DNA from: Halothiobacillus diazotrophicus
GTDB lineage: Bacteria; Pseudomonadota; Gammaproteobacteria; Halothiobacillales; Halothiobacillaceae
Direction: 5' to 3'
Length of the DNA: 64,000 nucleotides
Assembly (NCBI RefSeq): GCF_001663815.1
Contig: NZ_CP016027.1
Span: 1,178,001-1,242,000 of the forward strand
A program made the position numbers and the translations under genes. Position 1 is the first letter of the stretch, and every line of letters starts with the position of its first letter. Below the pieces are notes generated by a model. It ran no database searches and was not told where the DNA came from. It saw only the letters and a list, made by a program, of their open reading frames with translations. Below are positions 1-64,000 of this stretch, piece after piece.

Positions 1-101
1 GCCGCGTTACCGGGGCGACGCGGTGCGCCATCCTCGCCGGACTGATCCCGCGTTCTCGATCGGATTCCCGCCAAGGGGGGCTTCATACGCGCACGACTCA
101 C
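1..101 (-). CDS. 5' end of a divergent gene, possibly rsmD (partial)
   Basis: An open minus-strand frame runs off the left edge. It can start at GTG (101), seven bases after an AGGAG Shine-Dalgarno sequence, or at the in-frame ATG (86). The visible peptide is about 33 residues, basic and rich in proline, and ends in a PRRPGNA-like stretch. In gammaproteobacteria the gene divergent from ftsY is usually rsmD (16S rRNA G966 methyltransferase), whose proteins start with a short basic tail before an RIIGG motif. That motif would lie outside the window, so the identity rests on position and leader composition only. Confidence 0.4.
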   Translation of the reverse strand, partial: MSRARMKPPLAGIRSRTRDQSGEDGAPRRPGNA

Positions 102-263
102 GAAAGGCTCCTGATATTCAACTCCATCACAACGCAATTATGACCTGCCTGATCCGTGTAATCGAAGCGTTTTGCCCATGGTAAGATGCGTCATCACTCG
201 GGAGCGGACAAACTCGCACCCCGACCCGTTCATTCCGTATTTGCCCCTGCCAAAGGCCACCTG

Positions 264-1373
264 ATGTTTGGATTCTTGCGTCGAAAAAAAAATACCGAGC
301 CCGTTGCAGAGCCCGTCCGACAGGAACAAGCCCCTGAAGAACACACCCTGGCAACGCCAGAGTCGTCGACACCCACCGAGGAAACTGCCGCAACCACGGT
401 TTCACCGCCATCCGAACCGGCGGAGATTGCCCCTGTCGAGGCCATGGCCGACAAACCCAAATCACGCTTCTGGCAACAACTCACGCGATCCCGTTCCAGC
501 TTCACCGAAGGTTTGGCCGATCTGGTGTTGGGCAAGAAACAGATCGACGACGAACTGATCGAAGAACTGGAAATGCGCCTCGTTCTGGCCGACGTCGGGC
601 AAACAACCACCCAGGCCCTGATCGACGAACTCCAGCAGGCCGTCTCACGCAAGATCGTCAACGACCCCGAAGCGCTGTTCGAAAAGCTCAGCCAACTGAT
701 GGTCGACCGGCTTCAGCGCGTCCATCAACCCCGTCCGCCATTGAACGAGCACCCCCATGTCATCGTGGTCTGCGGAATCAACGGCGCCGGCAAGACCACC
801 ACCATCGGCAAGCTTGCCTTTCACTTCAAGCAGTCCGGACGGAAGGTCATGCTGGCCGCAGGCGATACCTTCCGCGCGGCAGCCGTGGAACAGCTCATCA
901 CCTGGGGCGAACGCAACCAGATCCCCGTGATCGGCGAACCGGGCCGACAGGATGCCGCTTCGGTCCTGTTCGATGCTGTCCAGTCCGCTCGCGCACGCGG
1001 CACGGACGTGCTGATCGCCGACACCGCCGGGCGGCTGCACACTCAAGGCGGACTGATGGACGAACTGAAAAAGCTGGTCCGGGTATTGGGCAAGGCCCAA
1101 CCGGACGCTCCGCACGAAATCCTGCTCGTGCTCGATGCGAGCATCGGCCAGAATGCACTGAGTCAGGCGCGACTGTTCCACCAGGCCGTCGGCGTCACGG
1201 GCCTGATCGTCACCAAACTCGACGGTACGGCCAAGGGCGGCATCCTGTTCGCAATCGCCGACGAACTGGGGCTGCCGATCCATTTCGTCGGCGTGGGTGA
1301 ACAATTGGCCGATCTGCGTCCCTTCGAGCCGCAGCAATTCGTGGATGCACTACTGGACCGAGAGGCCATATGA
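264..1373 (+). CDS. ftsY: Signal recognition particle receptor FtsY
   Basis: SRP receptor GTPase that docks ribosome-SRP complexes at the inner membrane for co-translational insertion. The 369-residue protein has a short basic start (FGFLRRKK), an acidic Pro/Glu-rich linker to about residue 65, a helical N domain, and the NG GTPase domain. G1 is GINGAGKTT near residue 171, DTAGR lies near 253 and TKLDG near 317. The start at 264 is chosen because it gives the usual MFGFLRRKK beginning; an upstream in-frame ATG at 186 would add 26 atypical residues. It overlaps ftsE by ATGA, so the two are probably translationally coupled. Confidence 0.95.
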   Translation: MFGFLRRKKNTEPVAEPVRQEQAPEEHTLATPESSTPTEETAATTVSPPSEPAEIAPVEAMADKPKSRFWQQLTRSRSSFTEGLADLVLGKKQIDDELIEELEMRLVLADVGQTTTQALIDELQQAVSRKIVNDPEALFEKLSQLMVDRLQRVHQPRPPLNEHPHVIVVCGINGAGKTTTIGKLAFHFKQSGRKVMLAAGDTFRAAAVEQLITWGERNQIPVIGEPGRQDAASVLFDAVQSARARGTDVLIADTAGRLHTQGGLMDELKKLVRVLGKAQPDAPHEILLVLDASIGQNALSQARLFHQAVGVTGLIVTKLDGTAKGGILFAIADELGLPIHFVGVGEQLADLRPFEPQQFVDALLDREAI

Positions 1374-2038
1374 TCGAATTCGACGGGGTCAGCCGCCGCT
1401 TCAGCAACGGCCACTTCGGCCTGCAGGATGTGAGCTTCCACATTCCGGAAGGACGCATGGTTTTTCTCACCGGGCACTCGGGTTCGGGCAAGTCCACCCT
1501 GTTGCGCATGATCCCCGCCCTCGATCACCCGACCAGCGGTCAGGTGCGTATCGGCGGCCATGACCTGCAGAAGATGCGCCATCATCAATACCCCAAGCTG
1601 CGCCGCCAGATCGGCGTAGTGTTTCAGGATCATCACCTACTGCCCGATCGGCGCGTCTACGACAACGTCGCCCTCCCCCTTCAGGTGTCCGGCTATGGCG
1701 GCAAGGACATTCGGCGCCGCGTCGAGGCCGCCCTCGACAAGGTCGGTCTGCTCATGCGCCAGCGGGCACTGATCGAGGAACTCTCCGGCGGCGAACAGCA
1801 GCGGGTCAACATTGCTCGGGCCCTGGTCAATCGACCCAAGATCCTCCTCGCCGACGAGCCGACCGGCAACCTCGATCCGGAACTGTCGCGGGACATCTTC
1901 AACCAGTTTTCCGATTTCCACGCCGTCGGCGTGACGGTCCTGATCGCCAGTCACGACCTGCACCTGCTCAAAACCTACGCCGTCCCGCGCATCGTGCTCA
2001 ATCAGGGTCGGCTGTCCCACATCGAAGAGGCCTTCTGA
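1370..2038 (+). CDS. ftsE: Cell division ATP-binding protein FtsE
   Basis: ABC ATPase that pairs with FtsX to activate septal peptidoglycan hydrolases through the divisome. The 222-residue protein shows Walker [10 protein letters not shown] near residue 35, the signature LSGGEQQR near 138, Walker [10 protein letters not shown] near 158 and the switch histidine in IASHD. Length and motif spacing are normal for FtsE. The start codon overlaps the ftsY stop and its own stop overlaps the ftsX start, giving the classic ftsYEX operon. Confidence 0.95.
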
Positions 2039-3018
2039 TGAGCCGCGCCCAACCGAAGGACCTTTCTGCCGCCCGAGTCAACAGCAAGAGCACAGCGCGC
2101 GGCGAGCACGCGCTGTCGGCCTGGGCCCAACACCATCGACGCTGTTTCAAGGATGCGCTCTGGCGCCTGCTCAGACGGCCCATCAGCGCCTGGGCGACCA
2201 TCGTTACCATCGCCATCGTCCTGGCATTGCCCGGCTTCATCATGACCCTGGCCAGCCAGATCAAGGAAATCGGCGGCATGTGGGCCAGCGAGAATGGTCA
2301 GATGAACGTCTATCTGGTGGCCAATGCGCACAACGACCAGATCGAATCCTTTCAAGCCTGGCTCAAGCAACAGCAAGTCGTGAGAGACAGCCGGTTGATC
2401 ACCCCGGAGCAAGGACTCGACGAACTCGCCAAGCGACTGAACATCAATAGCCTGGGCGACATACAACCCAACCCGTTGCCGGCCGTCATCCTGGTACATC
2501 TGAACCAACTGACCGGGGAAACGGTCGAATCCCTGAAACGGCAGATTCGCGCGAACCCGCTGGTCGCCAGCATTTCGGAGGGCGGCGCCTGGATCAAGCG
2601 CCTTCAGGAAATCAGCGGCTTTTTCGATCAGTTGAGCTGGTGGCTGCTGGGTCTGTTCGGCATCACGGTGATTTTCGTGATCGGCAACACCCTGCGACTC
2701 GAACTGCAGGAACGCCGCGAAGAACTCGCCCTGATGGCGCTGATCGGCAGCACCAGTCGGTACATGCTGAGGCCCCTGCTCTACGATGGCGCCATCACCG
2801 GACTGCTCGGCGGCATGCTTGCCAGCGGGATCATCTACGGCCTGTTGACGGCGCTGGCAACGCCGATCAACAACCTGGCGACCAATTACGGGGCACACAT
2901 TACGGTCATCGCGCCCCTGCTGATGACCGGACTTCTCGGCAGCATCGGGCTCTTCCTCGGCTGGCTCAGCGCTCAAATGATCGGTCGAAACTTCATCAAG
3001 AAATCCGTTCGGCTGTGA
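2038..3018 (+). CDS. ftsX: Cell division protein FtsX
   Basis: Inner-membrane partner of FtsE in the divisome complex that controls septal cell-wall hydrolases. The 326 residues comprise a basic cytoplasmic N-terminus, a first membrane segment (about residues 57-77), a periplasmic domain, and three C-terminal membrane segments characteristic of FtsX/MacB permeases. The start overlaps the last base of the ftsE stop. The following gene, rpoH, has its own 120-base leader. Confidence 0.93.
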   Translation: MSRAQPKDLSAARVNSKSTARGEHALSAWAQHHRRCFKDALWRLLRRPISAWATIVTIAIVLALPGFIMTLASQIKEIGGMWASENGQMNVYLVANAHNDQIESFQAWLKQQQVVRDSRLITPEQGLDELAKRLNINSLGDIQPNPLPAVILVHLNQLTGETVESLKRQIRANPLVASISEGGAWIKRLQEISGFFDQLSWWLLGLFGITVIFVIGNTLRLELQERREELALMALIGSTSRYMLRPLLYDGAITGLLGGMLASGIIYGLLTALATPINNLATNYGAHITVIAPLLMTGLLGSIGLFLGWLSAQMIGRNFIKKSVRL

Positions 3019-3137
3019 TTCCCCCACAGAATACAAGGGAACCAAATCCGCGCCCCGCACTCTAACAAAGAATGCTAAAATTGAACGATCCATACGAACG
3101 CCCGACGATTGGCTATACATTTGAGAGGTCTCAATCC

Positions 3138-4010
3138 ATGAACACCCCGAATCAAATCGCCGTCGCCCGCACCATGCCGGTGATCGGTGATTCGTTGCAG
3201 CAATATCTCGCCGAAGTTCGTCGCATCCCCCTGCTCACGCCGGAAGAGGAACAAAACCTCGCCGAGCGCTTGAAGGATACGGGCGACATCAAGGCCGCTC
3301 AGGCGCTGATCATGGCGCATCTGCGTTTTGTCGTGCACATTGCGCGAGGCTATCGCGGTTACGGCCTGCCCTTGGCCGACCTCATCCAGGAAGGCAACAT
3401 CGGCCTGATGAAGGCCGTCAAGCGCTTCGAACCCGAGCAGAAAGTCCGGCTGGTGACCTTTGCCGTGCACTGGATCCGTGCCGAAATCCACGAATACATC
3501 CTGAAGAATTGGCGGATCGTGAAGATCGCGACCACCAAGGCCCAGCGCAAGCTCTTCTTCAAGATGCGTCAGATGAAGGGTTCGCTGGGTTGGCTTACCG
3601 CCGAGGAAACCCGTGCGATCGCCGCCGAACTCAACGTGCCCGAGCGTGAAGTGGTCACGATGGAATCACGGCTGTACACCCACGACGTCGCGCTGGACGC
3701 ACCGGTTCACGACTATGACGACGAGGGCAACGGCCCCTCCTACGAACAGACCCTGATCGACCACAACCAGATCTCCGTGGAAGATCTGACGGCACAACGG
3801 GATGAAGACGTTCGCGTCAACGCCATGTCGCAGGCCCTGAGCAGCCTCGACCCGCGGAGCCGGGACATCCTCGAGCGGCGCTGGCTGAGCGAACCCAAGG
3901 CGACGCTGCAGGCCCTGGCAGACGAGTATCAGGTTTCTGCCGAGCGCGTACGGCAAATTGAAAACGCGGCGCTCAAGAAGCTGAAAATGGCGCTCCCGGC
4001 ACCCGAGTAA
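3138..4010 (+). CDS. rpoH: RNA polymerase sigma factor RpoH (sigma-32)
   Basis: Heat-shock sigma factor. The 290 residues match the family length. Region 1.2/2.1 begins at SLQQYLAEVRRIPLLT; region 2 carries the DLIQEGNIGLMKAVKRFEP core, and the RpoH-box-like segment WRIVKIATTKAQRKLFF follows. Region 4 ends in the SAERVRQIENAALKKLK helix-turn-helix. The start at 3138 follows a GAGAGG ribosome site and gives the standard RpoH beginning; the ATG at 3072 would add 22 residues and is less likely. The ftsEX-rpoH order is the usual gammaproteobacterial one. A strong terminator follows. Confidence 0.95.
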   Translation: MNTPNQIAVARTMPVIGDSLQQYLAEVRRIPLLTPEEEQNLAERLKDTGDIKAAQALIMAHLRFVVHIARGYRGYGLPLADLIQEGNIGLMKAVKRFEPEQKVRLVTFAVHWIRAEIHEYILKNWRIVKIATTKAQRKLFFKMRQMKGSLGWLTAEETRAIAAELNVPEREVVTMESRLYTHDVALDAPVHDYDDEGNGPSYEQTLIDHNQISVEDLTAQRDEDVRVNAMSQALSSLDPRSRDILERRWLSEPKATLQALADEYQVSAERVRQIENAALKKLKMALPAPE

Positions 4011-4051
4011 CCGCTCTCGGCCAGAAGCGATCATCACGGCATCTGCCATTG

Positions 4052-4079
4052 AAAAGCCCCCGACACCGGGGGCTTTTTC
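4052..4079 (+). terminator. Rho-independent terminator after rpoH
   Basis: A perfect 11-bp stem (4052-4062 with 4067-4077; left arm AAAAGCCCCCG) closes on a 4-base loop and ends in a T run. The A tract on the left arm means it can also stop transcription arriving from the minus strand, that is from marC. Confidence 0.9.
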
Positions 4080-4148
4080 TCATTCCGGACGCCAGGAAGC
4101 ACCAGCGCGGCCGACCGGGTCAAACCGTCGAGTCAGCCTACGCCAACC

Positions 4149-4796
4149 CTAGCCCAACACACCGGAAGATTTGACGCCCTCCAGGAACATCTGCACACCG
4201 ATGACGGCCAGGATCAGCCCCATCAGCCGAGTGACCACCGCAATGCCGTCGCGCCCGATTCGGGCCAATATCCGTTCCGCGAAGATGAAGGAGAAAAAGG
4301 TGATGGCACAGATCACCACAAACACCGCGAGGGTTGCCCCGATATAGAGCCAGTGCCCACTCGGCGAATAGCTCATGGCCGTCGCGATCGTCCCCGGCCC
4401 CGCCAGAACCGGAATGGCCAGCGGCGTGATCGCGACATCGGTCTGATCCTCGGTATCGACCTCCTCACCCGCCTGTGCGGCAATCGGCTTCGGATGCGAA
4501 ATCCGCGAATGCTCCCCGTGCAGCATCCGGAAACCGACCAGGGTGATCAGGATGCCACCGGCAATCCTCAGGGCCGACAGGGTGATGCCGAACAGGGAGA
4601 AGACCAAGGGTCCGAACAGGATGAAGACCAGCACGATCAGAAAGGCGACACGAACCGAACGCCAGGCGACCTGACGAGTCGTCCGAACACCCATCTGCGC
4701 CGTCAAGCCGAGAAAGATCACGGCATTGGCCACAGGATTCATCATGGCGAGAAATGCGATGAACACCGCTAGCACATGATGCGTCAATTCGGGCAA
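4149..4796 (-). CDS. MarC family integral membrane protein
   Basis: A 215-residue inner-membrane protein of the MarC/YchE (NAAT) family. It has about six hydrophobic segments, with the family-typical start ELTHHVLAVFIAFLAMMNPV and the conserved glycine-rich AIPVLAGPGTIATAMS loop near residue 125. Some archaeal relatives transport neutral amino acids, but most bacterial members have no confirmed substrate, so no transport claim is made. It lies downstream of the opg operon on the same strand, with about 60 bases and a hairpin between them. Confidence 0.85.
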   Translation of the reverse strand: MPELTHHVLAVFIAFLAMMNPVANAVIFLGLTAQMGVRTTRQVAWRSVRVAFLIVLVFILFGPLVFSLFGITLSALRIAGGILITLVGFRMLHGEHSRISHPKPIAAQAGEEVDTEDQTDVAITPLAIPVLAGPGTIATAMSYSPSGHWLYIGATLAVFVVICAITFFSFIFAERILARIGRDGIAVVTRLMGLILAVIGVQMFLEGVKSSGVLG

Positions 4797-4823
4797 GACA
4801 ACCTCCTGTACGACTTATCGGAT

Positions 4824-4844
4824 GTCACTCGCCACGGCGGTGAC
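4824..4844 (-). terminator. Hairpin between opgD and marC
   Basis: A nine-pair stem with one bulged base (GTCAC and CGCC pairing with GGCG and GTGAC) lies just beyond the opgD stop. The T run follows it only in the plus direction, so terminator function for the minus-strand operon is uncertain. Confidence 0.35.
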
Positions 4845-4856
4845 CGTTTTACCAAC

Positions 4857-6581
4857 TTAGGCCATCATCTGGATGAAGCTTTGCCGATGGAATTGGTAGA
4901 GCCAGGTTTCGCTGACGACCTCCCCACCAATCGACAGCACGCCATTGAGTTCGACTGGGGCATCCGTGTCGACAAACAGATCGAATTCCGTACGCCAACG
5001 GGGGGTGCCCGCCACCCAGTCGACATTCACGTTACTGATCTTGCCCGCAGAAGCCGTCACGGTAAACGTACCTTCCGACGTCTGGTGTCCCTGGAACAGC
5101 TGACTTTCCCACTCGATGACGAGCTTGACCGTATTGGCTGGGCGGGAACGTCCGAAATCCCCCCCGGGGCCGGCCCGCAATGCCACGGCACGCGCCAGAT
5201 GCCCATGCGGGAAGAAGGGTTCATGCTCCGTCCAGTACAGTCGATACTTGAAGTTCAGCGATGAACCCGCCAACGCCGGCCCTTTGGGTTGCCAGAAGGC
5301 CACGATGTTGTCGAACGTTTCGTCATCGGTCGGAATCTCGATGAGCGTCACCGACCCCTTGCCCCAGTCATCGTATTCCTTGCTGTCGACGATCGGTTCG
5401 ACCCAGACCGAGGGCCGTTTCTCGTAGCCGACGCCATCCAGGTAGTGGGAAGGATCGCGATCCCGTTGCAACAGGCCGAAACCGCGCGGGTGCTCGTCGA
5501 TGAAGGCGGAATACGCCAGTGCCGGCGGGTTGGTCAGAGGGCGAACCGCCCGTTCGTTATCGCTGCGCCAGATGGCCAGGGTATCGGAATCGTGCACCTC
5601 CGGTCGCCAGCCCCGCAGATGCTTGTTCGGGGTTTCGTCGTACCAGAACATCGAAGTCAGGGGCGCGATACCCAGCTGATCGATGGTCTTGCGAATGAAC
5701 AGATGATTTTCGATCACCATCTCGGTATCGCCATCGAATCGCAGTTCGAACCGATAGGCACCGGTAATCGATGGGCCGTCCAGCAGGGCATAAACCACGA
5801 CCGGATCGCCCTCGTTCAGAGCCGGTTCGAACCAGAACGACCGGAAGTCGGGAAACTCCTCGCCCTGGGGCAAGCCGGTATTCACGGCAATGCCGCGGGC
5901 GGACATACCCACCTGACCCTGCCGGGAAATGGCGCGGAAATAGCTCGCCCCCTGGAACGTCGCCCACGGCTCGGACTTCGTCCAGTCGCCGATCCGCCGG
6001 GATCGCTGCACCCAGAAACCGGAGATGGCCGATTGACCCGCAGGAACCTGATGCAGCGGACTATCGGCCGGCATCGTGAAATAGTCGGGGCGATACTCGA
6101 CTTCACGCGCCCGCCCCCCCTCGACCACGTGCATGTTGACCGACTTCAGGAAATATTCGCCGAGGGGACGGAAGGTAATGGGATAAACGGAGGGCCCATC
6201 GCGCCAAAGCGCGTCCTTGGCATTGAACTGAATTTTTCCGGCCGCATCGTAGTTGATGGCCTTGATCGCCTCGGGGACGGGGGATGGGGGCGCCTGATAG
6301 GGCGCCTTGGCCATTTCCTCGGCACGACTGATGAGACTCTTGAAGGAGAACGGCTTGGGTGCGCCCAGACTGAGACCCTCAGGCGTTGCGGGGGGCACGG
6401 GCGCCTTGACTGCCGTGGTCCCGGCCGGTGCCGCAGTTGCGGGGGTGGCGGGCACCTCGGCGGCCTGCGCTTCCGGAAAGCCCAATGCCGCCAACGCACC
6501 GGCATTGGCCAATGTGAACAGGAATGCGCGACGGGTGTATTCGGATGGCGTCAGTTCGGAATGTGAAGACTCTTTCGACAT
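4857..6581 (-). CDS. opgD: Glucan biosynthesis protein OpgD/MdoD-like (Tat-exported)
   Basis: Periplasmic protein that shapes osmoregulated periplasmic glucans. The 574 residues begin with a twin-arginine signal (TRRAFLF near residue 17, then a hydrophobic stretch to PEAQA), which is typical of OpgD rather than Sec-exported OpgG. The MdoG domain follows, with its FGLLQRDRD-type motif and the C-terminal WRTEFDLF region. ATG 6581 is preferred over the upstream 6614 because GGGAG lies ten bases upstream and the Tat motif then sits at the correct distance. It is the last gene of opgG-orf-opgH-opgD. Confidence 0.88.
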   Translation of the reverse strand: MSKESSHSELTPSEYTRRAFLFTLANAGALAALGFPEAQAAEVPATPATAAPAGTTAVKAPVPPATPEGLSLGAPKPFSFKSLISRAEEMAKAPYQAPPSPVPEAIKAINYDAAGKIQFNAKDALWRDGPSVYPITFRPLGEYFLKSVNMHVVEGGRAREVEYRPDYFTMPADSPLHQVPAGQSAISGFWVQRSRRIGDWTKSEPWATFQGASYFRAISRQGQVGMSARGIAVNTGLPQGEEFPDFRSFWFEPALNEGDPVVVYALLDGPSITGAYRFELRFDGDTEMVIENHLFIRKTIDQLGIAPLTSMFWYDETPNKHLRGWRPEVHDSDTLAIWRSDNERAVRPLTNPPALAYSAFIDEHPRGFGLLQRDRDPSHYLDGVGYEKRPSVWVEPIVDSKEYDDWGKGSVTLIEIPTDDETFDNIVAFWQPKGPALAGSSLNFKYRLYWTEHEPFFPHGHLARAVALRAGPGGDFGRSRPANTVKLVIEWESQLFQGHQTSEGTFTVTASAGKISNVNVDWVAGTPRWRTEFDLFVDTDAPVELNGVLSIGGEVVSETWLYQFHRQSFIQMMA

Positions 6582-6664
6582 GGCCGGCAAAACTCCCAGA
6601 GGGTAAAAGATCACGGAGGAATGAGTGTAAAACGATTCGATTCGATACGGTGTACGGCGGAGAT

Positions 6665-8770
6665 CTAACGGACGCAGATCGATCGGGTCAATTGATCGAT
6701 TGCGCGCCCCCAGACATCGTCCGGCGCCGCCATCCAGGCATGACGATGAATCCGCATGACAGCATCGGCATCGTCAAGCACACGGGCCGCCTGCCGACGC
6801 GGTATCGACCCCAGGCCCTCGAGCAATATACGCTCGCCCAGATCGCTGCTGGCGCGCTTGGCCGCACCAGTACGATGCGCAGCCAAGGCTGCGGCGATCC
6901 GGGCCTGGTTGGGATGTAGCAAGGTCCACCGAAGCCAATCGGGCGCATTGACCGGCTTCAACGGTGGCAAATCGATCTCGGAAAAACGGACCAGCACCGG
7001 GCAGCCCACGCCCTGTTCCGGCGGCGTGACCCAAATCCCTTTTTCACGCCAGGAATCACCCAGCGAGAACCGGGACAACCACACCGTGATCGGCGCCGCC
7101 AGCAGGAGCGACACGCTGATCGGTATGGTCCAGTAGAAAAAGTTCGCATCCATCGCCAAGGCGATTCCCGACCAGGTCAATGCCAGGATCATCCCGGGCA
7201 TATGCCGGAAAAATGCCTGACCCCAGCCGACTTCCGAACTGCGGTTCTGGCCGGCCCAAGCGACACTGACGTTGATCACGGCTTGAACGACATAAGCCGA
7301 ATGAGCCAGCATCCGAATCGGCGCGAGCAGAATCGAGAACAGATTTTCCAGGAAGAATCCTTGCAGCAGACGCCCGGTAGAACCGAAGCCGGGCAAGCGT
7401 TTTCGGTCAAAGATGAGTAGTTCGAACAGCGCCAGCAGTTTCGGCAGGAAGAGCGTGATCAAGGTACTCGTCACAAGGATGATGGCCCACTGCGGATGCC
7501 ATTGCGGCCAGTTCGGATACAGACTGCGCGCATCGGGGAAGTAATTGATGTCCCCCGCGGCGAACTGTGCCACCTCGATCGTGCTGAACAGCAGGAACAG
7601 GAACCAGACCGGCGAGGCCAGATAGGCGAAAATGCCGTTCAGAAATGCCATGCGATGCGCCGTCGCGATTCCCCGCTCGAAACCCAGAAACCGCAAATGC
7701 TGCAGGTTGCCTTTCGACCAGCGCTTGTCGCGGATCAGTTCGTCATCCAGCGACGGTGGGGATTCCTCGTAACTGCCCTCGATTCCCGTCTCCAGCCAGA
7801 CTTCATAACCTGCGCGACGAATGAACGCGGCCTCGACGAAATCGTGGCTGAGCACCGTCCCGCGCCACAACCCGAATCCTTTCATGCTCTTCAGGCCGCA
7901 ATGGGTCATGAAGGCTTCCGTACGGATGATCGCGTTATGGCCCCAGAACACCGCCTCGTTCAGTTGCAGAGCCGCCAGTCCCTCGCTGAACAAGGGGCCA
8001 TACAGGTGCGTGACGAACTGCTGCATCCGGGCGAAGGCCGAGCGCGCGTTGAACAGGCGCGGCACCGTCTGAATCATGCCGGCTCTGGGTTCGCACTCCA
8101 TGAGCCGGGCCAGCGTGAGCATGGCCGGACCGGACATCACACTGTCGGCATCAAGCACGATGAAATACTTGAATCTGCTGCCCCACCGACGGAGGAAATC
8201 GGACACGTTTCCGGTCTTGGCCTTCAGGTTCACGCGGCGCCGACGGTAATGGAGCCGACCATGCAAATTCAGGGTTTCGCACAAGCGCAGCCAGGCGGCG
8301 CGCTCTTCCAGCCAGACCTCGGGATCCCGACTGTCGGACAGCACGAAGAACTCGAACGCCGCACCCTGCCCGGTCTCCAGTACCGACTCGATGGTGGCCT
8401 GCAATCCCCGGAAAACCCGCTCGACATCCTCGTGATAGATCGGCAGAAGAACCGCGGTCGGCGCCGGATCAACCGTGGACAGTCTGCTGCCGAACCGCGC
8501 CAGCAGACCGTTGGCATCGCCTCGCCCCCGGTAACGCCGACGAATGTAGAATCCGAACAGGGCCATCCACGAACCCGCCGCCACGAAGGCGTACAAGGGA
8601 ATGAAGGTTGCCAGGATGGCCTTCTCGATCCAGGGGCTGCCGTGGTAGGGCAGGACCCAGATCATCCCCCAGACACCCAGCCCCGTCTGGGTCATGACCA
8701 GAAACATGAACGCCCAGCGGCGGATCAGCGCCGTCCGCAAGAACGGATCGCGAGAGGCAGCGAGGTTCAT
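6665..8770 (-). CDS. opgH: Glucans biosynthesis glucosyltransferase OpgH/MdoH (short form)
   Basis: Inner-membrane GT2 glucosyltransferase that polymerises the glucan backbone from UDP-glucose and exports it. The 701 residues show paired membrane helices at the N-terminus, the GT-A core with VLDADSVMSG, the SHDFVEAAF aspartate, the RDKRWSKGN (Q/RxxRW) motif, and a multi-helix C-terminal half. E. coli OpgH is about 847 residues; the soluble N-terminal region of about 130 residues is absent here. The start overlaps the stop of the upstream 109-residue ORF by ATGA, so it is coupled to that ORF. Confidence 0.93.
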   Translation of the reverse strand: MNLAASRDPFLRTALIRRWAFMFLVMTQTGLGVWGMIWVLPYHGSPWIEKAILATFIPLYAFVAAGSWMALFGFYIRRRYRGRGDANGLLARFGSRLSTVDPAPTAVLLPIYHEDVERVFRGLQATIESVLETGQGAAFEFFVLSDSRDPEVWLEERAAWLRLCETLNLHGRLHYRRRRVNLKAKTGNVSDFLRRWGSRFKYFIVLDADSVMSGPAMLTLARLMECEPRAGMIQTVPRLFNARSAFARMQQFVTHLYGPLFSEGLAALQLNEAVFWGHNAIIRTEAFMTHCGLKSMKGFGLWRGTVLSHDFVEAAFIRRAGYEVWLETGIEGSYEESPPSLDDELIRDKRWSKGNLQHLRFLGFERGIATAHRMAFLNGIFAYLASPVWFLFLLFSTIEVAQFAAGDINYFPDARSLYPNWPQWHPQWAIILVTSTLITLFLPKLLALFELLIFDRKRLPGFGSTGRLLQGFFLENLFSILLAPIRMLAHSAYVVQAVINVSVAWAGQNRSSEVGWGQAFFRHMPGMILALTWSGIALAMDANFFYWTIPISVSLLLAAPITVWLSRFSLGDSWREKGIWVTPPEQGVGCPVLVRFSEIDLPPLKPVNAPDWLRWTLLHPNQARIAAALAAHRTGAAKRASSDLGERILLEGLGSIPRRQAARVLDDADAVMRIHRHAWMAAPDDVWGRAIDQLTRSICVR

Positions 8771-9096
8771 TCCGAAACTTCCGTACGCATGGACTTCTTG
8801 TGCGCGTGCTGAACGCTGCCCCGCTGGATCTGAGGCATCGTCTGTAGCACGGGGACGGCAACCGCGAGTCGATCGGCCAGATCGGTACGGTTACGCTGGA
8901 TCGAGAGGTCCGCCTCGAGATCGATGGTCGGGCACCCCGTCTGCATGAATTGATAGAACACGCGACGCTGCAACCAGCGCAACTGATCGCAGATCGCCTC
9001 CGGATAGCGACAGGTCGTTCCCGCCCCCGTAATGCGGACGATATCGTCCGGCGACGGGCGATCGACCGAGGTGACCTCGCTATGCGTGTCGGACAT
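8767..9096 (-). CDS. Unrecognised small protein between opgG and opgH
   Basis: I do not recognise this 109-residue protein. It is soluble, has no signal peptide or membrane segment, and is rich in Arg, Gln and Asp, with a WLQRRVFYQF segment near residue 42. Its stop overlaps the opgH start (ATGA) and it lies nine bases after opgG, so it is a genuine operon member. It occupies the place of the missing OpgH N-terminal domain and may act as a separate cytoplasmic partner, but I see no sequence resemblance to that domain. ATG 9096 is chosen for spacing from AGGTAGGG; ATG 9102 is the alternative. Confidence 0.7.
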   Translation of the reverse strand: MSDTHSEVTSVDRPSPDDIVRITGAGTTCRYPEAICDQLRWLQRRVFYQFMQTGCPTIDLEADLSIQRNRTDLADRLAVAVPVLQTMPQIQRGSVQHAHKKSMRTEVSE

Positions 9097-9104
9097 GGTC
9101 ATCC

Positions 9105-10685
9105 CTACCTGATCAATCCGAATCGACTGGTGTCGGAAGGCAACTCATAACGCCAGGTTTCCGACAGCACCTTCTTGCCGATGGCCAGGGTGGCATCAAC
9201 ATGAATCTCGCCACGCCCCGTCGGCGCCAACATCATGGACAAACGCCAGTGGCCCGGCTCGGGAAGCGGCACCACCGCCTGTTCGAGCACGTTGGCCGTC
9301 CCACCCGTGTCGATTTGCGCGATCACCGGGGAATTCGGTGCGAGCCCGCCCAGTTTTCCGCCCGCGAAATCCAGGTTGATGCGATAGGCCTTGTCCGTCT
9401 TGTCGTCCACATTGACCTTGGCGGTCCCGATCATGGGCCGACGAACCTCCGCCAGCGGTTCGTCCGCGACGGAACTGTCTCCGACGGTCAACGTATAGGC
9501 AAACGACACGGGGTGATCGGCGTCGACCGTGTCACTGGGCTGGAAGAAGACGATCTGGTTTTCATGCAGATCGCTGTTGGTCGGAATCTGCACCAGGACG
9601 ATCTTCCCCTTGCCGAAACCGGCCTCGGTGGTAATCCAAAGCGAGGGCCGTTTCTCGTAACGCGCAAGCACATCCTCGAAATAGCAGAATCGCTTCTGGC
9701 GTTGCATGAAGCCAAAACCCCGAATTCCGTCGGCATCGAACTGGTTGATGCGCAATTCCGACGGATTGCGTAATGAGCGATAGACCCAGTTCCCTTCCCC
9801 CAGGTGCATCAGCAGGCCATCCGACTCGAACACACCGGGCCGCCACTGCCCGGCGGGCCGCTGGCCGATCTGTCCATAGAAATACATGGTCGACAAGGGA
9901 GCAAGTCCCACCCGCGCGATGCGCGTACGCGGAAAGAGGCTGGCGGTCACGTGCACCGACACCCGTTCACCATCCGGTCGGATCACGAACTCGTAGGCAC
10001 CGGTCAGCGACTGGCCATCGAGCAGGGCATAAATGGTCATGTGGTGGTCGGCCGGATCGGGACGGACGAGCCAGAACTTGGTGAACATCGGGAACTGTTC
10101 GCCCTGGGGCAGACCAGTGTCGATGGCGACGCCGCGGGCATGGGCACCCTCCACCTGATTGGCGGCTACCACACTGAGCTGCGTACCGCCCAGAAACGTC
10201 AGCAGAAGATCCTTCGCGTCCTGGCCGGACAGGGGGTAATCCACCGAAAAACCGGCAAAGCCGAGGTTCGCCGGAACGCTCTGGGCAAAACTGGGACTGG
10301 GCCAATCGAACTGGCCCTTGTCGAAGACGATCGGTGCGACCGACTGGGGCGTCACCTCATACAGTTCGACCGGTCGCTGGTAGATATAGCCGGCTGCGAT
10401 CGGCAAAACGCTGAACCGACTCGACGACCATAGCTGTGCGCTCGGCTTGAACGCGATTCGGCCATAGGTGGATTTGTCGATCTGGGTCAACGTCTCAGGA
10501 ATCTTCGGTACCGGCTGATAGCCCGAGGAAGCCAGTTGCTTGGCCTGAATCACCACATCGTTCAGTCCGAATGCGTTGGCGGTGGAACTCATACCTCCCA
10601 AAGCCAGAAATAGAGCCCCCACCGCAGCCAGCGTAATTCTCGAAGACCGAACCCACCGCGCGGAACTTACTCTCAAACAACGCAT
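9105..10685 (-). CDS. opgG: Glucans biosynthesis protein G (OpgG/MdoG)
   Basis: Periplasmic protein required for assembly and branching of osmoregulated periplasmic glucans. The 526 residues begin with a Sec-type signal (basic RSSRITL, hydrophobic AAVGALFLALGG, cleavage near TANA). The mature protein starts FGLNDVV and carries the MdoG beta-sandwich motifs seen in its paralogue at 4857-6581 (GLPQGEQFP, YALLDGQSLTGAYEF, RGFGFMQRQ, YEKRPSLW). It heads the opg operon. The start is uncertain: ATG 10712 would add nine residues, and neither start has a strong ribosome site. Confidence 0.9.
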   Translation of the reverse strand: MRCLRVSSARWVRSSRITLAAVGALFLALGGMSSTANAFGLNDVVIQAKQLASSGYQPVPKIPETLTQIDKSTYGRIAFKPSAQLWSSSRFSVLPIAAGYIYQRPVELYEVTPQSVAPIVFDKGQFDWPSPSFAQSVPANLGFAGFSVDYPLSGQDAKDLLLTFLGGTQLSVVAANQVEGAHARGVAIDTGLPQGEQFPMFTKFWLVRPDPADHHMTIYALLDGQSLTGAYEFVIRPDGERVSVHVTASLFPRTRIARVGLAPLSTMYFYGQIGQRPAGQWRPGVFESDGLLMHLGEGNWVYRSLRNPSELRINQFDADGIRGFGFMQRQKRFCYFEDVLARYEKRPSLWITTEAGFGKGKIVLVQIPTNSDLHENQIVFFQPSDTVDADHPVSFAYTLTVGDSSVADEPLAEVRRPMIGTAKVNVDDKTDKAYRINLDFAGGKLGGLAPNSPVIAQIDTGGTANVLEQAVVPLPEPGHWRLSMMLAPTGRGEIHVDATLAIGKKVLSETWRYELPSDTSRFGLIR

Positions 10686-11164
10686 AAAAGTCCAATTTTG
10701 TATAGTGATCATCGATAACTTGACGCTGTGTCAGAAACCGCCTGCAATCCACATCTGCCAAAACCCAAGTTAAGCTTTAGCAGCATCCTTCATAAGTTTC
10801 ACTCCGAACTGCCTACAATAAATTAAATCATCATGCATTCATACTGCACAGGCACGGGGAGACGTGTCCCCTGACCAGCCAACCGGGCTCGACCGTGGCG
10901 GCTCTACAACGACCCACACCTTTGTGCCCAATCTATCGTTCAGAGCCACATATCCCAGCCTTGAAATCGCCTGCGGACGAATGTCGCCGCTAAAGACGTA
11001 AAGGTCTGGGCAACCGCGACAATACCGATTGAACACGCTCGCCTGGAACCAGTTTGGACGACAGGAACGAACATCAGATCGGCAAGAAACAATATCTTCG
11101 GGACCGGGCCGCCCCCAGTGTGCCGAAGATCGTGCGGGAAGAGCTTTCCGGTCAGCCGAACGGA
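10686..11164. other. 479-base region without a convincing gene
   Basis: Between opgG and the PAS gene. The part next to opgG (about 10686-10840) is relatively AT-rich and is the likely opgG promoter region. The rest contains short overlapping frames on both strands, for example 10839-11168 minus, with atypical composition and no family match I know. I see no clear repeat or terminator. Confidence 0.5.
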
Positions 11165-11719
11165 TCAACCGCGCTGGGAAAGCACCATCTGACCGAGGTT
11201 CTCGTAGCCTTTACGTTGGACGAATTTGCAGAGCAAATCCTTTGCGGGGCCATACCGACGCTCATCTCGGAAGCCAGATGCCTGTTCCGCCTCGCGCAAT
11301 CGGCGGAATAAATCTTCCCAGATCGGGATCAGGTCCGCCCGCGGAAGAAAGCGGGCCGAGGTATACCCGATCGGTCGGTTGTCCTGCCTCAAGATCGCAA
11401 CCCGAGTCATCACCCAATAGTGATCGCCGTTCTTGCAGCGATTCTTCACGATGCCGTAAAACTCCTCACCAGCCTGAATCCGTTGCCACATCAGGTAGTA
11501 GACGGTATCGGGCATATCGGGATGCCGCAAAATGTTGTGTGGTTGACCGATCAGTTCCTCGACCGAGTACCCGGAAGTGTCCGCGAGCGACTGACTGGCG
11601 TGGGTGATGATGCCTTGCAGGTCGGTTTTGGACTGCAAGGCGCGATGCGAGCCCAAACCGATCACGCGATTCGTGACCTGACGGATGTCGACCGGCGGGT
11701 GATAGCCCATGGATAGCAT
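11165..11719 (-). CDS. Stand-alone Aer-type PAS sensor protein
   Basis: A 184-residue soluble protein that is mostly one PAS domain of the FAD-binding Aer subgroup: GYSVEELIGQPHNILRHPDM, then MWQRIQAGEEFYGIVKNR and KNGDHYWVMTRV. The tryptophan after the RHPDM helix, conserved in Aer, is present. Unlike Aer it has no membrane segment, HAMP or methyl-accepting signalling domain; about 60 charged residues follow the PAS core. Redox or oxygen sensing is inferred from the domain; its output partner is unknown. The start is uncertain (GTG 11749, ATG 11719 or ATG 11710). Confidence 0.82.
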   Translation of the reverse strand: MLSMGYHPPVDIRQVTNRVIGLGSHRALQSKTDLQGIITHASQSLADTSGYSVEELIGQPHNILRHPDMPDTVYYLMWQRIQAGEEFYGIVKNRCKNGDHYWVMTRVAILRQDNRPIGYTSARFLPRADLIPIWEDLFRRLREAEQASGFRDERRYGPAKDLLCKFVQRKGYENLGQMVLSQRG

Positions 11720-12073
11720 GATGGGAGATACCTCATTGCTTGATTGCACGGATTGGTCGCGGCATCGGAAACAGGGTGAAAAATAGATGCCGCGTCATGA
11801 AAGTGACATGATCCAGGAGGCGATCATGAGAGCTCTCCCAATAATTTCAACCCAGTAGATTTGTCTGAAATAATCGCACCAAGTCGCATGGCGCACCTCT
11901 TCGAGGCAGTTTCGAACCGAGACTATATGCTGTTGCCCCTGGCAACCGGACTACCCGGCAAATTCTTTCATCAATGCCTCCTGTCATGCCCCCCAAAATG
12001 TCAGAATACGCTCCCTATGGGTCGACCCGACCGCCACCTTCTGACCTAGCCCCACGAAGGAACCCCGAGCCGA
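11720..12073. other. 354-base region between the PAS gene and dnaE
   Basis: Contains the divergent start regions of the PAS gene and dnaE. An AGGAGG at 11815-11820 precedes a 10-codon frame (11826-11858). No conserved gene is visible, and I see no strong sigma-70 match for dnaE. Confidence 0.5.
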
Positions 12074-15000
12074 ATGAGTTTTGTCCATCTCCATACCCAC
12101 AGCGAATTTTCCCTGGTCGACAGCACCCTGCGCATCAAGCCCATGCTGGCCGCCGCCCGCGATCGCGGCATGCCGGCCCTGGCGCTCACCGATCAGGGCA
12201 ATCTCTTCGCGATGGTGAAGTTCTACCAGGGGGCGATCAAGGCAGGGATCAAACCGATTCTGGGCGCGGATTGCTGGTTGGCCGACGACAAACAGCAGGT
12301 ATCGAGCCGGGTCGTCCTCCTCGCACAGAACAACGACGGATTCCGGCATCTCACTGAACTCCTTTCCCAGGGTTACTGCGAGGGACAGATCGACGGGCGC
12401 CCCACCCTCAAGCGCGAATGGCTGACGGTGGCCCAGTGCGAGGGCCTGATCGCCCTGAGCTGCAGCATGGGCGGCGGCGTGGGCGGCCCCATTGGACAAC
12501 GCCTGCTCCAGGGCAAACCCGCCGATCTCGAGGCCGAACTGGCTTTCTGGCTGGAACGGTTTCCGAATCGCTTCTATCTGGAATTGACCCGAACCGGTCG
12601 GCAGGACGAGGAAACCTACCTGCATGCCGCCGTCGAACTGGCACAGGCGCGAAATCTGCCCGTTGTGGCCACCAACGACGTCCGTTTCATGGATGCCGAC
12701 GATTTCGAGGCCCATGAACTGCGGGTGTGCATCCACGACGGACGGACGCTGGACGATCCGCGTCGGCCGCGCCTGTATTCCCCGCAGCAATACCTGCGCT
12801 CCGCCGAGGAGATGCAGTCCCTGTTCGCCGACATTCCCGAGGCCCTCGCCAACAGCGTGGCCATCGCCGAACGCTGCAACGTTACCCTGCGGCTGGGCAA
12901 GAACTTCCTGCCGAACTTCCCCACGCCCAACGGCGAGAGCGAAGCCGAATATCTGCGGACACTGAGCGAGCAGGGTCTGGCCTACCGTTTCGAGCGGGTA
13001 CCCGAAGAGCAGCATGCCGAATACCGGGCGCGACTGAACATCGAGCTGGACGTGATCATTCAGATGGGCTTCCCCGGCTACTTCCTGATCGTCGCAGACT
13101 TCATCCAGTGGGCGAAGCGCCAGTCGATTCCGGTCGGCCCGGGCCGGGGCTCCGGTGCGGGTTCGCTGGTCGCCTGGGCACTCCTGATCACGGACATCGA
13201 TCCGATCCCCTACGACCTGCTGTTCGAACGCTTCCTGAATCCCGAGCGGGTCTCGATGCCCGACTTCGACATCGACTTCTGCATGGAAGGCCGCGACCGG
13301 GTCATCGAATACGTGGCCGAACGCTATGGCCGCGCGGCGGTTTCGCAGATCGCCACCCACGGAACCATGGCGGCCAAGGCTGTCGTGCGCGATGTGGGCC
13401 GGGTCATGGGCTATCCCTACGGCTTCGTCGACCGCATCGCCAAGCTGATTCCGATGAAACCGGGGCTGGACGTCACCCTGGAGGACGCCCTCGGTCGGAC
13501 GGAGCGCTCGCAGAAGGAAGCCGAACGCTTCTCGGCCGAATTCCGTGATCTGTACGAACGCGACGAGGAAGTCCAGGCCATCGTGGACATGGGCATGGCG
13601 CTCGAGGGCCTGCCGCGGAACGTCGGCAAGCACGCAGGCGGCGTGGTGATCGCGCCCAGCAAGCTGACCGACTTCACGCCGATGTACTGCGAAGCCAACG
13701 GCGCCTCGGCGGCCTCCCAGCTCGACAAGGACGACGTCGAGGCCGTGGGTCTCGTCAAGTTCGACTTCCTGGGTCTGCGCAATCTCACGATCATCGACTG
13801 GGCACTGACCGCCATCAATGCGGAACAGAAAGCACGCGGCGCCCCCCCCGTCGACATCTCCGCCATTCCCCTGGACGATCCGGCCAGCTTCCAGCTGCTC
13901 AAGCGCTGCGAAACCACCGCCGTCTTCCAGCTCGAATCCCGCGGCATGAAGGATCTGATCCGTCGCCTGCAGCCGGATACCTTCGAAGACATCATCGCCC
14001 TCGTCGCCCTGTTCCGTCCCGGCCCGTTGCAGTCGGGCATGGTGGACGACTTCATCCTGCGCAAGAAAGGCGAGCAGCGGATTGAATACCTCCATCCCTG
14101 GCTGACCGAGGTCCTGACACCTACCTATGGGGTCATCGTCTACCAGGAACAGGTGATGCAGATCGCCCAGATCCTGGCGGGCTACACGCTGGGTGGCGCC
14201 GACCTGCTGCGGCGTGCCATGGGCAAGAAGAAGCCGGAGGAAATGGCCAAGCAACGGGCCATTTTCCTCGAGGGCGCGAAGAGCAAGGAAGTCGACCCGG
14301 ATCAGGCCGGCCACATCTTCGACCTGATGGAGAAATTCGCCGGCTACGGCTTCAACAAGTCGCACTCTGCCGCCTATGCGCTCGTCGCCTACCAGACCGC
14401 CTGGCTCAAGGCGCACTACCCGGCCCATTTCATGGCCGCCGTGCTCTCCGCCGATATGGACAACACGGACAAGATCGTCGGCCTGATCGGCGAGTGCCAA
14501 CGCATGAATCTTCAAGTCGTACCGCCGGACGTAAACCGCTGCGCCTACAAGTTCCAGGCCGCCGACGCCGGCACGATCATCTATGGTCTTGGCGCCATCA
14601 AGGGCGTGGGTGAAGGCGTGATCCAGCAGATCGTCCACGAACGGCAACGCGGCGGCCCGTTCCGGGACATGAACGATTTCTGCCAGCGCGTGGGCACCCA
14701 GGCGCTCAACAAGCGCGTACTGGAAGCCATGGTGCTCGCCGGAGCGCTGGATCAGCTCGGCCCGAACCGAGCCAGCCTGTTCGCGCATATCCCCGAGGCC
14801 ATGAAGGCGACCAACCAGCTGCAAAGCGCGCAGGAAGCGGGCATGGGCGACCTGTTCGGCGGGCTCGACACCCCGGAAACGGCCATCGCCGTTCCCATTC
14901 GGACCCTCGACCCCTGGCCCGATACCGAACAGCTGAAACAGGAAAAGAATACGCTGGGGCTTTATCTGACCGGCCACCCCATCAACGCCTTCAAGGCCGA

Positions 15001-15598
15001 ACTGGCCAAGATCGTCTCCGATTCGCTGGCCGACCTCGGCGAACGGCTGGATGCCCCCGCCCCCGGCACCTTCAGTCGCGGCGAACCCGTCACCGTAGCC
15101 GGCCTGTGCGTTGCCGAGCGCGTCGTCCGCCAGCAGAACGGCGACCGTCAGCTCTTCATCACGCTGGACGACGGTGGCGGGCGCTGCGAGGTACGCATTA
15201 CCGGCGACGACATCGACGCGCTGGCACCCTGGATCGGCATGGATCAGCTCGTGATCGTGGAGGGCGATGCGACTTTCGACAATTTCAGCGGCGGCGTCCG
15301 CGTACGTTGCAAGCGTCTGATGCCGCTGGAGCAGGCCCGATGCGAGCGGGCGCGCAGCCTGATGATCCGACTGGCGCCCGACGCCGGGGAAACGGAGATC
15401 GACAGTCTGCTCGACGTGCTCCAGAAGCACCGGGCGGAAGCTGACGGCGTGCCGGTGCATTGCCTCGTGCAATCACCGCTGGCACGCGCCGTGGTCCGGC
15501 TCGGTCCCTCTTGGCAGGTCCCGCCGACGGACCCGATACTGAACGACCTGGGCGAGAGACCCGGCGTCGATGAAGTACAGGTTCTGTACCGGCGCTGA
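12074..15598 (+). CDS. dnaE: DNA polymerase III alpha subunit
   Basis: Catalytic subunit of the replicative polymerase. The 1174 residues match the DnaE1 class. The N-terminal PHP domain begins FVHLHTHSEFSLVDST; the polymerase core holds GPGRGSGAGSLV and the catalytic aspartates of PDFDIDF near residue 396, with FNKSHSAAYALVAYQTAWLK further on. A helix-hairpin-helix segment, an OB-fold (VTVAGLCVAERVV) and the tau-binding tail follow. No intein or frameshift is visible. It is followed by a separate small gene with its own promoter. Confidence 0.97.
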   Translation: MSFVHLHTHSEFSLVDSTLRIKPMLAAARDRGMPALALTDQGNLFAMVKFYQGAIKAGIKPILGADCWLADDKQQVSSRVVLLAQNNDGFRHLTELLSQGYCEGQIDGRPTLKREWLTVAQCEGLIALSCSMGGGVGGPIGQRLLQGKPADLEAELAFWLERFPNRFYLELTRTGRQDEETYLHAAVELAQARNLPVVATNDVRFMDADDFEAHELRVCIHDGRTLDDPRRPRLYSPQQYLRSAEEMQSLFADIPEALANSVAIAERCNVTLRLGKNFLPNFPTPNGESEAEYLRTLSEQGLAYRFERVPEEQHAEYRARLNIELDVIIQMGFPGYFLIVADFIQWAKRQSIPVGPGRGSGAGSLVAWALLITDIDPIPYDLLFERFLNPERVSMPDFDIDFCMEGRDRVIEYVAERYGRAAVSQIATHGTMAAKAVVRDVGRVMGYPYGFVDRIAKLIPMKPGLDVTLEDALGRTERSQKEAERFSAEFRDLYERDEEVQAIVDMGMALEGLPRNVGKHAGGVVIAPSKLTDFTPMYCEANGASAASQLDKDDVEAVGLVKFDFLGLRNLTIIDWALTAINAEQKARGAPPVDISAIPLDDPASFQLLKRCETTAVFQLESRGMKDLIRRLQPDTFEDIIALVALFRPGPLQSGMVDDFILRKKGEQRIEYLHPWLTEVLTPTYGVIVYQEQVMQIAQILAGYTLGGADLLRRAMGKKKPEEMAKQRAIFLEGAKSKEVDPDQAGHIFDLMEKFAGYGFNKSHSAAYALVAYQTAWLKAHYPAHFMAAVLSADMDNTDKIVGLIGECQRMNLQVVPPDVNRCAYKFQAADAGTIIYGLGAIKGVGEGVIQQIVHERQRGGPFRDMNDFCQRVGTQALNKRVLEAMVLAGALDQLGPNRASLFAHIPEAMKATNQLQSAQEAGMGDLFGGLDTPETAIAVPIRTLDPWPDTEQLKQEKNTLGLYLTGHPINAFKAELAKIVSDSLADLGERLDAPAPGTFSRGEPVTVAGLCVAERVVRQQNGDRQLFITLDDGGGRCEVRITGDDIDALAPWIGMDQLVIVEGDATFDNFSGGVRVRCKRLMPLEQARCERARSLMIRLAPDAGETEIDSLLDVLQKHRAEADGVPVHCLVQSPLARAVVRLGPSWQVPPTDPILNDLGERPGVDEVQVLYRR

Positions 15599-15643
15599 CC
15601 GGAAGCCCGAAAAATTAACGTCAATTATTGTAGGGATTATCGC

Positions 15644-15649
15644 TATACT
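15644..15649 (+). promoter_or_regulatory. Probable -10 element for the YdcH-like gene
   Basis: A perfect TATACT hexamer lies 40 bases before the start codon in a short AT-rich patch. The upstream -35 position is weak, so only the -10 is claimed. Confidence 0.45.
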
Positions 15650-15688
15650 GCCGCCGCCTTTCAATCTTCAGCCTGGAGAACAGCGACC

Positions 15689-15928
15689 ATGCAGATCGAA
15701 CACCACGACCTCGTGCACGAATTTCCGGAATTCAAGGAAAAAATCCATCAGCTCAAGATGGATAACCACCACTTCGCCCGTCTGTTCGAGGCCTACCACA
15801 ACCTCAACAACGAAATCGAACAGGCCGAGAAAAACGACCTGCCGATCAGCGATGAGCATGCGGAAACCCTGAAGAAGCAACGGCTGGAACTCAAGGATCA
15901 GCTCTATCAGATGCTGACTTCCGCCTGA
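15689..15928 (+). CDS. YdcH family protein (DUF465)
   Basis: A 79-residue, highly charged helical protein matching the YdcH/DUF465 family. The core reads FPEFKEKIHQLKMDNHHFARL, followed by YHNLNNEIEQAE and a C-terminal LKKQRLELKDQLYQML coiled-coil helix. Members are small cytosolic proteins of unknown function. A TGGAGA ribosome site precedes the ATG and a TATACT element lies upstream, so it is probably monocistronic. Confidence 0.88.
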   Translation: MQIEHHDLVHEFPEFKEKIHQLKMDNHHFARLFEAYHNLNNEIEQAEKNDLPISDEHAETLKKQRLELKDQLYQMLTSA

Positions 15929-15959
15929 TTGCCCTGCGACGCCCGTGCGTCGCCAACGA

Positions 15960-16110
15960 TCACTCGGTCCCGGTCTTTTCAAACAATGCCAGGGCCTTCT
16001 TCACCTCGGCGATATGCGTCAATGCCGGGCCGCCGCCCATCAGGATGGCCACCTCGCAGACCTCGATGATCTCTGCGTGCGTCACCCCGGCCTTCAGGGC
16101 CCGATTCGGC
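15960..16110 (-). pseudogene. C-terminal remnant of a carboxymuconolactone decarboxylase/AhpD-like gene
   Basis: About 50 codons on the minus strand encode the family's C-terminal helices (RALKAGVTHAEIIEVCEVAILMGGGPALTHI...). The conserved CxxC-containing first half is missing, and the upstream in-frame residues (many Cys and Arg) do not resemble the family. No promoter or ribosome site supports independent expression. It reads as a 5'-truncated relic, with the break near the region upstream of the pyruvate kinase-like gene. Confidence 0.65.
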
Positions 16111-16184
16111 GTGACGCCCATTCGATACCTGCCGAAACAACGGGTTAACAGGCAGCACTTGGAACGCAGGGAACCACGTCGTTC

Positions 16185-16237
16185 ATGACAGCAACATGAA
16201 GCTGTCATCTGTATCGCCTATAGATACCTGTCATCTG
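16185..16237 (+). promoter_or_regulatory. Inverted and direct CTGTCAT-type repeats upstream of the pyruvate kinase-like gene
   Basis: ATGACAGC (16185-16192) and GCTGTCAT (16201-16208) form a perfect 8-bp inverted repeat with an 8-base spacer. CTGTCATCTG occurs at 16202-16211 and again at 16228-16237, 26 bases apart. Between them GTATC and GATAC form a further 5-bp inverted repeat around TATAG. The cluster ends 21 bases before the chosen start codon, so it is a candidate operator or leader structure. Confidence 0.5.
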
Positions 16238-16258
16238 CTGAGCGACTGGAACTCGATC

Positions 16259-18106
16259 ATGCGCGAACAAGCCATCCACCCGGCCCATGAACTGCTGGAA
16301 GAGATCGACGCACTGCGCCAGGCAGGCCTCCGCCTGGAGGCTCGCTATGCCGAAATGCTGGACGAGATCGATCCGAACTATCGGGCCAGTGCAAAGAATC
16401 TCCTGCACTATCTCGGGGTTCGGCAACACGACATTCGACAGCTGCAATGGGAACTGTCCCAACTGGGTCTTTCCTCCTTCGGGATATTGGAAACCCACGT
16501 CATGGCCTCGCTGAATGCCGTATCGGAACGGCTGAACGATTCCACCGATGGCCCAACGACGGAACCACCGTCCGAACCGGTCGATTTCCGATCGGGTATC
16601 GAACACCTGAAAGCCCACACCCGCGACCTGCTGGGCGACGGACGAAGCGACCGGGAAGTCCGCTTGATGGTCACCCTGCCCAACGAGGCCGTCACCGACT
16701 CAACCCTGATTCCCAGCCTCATCGAGGCCGGCATGGAAATCGCCCGCATCAACTGCGCCCATGACGATGTCTCCGCCTGGCGGCAGATGATCGCGCAGGT
16801 GCGCAACGCCGCGCTGACGCAAGGCCGCTCCTGCCGAATCCAGGCTGATCTTGCGGGACCAAAATCACGCACAGGCAGCATCCAGGCACAGGGGCGCCTG
16901 CTGAAAATCCGACCGAAACGGGATTTCCGCGGCCGCGTCGTCCAACCGGCACGACTCTGGGTCAGCGGCCCGGACGCACCCACTGCCCCCCCAACCCCGG
17001 ACATCCCCCAACTCATGCTGCACAGTGAGCACACGGGGCGCCCGTGGGGTAGCCTGGAATCCGGCACCCGCTTCACGTTGACCGACGCGCGCAGCCACCA
17101 CTGTCTCGGCTGGCTGATCGAACAGACGACGGACGGTCTTCTGATCGGTTTCGCGCAAACCGTCTATATCGAGGAGGAAACGCCACTGAGCGCCCTTGAT
17201 CCCCACGTTCTGAGCGGCCGACTGATTGGCACGCCGGTGGTGCCTGAGGAAATCCGTCTGAACGTCGGCGACACGCTGATTCTGACACGTGCCGACGAGC
17301 CGGGAACGGCGGCCCGAACCATCGAGGACCGCGTCGTACCCGCCCGCTTGCATTGCACCCTGGAAGCCGCATTCACGGAGGCCCGTCGGGACCAGTCGGT
17401 ATGGCTCGACGACGGTCGGATCGGTGCGCTGATCACGGCCAACGATGGCGACGAAATCACCTTGACCATCACGCACGCCGCCCCCGGCGGGAGTCGGATC
17501 AAGGAAGAAAAAGGCATAAATTTTCCCGATACGGATTTCCATGCGACCGCCCTGACGGACAAGGATCTCGCCGACCTTGCCGATCTCGCCCACGAGATCG
17601 ACATCGTCGCGCTCTCGTTTCTGCGCCGCCCCTCCGACGTGGCACTTCTGCAGGATCATCTCAACCGTCTGGATGCGTGCCAGCTGGGCATCGTGCTCAA
17701 GATCGAGAACCGTCAGGCTTTCCGGCATCTGCCGCGCATCCTGCTGACGGGCATGCGCAGCCCCCGCCTCGGGGTCATGATCGCCCGGGGCGACCTTGCC
17801 GTGGAACTGGGCTTCGAGCGCCTGTCGGAAGTGCAGGAGGAAATTCTCTGGCTCTGCGAGGCGGCCCACATTCCGGTGATCTGGGCCACCCAGATCCTGG
17901 AGAACATGGCCAAGAGCGGCGCCCCTTCCCGCCCGGAGGTGACCGATGCCGCCATGAGCATCCGGGCGGAGTGCGTGATGCTGAACAAGGGGCCGCACAT
18001 CGTCGAAACCCTCCGTTTCCTCGGGGCGGTGCTGGGCCGCATGGAGGGCCACTACAACAAGCGGATGGCCATGCGCCGCAAGCTGACGATCGCAGATTTC
18101 GACTGA
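16259..18106 (+). CDS. Pyruvate kinase-like protein with an N-terminal helical extension
   Basis: A 615-residue protein whose second part is a pyruvate kinase barrel: MVTLPNEAVTDSTL, ARINCAHDD, the DLAGPKSRTG substrate loop, a B-domain insert, KIENRQAF with the catalytic lysine, MIARGDLAVEL, and WATQILENMAKSGAPSRPE. The allosteric C-terminal domain of classic pyruvate kinases is missing, and about 120 helical residues precede the barrel. Active-site residues look largely intact, but NFSHG and GKG-type loops are altered, so activity is unproved. ATG 16259 is chosen over 16196, which lies inside the repeat region. It converges with the phosphoketolase gene. Confidence 0.82.
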   Translation: MREQAIHPAHELLEEIDALRQAGLRLEARYAEMLDEIDPNYRASAKNLLHYLGVRQHDIRQLQWELSQLGLSSFGILETHVMASLNAVSERLNDSTDGPTTEPPSEPVDFRSGIEHLKAHTRDLLGDGRSDREVRLMVTLPNEAVTDSTLIPSLIEAGMEIARINCAHDDVSAWRQMIAQVRNAALTQGRSCRIQADLAGPKSRTGSIQAQGRLLKIRPKRDFRGRVVQPARLWVSGPDAPTAPPTPDIPQLMLHSEHTGRPWGSLESGTRFTLTDARSHHCLGWLIEQTTDGLLIGFAQTVYIEEETPLSALDPHVLSGRLIGTPVVPEEIRLNVGDTLILTRADEPGTAARTIEDRVVPARLHCTLEAAFTEARRDQSVWLDDGRIGALITANDGDEITLTITHAAPGGSRIKEEKGINFPDTDFHATALTDKDLADLADLAHEIDIVALSFLRRPSDVALLQDHLNRLDACQLGIVLKIENRQAFRHLPRILLTGMRSPRLGVMIARGDLAVELGFERLSEVQEEILWLCEAAHIPVIWATQILENMAKSGAPSRPEVTDAAMSIRAECVMLNKGPHIVETLRFLGAVLGRMEGHYNKRMAMRRKLTIADFD

Positions 18107-18128
18107 CCGCGATAGACGGGTACCGAGT

Positions 18129-20534
18129 CTAGCGGTACGGCCAGCGCCACTGGGTGATTTCCGGCATGTCCGCGCCATGGGTACGGATATAGGCCTTATG
18201 GTCCAGGAGTCGATCCTCGAGCATCTGCTTCACATAGGCGGCATGGGCGCCGATCGACGGCACCCGGTCGATCACGTCCATCACCAGATGGAACCGATCC
18301 AGATCGTTCAGAACCACCATGTCGAAGGGCGTGGTGGTGGTCCCCTCCTCCTTGTACCCGCGCACGTGCAGATGCGGATGACAACGCCGCCGATAGGTCA
18401 GGCGATGGATCAGCCAGGGGTATCCGTGATACGCGAAGATCACCGGCTTATCCGTCGTGAACATCTGATCGAATGCCCGATCGCTCAGACCGTGCGGATG
18501 CTCGCTCTCCGGCTGCAGCTTCATCAGGTCGACCACGTTGATCACCCGGACGCGCAACTCGGGCAGGTATTGGCGAATGAGATCGACGGCAGCCAGCGTT
18601 TCCAGCGTCGGTACATCGCCCGCGCAAGCCATCACCACATCCGGTTCGGAATCCTGATCGTTGCTTGCCCAACCCCAGATGCCGAGTCCGTGGGTACAGT
18701 GCTTCACCGCGGCATCCTGATCCAAAAACTGCAGGGCGGGCTGCTTCCCCGCCACGATCACGTTCACATAGTTGCGCGAACGCAGGCAATGATCGGCGAC
18801 CGACAGCAGCGTGTTGGCGTCCGGCGGCAGATAGACCCGGATCACGTCGGATTTCTTGTTGACGACGTGGTCGATGAACCCCGGATCCTGGTGGGAAAAC
18901 CCGTTGTGGTCCTGGCGCCAGACATGACTCGTCAGCAGATAGGTCAGCGACGCGATGGGCGCGCGCCAGGGAATGTGCCGGGTCGTCTTCAGCCATTTCG
19001 CATGCTGGTTGAACATGGAATCGACGATATGGATGAAGGCCTCGTAGCAGGAGAAGAAGCCATGTCGCCCGGTCAGCAGGTAGCCTTCCAGCCAGCCCTG
19101 GCAGGTATGCTCGGACAGAATCTCCATGACGCGTCCCTCCACGGAAAGATCCGTGTCGAATTCGCAATGGGTAGCGTCCCAGGCCTTCGGGCTGACTTCA
19201 TACACCGCATCCAGCCGGTTGGAGGCCGTTTCGTCCGGGCCGAACAGGCGGAAATTCCGGGCGTCCAGGTTCGCTTGCATCACGTCGCGCAGGAACTGAC
19301 CCAGGATGCGGGTCGCCTCCGCCCGATGCGTGCCCGGCTGATCCAGTCGCACGGCATACTGGCGAAAATCGGGCATCGTCAACGGCTTGAGCAACGTGCC
19401 GCCATTGGCATGACGATTGGCCGACATGCGTCGCTCGCCCAGCGGCGCAATCTGGTTGATCAGATCCACGGGACGACCCGACGCATCGAAAAGATCCTCC
19501 GGCCGGTAGCTGCGGAGCCATTCTTCCAGCAAGGCGAGATGCTCCGGATTCTCCCGGACCTCGCCGAACGGTACCTGATGCGCCCGCCAGAATCCCTCGG
19601 TCTTCTTGCCATCGACGGTTTTCGGACCGGTCCAGCCCTTCGGGGTACGCAGGACGATCATCGGCCAGCGCGGACGGGTCACATCGCCTTCCACCCGGGC
19701 CCGGAATTGAATCGCCTCGATCTCGTCGAACACGATTTCCAGCGTTTCGGCCATCTTCTGGTGCATCTCCTGCGGGTCGCTGCCTTCGACCACATAGGGC
19801 CGGTAGCCATAACCGCGCAGCAGCTCGTCCAGTTCCTCGGGATCGATACGCGCCAGCACCGTCGGATTGGCGATCTTGTAGCCGTTGAGATGCAGGACGG
19901 GCAAGACCGCGCCATCCCGCGCCGGATTCAGGAACTTGTTGGAATGCCAGGAGGTGGCCAACGGACCGGTCTCCGCCTCGCCATCGCCGACCACGGCAAA
20001 GACGACCAGATCCGGATTGTCGAACGCCGCCCCAAACGCATGGGACAGCGAATAGCCCAACTCCCCACCCTCATGGATCGATCCGGGTGTTTCCGGCGCC
20101 ACATGAGAGGGGATGCCACCCGGAAAGGAGAACTGAGTGAATAGTCGCTTCATCCCCACCGCATCCCGGGATACTTCGGGATACACCTCGCTGTAGGTGC
20201 GCTCCAGCCAGGTATTGGCCACCAACCCCGGACCGCCATGTCCCGGACCGGCGATATAGATGGCATTCACGTCCCGCTCGCGGATCAGGCGGTTCATGTG
20301 CACATACAGAAAGTTCAGCCCCGGTGTGGTGCCCCAGTGCCCCAACAGACGCGGCTTGACGTGCTCCGGCTGCAATGGTTCGCGCAGGAGCGGATTGTCC
20401 ATCAGATAAATCTGCCCGACCGAAAGATAATTGGCGGCACGCCACCAGGCATCGATCTGGGCCAGTTCGTAATCGCTGAGCGCCGCGCCCGGCACCTCAT
20501 TCGTCGCGACCTGCGTCGCCCGCTGATCTTCCAT
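18129..20534 (-). CDS. xfp: Xylulose-5-phosphate/fructose-6-phosphate phosphoketolase
   Basis: Thiamine-diphosphate enzyme cleaving xylulose 5-phosphate (and often fructose 6-phosphate) to acetyl phosphate plus glyceraldehyde 3-phosphate or erythrose 4-phosphate. The 801 residues match the family: [35 protein letters not shown], and the TPP motif [19 protein letters not shown]. The start at 20534 follows GGGGAGG; the longer frame from 20570 would run into ackA. The gene lies 32 bases after ackA, so the pair would give acetate plus ATP from sugar phosphates. Confidence 0.95.
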
Positions 20535-20566
20535 CGCCGTACCTCCCCGCTCGGTAACCACCCGAT

Positions 20567-21778
20567 TCAAGTAGCCAGTAAGGGTGCCGCCAAACGAACC
20601 ATCTGCTCGGCCTCCCGGCTCGGCACCACGTAAATGCCCGGGAAACTGCCTTCGGCATGGAGCGGCGTCACCTCAGCCGGACCGAGGGTGGCCACGTTGC
20701 GCGCCGGATCCAGATGCCAACCGAACAGGCCCATGCCCGACAAAGCCTGTGACCGGACGATCGCATCGTGCTCCCCCACGCCCCCGGTGAAAATCACACC
20801 ATCCACCCGCCCCAACAACGCCATGAACGCCCCCAGATACTTGCGGATCCGGTAGGTGTAGACGGCCAAGGCCAGTGCAGCCAGTTCGGCGGCATCATTA
20901 CCCGCCGTCATGGCCTCATGAATCGCCCGGAGATCGGCGTGGCCACACAGACCGAGCAGCCCGCTCTCCCGGTTGAGCAATCGGGCCACATCGGCGCCGC
21001 TCAACCCGGTATGGTTTTCCAAGAAGGCCGGTATCGCCGGATCAAGATCCCCTGCCCGTGTCCCCATCACCAATCCTTCCAGCGGGGTAAACCCCATCGT
21101 GGTGTCCACGCTGCGCCCTCCACGGATGGCCGTCAGGCTGGCACCGTTCCCCAGATGTGCCACGATCAGGTTCAGGGACGCTCGTGGCTCTCCCAGGCTT
21201 TCGGCCAGCTGTCTGCTGACCGAGTCGACAGAAATCCCGTGGAAGCCATAACGGCGAATGCCGAACTCGCGATAGAAACGGAGTGGCAGGGCATAGTGAA
21301 ATGCCTCGGGGGGCAGATCATGGTGAAAGGCGGTATCAAAGACCGCGAACTGAGGCGTTCGTGCATCCAGCGCCAGTGCCGCATCGATGCACTGCAGCGC
21401 CAGGGGATTATGCAATGGCGCCAGAGGTATGAGTGCCTCGATGCCCGCACGGACGTCCGGCGTCAATTGGATCGGGGCCGTGAATCGCTCTCCACCATGG
21501 ACGACTCGGTGCACGATCCCCATCAAATTTTCGGGAGAGACGAGGACCGATTGCTGACGCCAGTAGCGCAAGCCCTGATCAAACGCGCGGCGATGGTCGG
21601 CGGCGGCAATCGTCATCACCGGCAGATCGCCAGCCAGTAGGTGGGCATCGGGGGTACCGATACGCTCGATCTGCACGACGGCAAAAGGTTTTAGTGAGTC
21701 GGCTTCGAACAGGACGAGCTTGAGCGAGGATGAACCCGCATTGACTGTCAACCACAACTGACGGTTATTGGCTGCCAT
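20567..21778 (-). CDS. ackA: Acetate kinase
   Basis: Converts acetyl phosphate and ADP to acetate and ATP. The 403 residues carry VNAGSSSLK at the N-terminus, [22 protein letters not shown], the [20 protein letters not shown] signature, and [12 protein letters not shown] near the C-terminus. It is the first gene of an ackA-xfp pair, with no phosphotransacetylase nearby, so acetyl phosphate from phosphoketolase is its likely substrate here. Confidence 0.95.
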
Positions 21779-21848
21779 CCGATCCTCACCTACCGGTTCA
21801 CCCAGGTACCACCCATGCTAATTCAGCCGCATGTCAGCACCAAGACAA

Positions 21849-21867
21849 AGCGGGACGATGCCCCGCT
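21849..21867 (-). terminator. Possible terminator after the exported 165-residue protein
   Basis: AGCGGG (21849-21854) pairs with CCCGCT (21862-21867) across a 7-base loop. Read on the minus strand it is followed by a TTTGTCTT stretch and lies between the gene at 21906 and ackA. Confidence 0.5.
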
Positions 21868-21905
21868 GCCAATATCATCAGGTGCCGGCACAACCCGCTT
21901 ATTGC

Positions 21906-22403
21906 CTAGTTCTTGAAGCCGAAACCCAGTGCAACGTGGCCATGAGACGCTACCGTAAAAGTACGATGCAGCGTTTGACCATCATGAGTCGCCTGTATCT
22001 CATAGCTACCTGCCGGCAACTCCGCCAACAACTTGGGGCCATTCGTCGTCGTCTTCAGCACGGTCTTGCCCTGCCCGGCCGTAATCAATACCTGGACATC
22101 GGAGACAAAAGCCCCGCCAGGCTCCACCGCAAAGGTCAATCGCGTATTGAACTGGGACTCATGTGCAGCCAGCCAGGCGCGTTCCTCGACGCCAACGCCG
22201 CCGGACACATAGCGAACGCCCTCGTGACCCTGTTCGATGGTCAGGGCACCGGACTGAACCTCCGCTGGCGTCAGGGAATGGATGCTGGGCTCTTCGGGCG
22301 TACCCGCCAGGGCCACGCCAGCAGGCATTGCGGACGACACCAGCACGGCGCCCGCAAACAGAACCAGGGAACGCGATTTGATCAAGGACGAAGCAATCAT
22401 CAT
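21906..22403 (-). CDS. Exported protein of unknown function
   Basis: I do not recognise a named family. The 165-residue protein has a clear Sec signal (KSRSL, hydrophobic VLFAGAVLVSSAMPAGVA, cleavage near ALAG). The mature part of about 130 residues is cysteine-free and looks all-beta. Its GPKLLAELPAGSYEIQATHDG segment resembles the beta-sandwich of carboxypeptidase-regulatory-like domains, so a periplasmic accessory role is possible. GGAGG lies five bases before ATG 22403, which is why that start is used. Confidence 0.75.
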   Translation of the reverse strand: MMIASSLIKSRSLVLFAGAVLVSSAMPAGVALAGTPEEPSIHSLTPAEVQSGALTIEQGHEGVRYVSGGVGVEERAWLAAHESQFNTRLTFAVEPGGAFVSDVQVLITAGQGKTVLKTTTNGPKLLAELPAGSYEIQATHDGQTLHRTFTVASHGHVALGFGFKN

Positions 22404-22599
22404 CAACACCTCCGGTATTTGCTTGAGAGAAAGAACACGATCTTAGGCAAAAAAAACCGACGAAAAGTTTCGCACGGTACCATCAGGGAATCGGAAGGCG
22501 GCGTCCACCGAATAAAGGACATTTGGGCTCACCCGGAACTATTGCCGTCCAACAGCAACCTTACTCACGTCATTCTTTAAATACTTCAGGAGTCAATTC

Positions 22600-22917
22600 A
22601 TGTATGTCGTTGCAAACCGCGTACCCATCGCCGAAGGATGGCAAGAGGCTTTCGAGGCGCGATTTCGCGCCCGGGCCGGACAGGTGGACAAGCAACCCGG
22701 GTTCGTCCGAATGGAAATCCTCCGTCCCGATCCGGAGTCCGGCGCCGGTGTGTATATCGTACTCACGCACTGGCAGGACAAGCAGGCCTTCGAGAACTGG
22801 GTCGGCAGCCCCGACTTCCGTGCCGCACACCAGAATCCGCTCCCGAAGGAAGCCTTCAGCGGCGAAGGCAAGCTGGAGCGTCATGACGTGATCATCCATA
22901 GCGAAGTGGGTCACTGA
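22600..22917 (+). CDS. Antibiotic biosynthesis monooxygenase (ABM) domain protein
   Basis: A 105-residue single-domain protein of the ABM ferredoxin-like superfamily, near the IsdG/HmoB-like haem-degrading group. It shows VANRVPIAEGWQEAFEARF, PGFVRMEILRP, YIVLTHWQDKQAFENWVGS and a following FRAAH histidine. Haem cleavage is known for some members, but many have other roles, so the substrate is left open. CAGGAG precedes the ATG and a bidirectional terminator follows. Confidence 0.85.
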   Translation: MYVVANRVPIAEGWQEAFEARFRARAGQVDKQPGFVRMEILRPDPESGAGVYIVLTHWQDKQAFENWVGSPDFRAAHQNPLPKEAFSGEGKLERHDVIIHSEVGH

Positions 22918-22977
22918 TCACAGATCGCACGCTGGCGATCGCTTTAGGGTCCACGGCGTTGTTGGCCCATAATTAAA

Positions 22978-23008
22978 AAGCCCCCGCAGCCAGGCGGCGC
23001 GGGGGCTT
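22978..23008 (-). terminator. Bidirectional terminator between the ABM gene and rplI
   Basis: AAGCCCCCGC (22978-22987) pairs perfectly with GCGGGGGCTT (22999-23008). Read on the minus strand it runs into a T-rich TTTTTAATT tract, making it the terminator of the rpsF-rpsR-rplI operon. In the plus direction it can stop transcription from the ABM gene. Confidence 0.88.
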
Positions 23009-23035
23009 ATTTCCGGGGCGGATCCGAAGATCGGC

Positions 23036-23488
23036 TTATTCTTCGCCGACCACGATCACCTTGACGCTCGCATCGACGTCGGTGTGCAGGTGGATCGCCA
23101 CATCGAACTCGCCGATCGAACGCAACGGACCTTCCGGCATACGCACGTGACGCTTCTCGAGTGCCACGCCATAGGCGTTGGCAACCGCTTCGGCAATTTC
23201 CGTCGTGCCGACGGAACCGAACAGCTTGCCTTCGCTACCAGCCTTGACGGGGATGGTGACTGTGGCTTCGCTCAGCTTCTCGGCTTCGGCACGCGCAACG
23301 GCCAATTCCTCGGCGGCAATACGCTCCAGTTCGGCACGACGGGCTTCGAACTCGGCCAGATTGACTTTGGTGGCGGCCTTGGCCTTGCCATAGGGGATCA
23401 GAAAGTTGCGCGCATAGCCTGCACGGACGTTCACGACATCACCCAGGGCGCCCAGATTTTCTACTTTGTTCAACAAAATGACTTGCAT
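23036..23488 (-). CDS. rplI: 50S ribosomal protein L9
   Basis: A 150-residue ribosomal protein that binds 23S rRNA domain V. The N-terminal domain is typical ([35 protein letters not shown]), followed by the long connecting helix rich in Glu and Ala and a C-terminal domain ending VIVVGEE. It is the last gene of rpsF-rpsR-rplI and ends before a strong terminator. Confidence 0.97.
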
Positions 23489-23520
23489 GATTTAACTCCT
23501 GAACGTTGTAACCGAGGCGA

Positions 23521-23745
23521 TCAGTGACGATCGGTGTACGGCAGCAACGCGAGAAAACGGGCGCGCTTGATGGCGGTCTGCAGCTGACGCTGATAGCGAG
23601 CAGCGGTACCGGTAACACGGCTGGGTACGATCTTGCCGGTTTCGGTGAGGTACTGCTTCAAGGTGTCGATATCCTTGTAATCGATCTGCTTGACGTTCTC
23701 AGCGGTAAAACGGCAGAAACGCTTGCGGCGGAAAAAACGTGACAT
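23521..23745 (-). CDS. rpsR: 30S ribosomal protein S18
   Basis: A 74-residue small-subunit protein, with the usual basic start [15 protein letters not shown], the [24 protein letters not shown] core and the [12 protein letters not shown] end. It forms a heterodimer with S6, encoded by the gene just upstream, on the 30S platform. Confidence 0.97.
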
Positions 23746-23763
23746 GATGAGTTCCCCTGACTG

Positions 23764-24192
23764 TTATTCGTTGACTTCGGCGCTTTCGTCTTTTTCGACC
23801 GACTCGTCCTCGTCGCGATCGAAACGGCTACCTTCCTGATCGTCGTCACGACGACGCGGACGACGCTCGTTGTCCCGTTCGCGCATGATGACGGACGGTT
23901 CGGTCTCGGCCGCATCCATCCGGGAAGTCAGGTGACGCAGAACGGCGTCGTTGAAGCGGAAGGCTTCTTCGAGCTCTGCCAGAGCAGCCTGGTCGGATTC
24001 GACGTTCATCATGACGTAATGCGCCTTGACGAGCTTGTTGATCGGATAGGCCAGCTGACGACGGCCCCAGTCTTCCAGACGGTGAACCTTGCCGCCGGAA
24101 TTCTCGATAATGCCGCGGTAACGCTCGATCATGGCGGGAACTTGTTCACTCTGGTCCGGATGGACCATGAACACGATTTCGTAATGTCGCAT
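23764..24192 (-). CDS. rpsF: 30S ribosomal protein S6
   Basis: A 142-residue S6 with the family start [24 protein letters not shown] and [16 protein letters not shown]. It has an acidic, arginine-containing C-terminal tail after about residue 105, longer than the minimal S6. ATG 24192 follows AGGAG. It heads the S6-S18-L9 operon behind a good sigma-70 promoter and a hairpin leader that may bind S6:S18. Confidence 0.96.
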
Positions 24193-24220
24193 AGTGTGCT
24201 CCTGTGGATTGATAAAGCAG

Positions 24221-24248
24221 CCTGCCGTATGCGCCACGGTCAGGCAGG
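24221..24248 (-). promoter_or_regulatory. Candidate S6:S18-binding leader hairpin
   Basis: In the rpsF leader, CCTGCC pairs with GGCAGG around an inner GTG/TAC stem. A 5-base bulge ending in ACC, followed by G, is left on the 5' side. Known rpsF leader motifs expose an unpaired CCG next to a hairpin that mimics the 16S site bound by S6:S18. Position and bulge fit; binding is inferred. Confidence 0.5.
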
Positions 24249-24263
24249 AGAAATGAGGCGCGG

Positions 24264-24292
24264 ATTCTACGCGATTTTCCCTTTGGGAACAA
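24264..24292 (-). promoter_or_regulatory. Sigma-70 promoter of rpsF-rpsR-rplI
   Basis: Read on the minus strand, TTGTTC (-35) is separated by exactly 17 bases from TAGAAT (-10). Transcription would begin near 24257, leaving a leader of about 65 bases that contains the hairpin described at 24221-24248. Confidence 0.75.
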
Positions 24293-24307
24293 GAGTGGCT
24301 GGCGTCG

Positions 24308-24718
24308 TCAGCAGCGCTCGATCACCACGAACGCCAGAGCGTACTGCCGCTCGTCGCTCAGGCTGAGATGAACCCGCGTGGCGCCCAGGGCATTAAGCCG
24401 CTGAAGCGCTCTCCCGCTGAACTGAAGACTCGGTGCGCCGAGGGGGTCGTGCACGGTCTGGATATCCTGCAGGCAGATGCCATCACGAAACCCGGTACCC
24501 AATGCCTTGACGGCGGCCTCCTTGGCGGCGAACCGCTTGGCGACCCAGGCAGCAAAGCGCGCCGAATCCGGCAGCGGACAGTTCACCAGCTCCACATCAC
24601 CCAGCACCCGGCCGAGGAATTTATCTCCGTATCGGCCATGACCCTGCGCAATCCGCGCAATCTCGACAAGATCGGTACCGATACCCACGATCACGCGATG
24701 ACACCCAAGATCATTCAA
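24308..24718 (-). CDS. acpS: Holo-[acyl-carrier-protein] synthase
   Basis: Transfers 4'-phosphopantetheine from CoA to acyl carrier protein. The 136 residues show the magnesium-binding GIGTDLVEI start and [17 protein letters not shown], and end in [16 protein letters not shown]. It is 12 bases after pdxJ, in the common recO-pdxJ-acpS order. About ten residues precede the conserved VIVGIGTD, so a slightly later start is possible. Confidence 0.94.
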
Positions 24719-24730
24719 TGAACGCCAGAA

Positions 24731-25483
24731 TCAGCGCTGACGTGCCGACAGCATCAGCTGCTTCATTTCCTGCACGGCCTGGGGCAATCCGCAGAATACG
24801 GCCCGGGCGATGATGGCATGGCCGATGTTGAGCTCCTCGATCTGTGGGATGGCGGCGACGGCTTGCACGTTGTGATAGTGCAGCCCGTGCCCGGCGTTGA
24901 CCTGCAGGCCCACGTCCGCTGCATCGCGCGCCACGCGGATGATTTCGTTCAGAATCTGTTTTTGCTGCGCATCTTCCTGGGCATCGGCATAGTGCCCGGT
25001 ATGCAGTTCGATGACGGGTGCCTCGCAGGCCACCGCCGCATCGATCTGGCGTGGGTCGGGCGCGATGAACAGCGACACGCGAATGCCGGCGTCCGCCAGC
25101 CGCTCACAGGCCGCGTGTACCCGATCGATCTGGCTGGCGACATCCAGCCCCCCTTCTGTCGTCAATTCCTCGCGCCGCTCCGGAACGAGGCAGCAATCGT
25201 GCGGTTTCACGCGACAGGCGAAATCGATCATCTCGTCCGTCACCGCCATCTCCAGATTCATCCGGGTCTGCAGCATGTCGCGCAGACGCAGCACGTCGCG
25301 ATCCTGGATATGCCGTCTGTCCTCACGCAGGTGCAAGGTAATACTGTCGGCCCCGGCCTGCTCAGCCATCAGGGCGGCAAGCACGGGATCGGGGTACAGC
25401 GTGCCCCGCGCCTGGCGCAAGGTGGCCACATGGTCAATGTTCAGGCCCAGCAACGGTGCATGGGCGGTGACGCGATTCGTCAT
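24731..25483 (-). CDS. pdxJ: Pyridoxine 5'-phosphate synthase
   Basis: Closes the pyridoxine ring from deoxyxylulose phosphate and aminoacetone phosphate derivatives in vitamin B6 synthesis. The 250-residue barrel shows [16 protein letters not shown] at the start, [25 protein letters not shown] and [15 protein letters not shown] 25483 follows AGGA and gives the normal N-terminus; the longer frame from 25519 overlaps recO. Confidence 0.96.
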
Positions 25484-25499
25484 GATGTCTATTCCTGTC

Positions 25500-26219
25500 T
25501 TATGAATCAGCGATAGCACGATCGGGGCTGGGCACGGACTGCCACAGTTCCCGGCTACGAAACGGGGCCGAGCCCACGTGCGGACGCAACAAATATTGCA
25601 TCAGATCCCGCGCCAGGCGCTGATCCGAATTCGAGTCGGGCAGTTTATCTCCTGCTATTGCCTGGAGCACGCGTCCCGGCAACGAAAGCCCGCCCGGGGC
25701 CGGTCGCGAGAGAATACCGACCTCGGCATCGACCCAGTAGGTCGCGTCGGCCTCAAGGGTCTCAGCCAAGTCTGCCGTATGGGTCCAGTCGATGCCGAAT
25801 CCGAGTTCATCGAGCAGGTCACGTTCGAACCCCCGGATAACGATACCCAGTTGAAGAGCCTGGCACGACAACTGAGCCAGCGCCTCGCCATAACGACAAA
25901 ACAGCCCAGGCATCGGCTCCTGTCGCTCCAGGGTGCGCATCAACAATTCGTTGAAATAAAAGCCTACGGCCAAGGACTGCCCGGACAGGATACGCGGCGG
26001 TTCCGTCAGGTCGATCTGAGTCGCGGTCTTCATGTCGCCCCGACCGGCGAGCACCATCTGTACCCCCTGAAAAGGCAATGGCCGCCCCGTGGACTTTCGT
26101 CCCGACTGACGCGCGCCGCGCTGCCGGGTCATCAATCGCCCATGATCTTCCGTGAACCAGTCAACCAGCAGGCTCGTTTCGCGCCAGGGCCGCGTGTGGA
26201 GCACATAAGCGCGGGTCAC
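25500..26219 (-). CDS. recO: DNA repair protein RecO
   Basis: Recombination mediator that helps load RecA with RecF and RecR. The 239 residues begin with the OB-fold ([24 protein letters not shown]) and continue into a helical domain with [16 protein letters not shown]. The zinc-binding cysteines of some RecO proteins are not evident, as in several proteobacteria. The gene follows era by 14 bases. Confidence 0.92.
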
Positions 26220-26233
26220 GACGGCTCCGGCGG

Positions 26234-27166
26234 TTATTCGGGCAACTGATAGCCAAGCGACTGCACGGCGCGCTCGTCATCGGCCCAGTCTTCGCGGACG
26301 CGCACCCAGAGCTGCAGCATGACGCGGGTTTCCAGCATCTGCTCAAGATCGTGCCGGGCCTGGCTGCCCACTTCCTTGAGCTTGCTGCCGCCCTTGCCGA
26401 TCACGATCCCCTTCTGACTTTCCCGAGCAACGTAGATGACGGCATCGATTTCCGTGACCGTCGGCGCACTGGCAAATCGCTCGATCATCACCGTAGTCTT
26501 GTAGGGCAACTCGTCATGCAACAGACGGGCAAGCTTTTCGCGGATGATTTCTGCAGCCATGAACCGGGTGGTGATCGTCGTCACCTCATCCGGATCGTAC
26601 ATGGGTTCACCCACGGGCAGATGCGTGAACAACAGATCGATGAGACCTTCAAAACCCCGGTCACGGCGGGCGGATATCGGGTACAGCGCGGTGAAGTCGA
26701 AGCGCCCCTGCATCTCCATCAGAAAGGGCAGCAGCGCCGCCTTGTCCTTGACGAGATCGATCTTGTTGACGAGCAGAATCGTCGGCAGATTTGCCTGACG
26801 AACCAGCGCCAGCACGGCGGCATCCTCCTCGGTAAAACGACCGGCCTGAACCACGAACAGGATCATATCCACATCGTCAAAACCGCTCCGCGCCGTCCGG
26901 TTGAGTTGACGATTCAGGGCATCGCTGCCGCCCTGGTGAATGCCGGGCGTATCGACAAAGACGATCTGACCCCTATCCTCGCTCAAGATCCCGGTGATCC
27001 GGTGACGGGTCGTCTGCGGCTTAGGCGCGGTGATGCTGATCTTCTGACCGACCAGGCGATTGAGCAGGCTGGACTTGCCGACGTTCGGACGGCCGACGAT
27101 CGCGATCTGCCCGAAACGCAGGGTTGTCCCCGCCTCACCGGGCGCAGCGGCATCAACCGGCCTCAT
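26234..27166 (-). CDS. era: GTPase Era
   Basis: Ribosome-assembly GTPase that binds the 3' end of 16S rRNA. The 310 residues show G1 GRPNVGKSSLLN, the switch region TTRHRITGI, DTPGIH, and NKIDLVKD. The C-terminal KH domain carries VIGKGGSKLKEVGSQAR. ATG 27166 sits inside the end of rnc, so the two overlap by 14 bases; an in-frame GTG two codons earlier is possible. Confidence 0.96.
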   Translation of the reverse strand: MRPVDAAAPGEAGTTLRFGQIAIVGRPNVGKSSLLNRLVGQKISITAPKPQTTRHRITGILSEDRGQIVFVDTPGIHQGGSDALNRQLNRTARSGFDDVDMILFVVQAGRFTEEDAAVLALVRQANLPTILLVNKIDLVKDKAALLPFLMEMQGRFDFTALYPISARRDRGFEGLIDLLFTHLPVGEPMYDPDEVTTITTRFMAAEIIREKLARLLHDELPYKTTVMIERFASAPTVTEIDAVIYVARESQKGIVIGKGGSKLKEVGSQARHDLEQMLETRVMLQLWVRVREDWADDERAVQSLGYQLPE

Positions 27167-27908
27167 GACCACCCTGCCGGGGCGATGACCCCGTTGCCGC
27201 CGTCAGTTGCACCAGCATCCGCTCTGCCGCCGCCTGCTCCGCCTTGCGGCGCGAACTCCCCCGCCCCACGCTGGTCAGTTGGTTGTGCGTCAAGCGGCAG
27301 GTCACCTCGAACACCTGCTTGTGCGCCTGTCCACGCACGTCGGTGACTTCGTAGGTCGGCAGATCGAGCTTGCCGCTCTGAAGAAATTCTTGAAGACGCG
27401 TCTTGGGATCCTTCAGGCTGGCCGCATCAGGCAGATTTTCCAGCAACGCGGCAAAAAGGCGCTCGACCATGGCCTTGGCCACGGCAAAACCCTGATCGAG
27501 ATATACGGCGCCGATGGTGGCTTCCAGCGCATCGGCCAGGATGGAGTCGCGACGAAACCCTCCGCTTTTCAGCTCACCGGAACCCAGGACCAGATAATCC
27601 CCCAGGTTCAGACCCCGCGCGACCGTGGCCAGCGTCTCCTCGCGCACGACACTGGCCCGCCAGCGGGACAGAGCGCCCTCTGCAGCATCGGGATGCAGCG
27701 CGTAGAGTCGGTCGGCAATCACGAGGTTCAGGATGGCATCGCCCAGAAACTCGAGCCGCTCGTTGTTGAGGTTGCCGGCGGATCGATGTCGCAGGGCCAT
27801 GACCAGAAGGTCGGACTCGGCGAATTCGATGCCCAGCAACTGAGCCAGACGCTCCGGTTCGCCCACCAGGGGGCTGGTTGACTTCAAACTGGACTTAGGG
27901 ACTGACAT
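27153..27908 (-). CDS. rnc: Ribonuclease III
   Basis: Double-strand-specific endoribonuclease for rRNA and mRNA processing. The 251 residues contain the RNase III signature NNERLEFLGDAIL with its catalytic carboxylates, DALEATIGAVYLD, and a C-terminal dsRNA-binding domain (DPKTRLQEFLQSG, then GRGSSRRKAEQAAAERML). It overlaps both neighbours, DUF4845 and era, which suggests tight co-translation. Confidence 0.97.
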   Translation of the reverse strand: MSVPKSSLKSTSPLVGEPERLAQLLGIEFAESDLLVMALRHRSAGNLNNERLEFLGDAILNLVIADRLYALHPDAAEGALSRWRASVVREETLATVARGLNLGDYLVLGSGELKSGGFRRDSILADALEATIGAVYLDQGFAVAKAMVERLFAALLENLPDAASLKDPKTRLQEFLQSGKLDLPTYEVTDVRGQAHKQVFEVTCRLTHNQLTSVGRGSSRRKAEQAAAERMLVQLTAATGSSPRQGGHEAG

Positions 27909-28284
27909 TCACTTGATGTTCGAAAGACGCCACGATGGCCAGATTGCCGACGATGTCCGCGCGCCCCTCGTAGTTGTATTGCACCTTGAAGCCATTGCCA
28001 AAGGGCGTGATCTTGAAATCCTTCGCCGTAATGTTGTCGACCTCGTTCACATCCAGCTGCTTATCGATCGTCGAACGGATTTCCTGCGGCCCGCCATGAA
28101 AGTTCTTCAATTGCGTGAAGATACTGGTGATCTTCTGGTCGGTGAGGTAGAGCGGCACGATCTTCATCAGCAAAATCGCGACAAAGAACGCGATGAACGC
28201 GTACAGGATCAATCCGATCAGCGTCATGCCGGCCTGGCGCTTGGGTCCCTGCGTGAACGACAGGGTTGAATGATGGGGCATCAT
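27895..28284 (-). CDS. DUF4845 domain membrane protein
   Basis: A 129-residue protein with one N-terminal membrane segment (MTLIGLILYAFIAFFVAILL), preceded by a prepilin-like QAG sequence, and a periplasmic domain with the family's YLTDQKITSIF and GNGFKVQYNYEGR stretches. DUF4845 genes usually lie between lepB and rnc, as here; the function is unknown. The start at 28284 follows a GGAAGAGG site; the in-frame codons further upstream reach towards lepB. Confidence 0.85.
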   Translation of the reverse strand: MMPHHSTLSFTQGPKRQAGMTLIGLILYAFIAFFVAILLMKIVPLYLTDQKITSIFTQLKNFHGGPQEIRSTIDKQLDVNEVDNITAKDFKITPFGNGFKVQYNYEGRADIVGNLAIVASFEHQVNVSP

Positions 28285-28323
28285 GCTCGTTTCCTCTTCC
28301 TTAAACTGACGGTGATCAAACAA

Positions 28324-29121
28324 TTAGTGGACGCTCTTGCCGATGCGACTGGCATCAAATTTGCCGTCTTTCCAGTCCCAATGCAACCAAATAATAAAGG
28401 CCTTGCCCACCAGATTGGCTTCGGGGACAAACCCCCAATAGCGACTGTCGTTGCTGTTGTCGCGATTGTCGCCCATGGCGAAATAATGATGGGGCGGCAC
28501 GACCCATTCGCCGTCGCGGCGATAGCCATCTTTCTCGAACAGAACCTTGTGCTGGATTCCGGTGAGATTTTCCTCATAGACGTCCGTGCCGGCCATACGC
28601 ATCGCGTCATCCCCGGGATAGACGCCCACGAGTTTTTCCGGTTGCAGCACATCGTTGACCCACAGTTTGTTGCCGACCACGCGAATATGGTCGCCTGGCA
28701 ACCCGATGATCCGCTTGATGTAATCCACCTTGGGATCCTTGGGGTAACGGAACACGACCACATCCCCGCGCTTCGGTTCGCCGATCGGCAGGATCTTGGT
28801 ATCGAGCACCGGCAGGCGCAGGCCATAGCTGAACTTGTTCACCAAAATGAAATCACCCACCAGCAGGGTCGGCATCATCGAACCGGAGGGGATGCGGAAG
28901 GGCTCGGCGATGAACGACCGAACCACCAGGACGATCAGCAGGACCGGAAAGAACGACCGGGCATAATCGACCAACAGCGGCTCGTGGATCTCGACAGGCT
29001 TGTCCGAGACCTCGCCAGTCCCCGCCCTGCGCGTGCGGGCCGGTTTGAACAGCAGGGAATCGGTCAGCCAGATCAGCCCCGTCAACAACGTGCCCAGCAC
29101 GAGAATCAGCGTAAAGTCCAA
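28324..29121 (-). CDS. lepB: Signal peptidase I
   Basis: Inner-membrane serine protease that removes Sec and Tat signal peptides. The 265 residues carry two N-terminal membrane segments, the catalytic serine in PSGSMMPTLLVGDFILVNK, and the lysine in PKRGDVVVFRYPKDPKVDYIKR. MGDNRDNSNDSRYWGFV follows near the end. It lies 38 bases downstream of lepA in the usual order. Confidence 0.96.
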   Translation of the reverse strand: MDFTLILVLGTLLTGLIWLTDSLLFKPARTRRAGTGEVSDKPVEIHEPLLVDYARSFFPVLLIVLVVRSFIAEPFRIPSGSMMPTLLVGDFILVNKFSYGLRLPVLDTKILPIGEPKRGDVVVFRYPKDPKVDYIKRIIGLPGDHIRVVGNKLWVNDVLQPEKLVGVYPGDDAMRMAGTDVYEENLTGIQHKVLFEKDGYRRDGEWVVPPHHYFAMGDNRDNSNDSRYWGFVPEANLVGKAFIIWLHWDWKDGKFDASRIGKSVH

Positions 29122-29159
29122 AGTCGTTTTCTCCGTCAGTCAATGCGCGATCAGCACGA

Positions 29160-30968
29160 TCACTTGTTCGAATCCATTTGCAGCACGGCCAGGAATGCCT
29201 CCTGCGGCACTTCCACCTGCCCCACCTGTTTCATGCGTTTCTTGCCCTTTTTCTGCTTTTCGAGCAGCTTTTTCTTGCGGGAAACATCGCCGCCGTAACA
29301 TTTGGCCAACACGTTCTTGCGCATGGCCTTGACCGTCGTCCGGGCAATGATCTTCGCCCCGATAGCCGCCTGCACAGCCACTTCGAACATCTGGGAGGGA
29401 ATGAGTTCCTTCAATTTTTCGGCCAGACTGCGCCCGCGGGACTGGGCGACGCTGCGATGCACGATCAGGGAGAGTGCATCGACCACCTCGCCGTTGATCA
29501 GCATGTCCATCTTCACGAGATCCGCCGCCTGGAAGCGGACGAACTTGTAGTCGAACGAGGCATATCCGCGACTCACCGATTTGAGCCGGTCGAAGAAATC
29601 CAGCACGACCTCGCCCAACGGCAGTTCGAAAATCAGGGTGACCTGCTTGCCGGCATAACTCATGTTCTTCTGCACGCCGCGCTTCTCGATGCAGAGACCG
29701 ATCACGGCACCCACGTACTCGTCAGGGCAGAAAATGCTCGCCTCGATGATGGGCTCGCGCATTTCCTTGATATTGCTGACATTGGGCAACTGGGCCGGAT
29801 TGTGGATCTGATTGACGGTACCGTCCGTCTCTTCGATCTCATAGACAACGGTCGGCGCCGTCGTGATCAGATCGAGATCGTATTCGCGCTCCAGGCGTTC
29901 CTGGACAATCTCCATGTGGAGCAACCCCAGAAAGCCGCAGCGGAATCCGAAACCCAAGGCCTGGGACACCTCCGGCTCGAAGTGCAGCGCCGCATCGTTC
30001 AGCCGCAGCTTGCGCAGGGCCTCGCGGAGATCCTCGTAATCCTCACCCTCGACCGGATACAGCCCGGAGAAGACCCGCGGCTGCATTTCCTTGAAGCCGG
30101 GCAAGGCCTGGGTCGCGCCGTTTTCCGCATCAGTCAGGGTATCGCCGACCTTGGCCGAATCGATATCCTTGATCCCGGCAATCACGAAGCCCACGTCGCC
30201 GGCATACAAACCCTCGCGGGGCAGGGTCTTGGGCGTGAATACCCCCACCTTGTCGACGAGGAAGACATCCCCGGTGCCCATGGCCTTGATCTTCCGCTTG
30301 GGCAGGATGCAGCCATCAATCACGCGGACGAGGGCGACGACCCCCACGTAATTATCGAACCAGGAGTCGATGATCAGCGCCTTCAGCGGCCCTTCCTCGT
30401 TGCCGACCGGCGGCGGGATTTCCTCGATCAAACGCTCGATGACATCCTGTACGCCCACACCGGTCTTGGCGGAGGTGAGGACGGCATCCCGGGCATCGAT
30501 GCCGATCACGTCCTCGATTTCCCCTTTCACGCGATCCGGTTCGGCGGCGGGCAGATCGATCTTGTTCAACACGGGTACGACCGTCAGACCAAGATCGATG
30601 GCCGTATAACAGTTGGCCACCGACTGCGCCTCGACCCCCTGGGATGCGTCCACGACCAGCAATGCCCCCTCGCAGGCGGCCAGCGAACGAGACACCTCGT
30701 AGGAAAAATCCACATGGCCCGGCGTGTCGATGAAATTGAGGCGATAGGTCTTGCCGTTCCTTGCGGCGTAATCAAGGGAAACGCTCTGTGCCTTGATGGT
30801 GATGCCGCGTTCGCGCTCGATATCCATCGAATCGAGCACCTGGGCATCCATTTCGCGGTCGGAAAGACCGCCGCACAGTTGAATGATACGGTCGGACAGG
30901 GTCGACTTGCCGTGGTCGATATGGGCAATAATCGAAAAATTGCGAATCAGCGAGAGCCGTTCGGACAT
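29160..30968 (-). CDS. lepA: Elongation factor 4 (LepA)
   Basis: Ribosome-associated translational GTPase linked to initiation and back-translocation. The 602 residues match the family: [14 protein letters not shown] (G1), RGITIKAQ (G2), DTPGHVDF (G3), [10 protein letters not shown] (G4), and the LepA-specific C-terminal domain ending [16 protein letters not shown] element lies on the minus strand at 31081-31086, about 115 bases upstream, and may drive lepA-lepB-DUF4845-rnc-era. Confidence 0.97.
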
Positions 30969-31114
30969 AAATTTACTCGGTAATAGGTCAATTGATCATC
31001 GGGAAAACGTGCCCGGCCAACGGGACCGCGCCCGCTAAGAGCTTTCGCGCGACCTACTATCGCGCAACGCAAAGCGCGGCAGTATAACCGATTCACCGGC
31101 CTGACGAGGTTGAC

Positions 31115-32629
31115 TCAATCCGGCTGGGCCGACAACGCCAGGAAATGCTGCTGGTCGCCACGGCGGATCAGCACGGCGTTGGGCGCATCCTTCCGCGCCG
31201 CATTGAATGCGGCCTCCGCTGCCGCCAGGGAGTCCAGCGGGCGCTGATTGAACGTCAAAAGAATATCCTGGGCGCTCAGGCCCGCCTTGGCGGCCGGACC
31301 ATTTGGCGCCACCGCCTTGATCCGAATCTGATGCGCCTCTTCGGTCAACAGCAAGCCGTAGTCGTTGATGATCAGATCATGGGACTTCATGGATTGCACC
31401 TGGGCCGGCGCATCCGTCGGCAAGGTACCGAGCCGGACAACCACCGTGTGCTGTTTGCCCTGAGTCAGGACACGCAACTTGACATCGGAATCCGGGGGCA
31501 AGACACCGATCACCTGAGGCAGATCGCTGGATTCGGTAATGGGTTCGCCATTGGCGGATAGGATGACATCACCAGGCTGCAGGTCGGACTTCTCGGCCGG
31601 GGACGCCGCAATGAAACCGGTAATCAGCGCACCGGTCGGACGATCCAGACCCAGCGCGGAGGCCATGGCGCGATCCACGGACTGGATCTGCACGCCGAGG
31701 AACCCCCGCTCGACCTTGCCGAAACGCTTGAGCTGATCGACGACCTGCATGGCGTAATTGATTGGAATCGCGAAGGAGAGACCGTTATACCCGCCCGACT
31801 CGGTGAAAATCTGCGAATTGATGCCGACCACCGCGCCATTCACGTTGAAGAGCGGGCCGCCCGAACTGCCGGGATTGATCGCTACATCCGTCTGCAGGAA
31901 CGGCACATAACGCTGGTCAGCCTCGTCGGGGAGCGACCGCCCCTTCGCGCTGATCACCCCCGCCGTGACGGAGTGATCGAACCCGAAGGGCGAGCCGATC
32001 GCCACTGCCCACTGACCGGGCTTGACGAGGTCCGAATTCCCCAGTTTGACCGGGCGCAGGCCCTTCGCGTCGATCTTGAGCAGGGCAATATCACCGGGCA
32101 CGTCGATCCCCCGTACCTTGGCCCGAAACTCTCGACCATCCAGCAACCGCACGAAGACCTCACTGGCGCCATCCACCACATGCTCGTTCGTCAGAATGTA
32201 TCCATCGGAACTCAGGACAAACCCGGACCCGCTGCTGGATTCCGGCTTGGGCGGTGCGGGTGGCGCAGTTTGGCCTGAGCCGCCATCCGCGGGCGGCGTT
32301 TGCCCATTGAACCCGAAAAACTGCCGGAAAAACTCATCCAGATTCTTGTCGTCTTTGGATGGGGCCTTATCACTCTGGGCATCATCGGACATGGCCGGCA
32401 ACGGCACGATGGCCCGGACATTGACGACTGAATCGTTGTTTGCAGCGACGAGCGCGGAAAAATCGGGGAGCCCGCGAACCTGCGCCGTGGGCGCCTGCTC
32501 ATTGCAGCCGACAACGAGACCGGTCAAGGGCACGAGCAAGGCAAGCACAAACGCGGCACGATTGCCGGCAGGTCGCCGCGACGCCAAACGACGTCGAAAA
32601 AAAGCGGAAAGCGCGAAGGGATGTGGCAT
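31115..32629 (-). CDS. mucD: MucD/DegQ-type periplasmic serine protease, predicted lipoprotein
   Basis: HtrA-family protease of envelope protein quality control. The 504 residues hold a trypsin-like domain with triad His150 (TNEHVVDG), Asp180 (GDIALLK) and Ser256 (NPGSSGGPLF), and two PDZ domains. LPDFSALV at the mature N-terminus is MucD-like. Unusually, the signal peptide ends in LVVGC, a plausible lipobox with Cys42, so the protein may be membrane-anchored. It lies last in rpoE-rseA-rseB-rseC-mucD. The start is uncertain: a GTG at 32641 is also possible. Confidence 0.92.
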   Translation of the reverse strand: MPHPFALSAFFRRRLASRRPAGNRAAFVLALLVPLTGLVVGCNEQAPTAQVRGLPDFSALVAANNDSVVNVRAIVPLPAMSDDAQSDKAPSKDDKNLDEFFRQFFGFNGQTPPADGGSGQTAPPAPPKPESSSGSGFVLSSDGYILTNEHVVDGASEVFVRLLDGREFRAKVRGIDVPGDIALLKIDAKGLRPVKLGNSDLVKPGQWAVAIGSPFGFDHSVTAGVISAKGRSLPDEADQRYVPFLQTDVAINPGSSGGPLFNVNGAVVGINSQIFTESGGYNGLSFAIPINYAMQVVDQLKRFGKVERGFLGVQIQSVDRAMASALGLDRPTGALITGFIAASPAEKSDLQPGDVILSANGEPITESSDLPQVIGVLPPDSDVKLRVLTQGKQHTVVVRLGTLPTDAPAQVQSMKSHDLIINDYGLLLTEEAHQIRIKAVAPNGPAAKAGLSAQDILLTFNQRPLDSLAAAEAAFNAARKDAPNAVLIRRGDQQHFLALSAQPD

Positions 32630-32735
32630 GAGGTGGATCACGTCCTGGAGGGCAAATATCGACTGTTCGCGACCAGTTTACCGCAAAAACAACGAGCACC
32701 CAGCGGAATCCACGCCGATGCCCAACCCGCTTTGC

Positions 32736-33299
32736 TCAGTCTGCCGCCCGGAAAAGCACCTGCTCGACCCGGGGCGCAAAACGGCCCTGACGATGGGTTG
32801 CGGATTGCAGCCGAGCGACAAGGACGAGGGAAAGAACGAAGCCGGATGCACTACCCAGAATGGCGGCCCCGTTTGTATGGAATACGATCTGGCCGATCAC
32901 GGCGCCCACCACCAGCGCCACCAGCGGCAGCAGGTACATCAGGAGGGCTGCGTGCACCAGGGCCGATGCCGGCAACACCAATTCCACACGATCGCCGATC
33001 CGCAGCGGAAGGGTCGTCTGAGCCGTGACGCGATGACGACGACCGCCGAATACGCCCTGTAAAACGCGTACGCCACAGCCCTTCTGCGAGGAACAGGAGG
33101 CGCAGCCGCTCGCGCGCTGGGTTTCGACCAGCACACCGCCCGGCACCAAAGCCACCACTTCCCCCTGTTCACGGATCATCTCGGTGGATGCGATCTCGCC
33201 GGTGGCTGTATCTGCCGTCGCAAATTGCTGCGTCGCATGCGCCAACGAGCCCGTCACGGGCTCCGCGCGGGACGAGGAAACATCGAGGGAATGCTTCAT
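32736..33299 (-). CDS. rseC: RseC/MucC family protein
   Basis: A 187-residue inner-membrane protein of the SoxR-reducing/sigma-E accessory family. A cytoplasmic N-terminal domain carries the cysteine cluster CASCSSQKGCG. Two membrane helices (about residues 115-155) and a short basic tail follow. ATG 33299 gives the normal length. It lies four bases after rseB and before mucD. Confidence 0.88.
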   Translation of the reverse strand: MKHSLDVSSSRAEPVTGSLAHATQQFATADTATGEIASTEMIREQGEVVALVPGGVLVETQRASGCASCSSQKGCGVRVLQGVFGGRRHRVTAQTTLPLRIGDRVELVLPASALVHAALLMYLLPLVALVVGAVIGQIVFHTNGAAILGSASGFVLSLVLVARLQSATHRQGRFAPRVEQVLFRAAD

Positions 33300-33303
33300 G
33301 GAT

Positions 33304-34455
33304 TTACCGCACCTCACTGCCGGGTGCATGCAGGGGATTCCCCTCAGCCTCACGCCCTGCAGCCATCTTGGCCGGGACCGTGTACTGACAGATCTGCTTG
33401 ATTGCAGCCATGGGCAAGTCGCCGATCACGGTAATCCGCATCGAGCCGGACTGACGCACGTAAATATTCATGCCGTATTTGGCCGCATCGGGATCAAGGC
33501 GCTGCTTTTCCGGAATATCTTCAACAAAAACCGATGCCGTTGACAGCCCGTCCGTCACGATCATGTGTTCGAAGCGATGGTGTGTTACCGGGTTTTCGCG
33601 CCAGACGCGGCTTTTGACGTGATACCCCGGAAGATCGGGAGACACGGTCCAGCCCTCATCGGCAGCCAGAGGCTTCGGCGGCTCGACATGCCGATCCTCG
33701 ACCACCTTGAACCCCGGCGGGATGGTCTTGGGCGAGCCCAACGGAATCGGATCGGCCCCGGACGCCCCCCCAGACGCCGCAGGGATGGTGACCGGTTCGG
33801 CCATCTGCGTGAAAAAATCATGCTCGATCGGCAACCCGTCCTCGTTGTAGATGCTCATGCGGAGCAACAGATGGTCCGCATCTCCGATACAGAGCTTGTA
33901 GCCGTAACGCAACGCATCGCGGGGAATCAAACCAACCACGTGACAGGCGCGGTCGGCGACGCGCGAAACCCCCAACCCGACGATGCGATAGTTGGGCGTC
34001 AGTTGCTCTGGTTGGGCGAATCGCTCCCCCGACAACCGGGACCGCACGCCGGGGAAATCGCCGAAAACCACCTCCTTGCGGCTCGGCCACTGGCATTCAC
34101 AGTGTGCGCCATGCCGGACGATTTCCCGGGGTTCGCCATTGAGCGTCACCAAACGCTCCTGCGGGCCATGTTCGGTCAGCAAATGCTCGATACGCGTCGT
34201 GTCGATCTGGTCACCACGTACATGGACATACGTACCAACATAGTTTCGTTGGCGCATCGCTTCGGTCATCGCCGCCAAACGGGCGACCGCATCCGGCTCG
34301 GAGGCCATCGCGTCGGCAGCGGGCACATCCGAAATCGTGTGCAGATATTCGATCTGAAAGACGTTTACGGACTGCGCCCATGCGGCCGGACCGACGAGCA
34401 ACGCCGTCATCATCCACGCACCGATCATGCAGCGTCCGACATTCCCTCGCGCCAT
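33304..34455 (-). CDS. rseB: Sigma-E factor regulatory protein RseB/MucB
   Basis: Periplasmic protein that binds the anti-sigma factor RseA and protects it from proteolysis until envelope stress is sensed. The 383 residues include a Sec signal (MMTALLVGPAAWA), the MucB lipid-binding-like domain (RNYVGTYVHVRGD, IEHLLTEHGPQERLVTLNG) and a smaller C-terminal domain. It follows rseA by three bases. Confidence 0.92.
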   Translation of the reverse strand: MARGNVGRCMIGAWMMTALLVGPAAWAQSVNVFQIEYLHTISDVPAADAMASEPDAVARLAAMTEAMRQRNYVGTYVHVRGDQIDTTRIEHLLTEHGPQERLVTLNGEPREIVRHGAHCECQWPSRKEVVFGDFPGVRSRLSGERFAQPEQLTPNYRIVGLGVSRVADRACHVVGLIPRDALRYGYKLCIGDADHLLLRMSIYNEDGLPIEHDFFTQMAEPVTIPAASGGASGADPIPLGSPKTIPPGFKVVEDRHVEPPKPLAADEGWTVSPDLPGYHVKSRVWRENPVTHHRFEHMIVTDGLSTASVFVEDIPEKQRLDPDAAKYGMNIYVRQSGSMRITVIGDLPMAAIKQICQYTVPAKMAAGREAEGNPLHAPGSEVR

Positions 34456-34458
34456 CGA

Positions 34459-35139
34459 TTACTCCGGATGAAAATTGATCATGCGCAATGTGGGCATCAC
34501 TTCGGACAGATCCGGGGAAGCGGATTCGAAATGCGTCATCAGGTACGGGTTCATCGGCGCCTTGCGTGCAGATGACGCCTGAGCCCACGCCGGCAGGACG
34601 CTGCCAGGCGCGACCTGCATCGCGACCGGCTCAAGCCCCGGGGACTTGGGCATCGTGCCCGGACTGACAGAAGCCTGAAGGGCGTTGCCGGTACCGACAG
34701 GTGCCGACGGCAGCTCGGTGCCCTGCTGCGGCATCATCCAGACACCGATGCCCACAAGCGCTGCCACGAAGGAAGCCGCAATCCCGCCGCGCCAGGCATT
34801 GATCGAGCGCCGCACCCGCGACTGCGGAAATGGCAGCACGGCGGGTGCCGGTGACTGCGCGGCATGAACAACCTCGTCGGCCCGTGCAGCATCCTGAGCC
34901 AGTCGCGCGGAAACCAGCAGGGAAATGTCCCGCATATCCAGCGGCTCATGCCGCAGCGCAGCACCGATCAGCGAATAGCTCCGGAGACTCTGGCGGGCAT
35001 CACCCGTCGCCATGGCCAGGAAGCGATCGACGCACGGTACATGCTGATCGGCACACTCGCCATCCCACCATGCCGACAACGCTTCTTCAGCGGTCATCGT
35101 GGACACGGGATGAGCATTCTGTTGATGTTGCGTAGTCAT
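34459..35139 (-). CDS. rseA: Anti-sigma-E factor RseA
   Basis: Single-pass inner-membrane protein that sequesters RpoE. The 226 residues have the N-terminal sigma-binding domain (EALSAWWDGECAD, SYSLIGAALRHEP), a membrane segment near residues 120-137 (GIAASFVAALVGIGVWMM) and a periplasmic domain of about 85 residues for RseB. It lies directly between rpoE and rseB. Confidence 0.9.
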   Translation of the reverse strand: MTTQHQQNAHPVSTMTAEEALSAWWDGECADQHVPCVDRFLAMATGDARQSLRSYSLIGAALRHEPLDMRDISLLVSARLAQDAARADEVVHAAQSPAPAVLPFPQSRVRRSINAWRGGIAASFVAALVGIGVWMMPQQGTELPSAPVGTGNALQASVSPGTMPKSPGLEPVAMQVAPGSVLPAWAQASSARKAPMNPYLMTHFESASPDLSEVMPTLRMINFHPE

Positions 35140-35204
35140 TCAATCGTCCCCCAAGTTCACAGCGGGTTCCAAACAGGTCAGTTTCCAAGGCTTGCTCAAC
35201 GCCC

Positions 35205-35795
35205 TCATGCATTGAGCAGAGGCCGTATCCGTTCTTCCACCGCCTCGCGTGCACGGAAAATGCGCGAACGCACGGTACCGATCGGGCAGTTCATCACCAC
35301 CGCGATCTCCTCGTAGCTCAATCCTTCCATTTCCCGCAAGGTGAGTGCCGTACGCAAGTCTTCCGGCAATGCCTTGATCGCCGCGCGGATTTCCGCCTCC
35401 AACTCGTTCGTGGCGGCCATATCCTCGGGGCTTGCATAATCGCGCAACGCCTCTGGCTCTGGTAATGACTCTTCAGACTCGTCTCCGCCACCAGAGTTCA
35501 GTGACACGGAATAACCTTCGCGGGCATGAGCAGCCAACTGGTTTTTGGCCGTGTTGACGGCGATCCGGTACAACCAGGTATAGAAGGCGCTTTCCCCGCG
35601 AAAATTCCCGAGCGCACGATAGGCCTTGATGAACGCTTCCTGGGCGAGATCGAACGCCTGATCCGGATCACGGACGAAACGCCCGACCAGACGCAGCACG
35701 CGATGCTGGTATTTCACCACCAGCAGATCGAATGCCCGTCGGTCGCCCTGCTGGGCGCGCAACACCAATTCCTGATCAGTCGGTTCAGTGGCCAT
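35205..35795 (-). CDS. rpoE: RNA polymerase sigma factor RpoE (AlgU type)
   Basis: Extracytoplasmic-function sigma factor for envelope stress. The 196 residues are close to E. coli RpoE and Pseudomonas AlgU: DQELVLRAQQGDRRAFDLLV, the region 2 FDLAQEAFIKAYRALGNFRG, and the region 4 LREMEGLSYEEIAVVMNCPIGTVRSRIFRARE helix-turn-helix. The 292-base gap upstream, shared with the divergent ectoine cluster, shows a minus-strand TATACT at 35936-35941, but I do not see a clear sigma-E consensus promoter. Confidence 0.96.
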   Translation of the reverse strand: MATEPTDQELVLRAQQGDRRAFDLLVVKYQHRVLRLVGRFVRDPDQAFDLAQEAFIKAYRALGNFRGESAFYTWLYRIAVNTAKNQLAAHAREGYSVSLNSGGGDESEESLPEPEALRDYASPEDMAATNELEAEIRAAIKALPEDLRTALTLREMEGLSYEEIAVVMNCPIGTVRSRIFRAREAVEERIRPLLNA

Positions 35796-36087
35796 AAAGC
35801 CTCATGCTCATCAACCCGCCCCTCTCGCGTTACCGATACCCCGCCGCTGCGCTTCGTGTCGGGAACGTCAAAAAATCTCATCCATCCAGGAACAGAGGGC
35901 GCTTTACGACCAACTCCGCCAGCATGAAACGTCTTAGTATAGCCCGATCCCTCCCCGGCAATCGACTACCAATCGACCCCAGCGGCAGTGCACCGGTACT
36001 CCGGTTGCCCCATAGCACCGCCTGTGCTTAAGTAGGGGAACGAACCGGCTTTCCTTCAAGCCGTCTGCTCCACTACAAAGGCAACGT

Positions 36088-37245
36088 ATGTCGTCGACCT
36101 GGACCCAGTACCTCGAAGATGCCACGCAGCTGCGGCGCGCCCTGCATCGGGCACCCGAACTCACCTGGCAGGAGCATGCGACAGCACGAACGATCCGTGA
36201 CGCGCTGACGCACCACGACATCCCCTGGCGATCATGTGCCGGCACAGGCACCGTGGCCACGCTTGCCCCGACCGCAACGGGGCGCCACATTGCGCTACGC
36301 GGCGATATCGACGCCCTGCCCATTACCGAACAAACCGGCGCGGAATGGGCCTCCCTTACCCCAGGCATCATGCATGCCTGTGGTCATGACGGACACACCG
36401 CGGTCTTGATGGCCGTGGCCCGCTGGCTCAAATCCCGCGAACACGAATTGCCCGGTCCGGTCAGCCTCCTTTTCCAGCCCGCGGAGGAAGGTGGACACGG
36501 CGCACGCGCCATGATCGAGGACGGCGCCCTCGAGGGTGTGGACTGGATCTTCGGCTGGCACAACTGGCCAGCCATTCCGTTCGGCCGGGCCATTTGCCCA
36601 GACGGCCCGATCATGGCCGCCAACGCGGTGTTCGAGATCGAGCTCACCGGCAGCGGCGGGCATGCCAGCCAGCCCGAACTGTGCCGCGACCCGGTTCTGG
36701 CCGCTGCCGCCATTACCCTGAACCTCCAGCAGATCGTTTCGCGGCGTCTGCCACCCCAGACGGCTGCGGTCGTCAGCGTCACCTCAATCAATGCCCCAAG
36801 CGGCATTACCGTGATTCCGGAAACTGCCCGTCTGGCTGGTAGCGTCCGGGTCGCCGACACCAACACGCGCGCACTGATCGGCCACCTGATCACAGAAATC
36901 GCTGAGTGGACGGCACACAGTTACGGAGTCCGGGCACACGTCGTGTTCACGCCACGCTATCAAGCCACCGTCAACCATCCCGAACCGGCTTTGCACTATA
37001 GAGGTGCGATTGAATTTACCCTTGGCGCTGATTGGTGCAACAGCGAATTGCCTGTCCCGATCATGGCTTCGGAAGATTTCAGCTATTACCTGGAGGCGAT
37101 TCCAGGGGCATTTGCACTGATTGGTGCCAACGATGGCGCGGGTCACGACGAGCCTTGCCACAGCCCACGCTACGACTTCAATGATCGGCTGCTCGACCCA
37201 GTTGGCCGAATTCTTGCCTCTTTGATTGGTGTGTCGCCACCCTGA
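36088..37245 (+). CDS. doeB2: M20 family amidohydrolase, probable N-acetyl-diaminobutyrate deacetylase (DoeB2-like)
   Basis: A 385-residue zinc amidohydrolase of the M20 hippurate/N-acyl-amino-acid family. Metal-site motifs are intact: RGDIDALPI, MHACGHDGHT, PAEEGGHGA, the WHNWP histidine and the C-terminal HSPRYDFND. It heads the ectoine-degradation cluster and no M14-type DoeB is present in the window. The best inference is that it removes the acetyl group from N-acetyl-2,4-diaminobutyrate made by DoeA, the role some annotations name DoeB2. Substrate specificity cannot be read from sequence, so a generic N-acyl amino acid hydrolase remains possible. Confidence 0.72.
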   Translation: MSSTWTQYLEDATQLRRALHRAPELTWQEHATARTIRDALTHHDIPWRSCAGTGTVATLAPTATGRHIALRGDIDALPITEQTGAEWASLTPGIMHACGHDGHTAVLMAVARWLKSREHELPGPVSLLFQPAEEGGHGARAMIEDGALEGVDWIFGWHNWPAIPFGRAICPDGPIMAANAVFEIELTGSGGHASQPELCRDPVLAAAAITLNLQQIVSRRLPPQTAAVVSVTSINAPSGITVIPETARLAGSVRVADTNTRALIGHLITEIAEWTAHSYGVRAHVVFTPRYQATVNHPEPALHYRGAIEFTLGADWCNSELPVPIMASEDFSYYLEAIPGAFALIGANDGAGHDEPCHSPRYDFNDRLLDPVGRILASLIGVSPP

Positions 37246-37289
37246 TCGCTCGGCGCTCCGCCGCGCCCGCATCGACACGCCCTGCCACT

Positions 37290-37308
37290 GACCGCGGACG
37301 CAGCGGTC
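37290..37308. promoter_or_regulatory. Inverted repeat upstream of doeD
   Basis: GACCGC (37290-37295) and GCGGTC (37303-37308) form a perfect inverted repeat. An outer ACTGACC at 37287-37293 is mirrored by GGTCAGT at 37323-37329. The element lies in the 134-base gap between the M20 gene and doeD and could be an operator or mRNA hairpin. There is no T run, so it is not a typical terminator. Confidence 0.35.
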
Positions 37309-37379
37309 GAGGGCAATCTCGTGGTCAGTACCGCTATCTCCCGGCATCTGATCGACATTCACCCCTTCAGGAGAGTCGT

Positions 37380-38654
37380 ATGCAGATTTTTGAGCAATGG
37401 GAATCGGAAATTCGCGCCTACTGCCGGGTCGTTCCCACCGTATTCAAGACCGCCAGCAATGCCCGTCAGACCGACGAAACCGGAAAAAGCTTCATCGATT
37501 TCTATGCCGGAGCCGGGGTACTGAATTTCGGTCATAACAACCCCCGAATGAAATCGGCCCTGATCGACTACATCCAGAACGATGGCGTCGCCCACAGTCT
37601 CGACATGTTCACGACGGCGAAACGCGATTTCGTCGAGAAATTCGTCGAAACCATCTTGAAACCCCGCCAGATGGATTACCGGTTGCAGTTCGTCGGGCCC
37701 ACGGGAACCAATGCCGTCGAGGCCGCCCTCAAGCTGGCCCGACGGGTGACCGGCCGCACGGAGGTGGTTGCCTTTCATCACGCCTTCCACGGCATGACCC
37801 TGGGCGCACTCGGGGCCACGACCAATGCGCACTTCCGCAATGCCGCAGGCGTCCCGCTCAACCATGTCACCCATCAGGCGTTCGGTTGCGAAACGCCCTG
37901 CCCCGGTTGCCAGCTCGGCTGCGGGCTGCCCTCGCTCGACCGCATGCGAGCCCTGTACAACAACCCCTCCAGCGGTCTGGCAAAGCCAGCCGCATTCCTG
38001 GTCGAGACGATCCAGGCCGAGGGGGGCGTGCGCGTGGCCAGCAAGGAATGGCTGCAAGGCATTCAGCAACTGGCGCGGGAGCTCGGCGCCCTGTTCATCG
38101 TCGACGACATCCAGGCCGGCTGCGGCCGGACCGGCAGCTACTTCAGCTTCGAGGAATTCGGCCTGGATCCGGACATCATCACGCTGGCCAAGGGCATCGG
38201 CGGTTTCGGCACACCGATGGCCATGAACCTGAACAAGCCGGAGCATGACAGGCACTGGTTGCCGGGCGAGCACACCGGCACCTTCCGGGGCCAGAACCTG
38301 TCCTTCGTGGCGGGCCGCGTGGCACTGGAATATTTCGACGACCCGGCCTTCATGGCCGACACCCGGCGCAAGGGTCAGATCATGGCCGATGCCCTGAACG
38401 CACTCGCCGCCCGTTACCCCGACTTCGCGGTGCGGGGACGCGGCATGATGCAGGCGATCGACTTCATCGACGGCGACCTGTCCAAGCGCATCGCCAAAGC
38501 CTGTTTCGATCGCGGTCTGTTGGCTGCCGTCTGCGGCGCCCGCGGACAGGTCATCAAGCTCATCCCGCCCCTGACCATTCCCGACGACGACCTCAACGAA
38601 GGACTGGCGCTGTTCGCCGACGCCGTAACCAGCCAAATGGAGACGATCTCATGA
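37380..38654 (+). CDS. doeD: Diaminobutyrate aminotransferase of ectoine degradation (DoeD/EctB family)
   Basis: Class III PLP aminotransferase of 424 residues. It shares the EctB/DoeD hallmarks: FIDFYAGAGVLNFGHNNP, GPTGTNAVEAALKLARR, FHHAFHGMTLGALG, VDDIQAGCGRTG and the PLP lysine near residue 271 (LAKGIGGFG). EctB makes diaminobutyrate while DoeD consumes it, giving aspartate semialdehyde. The coupling to doeA and doeC, and the absence of ectA and ectC here, favour the degradative role. CAGGAG precedes the ATG; the stop overlaps the doeA start. Confidence 0.85.
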   Translation: MQIFEQWESEIRAYCRVVPTVFKTASNARQTDETGKSFIDFYAGAGVLNFGHNNPRMKSALIDYIQNDGVAHSLDMFTTAKRDFVEKFVETILKPRQMDYRLQFVGPTGTNAVEAALKLARRVTGRTEVVAFHHAFHGMTLGALGATTNAHFRNAAGVPLNHVTHQAFGCETPCPGCQLGCGLPSLDRMRALYNNPSSGLAKPAAFLVETIQAEGGVRVASKEWLQGIQQLARELGALFIVDDIQAGCGRTGSYFSFEEFGLDPDIITLAKGIGGFGTPMAMNLNKPEHDRHWLPGEHTGTFRGQNLSFVAGRVALEYFDDPAFMADTRRKGQIMADALNALAARYPDFAVRGRGMMQAIDFIDGDLSKRIAKACFDRGLLAAVCGARGQVIKLIPPLTIPDDDLNEGLALFADAVTSQMETIS

Positions 38655-39928
38655 GACAACGTGACGACATGACCTTTCCCATGGACGAGTACGCCCGCCG
38701 CCTCGGCGAACTGCGGACCCGGATGCAGGAACGGCTGCTGGATGCGGTGATCATCACCGACCCCGAAAATCTGATGTATCTGACGGACTACCAGACCACG
38801 GGCTACTCGTTCTTCCAGGCGCTGGTGGTGCCCGTCAACGACGAACCGTTCATGATCACCCGGAACATGGAGGAGTCCAACGTCCATGCCCGCACCTGGG
38901 TCGAGCTGACCCGCCCCTATCCCGACGGCGGCGATGCGATCCAGATGCTCGTGTCCAGCCTCAAGGAGTTCGGCCTGTCCCACAAGACCCTCGGCTACGA
39001 GCGCAACAGCTACTTCTTCTCCGCCTACCAGCAGGACTCACTGCGCACCAGTCTGACCGATGCACGCCTGCTGGATTGCTTCGGTATCGTCGAATGCGGA
39101 CGGCGCACCAAGTCCCCGGTGGAGATTGACATCATGCGCAAGGCGGCGATTGCCACCGAGGCAGGCATGAAGGCCGGGCTGGCCGCGTGCCGTGCCGGTG
39201 TCACAGAAAACGAGATCGCGGCGGAAATCTCCGCGGCCATGTTCAAGGCCGGCGGTGAGGCGCCGGCGGTGATGCCCTACGTGACTTCCGGTCCGCGGAC
39301 CATGATCGGCCACGCCACCTGGGAAGGCCGGGTGGTGAAGCCGGGCGAGCACGTCTTCATGGAGGTGGGCGGCTGCTACCGCCGCTATCACACTGCCATG
39401 ATGCGCACCTGCGTGCTCGGTGAACCCACCGAGTACATGCTGCAGGCCCAGGAACGCATGAAGACCGCGCTGGCCCAGGTGAAGGCGCTGATCCGTCCGG
39501 GTGTGACCGTCTCCGATGCGGACAACCTGGTGCGCAGCATCATGACCGTGGACGACAAGCACGGGAAGCTGATCACCCGGTCCGGCTACTCCATCGGCAT
39601 CGCCTTTCCGCCCAGCTGGGACGAAGGCTACATCCTCAGTCTGATGCACGGCGACAAGACGGTACTGCGCGAGGGCATGACCTTCCACATCATCCCCTGG
39701 GCCTGGGGTGTGGACGGCGACAAGACCTGCGGTATCTCCGACACGATCTATATCACCAAGGACAGCTGCGAGTCGTTCTTCACCCTGGATCAGGACTTCG
39801 TGATCAAACCCGAGGAAGGGAAGCGCAAGATCGACGACACGGTCATCGATCTCGCCACCGCCAAGTCGGAAGGCAAGAAGCACAAGTCGAAAACCGACAA
39901 GGGAGACAAAAAGGTGGAGGCCGTATGA
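38651..39928 (+). CDS. doeA: Ectoine hydrolase DoeA (M24 peptidase family)
   Basis: Opens the ectoine ring to N-acetyl-diaminobutyrate. The 425 residues have a creatinase-like N-terminal domain (DEYARRLGELRTRMQER, then DPENLMYLTDYQTTGYSF) and a pita-bread M24 domain (SPVEIDIMRKAAIATEAGM, HATWEGRVV, HTAMMRTCVLG, EGMTFHIIPWAWG). The M24 metal ligands are only partly recognisable, as expected for ectoine hydrolases. An odd feature is a lysine-rich tail of about 25 residues. It overlaps doeD and doeC by ATGA at both ends. Confidence 0.88.
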   Translation: MRQRDDMTFPMDEYARRLGELRTRMQERLLDAVIITDPENLMYLTDYQTTGYSFFQALVVPVNDEPFMITRNMEESNVHARTWVELTRPYPDGGDAIQMLVSSLKEFGLSHKTLGYERNSYFFSAYQQDSLRTSLTDARLLDCFGIVECGRRTKSPVEIDIMRKAAIATEAGMKAGLAACRAGVTENEIAAEISAAMFKAGGEAPAVMPYVTSGPRTMIGHATWEGRVVKPGEHVFMEVGGCYRRYHTAMMRTCVLGEPTEYMLQAQERMKTALAQVKALIRPGVTVSDADNLVRSIMTVDDKHGKLITRSGYSIGIAFPPSWDEGYILSLMHGDKTVLREGMTFHIIPWAWGVDGDKTCGISDTIYITKDSCESFFTLDQDFVIKPEEGKRKIDDTVIDLATAKSEGKKHKSKTDKGDKKVEAV

Positions 39929-41301
39929 CGCTCTTTGCCATCAATCCCACGACGGGCAAGGCGTTACCCGGCAGCCCTTCGCTCGATGCCGCCGGACGCG
40001 GGGCGGCGATCGAGCGGGCGCAGCAGGCGTATCTGAAATGGCGCAAGACGTCGTTCGCCGAGCGGGCGGCGTTATTGAACCGCGTCGCTGAAATCATGCG
40101 CGAGGACGTCGAGGCGCTGGCCAAACCCATGGTCGAGGAGATGGGGAAACCCATCCGCGAGGCCCGGGGTGAGGTCATGAAATCCGCCTGGTGTGCCGAG
40201 CATTACGCCAGCAATGCGGCCAACTACCTCGCGCCGGACATGCTCGATTCCGACGCCACGGTCAGTTACGTCCAGTACCTGCCCATCGGCCCGGTGCTGG
40301 GCATCCTGCCCTGGAACGCGCCGTTCTGGCTTGCCTTCCGATTTGCCGCCCCGGCACTGATGGCCGGCAACACCTGCCTGATGAAGCATGACGCCCACGT
40401 CCCGGCCTGCGCCGAGGCGATCGCCGATGTCTTCAAGCGGGCCGGTGCGCCGGACGGCGTGTTCGTCAACTTGCCGCTGGAGACCCCGGACGTGGCCGCC
40501 GCCATCGAGGACGAGCGGGTCCGGGCGGTGTCGTTCACCGGCTCGGATCGTGCCGGCGCCATTGTCGCGGCCACCGCTGCCGCGCAGATCAAGCCAGCGG
40601 TGCTGGAGCTGGGCGGCTCCGACCCGGTGATCGTCCTGGCCGATGCGGACCTCGACAAGGCGGCGGATGTCGTCGTGCTCTCGCGGATCATCAACGCGGG
40701 CCAGTCCTGCATTGCCGCCAAGCGGATCATTGTCGAGGAACCGGTCTACGCGCCGTTCCTGGAGAAACTGCAGACGCGACTGGCGAAGCTGAAGATGGGC
40801 GATCCGGCGCTGGAAACCACCGACGTCGGTCCCATCGCTCGCGAAGACCTGCGCGAGAACCTGCATCGACAGGTGACCGCGACGGTCGCTGCCGGGGCGC
40901 GTTGCCTGATCGGCGGCGAGATGCCGGACGGGCCGGGGTATTTCTACCCCGTCACCCTGTTGGCGGACGTCGGCGAGGGCATGGTCGCGAGCTGCGAGGA
41001 GACGTTCGGGCCCATCGCGGTGGCCATGTCCGCCAAGGACGTCGACGACGCCCTGCGCATCGCCAACGACACGCCCTACGGCCTCGGCGCGGCGATCTGG
41101 ACGGCCGACACCGCCCGCGCCATCGCCATGGCCGCCGAGATCGACACCGGCCAGGTCGCCATCAACGGCATCGTCAAGACCGACCCGCGCCTGCCCAGCG
41201 GCGGCACCAAGCGCTCCGGCTACGGCCGCGAACTCGGTCCGCACGGCATCAAGATGTTCGTCAACGCCCAGCAGGTCTGGGTGGGGCCGGCACGAAGCTG
41301 A
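39925..41301 (+). CDS. doeC: Aspartate-semialdehyde dehydrogenase of ectoine degradation (DoeC)
   Basis: Aldehyde dehydrogenase superfamily enzyme of 458 residues, close to succinate-semialdehyde dehydrogenases. Motifs are intact: ILPWNAPFW, SFTGSDRAG, catalytic Glu near residue 228 (LELGGSDP), catalytic Cys near 262 (NAGQSCIAAKR), EETFGPIA. In this operon its likely substrate is L-aspartate 4-semialdehyde from DoeD, giving aspartate; a GabD-like role cannot be excluded from sequence. The start overlaps the doeA stop. Confidence 0.82.
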   Translation: MTLFAINPTTGKALPGSPSLDAAGRGAAIERAQQAYLKWRKTSFAERAALLNRVAEIMREDVEALAKPMVEEMGKPIREARGEVMKSAWCAEHYASNAANYLAPDMLDSDATVSYVQYLPIGPVLGILPWNAPFWLAFRFAAPALMAGNTCLMKHDAHVPACAEAIADVFKRAGAPDGVFVNLPLETPDVAAAIEDERVRAVSFTGSDRAGAIVAATAAAQIKPAVLELGGSDPVIVLADADLDKAADVVVLSRIINAGQSCIAAKRIIVEEPVYAPFLEKLQTRLAKLKMGDPALETTDVGPIAREDLRENLHRQVTATVAAGARCLIGGEMPDGPGYFYPVTLLADVGEGMVASCEETFGPIAVAMSAKDVDDALRIANDTPYGLGAAIWTADTARAIAMAAEIDTGQVAINGIVKTDPRLPSGGTKRSGYGRELGPHGIKMFVNAQQVWVGPARS

Positions 41302-41397
41302 TCGACACGAACTGGGACATCCCCCAGGGGGCTCTGACCGCAGCTGCCCTTCCGGCACCTGCGGCAAAGGAGCATGGGCGGCACGCCTTTGCACAGG

Positions 41398-41403
41398 TAT
41401 ACT
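41398..41403 (+). promoter_or_regulatory. Probable -10 element for nadB
   Basis: TATACT lies 37 bases before the preferred nadB start. The -35 region is weak. If used, it makes ATG 41413 nearly leaderless, supporting the later start at 41440. Confidence 0.4.
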
Positions 41404-41439
41404 CGGCCTCTCATGATTTCCAGAGCCAGCACGACTTCA

Positions 41440-43086
41440 ATGTCCCAATCCGCAATCCCTGCCCCGTCCATCGACGTCCTGATCATCGGTTCGGGCGCGG
41501 CCGGGCTCTCTGCCGCATTGCACCTGCCGCCAGAACTCAACGTGACCATTCTGAGCAAGGGGCCGATCAGTGCGGGCAGCACACCTTGGGCCCAGGGCGG
41601 CATTGCCGCGGCACTCGGCGGCATCGAGGATATCGAGCAGCATATTGCGGACACCTGCCGCGCCGGTAGTGGGCTCCCCAAGGCGGATACCGTTCGCCGC
41701 GTGGTGGAGGCCGGATCCAGACAGATCGATTGGTTGCTCGAACTGGGCATGCCCTTCTCCAGTGATGACGGTGAATCGAGTCACCTGCATCTCACCCGAG
41801 AGGGGGGTCATGGCGCCCGGCGTGTGGCCCATGCGGCCGATCACACCGGCAGAACCCTGATGGAAACGCTGCTGGACGCCGTCCGGGCAAGACCGAACAT
41901 CAGTCTGGTGGAATACCAGCTGGCGATCGACCTGATCACGACCCAGCGGCTCGGACTCACCGAAGAATCCAACTGCTGCATCGGCGCCTACGTACTCGAC
42001 CTGCAGGCGGATCGGGTCCACACGCTCCGTGCACGGCACGTCATCCTCGCCACCGGGGGCGCCGCCAAGGCCTACCTGTATTCCACCAATCCCGACAGCT
42101 CCACCGGCGACGGCATCGCCATGGGCTGGCGAGCGGGCTGCCGTGTCGCCAACATGGAGTTCATGCAATTCCACCCGACCTGCCTGTTCGAGCCCCGCGC
42201 CAAATCCTTCCTGATCAGCGAGGCGGTACGCGGCGAGGGCGGCGTCCTGCTCCTGCCCGACGGCACCCGCTTCATGCCAAACTACCACCCCGATGCCGAA
42301 CTCGCGCCCCGCGACGTCGTGGCACGTGCCATCGATGCCGAGATGAAACGGCTGGGGATCGACTGCGTGTACCTCGACATCAGTTTCAAGGGCAAGGCAT
42401 TCATCGAGCAGCACTTCCCGATGATTCACCAGCGCTGCCTGGAATACGGGTACGACATGACGCGCCAGCCCCTGCCCGTCGTACCGGCCGCCCACTACAC
42501 CTGCGGCGGCATCGACGTCGACGAACAGGGACAAACGGATATTGCCGGCCTGTATGCCATCGGCGAAACCAGTCATACCGGTCTGCACGGTGCCAACCGG
42601 TTGGCCAGCAATTCCCTGCTCGAATGCCTCGTCTACGGCGAAGCGGCGGCGCAGCATATCGCCTCGAACCATGCCGAGGCCTGCAGCCGCAACTGGCCGG
42701 TACCGGACTGGGATGAAAGTCAGGTCACCGATGCCGACGAAGCGGTCGTGGTCACGCACAACTGGGACGAACTTCGGCGTGCCATGTGGGATTACGTGGG
42801 CATCGTCCGGACCACGAAACGACTGGAGCGTGCCCAGCACCGTATCGCGCTGCTGCGCCGAGAAATTCACGACTATTACGCGCACTTCCGGATCACCAAC
42901 AATCTCATCGAACTGAGGAACCTCGTCGAAGTGGCTGATCTGATCGTACGTTCCGCCCTAGCCCGTCACGAGAGCCGAGGCTTGCACTTCATTCGCGACT
43001 ACCCCGAAGCCAATCCGGATTGTGCACAGCACAACACGGTCCTGACCCCGATCAATCGCAGCGTGCGCCGGGCCTGCGACGCCTGA
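41440..43086 (+). CDS. nadB: L-aspartate oxidase
   Basis: FAD enzyme oxidising L-aspartate to iminoaspartate, the first step of NAD synthesis. The 548 residues show DVLIIGSGAAGLSAALHL, STPWAQGGIAAALG, REGGHGARRVAHAADHTG, HFTCGG-like HYTCGGIDVDEQG, and GLHGANRLASNSLLEC. ATG 41440 puts the dinucleotide fold at the same distance as in E. coli NadB; ATG 41413 and 41374 are less likely. In pseudomonads nadB sits beside rpoE; here the ectoine cluster separates them and produces NadB's substrate. Confidence 0.95.
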   Translation: MSQSAIPAPSIDVLIIGSGAAGLSAALHLPPELNVTILSKGPISAGSTPWAQGGIAAALGGIEDIEQHIADTCRAGSGLPKADTVRRVVEAGSRQIDWLLELGMPFSSDDGESSHLHLTREGGHGARRVAHAADHTGRTLMETLLDAVRARPNISLVEYQLAIDLITTQRLGLTEESNCCIGAYVLDLQADRVHTLRARHVILATGGAAKAYLYSTNPDSSTGDGIAMGWRAGCRVANMEFMQFHPTCLFEPRAKSFLISEAVRGEGGVLLLPDGTRFMPNYHPDAELAPRDVVARAIDAEMKRLGIDCVYLDISFKGKAFIEQHFPMIHQRCLEYGYDMTRQPLPVVPAAHYTCGGIDVDEQGQTDIAGLYAIGETSHTGLHGANRLASNSLLECLVYGEAAAQHIASNHAEACSRNWPVPDWDESQVTDADEAVVVTHNWDELRRAMWDYVGIVRTTKRLERAQHRIALLRREIHDYYAHFRITNNLIELRNLVEVADLIVRSALARHESRGLHFIRDYPEANPDCAQHNTVLTPINRSVRRACDA

Positions 43087-43393
43087 CGCCACGCCCCCCT
43101 GATCCCGCCCGCCATCCCACGCCGTTCACGCCGACACCATTGGCAGACAGGCCAAAGAGCCTCGGTACCCACAAACACGCCGGACCGCCATCCCCCCAGG
43201 CAATCCGACGAAGCGCGGTCAACACGGCAGAGCGTGAAGGCGGCAAATCCACATAACGCCCGCCAAATCGGAATCGTCACAAATATTTAGCTCATGAAAT
43301 AGTTTTTAAAGATTTTAGAAATATATGACAGTCATCATGCCTGCCTCCGTGTTCTACTTTCGTTCAACCTGACCAGCAACTTAGGAGCCACGC
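43087..43393. other. 307-base region between nadB and the phosphoesterase gene
   Basis: The first 170 bases are GC-rich and featureless. From about 43280 the sequence becomes distinctly AT-rich, with ATGACAG at 43324-43330, which in reverse reads CTGTCAT, one half of a Pho box. No second half-site is in register. This is the probable promoter region of the phosphoesterase gene. Confidence 0.5.
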
Positions 43394-45136
43394 ATGTTCA
43401 CTGTACGTAAAACAGCATTTGCCGTTGCTGCCACCGCACTCGGCCTGTCCCTGGCCGCCTGCAACAGCAGCAACGCCCCTGCCCCAACGGCAAGCACGAC
43501 CACCACGACCACCACGCAACCGAGCGGTTCCACGGTGGGTTCCACCGCGGTCGCGGACAACCTGACCACCGCCACGCCGATCAAGCACGTCGTGGTGATC
43601 TACAACGAGAACGTCTCCTTCGATCACTACTTCGGCACCTATCCGAATGCGACGAACCCGACCGGCGAGCCGATGTTCCAGGCCGCTGCCGGCACCCCGT
43701 CGGTCAATGGCCTGACCCCTGCCCTGCTGAGCAACAACCCGAATTACACCAACACCGCCAATGGCACCGACGCCGCCAACCCATTCCGCCTCGACCGCAG
43801 CCAAGCGGCAACCGCCGATCAGAACCACGCGTATACGGCAGAAGAACTGGCCTATAACAATGGCGCAGCCGACCTGTTCCCGCTGTACACCGGCATCGCC
43901 GGTTCCGGCGGCACCGGGGCCTTCAATACCAAGGGCCTGGTCATGGGGTATTACGACGGGAACACCGTCACCGCCATGTGGAACTACGCGCAGAACTTCG
44001 CCATGAGCGACAACGCCTACACCGACACCTACGGCCCCTCGACGCCGGGTGCCCTGGAAGCCGTATCCGGCCAGACCAATGGCATGCAGATCGTCGCCAC
44101 CACCAAGCAGCCGTTCACCTACGCACCGTCGACGAGCAACCCCTACTGGGCGTATGGCTCCTACTACATCAACGACGGCCAGGGCGGCTACACCATGATC
44201 AACGACGTGGATCCGGGCCACGACACCTGCTCCAAGGCCTCCGACCAAGCCATGATGAGCGGCAAGAACATCGGCGACCTGCTGAATGCCGCCGACATCA
44301 CCTGGGGCAGCTTCATGGCCGGTTTCAACCTGCAGACCGTCAATGCCAACGGCACCACCGGCTGTAAGCGCAGCACCTATTCCGCCACCGTGGGCGCCAC
44401 CGTCACGGATTACATCCCGCACCACGCCTGGTTCCAGTACTATGCATCCACCGCGAACCCGACCCATGCGCGTCCGAGCTCCGTGGCAGCCATCGGCTAC
44501 ACCTACGAAGCCGACGGCAAGACCAAGGATCCGGCCAACCACGAGTACGGCTATCAGGACTTCGTGAATGCCGTCAGTGCGGGCAACTTCCCGGCTGTTT
44601 CCTACGTCAAGGCACCGGCTTATCAGGATGGCCACGCCGGCTACTCCGACCCGCTGGACGAACAGGCCTTCACGACCAAGGTGGTCAACTTCCTCATGCA
44701 GCAGCCGGACTGGAAGAACACGGCCGTGATCGTCGCCTGGGATGACTCCGACGGCTGGTACGACCATGCCTATGCCAACCCGACCAGCGCCTCCTTCGAT
44801 TCGCAGGCCGACCAGCTCAATGGCGTTGGCACCTGCGGCACCGGCACGGCACCGGACGGTGTAAACGGCAAGCCGGTCAACGGTCGTTGCGGCCCGGGCA
44901 CGCGCATTCCGTTCCTGGTGATTTCACCCTATGCCAAGGTGAACTACGTCAGCCACACCCGTATTTCCCAGGCGTCCATCGTCAAATTCATCGAAGACAA
45001 CTGGCTCGGCGGCCAGCGTATCGGTGGCGGCTCGTTTGACGCGACTGCCGGCTCGATCAACGACCTGTTCGACTTCACGGCACAACCGCACACCACACCG
45101 GTTCTGCTGAATCCGACGACCGGTACGACCCTCTAA
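43394..45136 (+). CDS. Secreted phosphoesterase lipoprotein (phospholipase C / acid phosphatase family)
   Basis: A 580-residue exported protein. It has a lipoprotein signal with LAAC (Cys23), a Thr/Ser/Pro-rich linker, then the alkaline phosphatase-like phosphoesterase domain of phospholipase C and AcpA: HVVVIYNENVSFDHYFGTYP (metal and nucleophile region), SDNAYTDTYGPSTPG, YVKAPAYQDGHAGYSDP and VAWDDSDGWYDHAY. Whether it attacks phospholipids or phosphate monoesters cannot be decided. AGGAG precedes the ATG and a strong terminator follows. Confidence 0.88.
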   Translation: MFTVRKTAFAVAATALGLSLAACNSSNAPAPTASTTTTTTTQPSGSTVGSTAVADNLTTATPIKHVVVIYNENVSFDHYFGTYPNATNPTGEPMFQAAAGTPSVNGLTPALLSNNPNYTNTANGTDAANPFRLDRSQAATADQNHAYTAEELAYNNGAADLFPLYTGIAGSGGTGAFNTKGLVMGYYDGNTVTAMWNYAQNFAMSDNAYTDTYGPSTPGALEAVSGQTNGMQIVATTKQPFTYAPSTSNPYWAYGSYYINDGQGGYTMINDVDPGHDTCSKASDQAMMSGKNIGDLLNAADITWGSFMAGFNLQTVNANGTTGCKRSTYSATVGATVTDYIPHHAWFQYYASTANPTHARPSSVAAIGYTYEADGKTKDPANHEYGYQDFVNAVSAGNFPAVSYVKAPAYQDGHAGYSDPLDEQAFTTKVVNFLMQQPDWKNTAVIVAWDDSDGWYDHAYANPTSASFDSQADQLNGVGTCGTGTAPDGVNGKPVNGRCGPGTRIPFLVISPYAKVNYVSHTRISQASIVKFIEDNWLGGQRIGGGSFDATAGSINDLFDFTAQPHTTPVLLNPTTGTTL

Positions 45137-45186
45137 TCGGGTGACGACACACGACGCTCGCGTCGACTGTCGACTCGAATGATCCC

Positions 45187-45218
45187 GACATCCTGGCCGC
45201 GGCCAGGATGTCTTCTTT
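45187..45218 (+). terminator. Terminator after the phosphoesterase gene
   Basis: Two 13-base perfect complementary arms (45187-45199 and 45200-45212) meet with no spacer and are followed by TTCTTT. The longest possible start of the next frame (45208) lies inside this hairpin, so the next gene must begin later. Confidence 0.82.
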
Positions 45219-45237
45219 AATCGCCGAGATCCCATCG

Positions 45238-46614
45238 ATGACAACCGAACGTTCGCTCAAGCGACGCACCAAACTCAGCCTGATTTTGTTTGCAGGGGTT
45301 TTGACCGCCTCGGGTATCGGTCTTGCGCATGCAAACCAAATCACGCAGTGGTTCTCCACCCAGTACGAACTGGTCACTGGCGAGAACCCCCATCCGGTAA
45401 CCCTTATTCGTCCCAAGCAGGCGCCACTGTCCGCCATGGCCCTACTCGGAAAACAGATCTTTTTCGACAAGACCCTGTCCGGATCGGGACAGCTGTCCTG
45501 CGCCAGCTGTCATAGCCCGCAGCATGCCTACGGACCGCCAAACCATGATTCGGTGATGCTGGGCGGCCCCGGTCTTCGGCTTCAGGGCGCGCGTGCCGTA
45601 CCGAGTCTGATGTACCTGGAACGTCAGCCGAATTTCAGCATCGGACCAGACAATGCGGAACAGGAAAACGTCAATCTGAATCAGCTGGCGCGCGATGGGC
45701 AATCCGCGCCACGCGCGCAGAAAAACGCTCGAAACGATGCATCGGCGAACAATGTGGTCCCGCAGGGCGGGCTGTTCTGGGATGGTCGGGTCAACACCCT
45801 GCAAGCGCAGGCGAGCGGCCCGCTGTACAACCCGGTCGAAATGGATGGGGGCACCCCGGCCATCGTGGCCCAGAAATTAGCCCAGGCGCCCTACGCGAAG
45901 GTGTTCACGCAATTGTTCGGCCCCGCGATCTTTCGGGATCCGAAACAGGCTGTCGCCGAAGCCCTGTTCGCCGTCGCCCGCTATCAGATCGAGGATCCTA
46001 GCTTCCATCCCTACAGCAGCAAGTTCGATGCCTGGCTGGAAGGCAAAACCACGTTGAGCCGCCGGGAGATGCGGGGTTATCTGCTGTTCAACGATCCCCA
46101 GAAAGGGAACTGCGCAGCCTGTCACCGCGACCAGCCGACCCGAGATCACTTGCCGCCCCTCTTCACCGACCACCAGTACGAGGCCCTTGGCGTCCCCCGC
46201 AATCCGGCCATCAAGGCCAACAGCAATCCGGCCTATCATGACCTGGGACTCTGCGGGCCCTTCCGAGATGATCTGACGAAACAGACCCAGTACTGCGGCA
46301 TGTTCCTCACGCCGACGCTGCGGAACGTGGCAACCCGCCATGTGTTCTTCCACAACGGGGTCTACCACACGCTCGACGAGGTGCTGGATTTCTATGACTT
46401 CCGAGACACGGAGCCGGGCAAAATCTACCCGCGTGGCGCGAATGGGGCCGTAGAGAAATTCAATGACCTGCCGGCAGCAGACCGGGCAAATGTGGATACG
46501 GCCGATGCGCCCTTCGATCGGCATGCGGGGGAAAAGCCCGCGTTGACCGCCGACGAACGCGCGGACCTGATCGCCTTCCTCAAGACCTTGACGGACGGCT
46601 GGCAACCGGACTGA
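45238..46614 (+). CDS. Di-haem cytochrome c peroxidase (MauG/CcpA family)
   Basis: A periplasmic di-haem protein of 458 residues. An N-terminal hydrophobic segment (LSLILFAGVLTASGIGLAHA) acts as signal or anchor. Two c-type haem motifs are visible, CASCH near residue 88 and CAACH near residue 292, with the typical GKQIFFDKTLSGSGQLSC, RGYLLFNDPQKGNC and TPTLRNVATRHVFFHNG segments. It could reduce hydrogen peroxide or act in a MauG-like oxidation. Start 45238 is chosen because 45208 lies within the preceding terminator. Confidence 0.9.
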   Translation: MTTERSLKRRTKLSLILFAGVLTASGIGLAHANQITQWFSTQYELVTGENPHPVTLIRPKQAPLSAMALLGKQIFFDKTLSGSGQLSCASCHSPQHAYGPPNHDSVMLGGPGLRLQGARAVPSLMYLERQPNFSIGPDNAEQENVNLNQLARDGQSAPRAQKNARNDASANNVVPQGGLFWDGRVNTLQAQASGPLYNPVEMDGGTPAIVAQKLAQAPYAKVFTQLFGPAIFRDPKQAVAEALFAVARYQIEDPSFHPYSSKFDAWLEGKTTLSRREMRGYLLFNDPQKGNCAACHRDQPTRDHLPPLFTDHQYEALGVPRNPAIKANSNPAYHDLGLCGPFRDDLTKQTQYCGMFLTPTLRNVATRHVFFHNGVYHTLDEVLDFYDFRDTEPGKIYPRGANGAVEKFNDLPAADRANVDTADAPFDRHAGEKPALTADERADLIAFLKTLTDGWQPD

Positions 46615-46636
46615 CCGAGCACCACCACAGCGGTGG

Positions 46637-47311
46637 TCAATGGATGCCAAGGCCCTGCAGCAGTCGCTGTACGTCCACCCCCTGGGTGGGCAAGTCGAGA
46701 TCGGCGGCGGCCGGGGGATTGGCGGACAAGGAAACCAGGCGGTAGTCCCGGCCATAACTCAGCACACCCAGACCGCGACGGATGACCTCGGCGCTCCGGG
46801 CATCGCCCCCCTTGTTCGCTGCTGCCCCCAGATTCTGCAGAGCGCGGGTCAATTCGACGACTGTCGGATTAGTGGTTAATACCGCCTGATCCGTATGCTC
46901 TTTGCCCTGCGCATCCTGCCAAACGACGCGATAGACCTCGCCCCGAATGCCCGCAACGACCTCATGCTGCCCCGTCGCCTTGAACGACGCCACCGAACGG
47001 GCCAGCTTTCGATCGATCTGCCCGTGAAGCCGGTTGCCCTGCCCCAGGATCTGCGCCATCTGATCGAGATTGCCGACATTGGCGACGACCGGCACCCCAC
47101 CCACTTGGGTAATGGCATAAAGATGCCCCGAACGAAGCAGGATTTCGGCGGGCGGATGCGTGATGTCCATCCGCAAATGTTCGTCATCCAACCAAGCAAG
47201 CTGGGCTTGCTCAGCCTGACTGCCTTGACCGGATTGCAACACCGCCTGCCCCCCCGCCCATACGGGAACGCTGAAGAAAAACAGGACCGCAGCCTGAAAA
47301 TAACGTCGCAT
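46637..47311 (-). CDS. Exported protein of unknown function (DUF4412-like)
   Basis: A 224-residue protein with a Sec signal (FQAAVLFFFSVPVWA). The mature part has alternating beta pattern (LAWLDDEHLRMDI, EILLRSGHLYAIT, GIRGEVYRVVWQD), reminiscent of DUF4412-type periplasmic proteins, though I am not certain of the family. AGAAGG lies seven bases before ATG 47311. It converges with the peroxidase gene, with only 22 bases between them. Confidence 0.72.
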   Translation of the reverse strand: MRRYFQAAVLFFFSVPVWAGGQAVLQSGQGSQAEQAQLAWLDDEHLRMDITHPPAEILLRSGHLYAITQVGGVPVVANVGNLDQMAQILGQGNRLHGQIDRKLARSVASFKATGQHEVVAGIRGEVYRVVWQDAQGKEHTDQAVLTTNPTVVELTRALQNLGAAANKGGDARSAEVIRRGLGVLSYGRDYRLVSLSANPPAAADLDLPTQGVDVQRLLQGLGIH

Positions 47312-47364
47312 GGCACACCTTCTCATGTTGAATCCCATACCTCGAGTCCCCGGGAACGCACGAT

Positions 47365-47829
47365 TCAGGACGCCACAGGCCGCATCAGAACCAGAGCATC
47401 CTCCCGACCCGCCTTGGCCGGGTAGTAGCCCTTACGCAACCCAACCTGCTCAAACCCCAACGTTTCGTACAATTGTCGTGCGGCAGCATTGCCGATCCGC
47501 ACTTCGAGCCAAAGACTGGCGATATCCGACTTGACCGCCTGATCGAGCACATAGTTCATCAGATACCGACCGACACCGCGCCGATGTACGGCGGGATCGA
47601 CACAGAGATTCAGAATGTGCCATTCGTTCAGAATCGGCATGACCACGGCGAATCCGAGCAGACGATCGTCCTGCATGGCCCCATCCAGGTAATAGCCCGA
47701 ACGGATGCAGTCCATGAATACCCGTTCGGACCACGGATAGAGGTGACCCGCCCGTTCGATCCGATGCATGGCCGGCAGGTCTGTTTCGTCCAGGGACACA
47801 AGTCCCAACGTGTCACTCAGGCCGGTCAT
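47365..47829 (-). CDS. rimI: Ribosomal-protein-alanine N-acetyltransferase RimI
   Basis: GNAT acetyltransferase for the N-terminal alanine of ribosomal protein S18. The 154 residues carry the acetyl-CoA motif VDPAVHRRGVGRYLMNYVLD, WLEVRIGNAAARQLYETLGFEQVGLRKGYYP and a typical HRIERAGHLYPWSE start. It follows a holD-like gene, the order also seen in E. coli (holD-rimI). Confidence 0.92.
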   Translation of the reverse strand: MTGLSDTLGLVSLDETDLPAMHRIERAGHLYPWSERVFMDCIRSGYYLDGAMQDDRLLGFAVVMPILNEWHILNLCVDPAVHRRGVGRYLMNYVLDQAVKSDIASLWLEVRIGNAAARQLYETLGFEQVGLRKGYYPAKAGREDALVLMRPVAS

Positions 47830-47862
47830 GGCATCGTCCGGTCAAAACCCGGCCTGATCCGT

Positions 47863-48375
47863 TCATTCGACCTGCTGTCCCGGTAGACACAAGGCCCGCC
47901 ACAAACGACGTTTCAGGCCCGAATCCTGCCTGAGATCAGACAACCGCCAATCGACGCCCTGCCAATGTAACGACGGAGTATCCGCGGCGTCAGCCGAAAC
48001 AGGACGCACCAAGAGGTCGCGCGGCAAGATTTGCGCGATACGGGCAAAAAGCATCGGCGGCGTATCAGGATCATGAATCTTCAGCACCACTACGCGCGCC
48101 AATGCCTCCGAATCGAGGTTCTCCCGGCTCTCCGAAGCGCCAGCCACAGCAGCTTGTTCCTCGTCCAGCGAACGATGCGGTGTCACCATAGCCGCCAACT
48201 GATCCGTGACGAGCTCCTCGGACAACTGCTCGGTCCGTCCAAGCGCCTCATGCGCGATGCCTGCCGAGGCGGCCGATTGCCCCGTAGATGTGACCGAAGC
48301 CGTGAACAGGGGCGGCGTGACGCGCGGCCGCCATACCTCGATCCCAAGCCACTCAAGTATCGTCGCCTGGTTCAT
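47863..48375 (-). CDS. holD: Probable DNA polymerase III psi subunit (HolD-like)
   Basis: A 170-residue protein with weak but coherent resemblance to HolD. The start ILEWLGIEVWRPR matches the psi N-terminus that contacts chi. The end, LSDLRQDSGLKRRLWRALC, matches the conserved TDLRxNPxxRxxLWQ pattern. The middle is a low-complexity insertion of about 70 residues not found in E. coli psi. Position directly before rimI supports the call. Start 48375 is used because the earlier codon at 48393 overlaps leuA. Confidence 0.65.
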   Translation of the reverse strand: MNQATILEWLGIEVWRPRVTPPLFTASVTSTGQSAASAGIAHEALGRTEQLSEELVTDQLAAMVTPHRSLDEEQAAVAGASESRENLDSEALARVVVLKIHDPDTPPMLFARIAQILPRDLLVRPVSADAADTPSLHWQGVDWRLSDLRQDSGLKRRLWRALCLPGQQVE

Positions 48376-48385
48376 GAAACCGGAC

Positions 48386-49939
48386 TCAGACATCGCCCAT
48401 CTGGGGATGCGCGCGCATCGCGGGGTTCTGCAAGCGATCCAGTGCGCTCAGATACGCCTTGGCGGATGCCACGACGATGTCCGTATCCGCACCCTGTCCG
48501 GTCACGATCCGTCCCGCCAGTTCCAGACGCACGTTCACCTCGCCCTGCGCATCCGTCCCGCTCGTGATGTTGTTGACCGAGTAGAGCTGCAGGGTGGCGC
48601 CGGACTGCATCATCGATTCGATGCAGACGAAGGCCGCGTCCACAGGGCCGGCGCCATGGGCGGTCGCCGACTTTTCCATGCCGTCGACCGCGATGACCAG
48701 GGTGGCGGTCGGAATCTCGCCGGTTTCCGAACAGACCTTGAGGGAAACGAGCTTGACGTGCTCGACCTGCTCCTCATGAACTTCGGACACCAGGGCCTGG
48801 ATGTCTTCATCGAAGATCTCGCGCTTCTTGTCGGCCAGATCCTTGAAACGTCGGAAGGCGTCGTTCAGCGCCTCCTCGCTGGCCAACTCGATACCCAGTT
48901 CCGTCAGGCGCGTGCGGAAGGCGTTCCGACCGGACAGCTTGCCCAACGACAGCTTGTTGGTCGTCCAGCCCACATCCTCGGCCCGCATGATCTCGTAGGT
49001 CTCGCGATGCTTGAGCACCCCGTCCTGGTGAATGCCGGACTCATGCGCGAAGGCGTTGGCGCCGACGATCGCCTTGTTCGGCTGCACGGGATACCCCGTG
49101 ATGGTGGAGACGAGCTTGGACGCCGGCACGATCTGGGTGGTATCGATCCGGGTATCGAGCCCGAACACGTCCCGACGGGTCCGCACCGCCATCACCACCT
49201 CCTCGAGCGAGGCATTCCCGGCACGCTCGCCCAGGCCGTTGATGGTACATTCCACCTGACGCGCCCCGGCCAGCACGGCGGAGAGCGAGTTGGCCACGGC
49301 CATGCCCAGATCGTTGTGGCAGTGGGTCGACCAGATTACCTTGTCTGCCCCGCGCGTCCGTTCGATCAGCTGAGCCATGCGCGAACCCCATTCGGCCGGC
49401 GTGGAGTAACCCACCGTATCCGGCACGTTCAGGGTGGTGGCGCCCGCCTCGATCGCCGCCTCGAATACCCGAACGAGAAAATCCATGTCCGACCGCACCG
49501 CATCCTCGGCGGAAAACTCGACATCGTCCGTATAGCTGCGCGCCAGGCGCACGGCGTTCACCGCATGCTCGACCACCTGATCCGGGGTCATGCGCAGCTT
49601 TTTCTCCATATGAATGGGACTGGTCGCAATGAAGGTGTGGATGCGACGACGAGCCGCCGGCGCAATGGCCTCGCCTGCCCGACGCACGTCGCGTTCGTTG
49701 GCACGCGCCAGAGAACAGACCGTGGACTGCTCAATGGTCTCCGCGATCGCGCGAATGGCCTGGAAATCGCCCTCGCTGGCCGCCGCGAATCCCGACTCGA
49801 TGACATCGACACCCAAGCGCTCGAGCTGACGGGCGATCCGCAACTTGTCCTCACGGGTCATCGCCGCGCCCGGACTCTGCTCGCCGTCCCGCAGGGTCGT
49901 ATCGAAAATGATCAGGGATGATTGGCTTTGCTCACTCAT
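48386..49939 (-). CDS. leuA: 2-isopropylmalate synthase
   Basis: Condenses acetyl-CoA with 2-ketoisovalerate, the committed step of leucine synthesis. The 517 residues hold the HMGL barrel ([67 protein letters not shown]) and the C-terminal leucine-sensing domain. GGAG lies eight bases before ATG 49939. The leader has a CCCGCC/GGCGGG hairpin at 49954-49970 and a minus-strand TATAGT at 49990-49995. I see no leucine-rich leader peptide. Confidence 0.96.
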
Positions 49940-50363
49940 GGTCTTGCTCCACACCCGCCACGGCGGCGGGCTTCAAAATCTTGCTGTGCACTATACGGTA
50001 TTCGCCGGACGGTTTGACCTCGTGGGGCGGGAATTACCCGTCACTGGGGCGCATTTCTCAAACACAAGTCCGAGGCGGTCAGGATGAGTGATGGCTCGCT
50101 CATCCGTCGGATAACACTTCGTTGGACCCCACGCACGCAAGTCACCTTTGACGACACCTGCCGGTAAGCGACCGCCGAAAATAACGACCCGCAAGAATCG
50201 GGTCAAGCCGTCCCGACATCTCACGACGTGCCAGCGTCCAGGCCTGTCGGCCAGGAAAATCGCACCACAACGGCTTTTCTGCCCCGATGCATCCCGGCTA
50301 AAAAGCCTGCTACACTCCTGATACAAGAATTATACAAACCCGCCTTGGCAGACGCCGCACAGC
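49940..50363. other. Divergent control region of leuA and the LitR-like gene
   Basis: 424 bases without a gene. The leuA side has the hairpin and TATAGT element described under leuA. The middle is GC-rich and shows no feature I recognise. The plus-strand end carries the 11-bp direct repeats described at 50310-50337. Confidence 0.55.
50310..50337 (+). promoter_or_regulatory. Three TACA direct repeats spaced 11 bp: candidate LitR/CarH-type operator
   Basis: CTACAC (50310-50315), ATACAA (50321-50326) and ATACAA (50332-50337) place the TACA core exactly 11 bases apart, one helical turn, ending 26 bases before the regulator start. CarH/CarA operators consist of 11-bp direct repeats with an ACA core, and PplR sites in P. 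putida contain TACA halves. TATACA at 50331-50336 may also be the -10, so binding would occlude the promoter. Confidence 0.65.
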
Positions 50364-51386
50364 ATGAACGAGACGAAACAGAACGCATCGATGCCCGATG
50401 AGCCCCCCCTGGGGAACAACGGACTGTTCCCGATTCGTACGGTGGCACGTCTCACCGGCATCAATCCGATCACACTGAGAGCTTGGGAGCGTCGACATAA
50501 TCTGATTCGCCCGATCCGGACACCCTCGGGTCATCGACTCTACAGCACCGCCGACATCGAATTGATCCGACGCATCCAATCGCTCTCGGAGCAAGGCATG
50601 GGATTCAGCCAAATCGGCATTGTGCTGAAGCGAGAAGCCCGTCTGGCCGAACGGATGCAAAACAACAAGAGCGGCGCCTCGGAGGAACGATTCGCAGCAC
50701 CGCCCCCTGCCCGCTCCACGCCAGTTTCAGGTGGCATTCGCCGGAGCGCCGCAGCGGCTGTCGAGGCACCATCCGATACCCCGCCAACACTGGATGCCCT
50801 TCGGGCACATGTCCGGCAGGCCGCCATCGCGCTGGATGCTGATGCGCTGCAACAAATCGAGCGCAAGCTGCTGCTCTGGTATCCGCCGGAAACCATGATC
50901 CGTCTCTTTCTGATCGACGCCCTTCACGAGCTGGAACGACGGGAAATCTGGCCCGACCAGAACCTGGTCCTCCGTTGGCTGAGTGCGGAGATCCTGCGCC
51001 GGATCGATGGACTGCTTCACCTGCAGCCCACGTCTTCCGGCCAAATCATTGCCGTCGATGCCATCGATACGGACGGCTTTCTGCGGGCCGTCGAATTCGG
51101 GTTGATTCTCGCGCTCGCCGAACGCTTCACGATCCACCTGATCCCACAAACGTTCCCCGACGCCCTACGGGTGCGCCTGATTGCGCGCTGGAACATCACC
51201 CACTGGATCCGTTTGCAGCGAATGGACAGTCACGCCTACCAGACGCCCGCCACGCCAAACACGATTCGAATCCACCGCTGCCTGCTGATGGAAGGGGAAA
51301 CCCCGGTCGAGATTACGGAAACGGGGCTGTTTCGGGGTAGCGCGCATCACTGCCTCAGCCATTTGACCGAACAACTACACCCCTAA
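50364..51386 (+). CDS. MerR-family regulator of the LitR/CarH group, probably B12-independent (PplR-like)
   Basis: A 340-residue regulator. A MerR DNA-binding domain (FPIRTVARLTGINPITLRAW, then SGHRLYSTADIELI) occupies about residues 22-70. A Ser/Pro/Ala linker follows, then a helical domain (TLDALRAHVRQAAIALDADAL, WYPPETMIRLFLIDALHELE) and a Rossmann-like domain as in light-sensing CarH/LitR. The ExHxxG cobalamin motif is not seen at the expected place (IDTDGFLRAVEFG). That fits class II LitR, which relies on a separate LOV photoreceptor. A short LOV gene follows 64 bases downstream. Autoregulation through the upstream repeats is inferred. Confidence 0.8.
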   Translation: MNETKQNASMPDEPPLGNNGLFPIRTVARLTGINPITLRAWERRHNLIRPIRTPSGHRLYSTADIELIRRIQSLSEQGMGFSQIGIVLKREARLAERMQNNKSGASEERFAAPPPARSTPVSGGIRRSAAAAVEAPSDTPPTLDALRAHVRQAAIALDADALQQIERKLLLWYPPETMIRLFLIDALHELERREIWPDQNLVLRWLSAEILRRIDGLLHLQPTSSGQIIAVDAIDTDGFLRAVEFGLILALAERFTIHLIPQTFPDALRVRLIARWNITHWIRLQRMDSHAYQTPATPNTIRIHRCLLMEGETPVEITETGLFRGSAHHCLSHLTEQLHP

Positions 51387-51450
51387 CGGAACCTCCCGTC
51401 GCCGAAAGTTCCTGATATGATCGGCCAAGACCCATTGATTCAGAGAGCGA

Positions 51451-51918
51451 TTGCCGACGATGCTGGATCCGAAGTTACTGCTCAAGGCGGTGGAAGCGTC
51501 CCATGATGGAATAGTGATTGCGGAACGCGAGGGCGAGGACAATATCCTCATCTTTGCCAACGCAGCCTTCGAGCGACTGACGGGTTACCGTAACGACGAA
51601 ATCCTGTACCAGGACTGCCGGTTTCTTCAGCTGGACGACCGCGACCAGGAAGCACGCGCCGAAATTCGCGCGGCAATTCTCGGACACCGCCCCACCCGGG
51701 TAACGGTTCGCAATTATCGCAAGGATGGTACCCTGTTCTGGAACGAGCTCTCCATCACGCCCGTTTTCAATGAAACGGACCAACTGACCTATTTTATTGG
51801 CGTGCAGCGGGATGTTACCGATCTCGTCGCCATGAAGGCTGAAAACCTTCGGCTCAAGCAACGGTTGGCCGAACTCGAAAGCGGTATCTCGGAGACGTCC
51901 GAGCCTGACCAAGGATAA
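51451..51918 (+). CDS. Short LOV blue-light photoreceptor (PpSB-LOV-like)
   Basis: A 155-residue flavin photoreceptor consisting of one LOV-type PAS domain and a C-terminal helix. The photoactive motif is YQDCRFLQ with Cys53, followed by DDRDQ, NYRKDGTLFWNELSITPV and YFIGVQRDVT. These are the FMN-contacting stretches of P. putida PpSB1-LOV, including the same cysteine position. The coiled-coil tail (AENLRLKQRLAELE) would signal by dimer contacts, since there is no effector domain. With the preceding LitR-like gene it forms a likely light-response pair. Confidence 0.92.
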   Translation: MPTMLDPKLLLKAVEASHDGIVIAEREGEDNILIFANAAFERLTGYRNDEILYQDCRFLQLDDRDQEARAEIRAAILGHRPTRVTVRNYRKDGTLFWNELSITPVFNETDQLTYFIGVQRDVTDLVAMKAENLRLKQRLAELESGISETSEPDQG

Positions 51919-51958
51919 ATATATTGTGCAGACCTATCTGATTTTAAATATATTATGC
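51916..51958 (+). repeat. Two AT-rich direct repeats upstream of pilB
   Basis: TAAATATATTGTGC (51916-51929) and TAAATATATTATGC (51945-51958) match at 13 of 14 positions, 29 bases apart. The first copy overlaps the LOV stop codon. They stand out from the GC-rich background and lie 42 bases before pilB, so they are candidate promoter or regulator sites. Confidence 0.6.
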
Positions 51959-51999
51959 GTTCAATGCCCATAAACGGAATTATCGGTTAGCCAAGACTC

Positions 52000-53700
52000 A
52001 TGACCCACCCGCCCATTACCGGCCTTCTGGCAGCCCTGGTGAAAACCGGTGTTATCGATGCCCCGCGCGCCACGGAAATTCAGGAAAAGGCCAAAGCCAG
52101 CAAGGAATCCACCATCCAGGCCCTGATGGGCAACGGGATTTCGGCCGCCCAGATCGCCCGCGCCGCTTCGCGAAATTTCGGTCTACCCCTTGTTGACCTC
52201 GAGGCATTCGATACCTCCGAACTGCCCATCAAGCTCGTTCCGGCAAAACTGCTGGAAAACGGCAACGCGCTGCCTTTGCGTCAACGCGGACGTCGTCTGA
52301 CCGTCGCACTGGCCGACCCGTCGGACCTCGGCATCATCGAAAGCTTCCGCTTCAGCACCAACCTGACCATCGACACGGTCGTCGCCGAAGCGCCGAAAAT
52401 CGGTCGTCTGCTTGAAGAGGCCGCCAATCATTCGATGGATGCCCTAACGGCAGATCTCGATGATGATCTGGCCAACATCCAGATCGAAGGCGGCGAGGAC
52501 AGCGCTGCAGCCGAACAGAGCGACGATCCGCTTCAGGACGACGTGGTGGTCAAGTTCGTGACCAAGGTCCTGACCGACGCCATTCGGCGGAAGGCCTCGG
52601 ACATTCATATCGAACCTTACGAAAAGCAGTTTCGGATCCGTTTTCGGATCGACGGCATCCTGACGGAAATGCCTGCCCCACCGCGCACGCTGGCCGACCG
52701 GATCGTCTCCCGGGTCAAGGTCATGAGCCGCATGGACATTTCCGAGCGCCGCATTCCACAGGATGGCCGGATCAAGCTGAAGCTGTCCGCCGGTCGTTCG
52801 ATCGACTTCCGGGTCAACTCCTGCCCCACGCTGTTCGGCGAAAAGATCGTTCTTCGTATCCTCGATCCCAGCAGCGCGCAACTCGGAATCGATTCCCTGG
52901 GTTACGAAGCGGAGCAGAAGGAACTCTATCTCAAGGCACTCAATCGCCCCTACGGGATGATTCTCGTCACCGGCCCGACCGGTTCCGGTAAGACCGTCTC
53001 GCTCTATACCGGCCTGAACATCCTGAACACCATGGACCGGAACATTTCGACCGCGGAAGATCCTGCAGAAATCGTGGTACCCGGCATCAACCAGGTCAAC
53101 GTCAACGCCCGGGTGGGACTGACCTTCGCCTCGGCCCTTCGCGCCTTTCTGCGTCAGGATCCGGACGTCATCATGGTGGGCGAGATCCGGGATCTGGAAA
53201 CGGCCGAAATCGCCATCAAGGCGGCACAGACCGGTCACCTCGTGCTTTCGACCCTACACACCAACGATGCGCCGCAAACCCTCACCCGCCTGCTCAACAT
53301 GGGGGTTCCCGGTTACAACATCGCCTCATCGGTGAACCTGATCATCGCACAGCGCTTGGCGCGGCGTCTGTGCAATGCCTGCAAGAAGGTCGACCAGGTC
53401 CCCGAGGAAGAGTTGATTCGGGAAGGATTCAAACCCGAGGATGTCCACAACGGCCTGAAGCTGTTCAAGGCCGTCGGCTGCGACCAGTGCACCAATGGCT
53501 ACAAGGGCCGCGTGGGCATCTATCAGGTCATGCCCGTTTCCGAGGAAATGGGGCGCATCATCATGCGTGGCGGCAACTCGATGGAGCTGGCCGAACAGGC
53601 GCGCAAAGAAAACATTCCCGACCTGAGAAGCTCAGGACTTCGTAAGGTTCAGGCCGGGGTGACCAGCCTCGAAGAAATCAACCGGGTGACCAAGGATTAA
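52000..53700 (+). CDS. pilB: Type IV pilus assembly ATPase PilB
   Basis: Hexameric cytoplasmic motor powering pilus extension. The 566 residues have the N-terminal GSPII_E domain (RAASRNFGLPLVDLEAFD), Walker A GPTGSGKTVSLYTG near residue 326, the Asp box EDPAEI, Walker B-type DVIMVGEIRDLETAEIA, and the tetracysteine zinc site CNACKKV and CDQCTNGYKG. It heads pilB-pilC-pilD; no pilin gene is in the window. Confidence 0.96.
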   Translation: MTHPPITGLLAALVKTGVIDAPRATEIQEKAKASKESTIQALMGNGISAAQIARAASRNFGLPLVDLEAFDTSELPIKLVPAKLLENGNALPLRQRGRRLTVALADPSDLGIIESFRFSTNLTIDTVVAEAPKIGRLLEEAANHSMDALTADLDDDLANIQIEGGEDSAAAEQSDDPLQDDVVVKFVTKVLTDAIRRKASDIHIEPYEKQFRIRFRIDGILTEMPAPPRTLADRIVSRVKVMSRMDISERRIPQDGRIKLKLSAGRSIDFRVNSCPTLFGEKIVLRILDPSSAQLGIDSLGYEAEQKELYLKALNRPYGMILVTGPTGSGKTVSLYTGLNILNTMDRNISTAEDPAEIVVPGINQVNVNARVGLTFASALRAFLRQDPDVIMVGEIRDLETAEIAIKAAQTGHLVLSTLHTNDAPQTLTRLLNMGVPGYNIASSVNLIIAQRLARRLCNACKKVDQVPEEELIREGFKPEDVHNGLKLFKAVGCDQCTNGYKGRVGIYQVMPVSEEMGRIIMRGGNSMELAEQARKENIPDLRSSGLRKVQAGVTSLEEINRVTKD

Positions 53701-53711
53701 GGGAGAACACC

Positions 53712-54950
53712 ATGGCAGTCGCGACCTCCGCAAAGAAAGCCAAACCGGACGAAAAGACGATTTTCGTCTATGACGCGAAGAACAAGGACGGAAAACTCGT
53801 CAAGGGCGAAATGGCGGCACACAACGAGATGGTCGTCCGCGCCGAAGTGCGCCGCCTCGGGCTCACCGTCGTGCGGGTCAAGAAAAAGCCCAAACCGCTC
53901 TTTTCGAACTCCAAAGGCATCGTCCCCCGCGATATCGCGGTCTTCGCCCGCCAGCTCGCCACCATGATGACCGCGGGCCTGCCCATCGTTCAGGCGTTGG
54001 ACATCATGGCGCAGAGTGCGGAAAAGGTATCGATGAAGGAACTGGTCACCACGGTCAAGAATGATGTGGAAAGTGGCCAGACCCTGGCCAACGCCATGGA
54101 CAAGCACCGCAAGTATTTCGACGAACTGTTCGTCAACCTGGTCCGGGCTGGCGAAGATTCCGGCTCGCTGGAACTCGTGCTGGATCGGGTCGCCGTCTAT
54201 AAGGAAAAGACCGAAAGCCTGAAAGGCAAGATCAAAAAAGCCCTGTTTTACCCGATCGCCGTTGTGGTTGTCGCCTTCATCGTGACTGCCATCCTGCTGA
54301 TTTTCGTGATCCCGCAATTCAAACAGCTCTTTGACGGATTCGGTGCGACCCTGCCGGCATTCACCCTGTTCGTGATCGGCTTGTCCGAAACATTCCAGAA
54401 GTACTGGTATTTCATTTTCGGTGGCATCGGGGTGGCCATTTTCCTGTTTACCTACGTCAAGCAGCGATCGGATCGTTTCAACCACTTCCTCGACCGCATG
54501 ATCCTCAAGATGCCGATCTTCGGCCCCCTGACGGAAAAAGCCGCCATTGCGCGATTCTCACGCACCCTTGCCACCATGTTCTCGGCCGGTGTACCCCTCG
54601 TCGAAGCCATGCCGCCGACCGCCGGCTCCACCGGCAACGCCGTCTTCAAGGATGCGGTCATGAACATGCGCGACATCATTGCGGCGGGCTCGCCCCTGAA
54701 GGTCGGGATGCAGCAGTCCAAGCTGTTCCCCGTGATGGTCGTTCAGATGGTCGCCATCGGTGAAGAGACCGGCGCACTGGACACCATGCTGGGCAAGGTC
54801 GCCGACATGTACGAGGAAGAGGTCGACAACATGGTCGACGCCATGTCCAGTTTGATGGAACCGATGATCATGGCATTCCTCGGCGTCGTTGTCGGCGGCC
54901 TCGTCATTGCCATGTACCTGCCGATTTTCAAACTCGGATCCGTGGTCTAA
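53712..54950 (+). CDS. pilC: Type IV pilus inner-membrane platform protein PilC
   Basis: Inner-membrane platform that couples PilB to pilin insertion. The 412 residues contain two repeated T2SSF domains (FARQLATMMTAGLPIVQALD and FSRTLATMFSAGVPLVEAM), three membrane segments and the C-terminal MVDAMSSLMEPMIMAFLG stretch. A GGGAGA site precedes the ATG, 11 bases after pilB. Confidence 0.96.
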   Translation: MAVATSAKKAKPDEKTIFVYDAKNKDGKLVKGEMAAHNEMVVRAEVRRLGLTVVRVKKKPKPLFSNSKGIVPRDIAVFARQLATMMTAGLPIVQALDIMAQSAEKVSMKELVTTVKNDVESGQTLANAMDKHRKYFDELFVNLVRAGEDSGSLELVLDRVAVYKEKTESLKGKIKKALFYPIAVVVVAFIVTAILLIFVIPQFKQLFDGFGATLPAFTLFVIGLSETFQKYWYFIFGGIGVAIFLFTYVKQRSDRFNHFLDRMILKMPIFGPLTEKAAIARFSRTLATMFSAGVPLVEAMPPTAGSTGNAVFKDAVMNMRDIIAAGSPLKVGMQQSKLFPVMVVQMVAIGEETGALDTMLGKVADMYEEEVDNMVDAMSSLMEPMIMAFLGVVVGGLVIAMYLPIFKLGSVV

Positions 54951-54987
54951 CCAAAACAACCCCCTCGGCTCAAAAGCCATCGATATC

Positions 54988-55878
54988 ATGACGCTACTTG
55001 CCACGTGGGCTGCCTTTTTCACCGAATATCCAGCCGTGTGGCTGGGGTTCGCATTCATTCTCGGACTGCTGATCGGCAGCTTTCTCAACGTCGTGATTCA
55101 CCGCCTGCCCCGCATGATGCAGGCAGAGTGGCACCGGGATTGCCGGGAACTGCTCGAACTGCCCCCCGAGCCCGATACGGCTTCTCCATTCAATCTCCTG
55201 CATCCGCGCTCGGCCTGCCCTCATTGCCAGACACCCATCAAAAGCTGGCAGAACATCCCGCTCATCAGCTGGTTGCTGCTGCGCGGGAAATGCGCCCAAT
55301 GCGGCCATGCCATCAGCATGCAGTACCCCCTGATCGAGCTGCTGAGCGGTGGACTGACCCTATTGGCGGCCTGGCAATTCGGCCCCGGTGCCACGGCGGT
55401 CGCCGTCTGGGTACTCGGGTGGGTACTGATCGCAGCAGCGATCATCGACCTGAAAACCACGCTCCTGCCGGACGTACTCACCCTTCCGCTGCTCTGGCTG
55501 GGGCTTTTGCTGGCGCTTACCGGGATCGGTACAACCGTCACCCTCAAGGATGCCGTCCTGGGTGCCATGGTCGGCTATCTGTCGCTCTGGTCGATCTACT
55601 GGCTGTTCAAGCTGACCACCGGTCGCGAGGGCATGGGATATGGAGACTTCAAATTGCTGGCGGCCCTGGGCGCCTGGCTGGGCTGGCACCAGCTTCCGCT
55701 CGTATTACTGCTTTCCGCAGGCGTTGGTGCCGTCATCGGCATCGGGATGATTCTCTTCCTGAAGCACGACAAGCGTATTCCCATCCCCTTCGGCCCCTAT
55801 CTGGCCAGCGCGGGCCTCCTGGCCTACTACCTGGGGATGCCCATCCTGGATTTGTATCTCGGCGCGCATCGGTTTTAG
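54988..55878 (+). CDS. pilD: Prepilin peptidase PilD
   Basis: Bifunctional inner-membrane aspartic protease and N-methyltransferase for type IV prepilins. The 296 residues begin with a membrane segment, then GSFLNVVIHRLPRMM, the paired cysteines CPHCQTPI and CAQCGHAI, and the catalytic aspartates in AAIIDLKTTLLPD and GREGMGYGDFKLL. Start 54988 is chosen since the earlier frame start (54889) lies inside pilC. Confidence 0.96.
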   Translation: MTLLATWAAFFTEYPAVWLGFAFILGLLIGSFLNVVIHRLPRMMQAEWHRDCRELLELPPEPDTASPFNLLHPRSACPHCQTPIKSWQNIPLISWLLLRGKCAQCGHAISMQYPLIELLSGGLTLLAAWQFGPGATAVAVWVLGWVLIAAAIIDLKTTLLPDVLTLPLLWLGLLLALTGIGTTVTLKDAVLGAMVGYLSLWSIYWLFKLTTGREGMGYGDFKLLAALGAWLGWHQLPLVLLLSAGVGAVIGIGMILFLKHDKRIPIPFGPYLASAGLLAYYLGMPILDLYLGAHRF

Positions 55879-55921
55879 CGGATGAGCGAAGGTAAAGCCC
55901 TCTATCCCGTCGTCGGAGCCA

Positions 55922-56545
55922 ATGTCTGAGATGGGCCTCCTGATCGGCCTCACTGGCGGAATTGCCAGCGGCAAAAGTACCGTGGCAGGGCTACTGTCCG
56001 ATGCGCAAATCCCGATTGTCGACACGGACCAATTGAGCCGGGAACTGGTCGAACCCGGTACCCCCGCACTCATGGCCATCGTCGACGCCTTCGGGCCATC
56101 CATCCTGCAACCGGACCATCAGCTGGATCGCGGCGCATTACGCAAGCGAATCCTCGCGGATCCACACGCACGCAGGCTGCTGGAGGAAATCCTGCACCCA
56201 CCGATTCGCCAGCTCGCCCAGGCGCGCGCCCGTCATTTGGCCGAAACCCATCCGATCGTGGTCATTGTCATCCCCCTGCTGGCCGAAGAGAGCGTCTACC
56301 CCCATTACCGATGGCTGGACCATATCGTCGCGGTGACCACGACCCCGGCATTACAACACGCCAGACTGCTGACCCGTCCTGGCATCGATGGGCAACAGGC
56401 CGATCAACTGCTGCAGGCGCAGGTTCGGGACGACCGGCGTCGTGCGATCGCGGATTTCTGTCTCGACAATTCAGGCGACCTTGCACATCTCCAGCGTCAG
56501 GTCGGGGCGTTACTGCGGGAACTGCAGAAACGCATTACCGATTAG
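55922..56545 (+). CDS. coaE: Dephospho-CoA kinase
   Basis: Last step of coenzyme A synthesis. The 207 residues show the P-loop GLTGGIASGKSTVAGLL, DTDQLSRELVEPG, HPPIRQLAQARA and VIPLLAEESVYPHY. It is the usual neighbour of pilD in gammaproteobacteria, 43 bases downstream. A second in-frame ATG three codons in is possible. Confidence 0.95.
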   Translation: MSEMGLLIGLTGGIASGKSTVAGLLSDAQIPIVDTDQLSRELVEPGTPALMAIVDAFGPSILQPDHQLDRGALRKRILADPHARRLLEEILHPPIRQLAQARARHLAETHPIVVIVIPLLAEESVYPHYRWLDHIVAVTTTPALQHARLLTRPGIDGQQADQLLQAQVRDDRRRAIADFCLDNSGDLAHLQRQVGALLRELQKRITD

Positions 56546-56560
56546 CCCCTTCAGGGAAGT

Positions 56561-56992
56561 TCACTGATTCAGGTAGAGCCAGCGCTGGAGTTGCCACCAG
56601 GCAACATCGCCCACGCGCCGCCGGGTGACCCAGATATCGATCCGCCCCGCTGGCCCCGACAGGGAAAGCCCGACCAGAGCCACGCCCCGCCAGTTCACGG
56701 TCAGCGAGCCCTCTACCCAGGCACCGTCGGCAGTCTGCGCCTGCCACCGCATACGATCGCCGACCAGAGCCAATTGCCCCGACGCGAACCAAGCCGATGG
56801 TCGCCAACGAAAGGCGGAAGCGAGCACTACGCCGCCAGCCACCAGCAGCACCAAGGCAAGCAAGGGCAAGGACAACCCCATCAAGAGCGTCGTCGCCATC
56901 AACGAAACCGACACCAGCGCATGCATGGCGAACCAGACAGCGGTCAGGCGATGGTCCTCACGCAAGGCTCCCTGCCATCCCTGCTCCTTCAT
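56561..56992 (-). CDS. YgfX/CptA-like inner-membrane protein
   Basis: A 143-residue protein with two adjacent N-terminal membrane helices (about residues 19-62) and a C-terminal cytoplasmic part with GDRMRWQAQ, VNWRGVALVGLSLSG and WWQLQRWLYL. This layout matches the YgfX family, called CptA in E. coli, where it is reported to affect MreB and FtsZ and pairs with SdhE. There is no sdhE here, but ygfZ is divergent across an 87-base gap, echoing the E. coli ygfX-ygfY-ygfZ neighbourhood. Confidence 0.75.
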   Translation of the reverse strand: MKEQGWQGALREDHRLTAVWFAMHALVSVSLMATTLLMGLSLPLLALVLLVAGGVVLASAFRWRPSAWFASGQLALVGDRMRWQAQTADGAWVEGSLTVNWRGVALVGLSLSGPAGRIDIWVTRRRVGDVAWWQLQRWLYLNQ

Positions 56993-57079
56993 GACATCCT
57001 CCCTGCATCGAGATTTCCGTGCATTCGGCCCGTAAATGCTATTCTTGATAGCCTACCGAATCATGCAAGATACCCAATC

Positions 57080-58120
57080 ATGAATACCGAGTGGACCACA
57101 TTTCTGCAGCAACAATCCGTCAACACCGCACCGAGTTGCGCGCAGGCTCCGGTTCGCATGGTGCTGCCGAATCGCGCCAGCATCAGCATCGTCGGTGCCG
57201 AAGCGGGGGCGTTTCTGCAAGCCATGCTCACCCAGGAAATCCTGACGCGCACACCGGATCAGGCTGTTTTCGCCGCCCTGTGCAATGCCAAGGGCAGAAC
57301 CCTCGGCACCCTGCTGGTTCATCCGGTCCAAACGGATCCCGATCAGCAGGCGTATCGGCTGACCATTCCCGCCGATCTGGCACCTGAACTGATCAAGACC
57401 TTACGGCTCTACCTGCTGCGGCGCAAACTGCAACTGGATGTGGACACGAATTGGGGTTTTCTCGGGCTCATCAACCCCTCCGAGTCGATTCTGACCGATA
57501 TGGGCTTCACATCGAACACCCATTCGTCCCTGGAACAGCACGTCCTGCCCAACGGCCTGATCGCAACCTGGGAGCAGCGCAGCGAAATCGCTCGATTGTC
57601 GATACAGGGCCCGACGACCGAGCTGGTCAGCGTGTGGAACCGTCTTGCCCCATCGGAGACCGTCGATCCACAAACCTGGAATCATGCGGAAATCCTGGAC
57701 GGCATCGCACAGATCGCGCCCGAAACCTACCAGCATTTCGTCCCCCAATGGCTGAATCTCGATCTGAAGGATGGCATCAGCTTCAAGAAGGGCTGCTATC
57801 CCGGCCAGGAAGTCATCGCACGACTGCACTACTTGGGGAAACCCAACCGGCGCCTTCTGATCGGGCAATGCAGTCACCCCGACATGCTCCGGCCGGGCAC
57901 CCCCATCTCTCTTCGAAACGATGCGGCGACGGAAGCGGGTGAAATCGTCAGCAGCGCACCACAACCCGCCTACGCTGGCACCGGGCAGATATTTCTTGCC
58001 GTCGTTCGTCTCAAACACATACATGATCAACTGGCGATCAACGGCACGCCCTGCAGCCTGCACACCCGCTCACTGACGTTCGAAACCTCATCAGAAGAAG
58101 AGGAAGCGCAGACCCACTGA
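57080..58120 (+). CDS. ygfZ: Folate-binding protein YgfZ
   Basis: Tetrahydrofolate-dependent protein that supports iron-sulphur enzyme assembly or repair. The 346 residues show a GcvT-like fold with FAALCNAKGRTLGTLLV and the family signature KKGCYPGQEVIARLHYLGK, its conserved Cys near residue 239. Start 57080 gives MNTEWTTFLQQQ, the normal beginning; the longer open frame from 56591 is antisense to the ygfX-like gene. Confidence 0.93.
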   Translation: MNTEWTTFLQQQSVNTAPSCAQAPVRMVLPNRASISIVGAEAGAFLQAMLTQEILTRTPDQAVFAALCNAKGRTLGTLLVHPVQTDPDQQAYRLTIPADLAPELIKTLRLYLLRRKLQLDVDTNWGFLGLINPSESILTDMGFTSNTHSSLEQHVLPNGLIATWEQRSEIARLSIQGPTTELVSVWNRLAPSETVDPQTWNHAEILDGIAQIAPETYQHFVPQWLNLDLKDGISFKKGCYPGQEVIARLHYLGKPNRRLLIGQCSHPDMLRPGTPISLRNDAATEAGEIVSSAPQPAYAGTGQIFLAVVRLKHIHDQLAINGTPCSLHTRSLTFETSSEEEEAQTH

Positions 58121-58263
58121 TCGACGCAGCACCCTCAACCCGACATGCCGGACGCAACGAATGAACGGCTCAGTTGAAAGCCGTACGCCAGCGGCGTAAG
58201 GTGACCGCCGTCACAAAGCATCCGGCGCAAAATACCGCCCATCCCGAACCGTAGAACGAATCG

Positions 58264-59055
58264 ATGAACCAGACCCAAAACGACCTTTTGACCATCGGCA
58301 AACGCCAATTCCACTCCCGCCTGCTGACCGGCACCGGAAAATTCAAGGATCTCGACGAAACCCAGGCCGCCACACAGGCTGCCGGATCGCAAATCGTCAC
58401 GGTCGCCATCCGCCGCAGCAACATTGGCCAGAATCCGGGCGAACCGAACCTCCTCGACGTACTGCCGCCCGAGCAGTACACCATTCTGCCGAATACCGCC
58501 GGCTGCTATACCGCCGAGGATGCCGTACGCACCTGCCGCCTCGCCCGCGAACTGCTGGATGGACACAATCTGGTGAAGCTCGAGGTACTCGGTGATCAGA
58601 AGACCCTTTACCCCGACGTGGTGGCGACCCTGAAGGCCGCCGAGCAACTGGTCGCCGATGGCTTCGACGTCATGGTCTACACCTCCGACGACCCCATTCT
58701 CTGCCAGCGCCTCGAGGAAATCGGCTGTGTCGCGGTGATGCCGCTGGCCGCCCCGATCGGCTCGGGCCTGGGCATCCAAAACAAGTACAACCTGCTGACG
58801 ATCATCGAGAACGCAAACGTCCCGATCATCGTCGACGCCGGTGTCGGCACCGCCTCCGATGCCGCGATCGCCATGGAACTAGGTTGCGACGGCGTCCTGA
58901 TGAACACGGCGATCGCTGCGGCCAAAAACCCGGTGCTGATGGCTTCGGCCATGAAAAAGGCCATTGAGGCCGGACGTGAAGCCTTCCTGGCCGGACGCAT
59001 GCCTCGCAAGCGTTACGCCAGCGCCTCCTCGCCGGTCGACGGCCTGTTTTTCTGA
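58264..59055 (+). CDS. thiG: Thiazole synthase ThiG
   Basis: Forms the thiazole phosphate ring of thiamine from deoxyxylulose phosphate, dehydroglycine and ThiS thiocarboxylate. The 263-residue barrel shows [14 protein letters not shown], the lysine in [29 protein letters not shown] and [18 protein letters not shown]. thiS is usually immediately upstream; the 143 bases before thiG contain no thiS-sized frame. Confidence 0.96.
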
Positions 59056-59087
59056 TCCCGACGCCTATTCGAACCGCCATAATCATC

Positions 59088-59813
59088 ATGACGACCGAAC
59101 CCTTGTTGACCGACACATCGACCCCGGAATCCTTCAGCCGCCGGATTCGTTCCTTCATCCGCCGGGAAGGACGACTCACCGTGGCACAAACCCGTGCACT
59201 GGCCGAATTGATGCCGCGCTTCGGCCTGGCGGCGCAGGGGCCGATCATCGATCAATCCGCCCTCTTCGGCCGCACGGCCCCGCTGACACTGGAGATCGGC
59301 TTCGGAAACGGGGAAAGCCTGTTGGACATGGCCCAGGCGGCACCGGACCAGGACTTCATCGGCATCGAAGTCCATCGCCCAGGCGTGGGCCATCTCCTGC
59401 TCGGCATCGAACAGCGGGGTCTGACGAACATCCGCGTGATGAACGACGATGCCGTCCCGTTCATCCAGCAACGCATCGGTCCGGCCCAGCTCGATCGGCT
59501 CCTGCTGTACTTCCCCGATCCCTGGCACAAGGCCCGCCATCACAAGCGCCGAATCGTACAGCCGGATTTCGCGGACCTGATCGCCGAACGCCTCAAGCCG
59601 GGAGGAATCTGGCACCTGGCCACCGACTGGGCGAACTATGCCGAACACATGCGCGACGTACTCGATGCCCATGCGGCCTTCACGTCACTGCATCAGGGCA
59701 CGGGCGTCGCCGCACGGCCGGACTGGCGCCCGGAAACGAAATTCGAACGACGCGGCATCCGTTTGGGACATGAAGTCTTCGATCTCGTCTACCGACGCAA
59801 GGAAACCGCCTGA
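59088..59813 (+). CDS. trmB: tRNA (guanine-N7-)-methyltransferase
   Basis: SAM-dependent enzyme making m7G46 in tRNA. The 241 residues carry an N-terminal RIRSFIRREGRLT tail, the SAM-binding LEIGFGNGESLLDMA, GIEVHRPGVGHLL and the signature LLLYFPDPWHKARHHKRRIV. thiG-trmB linkage is common in gammaproteobacteria. The next gene starts four bases after its stop. Confidence 0.96.
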   Translation: MTTEPLLTDTSTPESFSRRIRSFIRREGRLTVAQTRALAELMPRFGLAAQGPIIDQSALFGRTAPLTLEIGFGNGESLLDMAQAAPDQDFIGIEVHRPGVGHLLLGIEQRGLTNIRVMNDDAVPFIQQRIGPAQLDRLLLYFPDPWHKARHHKRRIVQPDFADLIAERLKPGGIWHLATDWANYAEHMRDVLDAHAAFTSLHQGTGVAARPDWRPETKFERRGIRLGHEVFDLVYRRKETA

Positions 59814-59817
59814 GCCG

Positions 59818-60099
59818 ATGACGGAAAAAGCGACAGAAAACAACACGCTTGAGCTACAGTTCGGCAACGAGGTGCTGGTGATCCGCCAGCGCTATGAAGT
59901 GGCCCTGATCCTCAACGATTTTCTGATCGCCATCTGGTTCGTTATTGGCAGCGCCTGCTTTCTCGTACCCAATATGGCCACGATCGGCGCCTGGATTTTC
60001 CTGTTCGCCTCGCTGCAATTCCTGATTCGGCCGGTGATCGGTTTAATTCGACATCTGCACCTCAAGCGACTGCAACCCATTCCTAACAGCAAAGCCTGA
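59818..60099 (+). CDS. YrhK-domain membrane protein
   Basis: A 93-residue protein with two hydrophobic helices (LNDFLIAIWFVIGSACFL and IGAWIFLFASLQFLI) matching the YrhK domain family, ending in the typical RLIRHLHLKRL-like basic stretch. The function is unknown. It begins four bases after trmB and is probably co-transcribed. The longer open frame from 59638 is trmB antiphase and was trimmed. Confidence 0.82.
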   Translation: MTEKATENNTLELQFGNEVLVIRQRYEVALILNDFLIAIWFVIGSACFLVPNMATIGAWIFLFASLQFLIRPVIGLIRHLHLKRLQPIPNSKA

Positions 60100-60550
60100 C
60101 CTTCACTCATCCTGCCCATTAAAACCCCAGGAAAATAAGGGATCACACCAGGAATCCCGTACCCAGCCCAAACACGGCAGCGCATATCTATCGGCACTTG
60201 CCCCGCAGGCGCTTAACCCCTAATATCAGCAGGATTGTCCCCAGGTTCACGATTCCGGATTTCTTCTTGGTCAGAAACTTGGACCGGAACCGGATCGCTG
60301 CGAAAATAAGCGTTCAAGGCATGGGCATTACCCGCCTGGCCTCCTGATTCTCCCGACTTGACGAATGCAATTGTCGGTAGAGGATCTGACGGTTCGCTGA
60401 TTGCGCCGAGATGGGGAATGAAAAAGCACGCCGAGTACGGTTCGAGGGCACCCAGTCGACCGAGCCCCGTACGCATGACGTTCAGGTAGCGACTCGGCTC
60501 AGTATTTCAACCCGGTTTTTATTTTGTTTAAGCTTCCTTAAGGAGTAGAT
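60100..60550. other. 451-base region upstream of prk
   Basis: No recognised gene. A minus-strand frame of 87 codons (60213-60476) has protein-like composition but no family I know. The last 50 bases before prk are AT-rich, and an AAGGAG ribosome site lies within the palindrome TCCTTAAGGA, ending eight bases before the prk start. A CbbR-type site was not identified with confidence. Confidence 0.5.
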
Positions 60551-61444
60551 ATGTCCGTCAAACATCCTGTCGTTGCAGTCACCGGTTCATCTGGCGCCGG
60601 CACGACCACGGTCAAGCGTGCGTTCGAACACATTTTCCATCGTGAAAATCTGACCCCGGTCGTGATCGAGGGTGATAGCTTCCACAGTCTGAGCCGGATG
60701 GAATTCCGCGAAGCCGTCAAGAAGGCGGAAGCTTCAGGCAACTTCTCCTTCTCACATTTCGGCCCCGAAGCCAACCACTTCGACAAGCTGGGCGAACTGT
60801 TCAAGACCTACGGCGAAAGCGGTACCGGCAAAAAGCGTTATTACATCCACAGCGATCAGGAAGCGGTCGAGCACAATGCCCGACTGAACACCAACCTCAA
60901 GCCGGGTGAATTCACGCCCTGGGAAGACATTCCGGCTGGTACCGACCTGCTGTTCTACGAAGGCCTGCATGGCCTCGTCAAGACCGATGCCGTCGACATT
61001 GCCTCGCACGTGGACCTGGGCGTAGGCGTCGTGCCGATCGTCAACCTCGAGTGGATCCAGAAGATCTTCCGCGACAACGCGGAACGGGGCTACTCCGCCG
61101 AAGCGACCGTCGACACCATCCTGCGTCGCATGCCGGACTATATCAACTACATCACCCCGCAGTTCTCGAACACGGACATCAACTTCCAGCGCGTGCCCAC
61201 GGTTGATACCTCCAACCCGTTCATCACGCGGGACATTCCGACCCCGGACGAAAGTTTCGTGATCATCCGCTTCCGCGAACCGGAAAAGGCCGGTGCGGAC
61301 TTCCCGTTCCTGCTCAACATGATCCCGAACTCCTTCATGTCTCGATACAACACGATCGTCGTACCGGGCGGCAAGATGAGCTATGCCATGGATCTGATCC
61401 TGACGCCGATGATTCATCGCATGATCGAGAAGCGCAACGGCTAA
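60551..61444 (+). CDS. prk: Phosphoribulokinase
   Basis: ATP-dependent phosphorylation of ribulose 5-phosphate to ribulose 1,5-bisphosphate, the committed Calvin-cycle step. The 297 residues match the octameric bacterial class: P-loop GSSGAGTTTVKRAF, VIEGDSFHSLSR, FSHFGPEANHFDKL, LLFYEGLHGLV and VPIVNLEWIQKI. No RuBisCO or other cbb gene is adjacent, so prk is separate from any cbb operon in this window. A hairpin terminator follows. Confidence 0.97.
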   Translation: MSVKHPVVAVTGSSGAGTTTVKRAFEHIFHRENLTPVVIEGDSFHSLSRMEFREAVKKAEASGNFSFSHFGPEANHFDKLGELFKTYGESGTGKKRYYIHSDQEAVEHNARLNTNLKPGEFTPWEDIPAGTDLLFYEGLHGLVKTDAVDIASHVDLGVGVVPIVNLEWIQKIFRDNAERGYSAEATVDTILRRMPDYINYITPQFSNTDINFQRVPTVDTSNPFITRDIPTPDESFVIIRFREPEKAGADFPFLLNMIPNSFMSRYNTIVVPGGKMSYAMDLILTPMIHRMIEKRNG

Positions 61445-61470
61445 CGCCCGAGCGCGATCGGTATCACCGA

Positions 61471-61502
61471 AGGCCCCGACCGGCAGTAGCCGGGCGGGGC
61501 CT
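61471..61502 (+). terminator. Hairpin terminator after prk
   Basis: AGGCCCCG (61471-61478) pairs with CGGGGCCT (61495-61502), enclosing a second stem CCGGC/GCCGG with an AGTA loop. The following T content is modest, so efficiency is uncertain. Confidence 0.65.
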
Positions 61503-61597
61503 AGCTTATTGGCGCCGACCAAAACCCCAAGCTAAGCGGGTGAGCGGGCGGACGGCCGCCACTTCCTCAGAGTGACGGGTACCGCGTGTTCCTGCCG

Positions 61598-61828
61598 TCA
61601 GCGCAATAAAGCATCGAGATGATCGACCGCTTCCGCCCAATCGGCATCCTGAGCCAAGGCCTCGCGCAGAAAGGTCGACTGGGCTGGCGTCCAGAACGGT
61701 GCATCGGCAAGAGCGATCTCGGGAGACAGTGGCCCATGCGCCTGAATGAAGGCGTCGATATCCTGCTTCCGGTCCGAAAGGCCCAGTTGGGCAAACAACT
61801 CGGGTACGGCATGAAAACTCTGCTCCAT
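61598..61828 (-). CDS. DUF2789 family protein
   Basis: A 76-residue acidic protein that matches the DUF2789 pattern end to end: MEQSFHAVPELFAQLGL, IDAFIQAHGPL, the LADAPFWTPAQSTFLREAL block and DADWAEAVDHLDALLR. The family is small, cytosolic and of unknown function. A GGAGG site precedes the ATG. It is monocistronic between prk and sohB. Confidence 0.87.
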   Translation of the reverse strand: MEQSFHAVPELFAQLGLSDRKQDIDAFIQAHGPLSPEIALADAPFWTPAQSTFLREALAQDADWAEAVDHLDALLR

Positions 61829-61875
61829 GGAAACCTCCTCAAGCGACGATACGCGTAGCGCGCCGGTTAGAAACC

Positions 61876-62916
61876 TCAGACGCGTTCAAGCGGGTTAGTC
61901 GATTTCTCGCGAACCTGATCGATGAACAAGGATAGGATACGTACCGCCCCCTGTTCCACCGAGCCGCGCAATCGATTGGCCAAGGGCTTCGGTCGAATCA
62001 ATCGCACCTCGAAGACATCCCGTTCCTGACACCGTCGTGCGATGAGTTCGTCGCTAGTCGCCAAGGCATCCACCAGCCCCAGGGGCGCAGCTTGGGTAGC
62101 GAACCAGTACTCGCCGGTTGCCAACTTCGTCAGATCCAGCTCGGGACGATATTTCTGAAGAAACGCCTTGAACAAGGCATGGGTTTCGTTGAGCTGACTT
62201 TGGAATTTCTCGCGGCCCTCCGGCGTGTTCTCGCCCAGGACAGTCAGCGTACGCTTGTACTCGCCCGCCGTCAGCAGCTCGATATCGACATCATGACGCT
62301 TGAGCAGGCGGTGGATGTTGGGAATTTCCGCGACCACGCCGATCGAACCGACGATGGCAAAGGGTGCCGCGACAATTTGCGGTGCAACGGCAGCCATCAT
62401 GTAGCCGCCACTGGCCGCCACCTTGTCGATTGCCACCGTCAATGACAGACCGGCCTCCCGAAGCCGGACCAACTGAGCTGCGGCCAAACCATAAGACGTC
62501 ACGAGTCCGCCGCCACTTTCGAGGCAGACCAGAACCTCGTCTCCCTCCGGTCGGGCAGCGTCCACGATGGCCGAAACCTCCTCACGCAGAGCCTCGACCT
62601 GACTGGCCCGGAGATCGCCGTGAAAGCGCAAGACAAACGTTCTGGGACGCCCTCCTTCAGACTGTGCTTGTTCGACCTTCCGCGCCTTCTGGACCGATTT
62701 ACGCCATTGTCGAAACTGCTTGGCCGACAATATGCCCTTTTCCAACTGTTCGCGTCGATCAGCGTACTGATCGTTCAGACGTTTCACCGAGAGCGACCCG
62801 GCCGAAGCGTTGTTCCGCTGCCGCAGTGAAACGATAGCCGCCACCAGCACCAAAGCGGCCAAAACCCAGGTCACGGTCTTCGCCAGAAACAAACCATAAT
62901 CGGTCAAAAATTCCAT
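61876..62916 (-). CDS. sohB: Inner-membrane protease SohB (S49 family)
   Basis: Membrane-bound serine protease related to SppA. The 346 residues begin with a membrane anchor (VTWVLAALVLVAAIVSL), then a charged linker. The S49 catalytic domain has the serine in DKVAASGGYMMAAV and the general-base lysine in ELLTAGEYKRTLTVLGENT. GSIGVVAEIPNIHRLLKRHDVD is a typical family stretch. Confidence 0.93.
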   Translation of the reverse strand: MEFLTDYGLFLAKTVTWVLAALVLVAAIVSLRQRNNASAGSLSVKRLNDQYADRREQLEKGILSAKQFRQWRKSVQKARKVEQAQSEGGRPRTFVLRFHGDLRASQVEALREEVSAIVDAARPEGDEVLVCLESGGGLVTSYGLAAAQLVRLREAGLSLTVAIDKVAASGGYMMAAVAPQIVAAPFAIVGSIGVVAEIPNIHRLLKRHDVDIELLTAGEYKRTLTVLGENTPEGREKFQSQLNETHALFKAFLQKYRPELDLTKLATGEYWFATQAAPLGLVDALATSDELIARRCQERDVFEVRLIRPKPLANRLRGSVEQGAVRILSLFIDQVREKSTNPLERV

Positions 62917-63144
62917 GCCATCCTCATTTACGCTTCACCAACTTCAAACTCAGAGTATCACCGCCCCGAACGGTTCCCAAGGCATGCCCGGACCAGGTGA
63001 TCGTGCGCACGAGCAGCCTTTATCATGCAGGAAGTATTTAATTCCCCTGCTACACGAAACTTCCTGAAAGGACGTGCAACGGGGCTATCCAACCCCTAGA
63101 ATGAAAACGCATATTGATCCATTTCAAGTAATCGGGAATCGCAC

Positions 63145-64000
63145 ATGATCATCAAAAAGACTGCCGCATTCATCACGACCGTCCTGGTGAGCCTCGGCCT
63201 AGTCCTGGCTCTGGGCCTGCAAAGCGCAGAAGCCAAACGACTTGGCTCGGGCGGCAGTTTCGGCTATAGCAAGCCGAATTATGCCCGTCAGGCGACGACA
63301 CCGGCCACAAAACCCGCAACGCCCCCTGCTGCCGCAACACCCGCAGCCGCTGGCGCGCGCAACTGGATGGGTCCGCTGGCTGGCCTGGCTGCAGGCGGGC
63401 TTCTCGCTGCTCTCTTCTTCGGTGGCGCATTCGATGGTCTGAAGCCGATGGACTTCCTGCTCATCGCCCTGTTGGCCATTGGCGCTTACCTGATCATTCG
63501 CGCCCTGCGCAAGCCAACCGCCCCATCCGGCATGACCCCTTATGCCAACACCGGCGCACCGTTGAACGGCGTGGACCACGAGCCCATGAACCGTGGGATG
63601 GCAGGCACCGGTCTCGGCGCCGTGCCGCCGGCACCGTTGGCCGATGCGCCCCAGTGGTTCAACGAAACCAGCTTCCTGCGGGGAGCCCAACACCACTTCA
63701 CCAGCCTGCAGAAAGCCTGGGATGCCAACGACCTGAATACGCTCCGCGAGTATTTCACGCCGGAGATGTTTGCCGCATTGAGTGCGGAACGCAATCGACT
63801 GGGCGATCTCAACAACGTCACGGAGGTTCAGTCTCTGGACGCCCAACTCCTGGACATCACCCGGGAGGGCAACGTCGTCGTGGCCTCCGTGCTTTTTCAG
63901 GGCCGCCTGCGCGAAAACTACGGCCTGCCGGAGGAAATTGCCGAGATCTGGCATGTTCAGCATGCGGCAGATAACCCCGAGGGCGACTGGCTGATTGCCG
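63145..64000 (+). CDS. Tim44-like domain exported membrane protein (partial)
   Basis: The first 285 residues are visible; the C-terminus lies beyond the window. A signal or anchor segment (FITTVLVSLGLVLALGLQSAEA) is followed by GGSFGYSKPNY, an Ala/Pro/Thr-rich linker and two membrane helices (LAGLAAGGLLAALFFGG, FLLIALLAIGAYLII). The Tim44 domain then starts near residue 175 (FLRGAQHHFTSLQKAWDANDLNTL). Bacterial members are of unknown function. The ATG at 63145 is preceded by GGGAA. Confidence 0.85.
   Translation, partial: MIIKKTAAFITTVLVSLGLVLALGLQSAEAKRLGSGGSFGYSKPNYARQATTPATKPATPPAAATPAAAGARNWMGPLAGLAAGGLLAALFFGGAFDGLKPMDFLLIALLAIGAYLIIRALRKPTAPSGMTPYANTGAPLNGVDHEPMNRGMAGTGLGAVPPAPLADAPQWFNETSFLRGAQHHFTSLQKAWDANDLNTLREYFTPEMFAALSAERNRLGDLNNVTEVQSLDAQLLDITREGNVVVASVLFQGRLRENYGLPEEIAEIWHVQHAADNPEGDWLIA

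Follow-up and report, generated by a model that had tools for sequence, protein, structure and literature searches.

What does the short repeat upstream of a LitR-like regulator gene in Halothiobacillus diazotrophicus do, and which genes does the regulator control through it? The gene lies next to that of a short LOV blue-light receptor, in a window (the whole stretch of DNA that was analysed) of 64,000 nucleotides. The features discussed here are:

50311, 50322 and 50333 (starts), plus strand: TACA copies 1, 2 and 3 upstream of litR, spaced 11 and 11 bp
50308..50316, plus strand: extended -10-like element TGCTACACT, containing TACA copy 1; putative promoter element of litR
50320..50336, plus strand: predicted operator core GATACA-N5-TATACA (copies 2 and 3), a CarH-type 11-bp direct repeat pair
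50364..51386, plus strand: litR, MerR-type regulator with a CarH fold and without B12-binding motifs (class II LitR-like; Pfam MerR_1)
51413..51421, plus strand: extended -10-like element TGATATGAT in the gap between litR and the LOV gene; possible separate promoter of the LOV gene
51460..51918, plus strand: gene of the short LOV blue-light receptor, with the photoactive Cys within YQDCRFLQ (Pfam PAS_9)

Three TACA copies upstream of litR

The sequence-only reading had pointed to three TACA copies at an exact 11-bp phase before the LitR-like gene, and this is confirmed, the segment being CTGCTACACTCCTGATACAAGAATTATACAAACC on the plus strand of the window. With up to one mismatch allowed, the three-copy pattern matches the window once (with 0 mismatches), while the mean in 100 shuffles is 0.01. 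Without mismatches it occurs once on both strands of the 2,908,964-base genome, and the reversed control gives 0. The same reading had proposed a scan for three TACA cores as a way to the regulon. The scan showed the pattern to be unique, but the strict triple was rejected as a probe since it finds its own site only; a relaxed two-copy form reached rpoS, see below.

The pattern was chosen post hoc. Period-11 triples of any tetramer are ordinary, with 2 on the plus strand of the window against 1.75 +/- 1.64 in 20 shuffles. Within the 100 bp 5' of the litR start codon such a triple appears in 0.185% of 20,000 shuffles, and a triple with any period from 5 to 20 in 2.7% of them. The TACA pattern by itself is therefore weak evidence; the case rests on comparison, and it becomes strong because the site is conserved in relatives. 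Copy 3 (TATACA) alone fits the published CarH repeat TnnACA, as copies 1 (GCTACA) and 2 (GATACA) carry G where that repeat has T, and three full TnnACA repeats are found nowhere in the window.

Conservation of the putative promoter-operator region

A search for litR in 57 genomes gave matches in 50, many of them with other MerR proteins only. The comparison set consists of 21 genomes: 10 from Halothiobacillus, the own genome included, and 11 from the sister genus Guyparkeria. Copies 2 and 3 are exactly 11 bp apart in all 21 litR upstream regions (TRCA-N7-TRTAC[A/G]), while the flanks are divergent. Seven regions have TACA as copy 2 and the other 14 TGCA; copy 3 reads TATACA or TGTACA in 20 regions, the single exception being TATACG. 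Among 12 non-redundant rows, most TRCA/TTRTAC positions reach 1.8 bits of information, whereas flanking positions mostly stay below 0.6 bit.

Copy 1 behaves differently from this pair. The distance of this TACA from copy 2 is 11 bp in 15/21 regions, 12 bp in a single one and 13 bp in three others; the remaining two have lost it (TAAG, TAAA) but retain TA...T: TGCTAAACT in G005 and TGCTAAGCT in G008. The literal triple at 11 bp occurs in 4/21 regions, so the three-fold phasing does not hold as a conserved trait. What is kept around copy 1 is GCTAnnnT, in all 21 regions, preceded by T (TGCTAnnnT) in 18. The earlier suggestion that the last copy overlaps a -10 had to be given up, since copy 3 is often TGTACA in the relatives, which is no -10, while copy 1 lies within the conserved GCTAnnnT. 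Copy 1 is thus better read as a -10-like element and copies 2 and 3 as the putative operator. No conserved -35 was seen upstream of litR in the alignment of the relatives.

On the minus strand, TTGACC-17-TATTTT (window 50206-50178) resembles a promoter for the divergent leuA-like gene (2-isopropylmalate synthase; named by eye), and a terminator-like stem lies beside it. At locus L156, from another genus of the family (G011), litR is divergent from a short-chain-dehydrogenase-like gene (named by eye) and the site (2337-2353) stands in between, where it could serve both genes.

LitR and its LOV neighbour

The structure model of LitR (pLDDT 84.0, pTM 0.61, from a 27-sequence alignment) consists of a winged helix, a four-helix bundle (predicted helices 143-155, 159-170, 175-192 and 199-220) and a mixed alpha/beta end. 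In Foldseek its 12 best matches are all Thermus CarH chains, and for the DNA-binding domain CarA and CarH are the nearest among solved chains. ExHxxG is a B12-binding motif of class I CarH/LitR proteins. Neither ExHxxG/DxHxxG nor Wx9EH is present in the LitR sequence, no Pfam B12 domain was found at E 0.01, and B12-binding_2 was not found. Wx9EH is a B12-binding motif of class I as well (PMC8156234).

LitR therefore lacks the B12 motifs ExHxxG and Wx9EH by which class I is recognised, but shares with that class the tandem 11-bp direct repeats of its predicted operator, as a pair in 21/21 litR upstream regions and as a triple at an oxidoreductase gene. With class II it shares a MerR helix-turn-helix and a four-helix bundle with the B12 site lost, as judged from the predicted fold and the absent motifs, and an adjacent short LOV gene, as in pmlR2 of P. 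mendocina. The N12 site published for Pseudomonas class II is not enriched in the own genome, and this trait is perhaps not family-defining. The own genome encodes four MerR_1 proteins, and the LRAWERR-type helix is found in LitR only; the other three have LRYWEQE, LRYYERL and IRFYQRK.

The LOV protein has 152 aa, contains DCRFLQ and matches only PAS-fold models in Pfam. It is thus a LOV core with the photoactive Cys and without an effector domain, as expected of a short LOV protein. Its nearest solved structures are of short LOV proteins and include 7r5n, 29lw and 3sw1, all named 'Sensory box protein' (E 6e-53 to 1e-49), of which 3sw1 is presumably PpSB1-LOV. Each of the 21 Halothiobacillus and Guyparkeria genomes has a YQDCRFL frame in the neighbourhood of litR (in G005 on the other contig piece, L004). 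The gap between the two genes contains TGnTATGAT in 9/10 Halothiobacillus loci, with TGTTATCAT in the tenth, and in 1/11 Guyparkeria loci; judged from this element, the LOV gene may be transcribed from its own promoter.

A relaxed motif and its putative targets

In the own genome the exact pair core is found only before litR and before rpoS. With one mismatch allowed there are 38 matches (20+18) against 57 (30+27) for the control, i.e., the core is not enriched, and exact matches alone were therefore used as evidence. The published N12 site, with up to one mismatch, occurs in 3 places against 3 for the control; showing no excess in the own genome, it was rejected as a regulon probe.

Across 27 genomes of the family, the motif RTRCANNNNTTRTACA gives 87 matches (84 places, as three palindromes are counted on both strands) and the reversed control 3. 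Matches 5' of litR, rpoS or a flavin oxidoreductase gene make up 64 of the 87: 23 at litR (22 genomes), 30 at rpoS (19 genomes) and 11 at the flavin oxidoreductase (10 genomes). The sequences of one family are not independent, and these counts are not probabilities. The claim of a regulon is nevertheless supported by the control pattern, by the divergent flanks and by the fact that the rpoS sites are missing in other genera.

The other 23 matches speak against the regulon, several of them lying in coding sequence. PAS-domain chemotaxis receptors are encoded close to four of them (L144, L146, L147 and L148; the receptor identified in three, a trpB-like gene on the other side in two), and light might perhaps also steer behaviour through these 11-bp repeat sites. 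In L136 and L137 the match precedes a trpB-like gene (trpB named by eye) by about 170 bp. The remaining 17 are mixed, many within coding sequence. Matches in frames resembling sufC (3 genomes) or RelA/SpoT (2), both named by eye, and several further ones were set aside as conserved coding sequence or chance.

The flavin-containing amine oxidoreductase-like gene is present in 16/27 family genomes and absent from the own genome. In Guyparkeria loci it adjoins, divergently, a photolyase-related gene (DPRP). By eye, its 16 upstream regions contain TGTGCA-N5-TGTACA-N5-TATACA or close variants in nine Guyparkeria rows, two to five tandem repeats in six Halothiobacillus rows and a repeat pair in the single row from a third genus. 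The tandem repeat triple, with up to one mismatch, has 11 matches in 10/27 family genomes and none in the control; nine are at the oxidoreductase and two near chemotaxis-receptor genes. Together with the pair at litR, these three tandem repeats bear out the CarH-type 11-bp operator register that the sequence-only reading had recognised. The oxidoreductase frame has one internal stop in L167 (G003) and L169 (G006), with four to five tandem repeats upstream nonetheless.

In P. mendocina, the light-induced units include one with cryB and nine genes from PME6650 on, among which are phrB and a flavin oxidoreductase gene (PMC9758184). These oxidoreductase and photolyase-type genes are likened to those found here by gene type, and this ties the motif to LitR.

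The rpoS sites

The second exact core in the own genome is:

G000:C1:2492217: TGTACATAACTTGTACA, before rpoS

This distal pair begins 169 bp 5' of the start codon, and a degenerate pair, TGTGCAAGATTTGTACG, lies nearer to the rpoS start. The rpoS product scores above both NCBIfam RpoS cut-offs (415.2 against 394 and 401.8 against 378.7), and the gene upstream, with LysM and M23 domains, we take to be nlpD.

When degenerate positions are allowed, the proximal pair is present in all 20 Halothiobacillus and Guyparkeria genomes in which rpoS was found and the distal pair in 17, G025 being the eighteenth by the exact motif. At least one exact motif stands at rpoS in 19/20, and the flanks of the pairs are divergent. 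G026, the one further genome from these genera, is 64% complete; it has no rpoS match and is outside the 20. Elsewhere in the family, rpoS is present in five genomes from other genera, and in none of them does the exact motif stand before it. Moreover, 13 rpoS upstream regions, from 15 genomes reached through other litR loci (one family genome repeated), contain no TRTACA and no pair at the published spacing; two degenerate 11-bp matches were found in them. From these distributions, it looks like the link between LitR and rpoS has arisen in Halothiobacillus and Guyparkeria.

Repeat spacing in different lineages

In published CarH operators the 11-bp repeat nnnnTnnACAn stands in tandem, three times in Thermus and four times in Bacillus (PMC9304148, PMC8156234), while the Pseudomonas class II site is TRTACA-N12-TGTAYA with an 18-bp spacing (PMC9758184). 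In 76/80 loci, among the matches listed, T[GA]TACA pairs upstream of litR number seven at 11 bp and none elsewhere in the range of spacings from 6 to 33. Thioalkalivibrio loci account for five of these pairs, and no such pair stands upstream of litR in the Pseudomonas rows among the matches listed. In 59 Pseudomonas-group loci, published-form pairs occur in five places at 18 bp and one at 11 (counted by place), and plain T[AG]TACA pairs four times at 18 bp and three times at 11. The usual spacing of the half-sites thus seems to differ by lineage, the Pseudomonas numbers being small.

Proposed mechanism and alternatives

We suggest that the segment is the operator and promoter of litR, that LitR represses its own gene from it in the dark, that the LOV protein releases it and that LitR also acts on rpoS; we give this reading a probability of roughly 0.78. 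RNA polymerase would be placed by the -10-like TGCTACACT with copy 1, and LitR would bind the adjacent copies 2 and 3, which cover the predicted start region, and so repress litR in the dark. On the model of the homologous pair in Pseudomonas, blue light would be taken up by the LOV protein, which would bind LitR and free the operator, without B12. Through like repeats LitR would control further genes, and in relatives genes against light damage would also be released when LitR is removed. As the only other exact site in the own genome is before rpoS, blue light is predicted to raise RpoS, repression of rpoS being assumed.

From its conservation and position, the 11-bp repeat element is very probably the site of LitR control over its own gene, and autorepression, as the sequence-only reading had predicted, is plausible. 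Repression is preferred to activation because of the position of the site at litR and because characterised regulators of this kind are repressors. In P. mendocina, lit PmSB-LOV releases PmlR2 from DNA in vitro, with gel-shift and surface-plasmon results that disagreed (PMC9758184). There, the LOV-adjacent pmlR2 and the LOV gene are nearly constitutive (1.4-1.5 fold for pmlR2), while pmlR1 is light-induced (PMC9758184); this weakens the case for autorepression by the LOV-adjacent regulator.

That the equally spaced TACA triple arose by chance and has no function is scarcely credible. The window does have about as many period-11 triples of any tetramer as its shuffles (2 vs 1.75), but chance would not be expected to hold copies 2 and 3 at 11 bp in 21/21 genomes amid divergent flanks, or to give 87 motif matches in the family against 3. 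The element could also be a real operator of another protein, one with sites upstream of litR, rpoS and the oxidoreductase gene; there are three other MerR_1 proteins in the own genome, and other regulator families may come into question as well. We find this unlikely, as the helices of the other MerR proteins differ, and as TGTACA or GTACA half-sites are bound by class II LitR and BluR, and TnnACA by CarH (PMC9758184, PMC3509220, PMC9304148). Moreover, 11-bp TGTACA pairs before litR are also found, among the matches listed, in the more distant Thioalkalivibrio.

Alternatively, LitR may activate some promoters, rpoS included, as MlrA does at csgD (named its activator in PMC3509220), and rpoS would then fall under blue light. 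In the own genome the start of the distal rpoS pair, 169 bp 5' of the coding sequence, is at a distance where activators often bind. However, CarH, CarA, BluR and PmlR2 are repressors in the cited literature, and at litR the pair lies just 3' of the -10-like element, which is the position of a repressor; activation is thus rather doubtful. It is very improbable that LitR itself is a B12-dependent photoreceptor of the CarH kind. CarH is its nearest fold over the full length and the repeat period is that of CarH, but ExHxxG/DxHxxG, Wx9EH and a Pfam B12 domain are all missing, and the LOV frame accompanies litR in every one of the 21 genomes. We therefore retain LitR repression with release by LOV. 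In its more specific form, the short LOV receptor of Halothiobacillus and Guyparkeria would remove a B12-free repressor of CarH fold from the 11-bp repeats before rpoS and in this way control rpoS transcription; this we consider somewhat favoured by the evidence.

Relation to known light-responsive systems

The closest parallels are the class II LitR and short LOV pairs PmlR2/PmSB-LOV of P. mendocina and PplR/PpSB-LOV of P. putida. As at the locus described here, a MerR-type regulator that lacks B12 motifs is encoded next to a short LOV protein, the half-sites resemble TGTACA, and the putative targets include a flavin oxidoreductase gene and genes of photolyase type. However, their published spacing is 18 bp (N12), while tandem 11-bp direct repeats are found here, with rpoS as a further putative target. 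Among the matches listed, the openly available literature, P. mendocina Table S1 left out, contained no precedent for a LOV/LitR link to rpoS.

With CarH of Thermus and Bacillus and CarA/CarH of myxobacteria, LitR has in common the winged-helix DNA-binding domain, the overall predicted fold and tandem 11-bp TnnACA-type operators that overlap the promoter. CarH senses light through AdoB12 and controls carotenoid genes, whereas LitR has no B12 motifs and the LOV protein is the likely sensor. The BluR/BluF system of E. coli also has a MerR-like repressor with GTACA half-sites that is released by a blue-light receptor; however, that receptor is a BLUF-EAL protein and the target ycgZ-ymgABC, both unlike the situation here.

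The comparison indicates that the 11-bp register of CarH is kept by a family member which is B12-free and linked to a LOV protein. It joins the B12-dependent CarH operators with the LOV-dependent class II LitR proteins, whose published spacing is another. Stress responses driven by LOV proteins exist in other bacteria, and blue light may turn on the general stress response via rpoS in the two genera, judging from the positions of the motif. If the reading of the rpoS sites is true, this would be a gammaproteobacterial counterpart of such LOV-driven responses, in sulfur-oxidising chemolithotrophs. The analysis thus predicts the targets of a LOV receptor in sulfur-oxidising bacteria, rpoS included, through which blue light would act directly on the general stress response.
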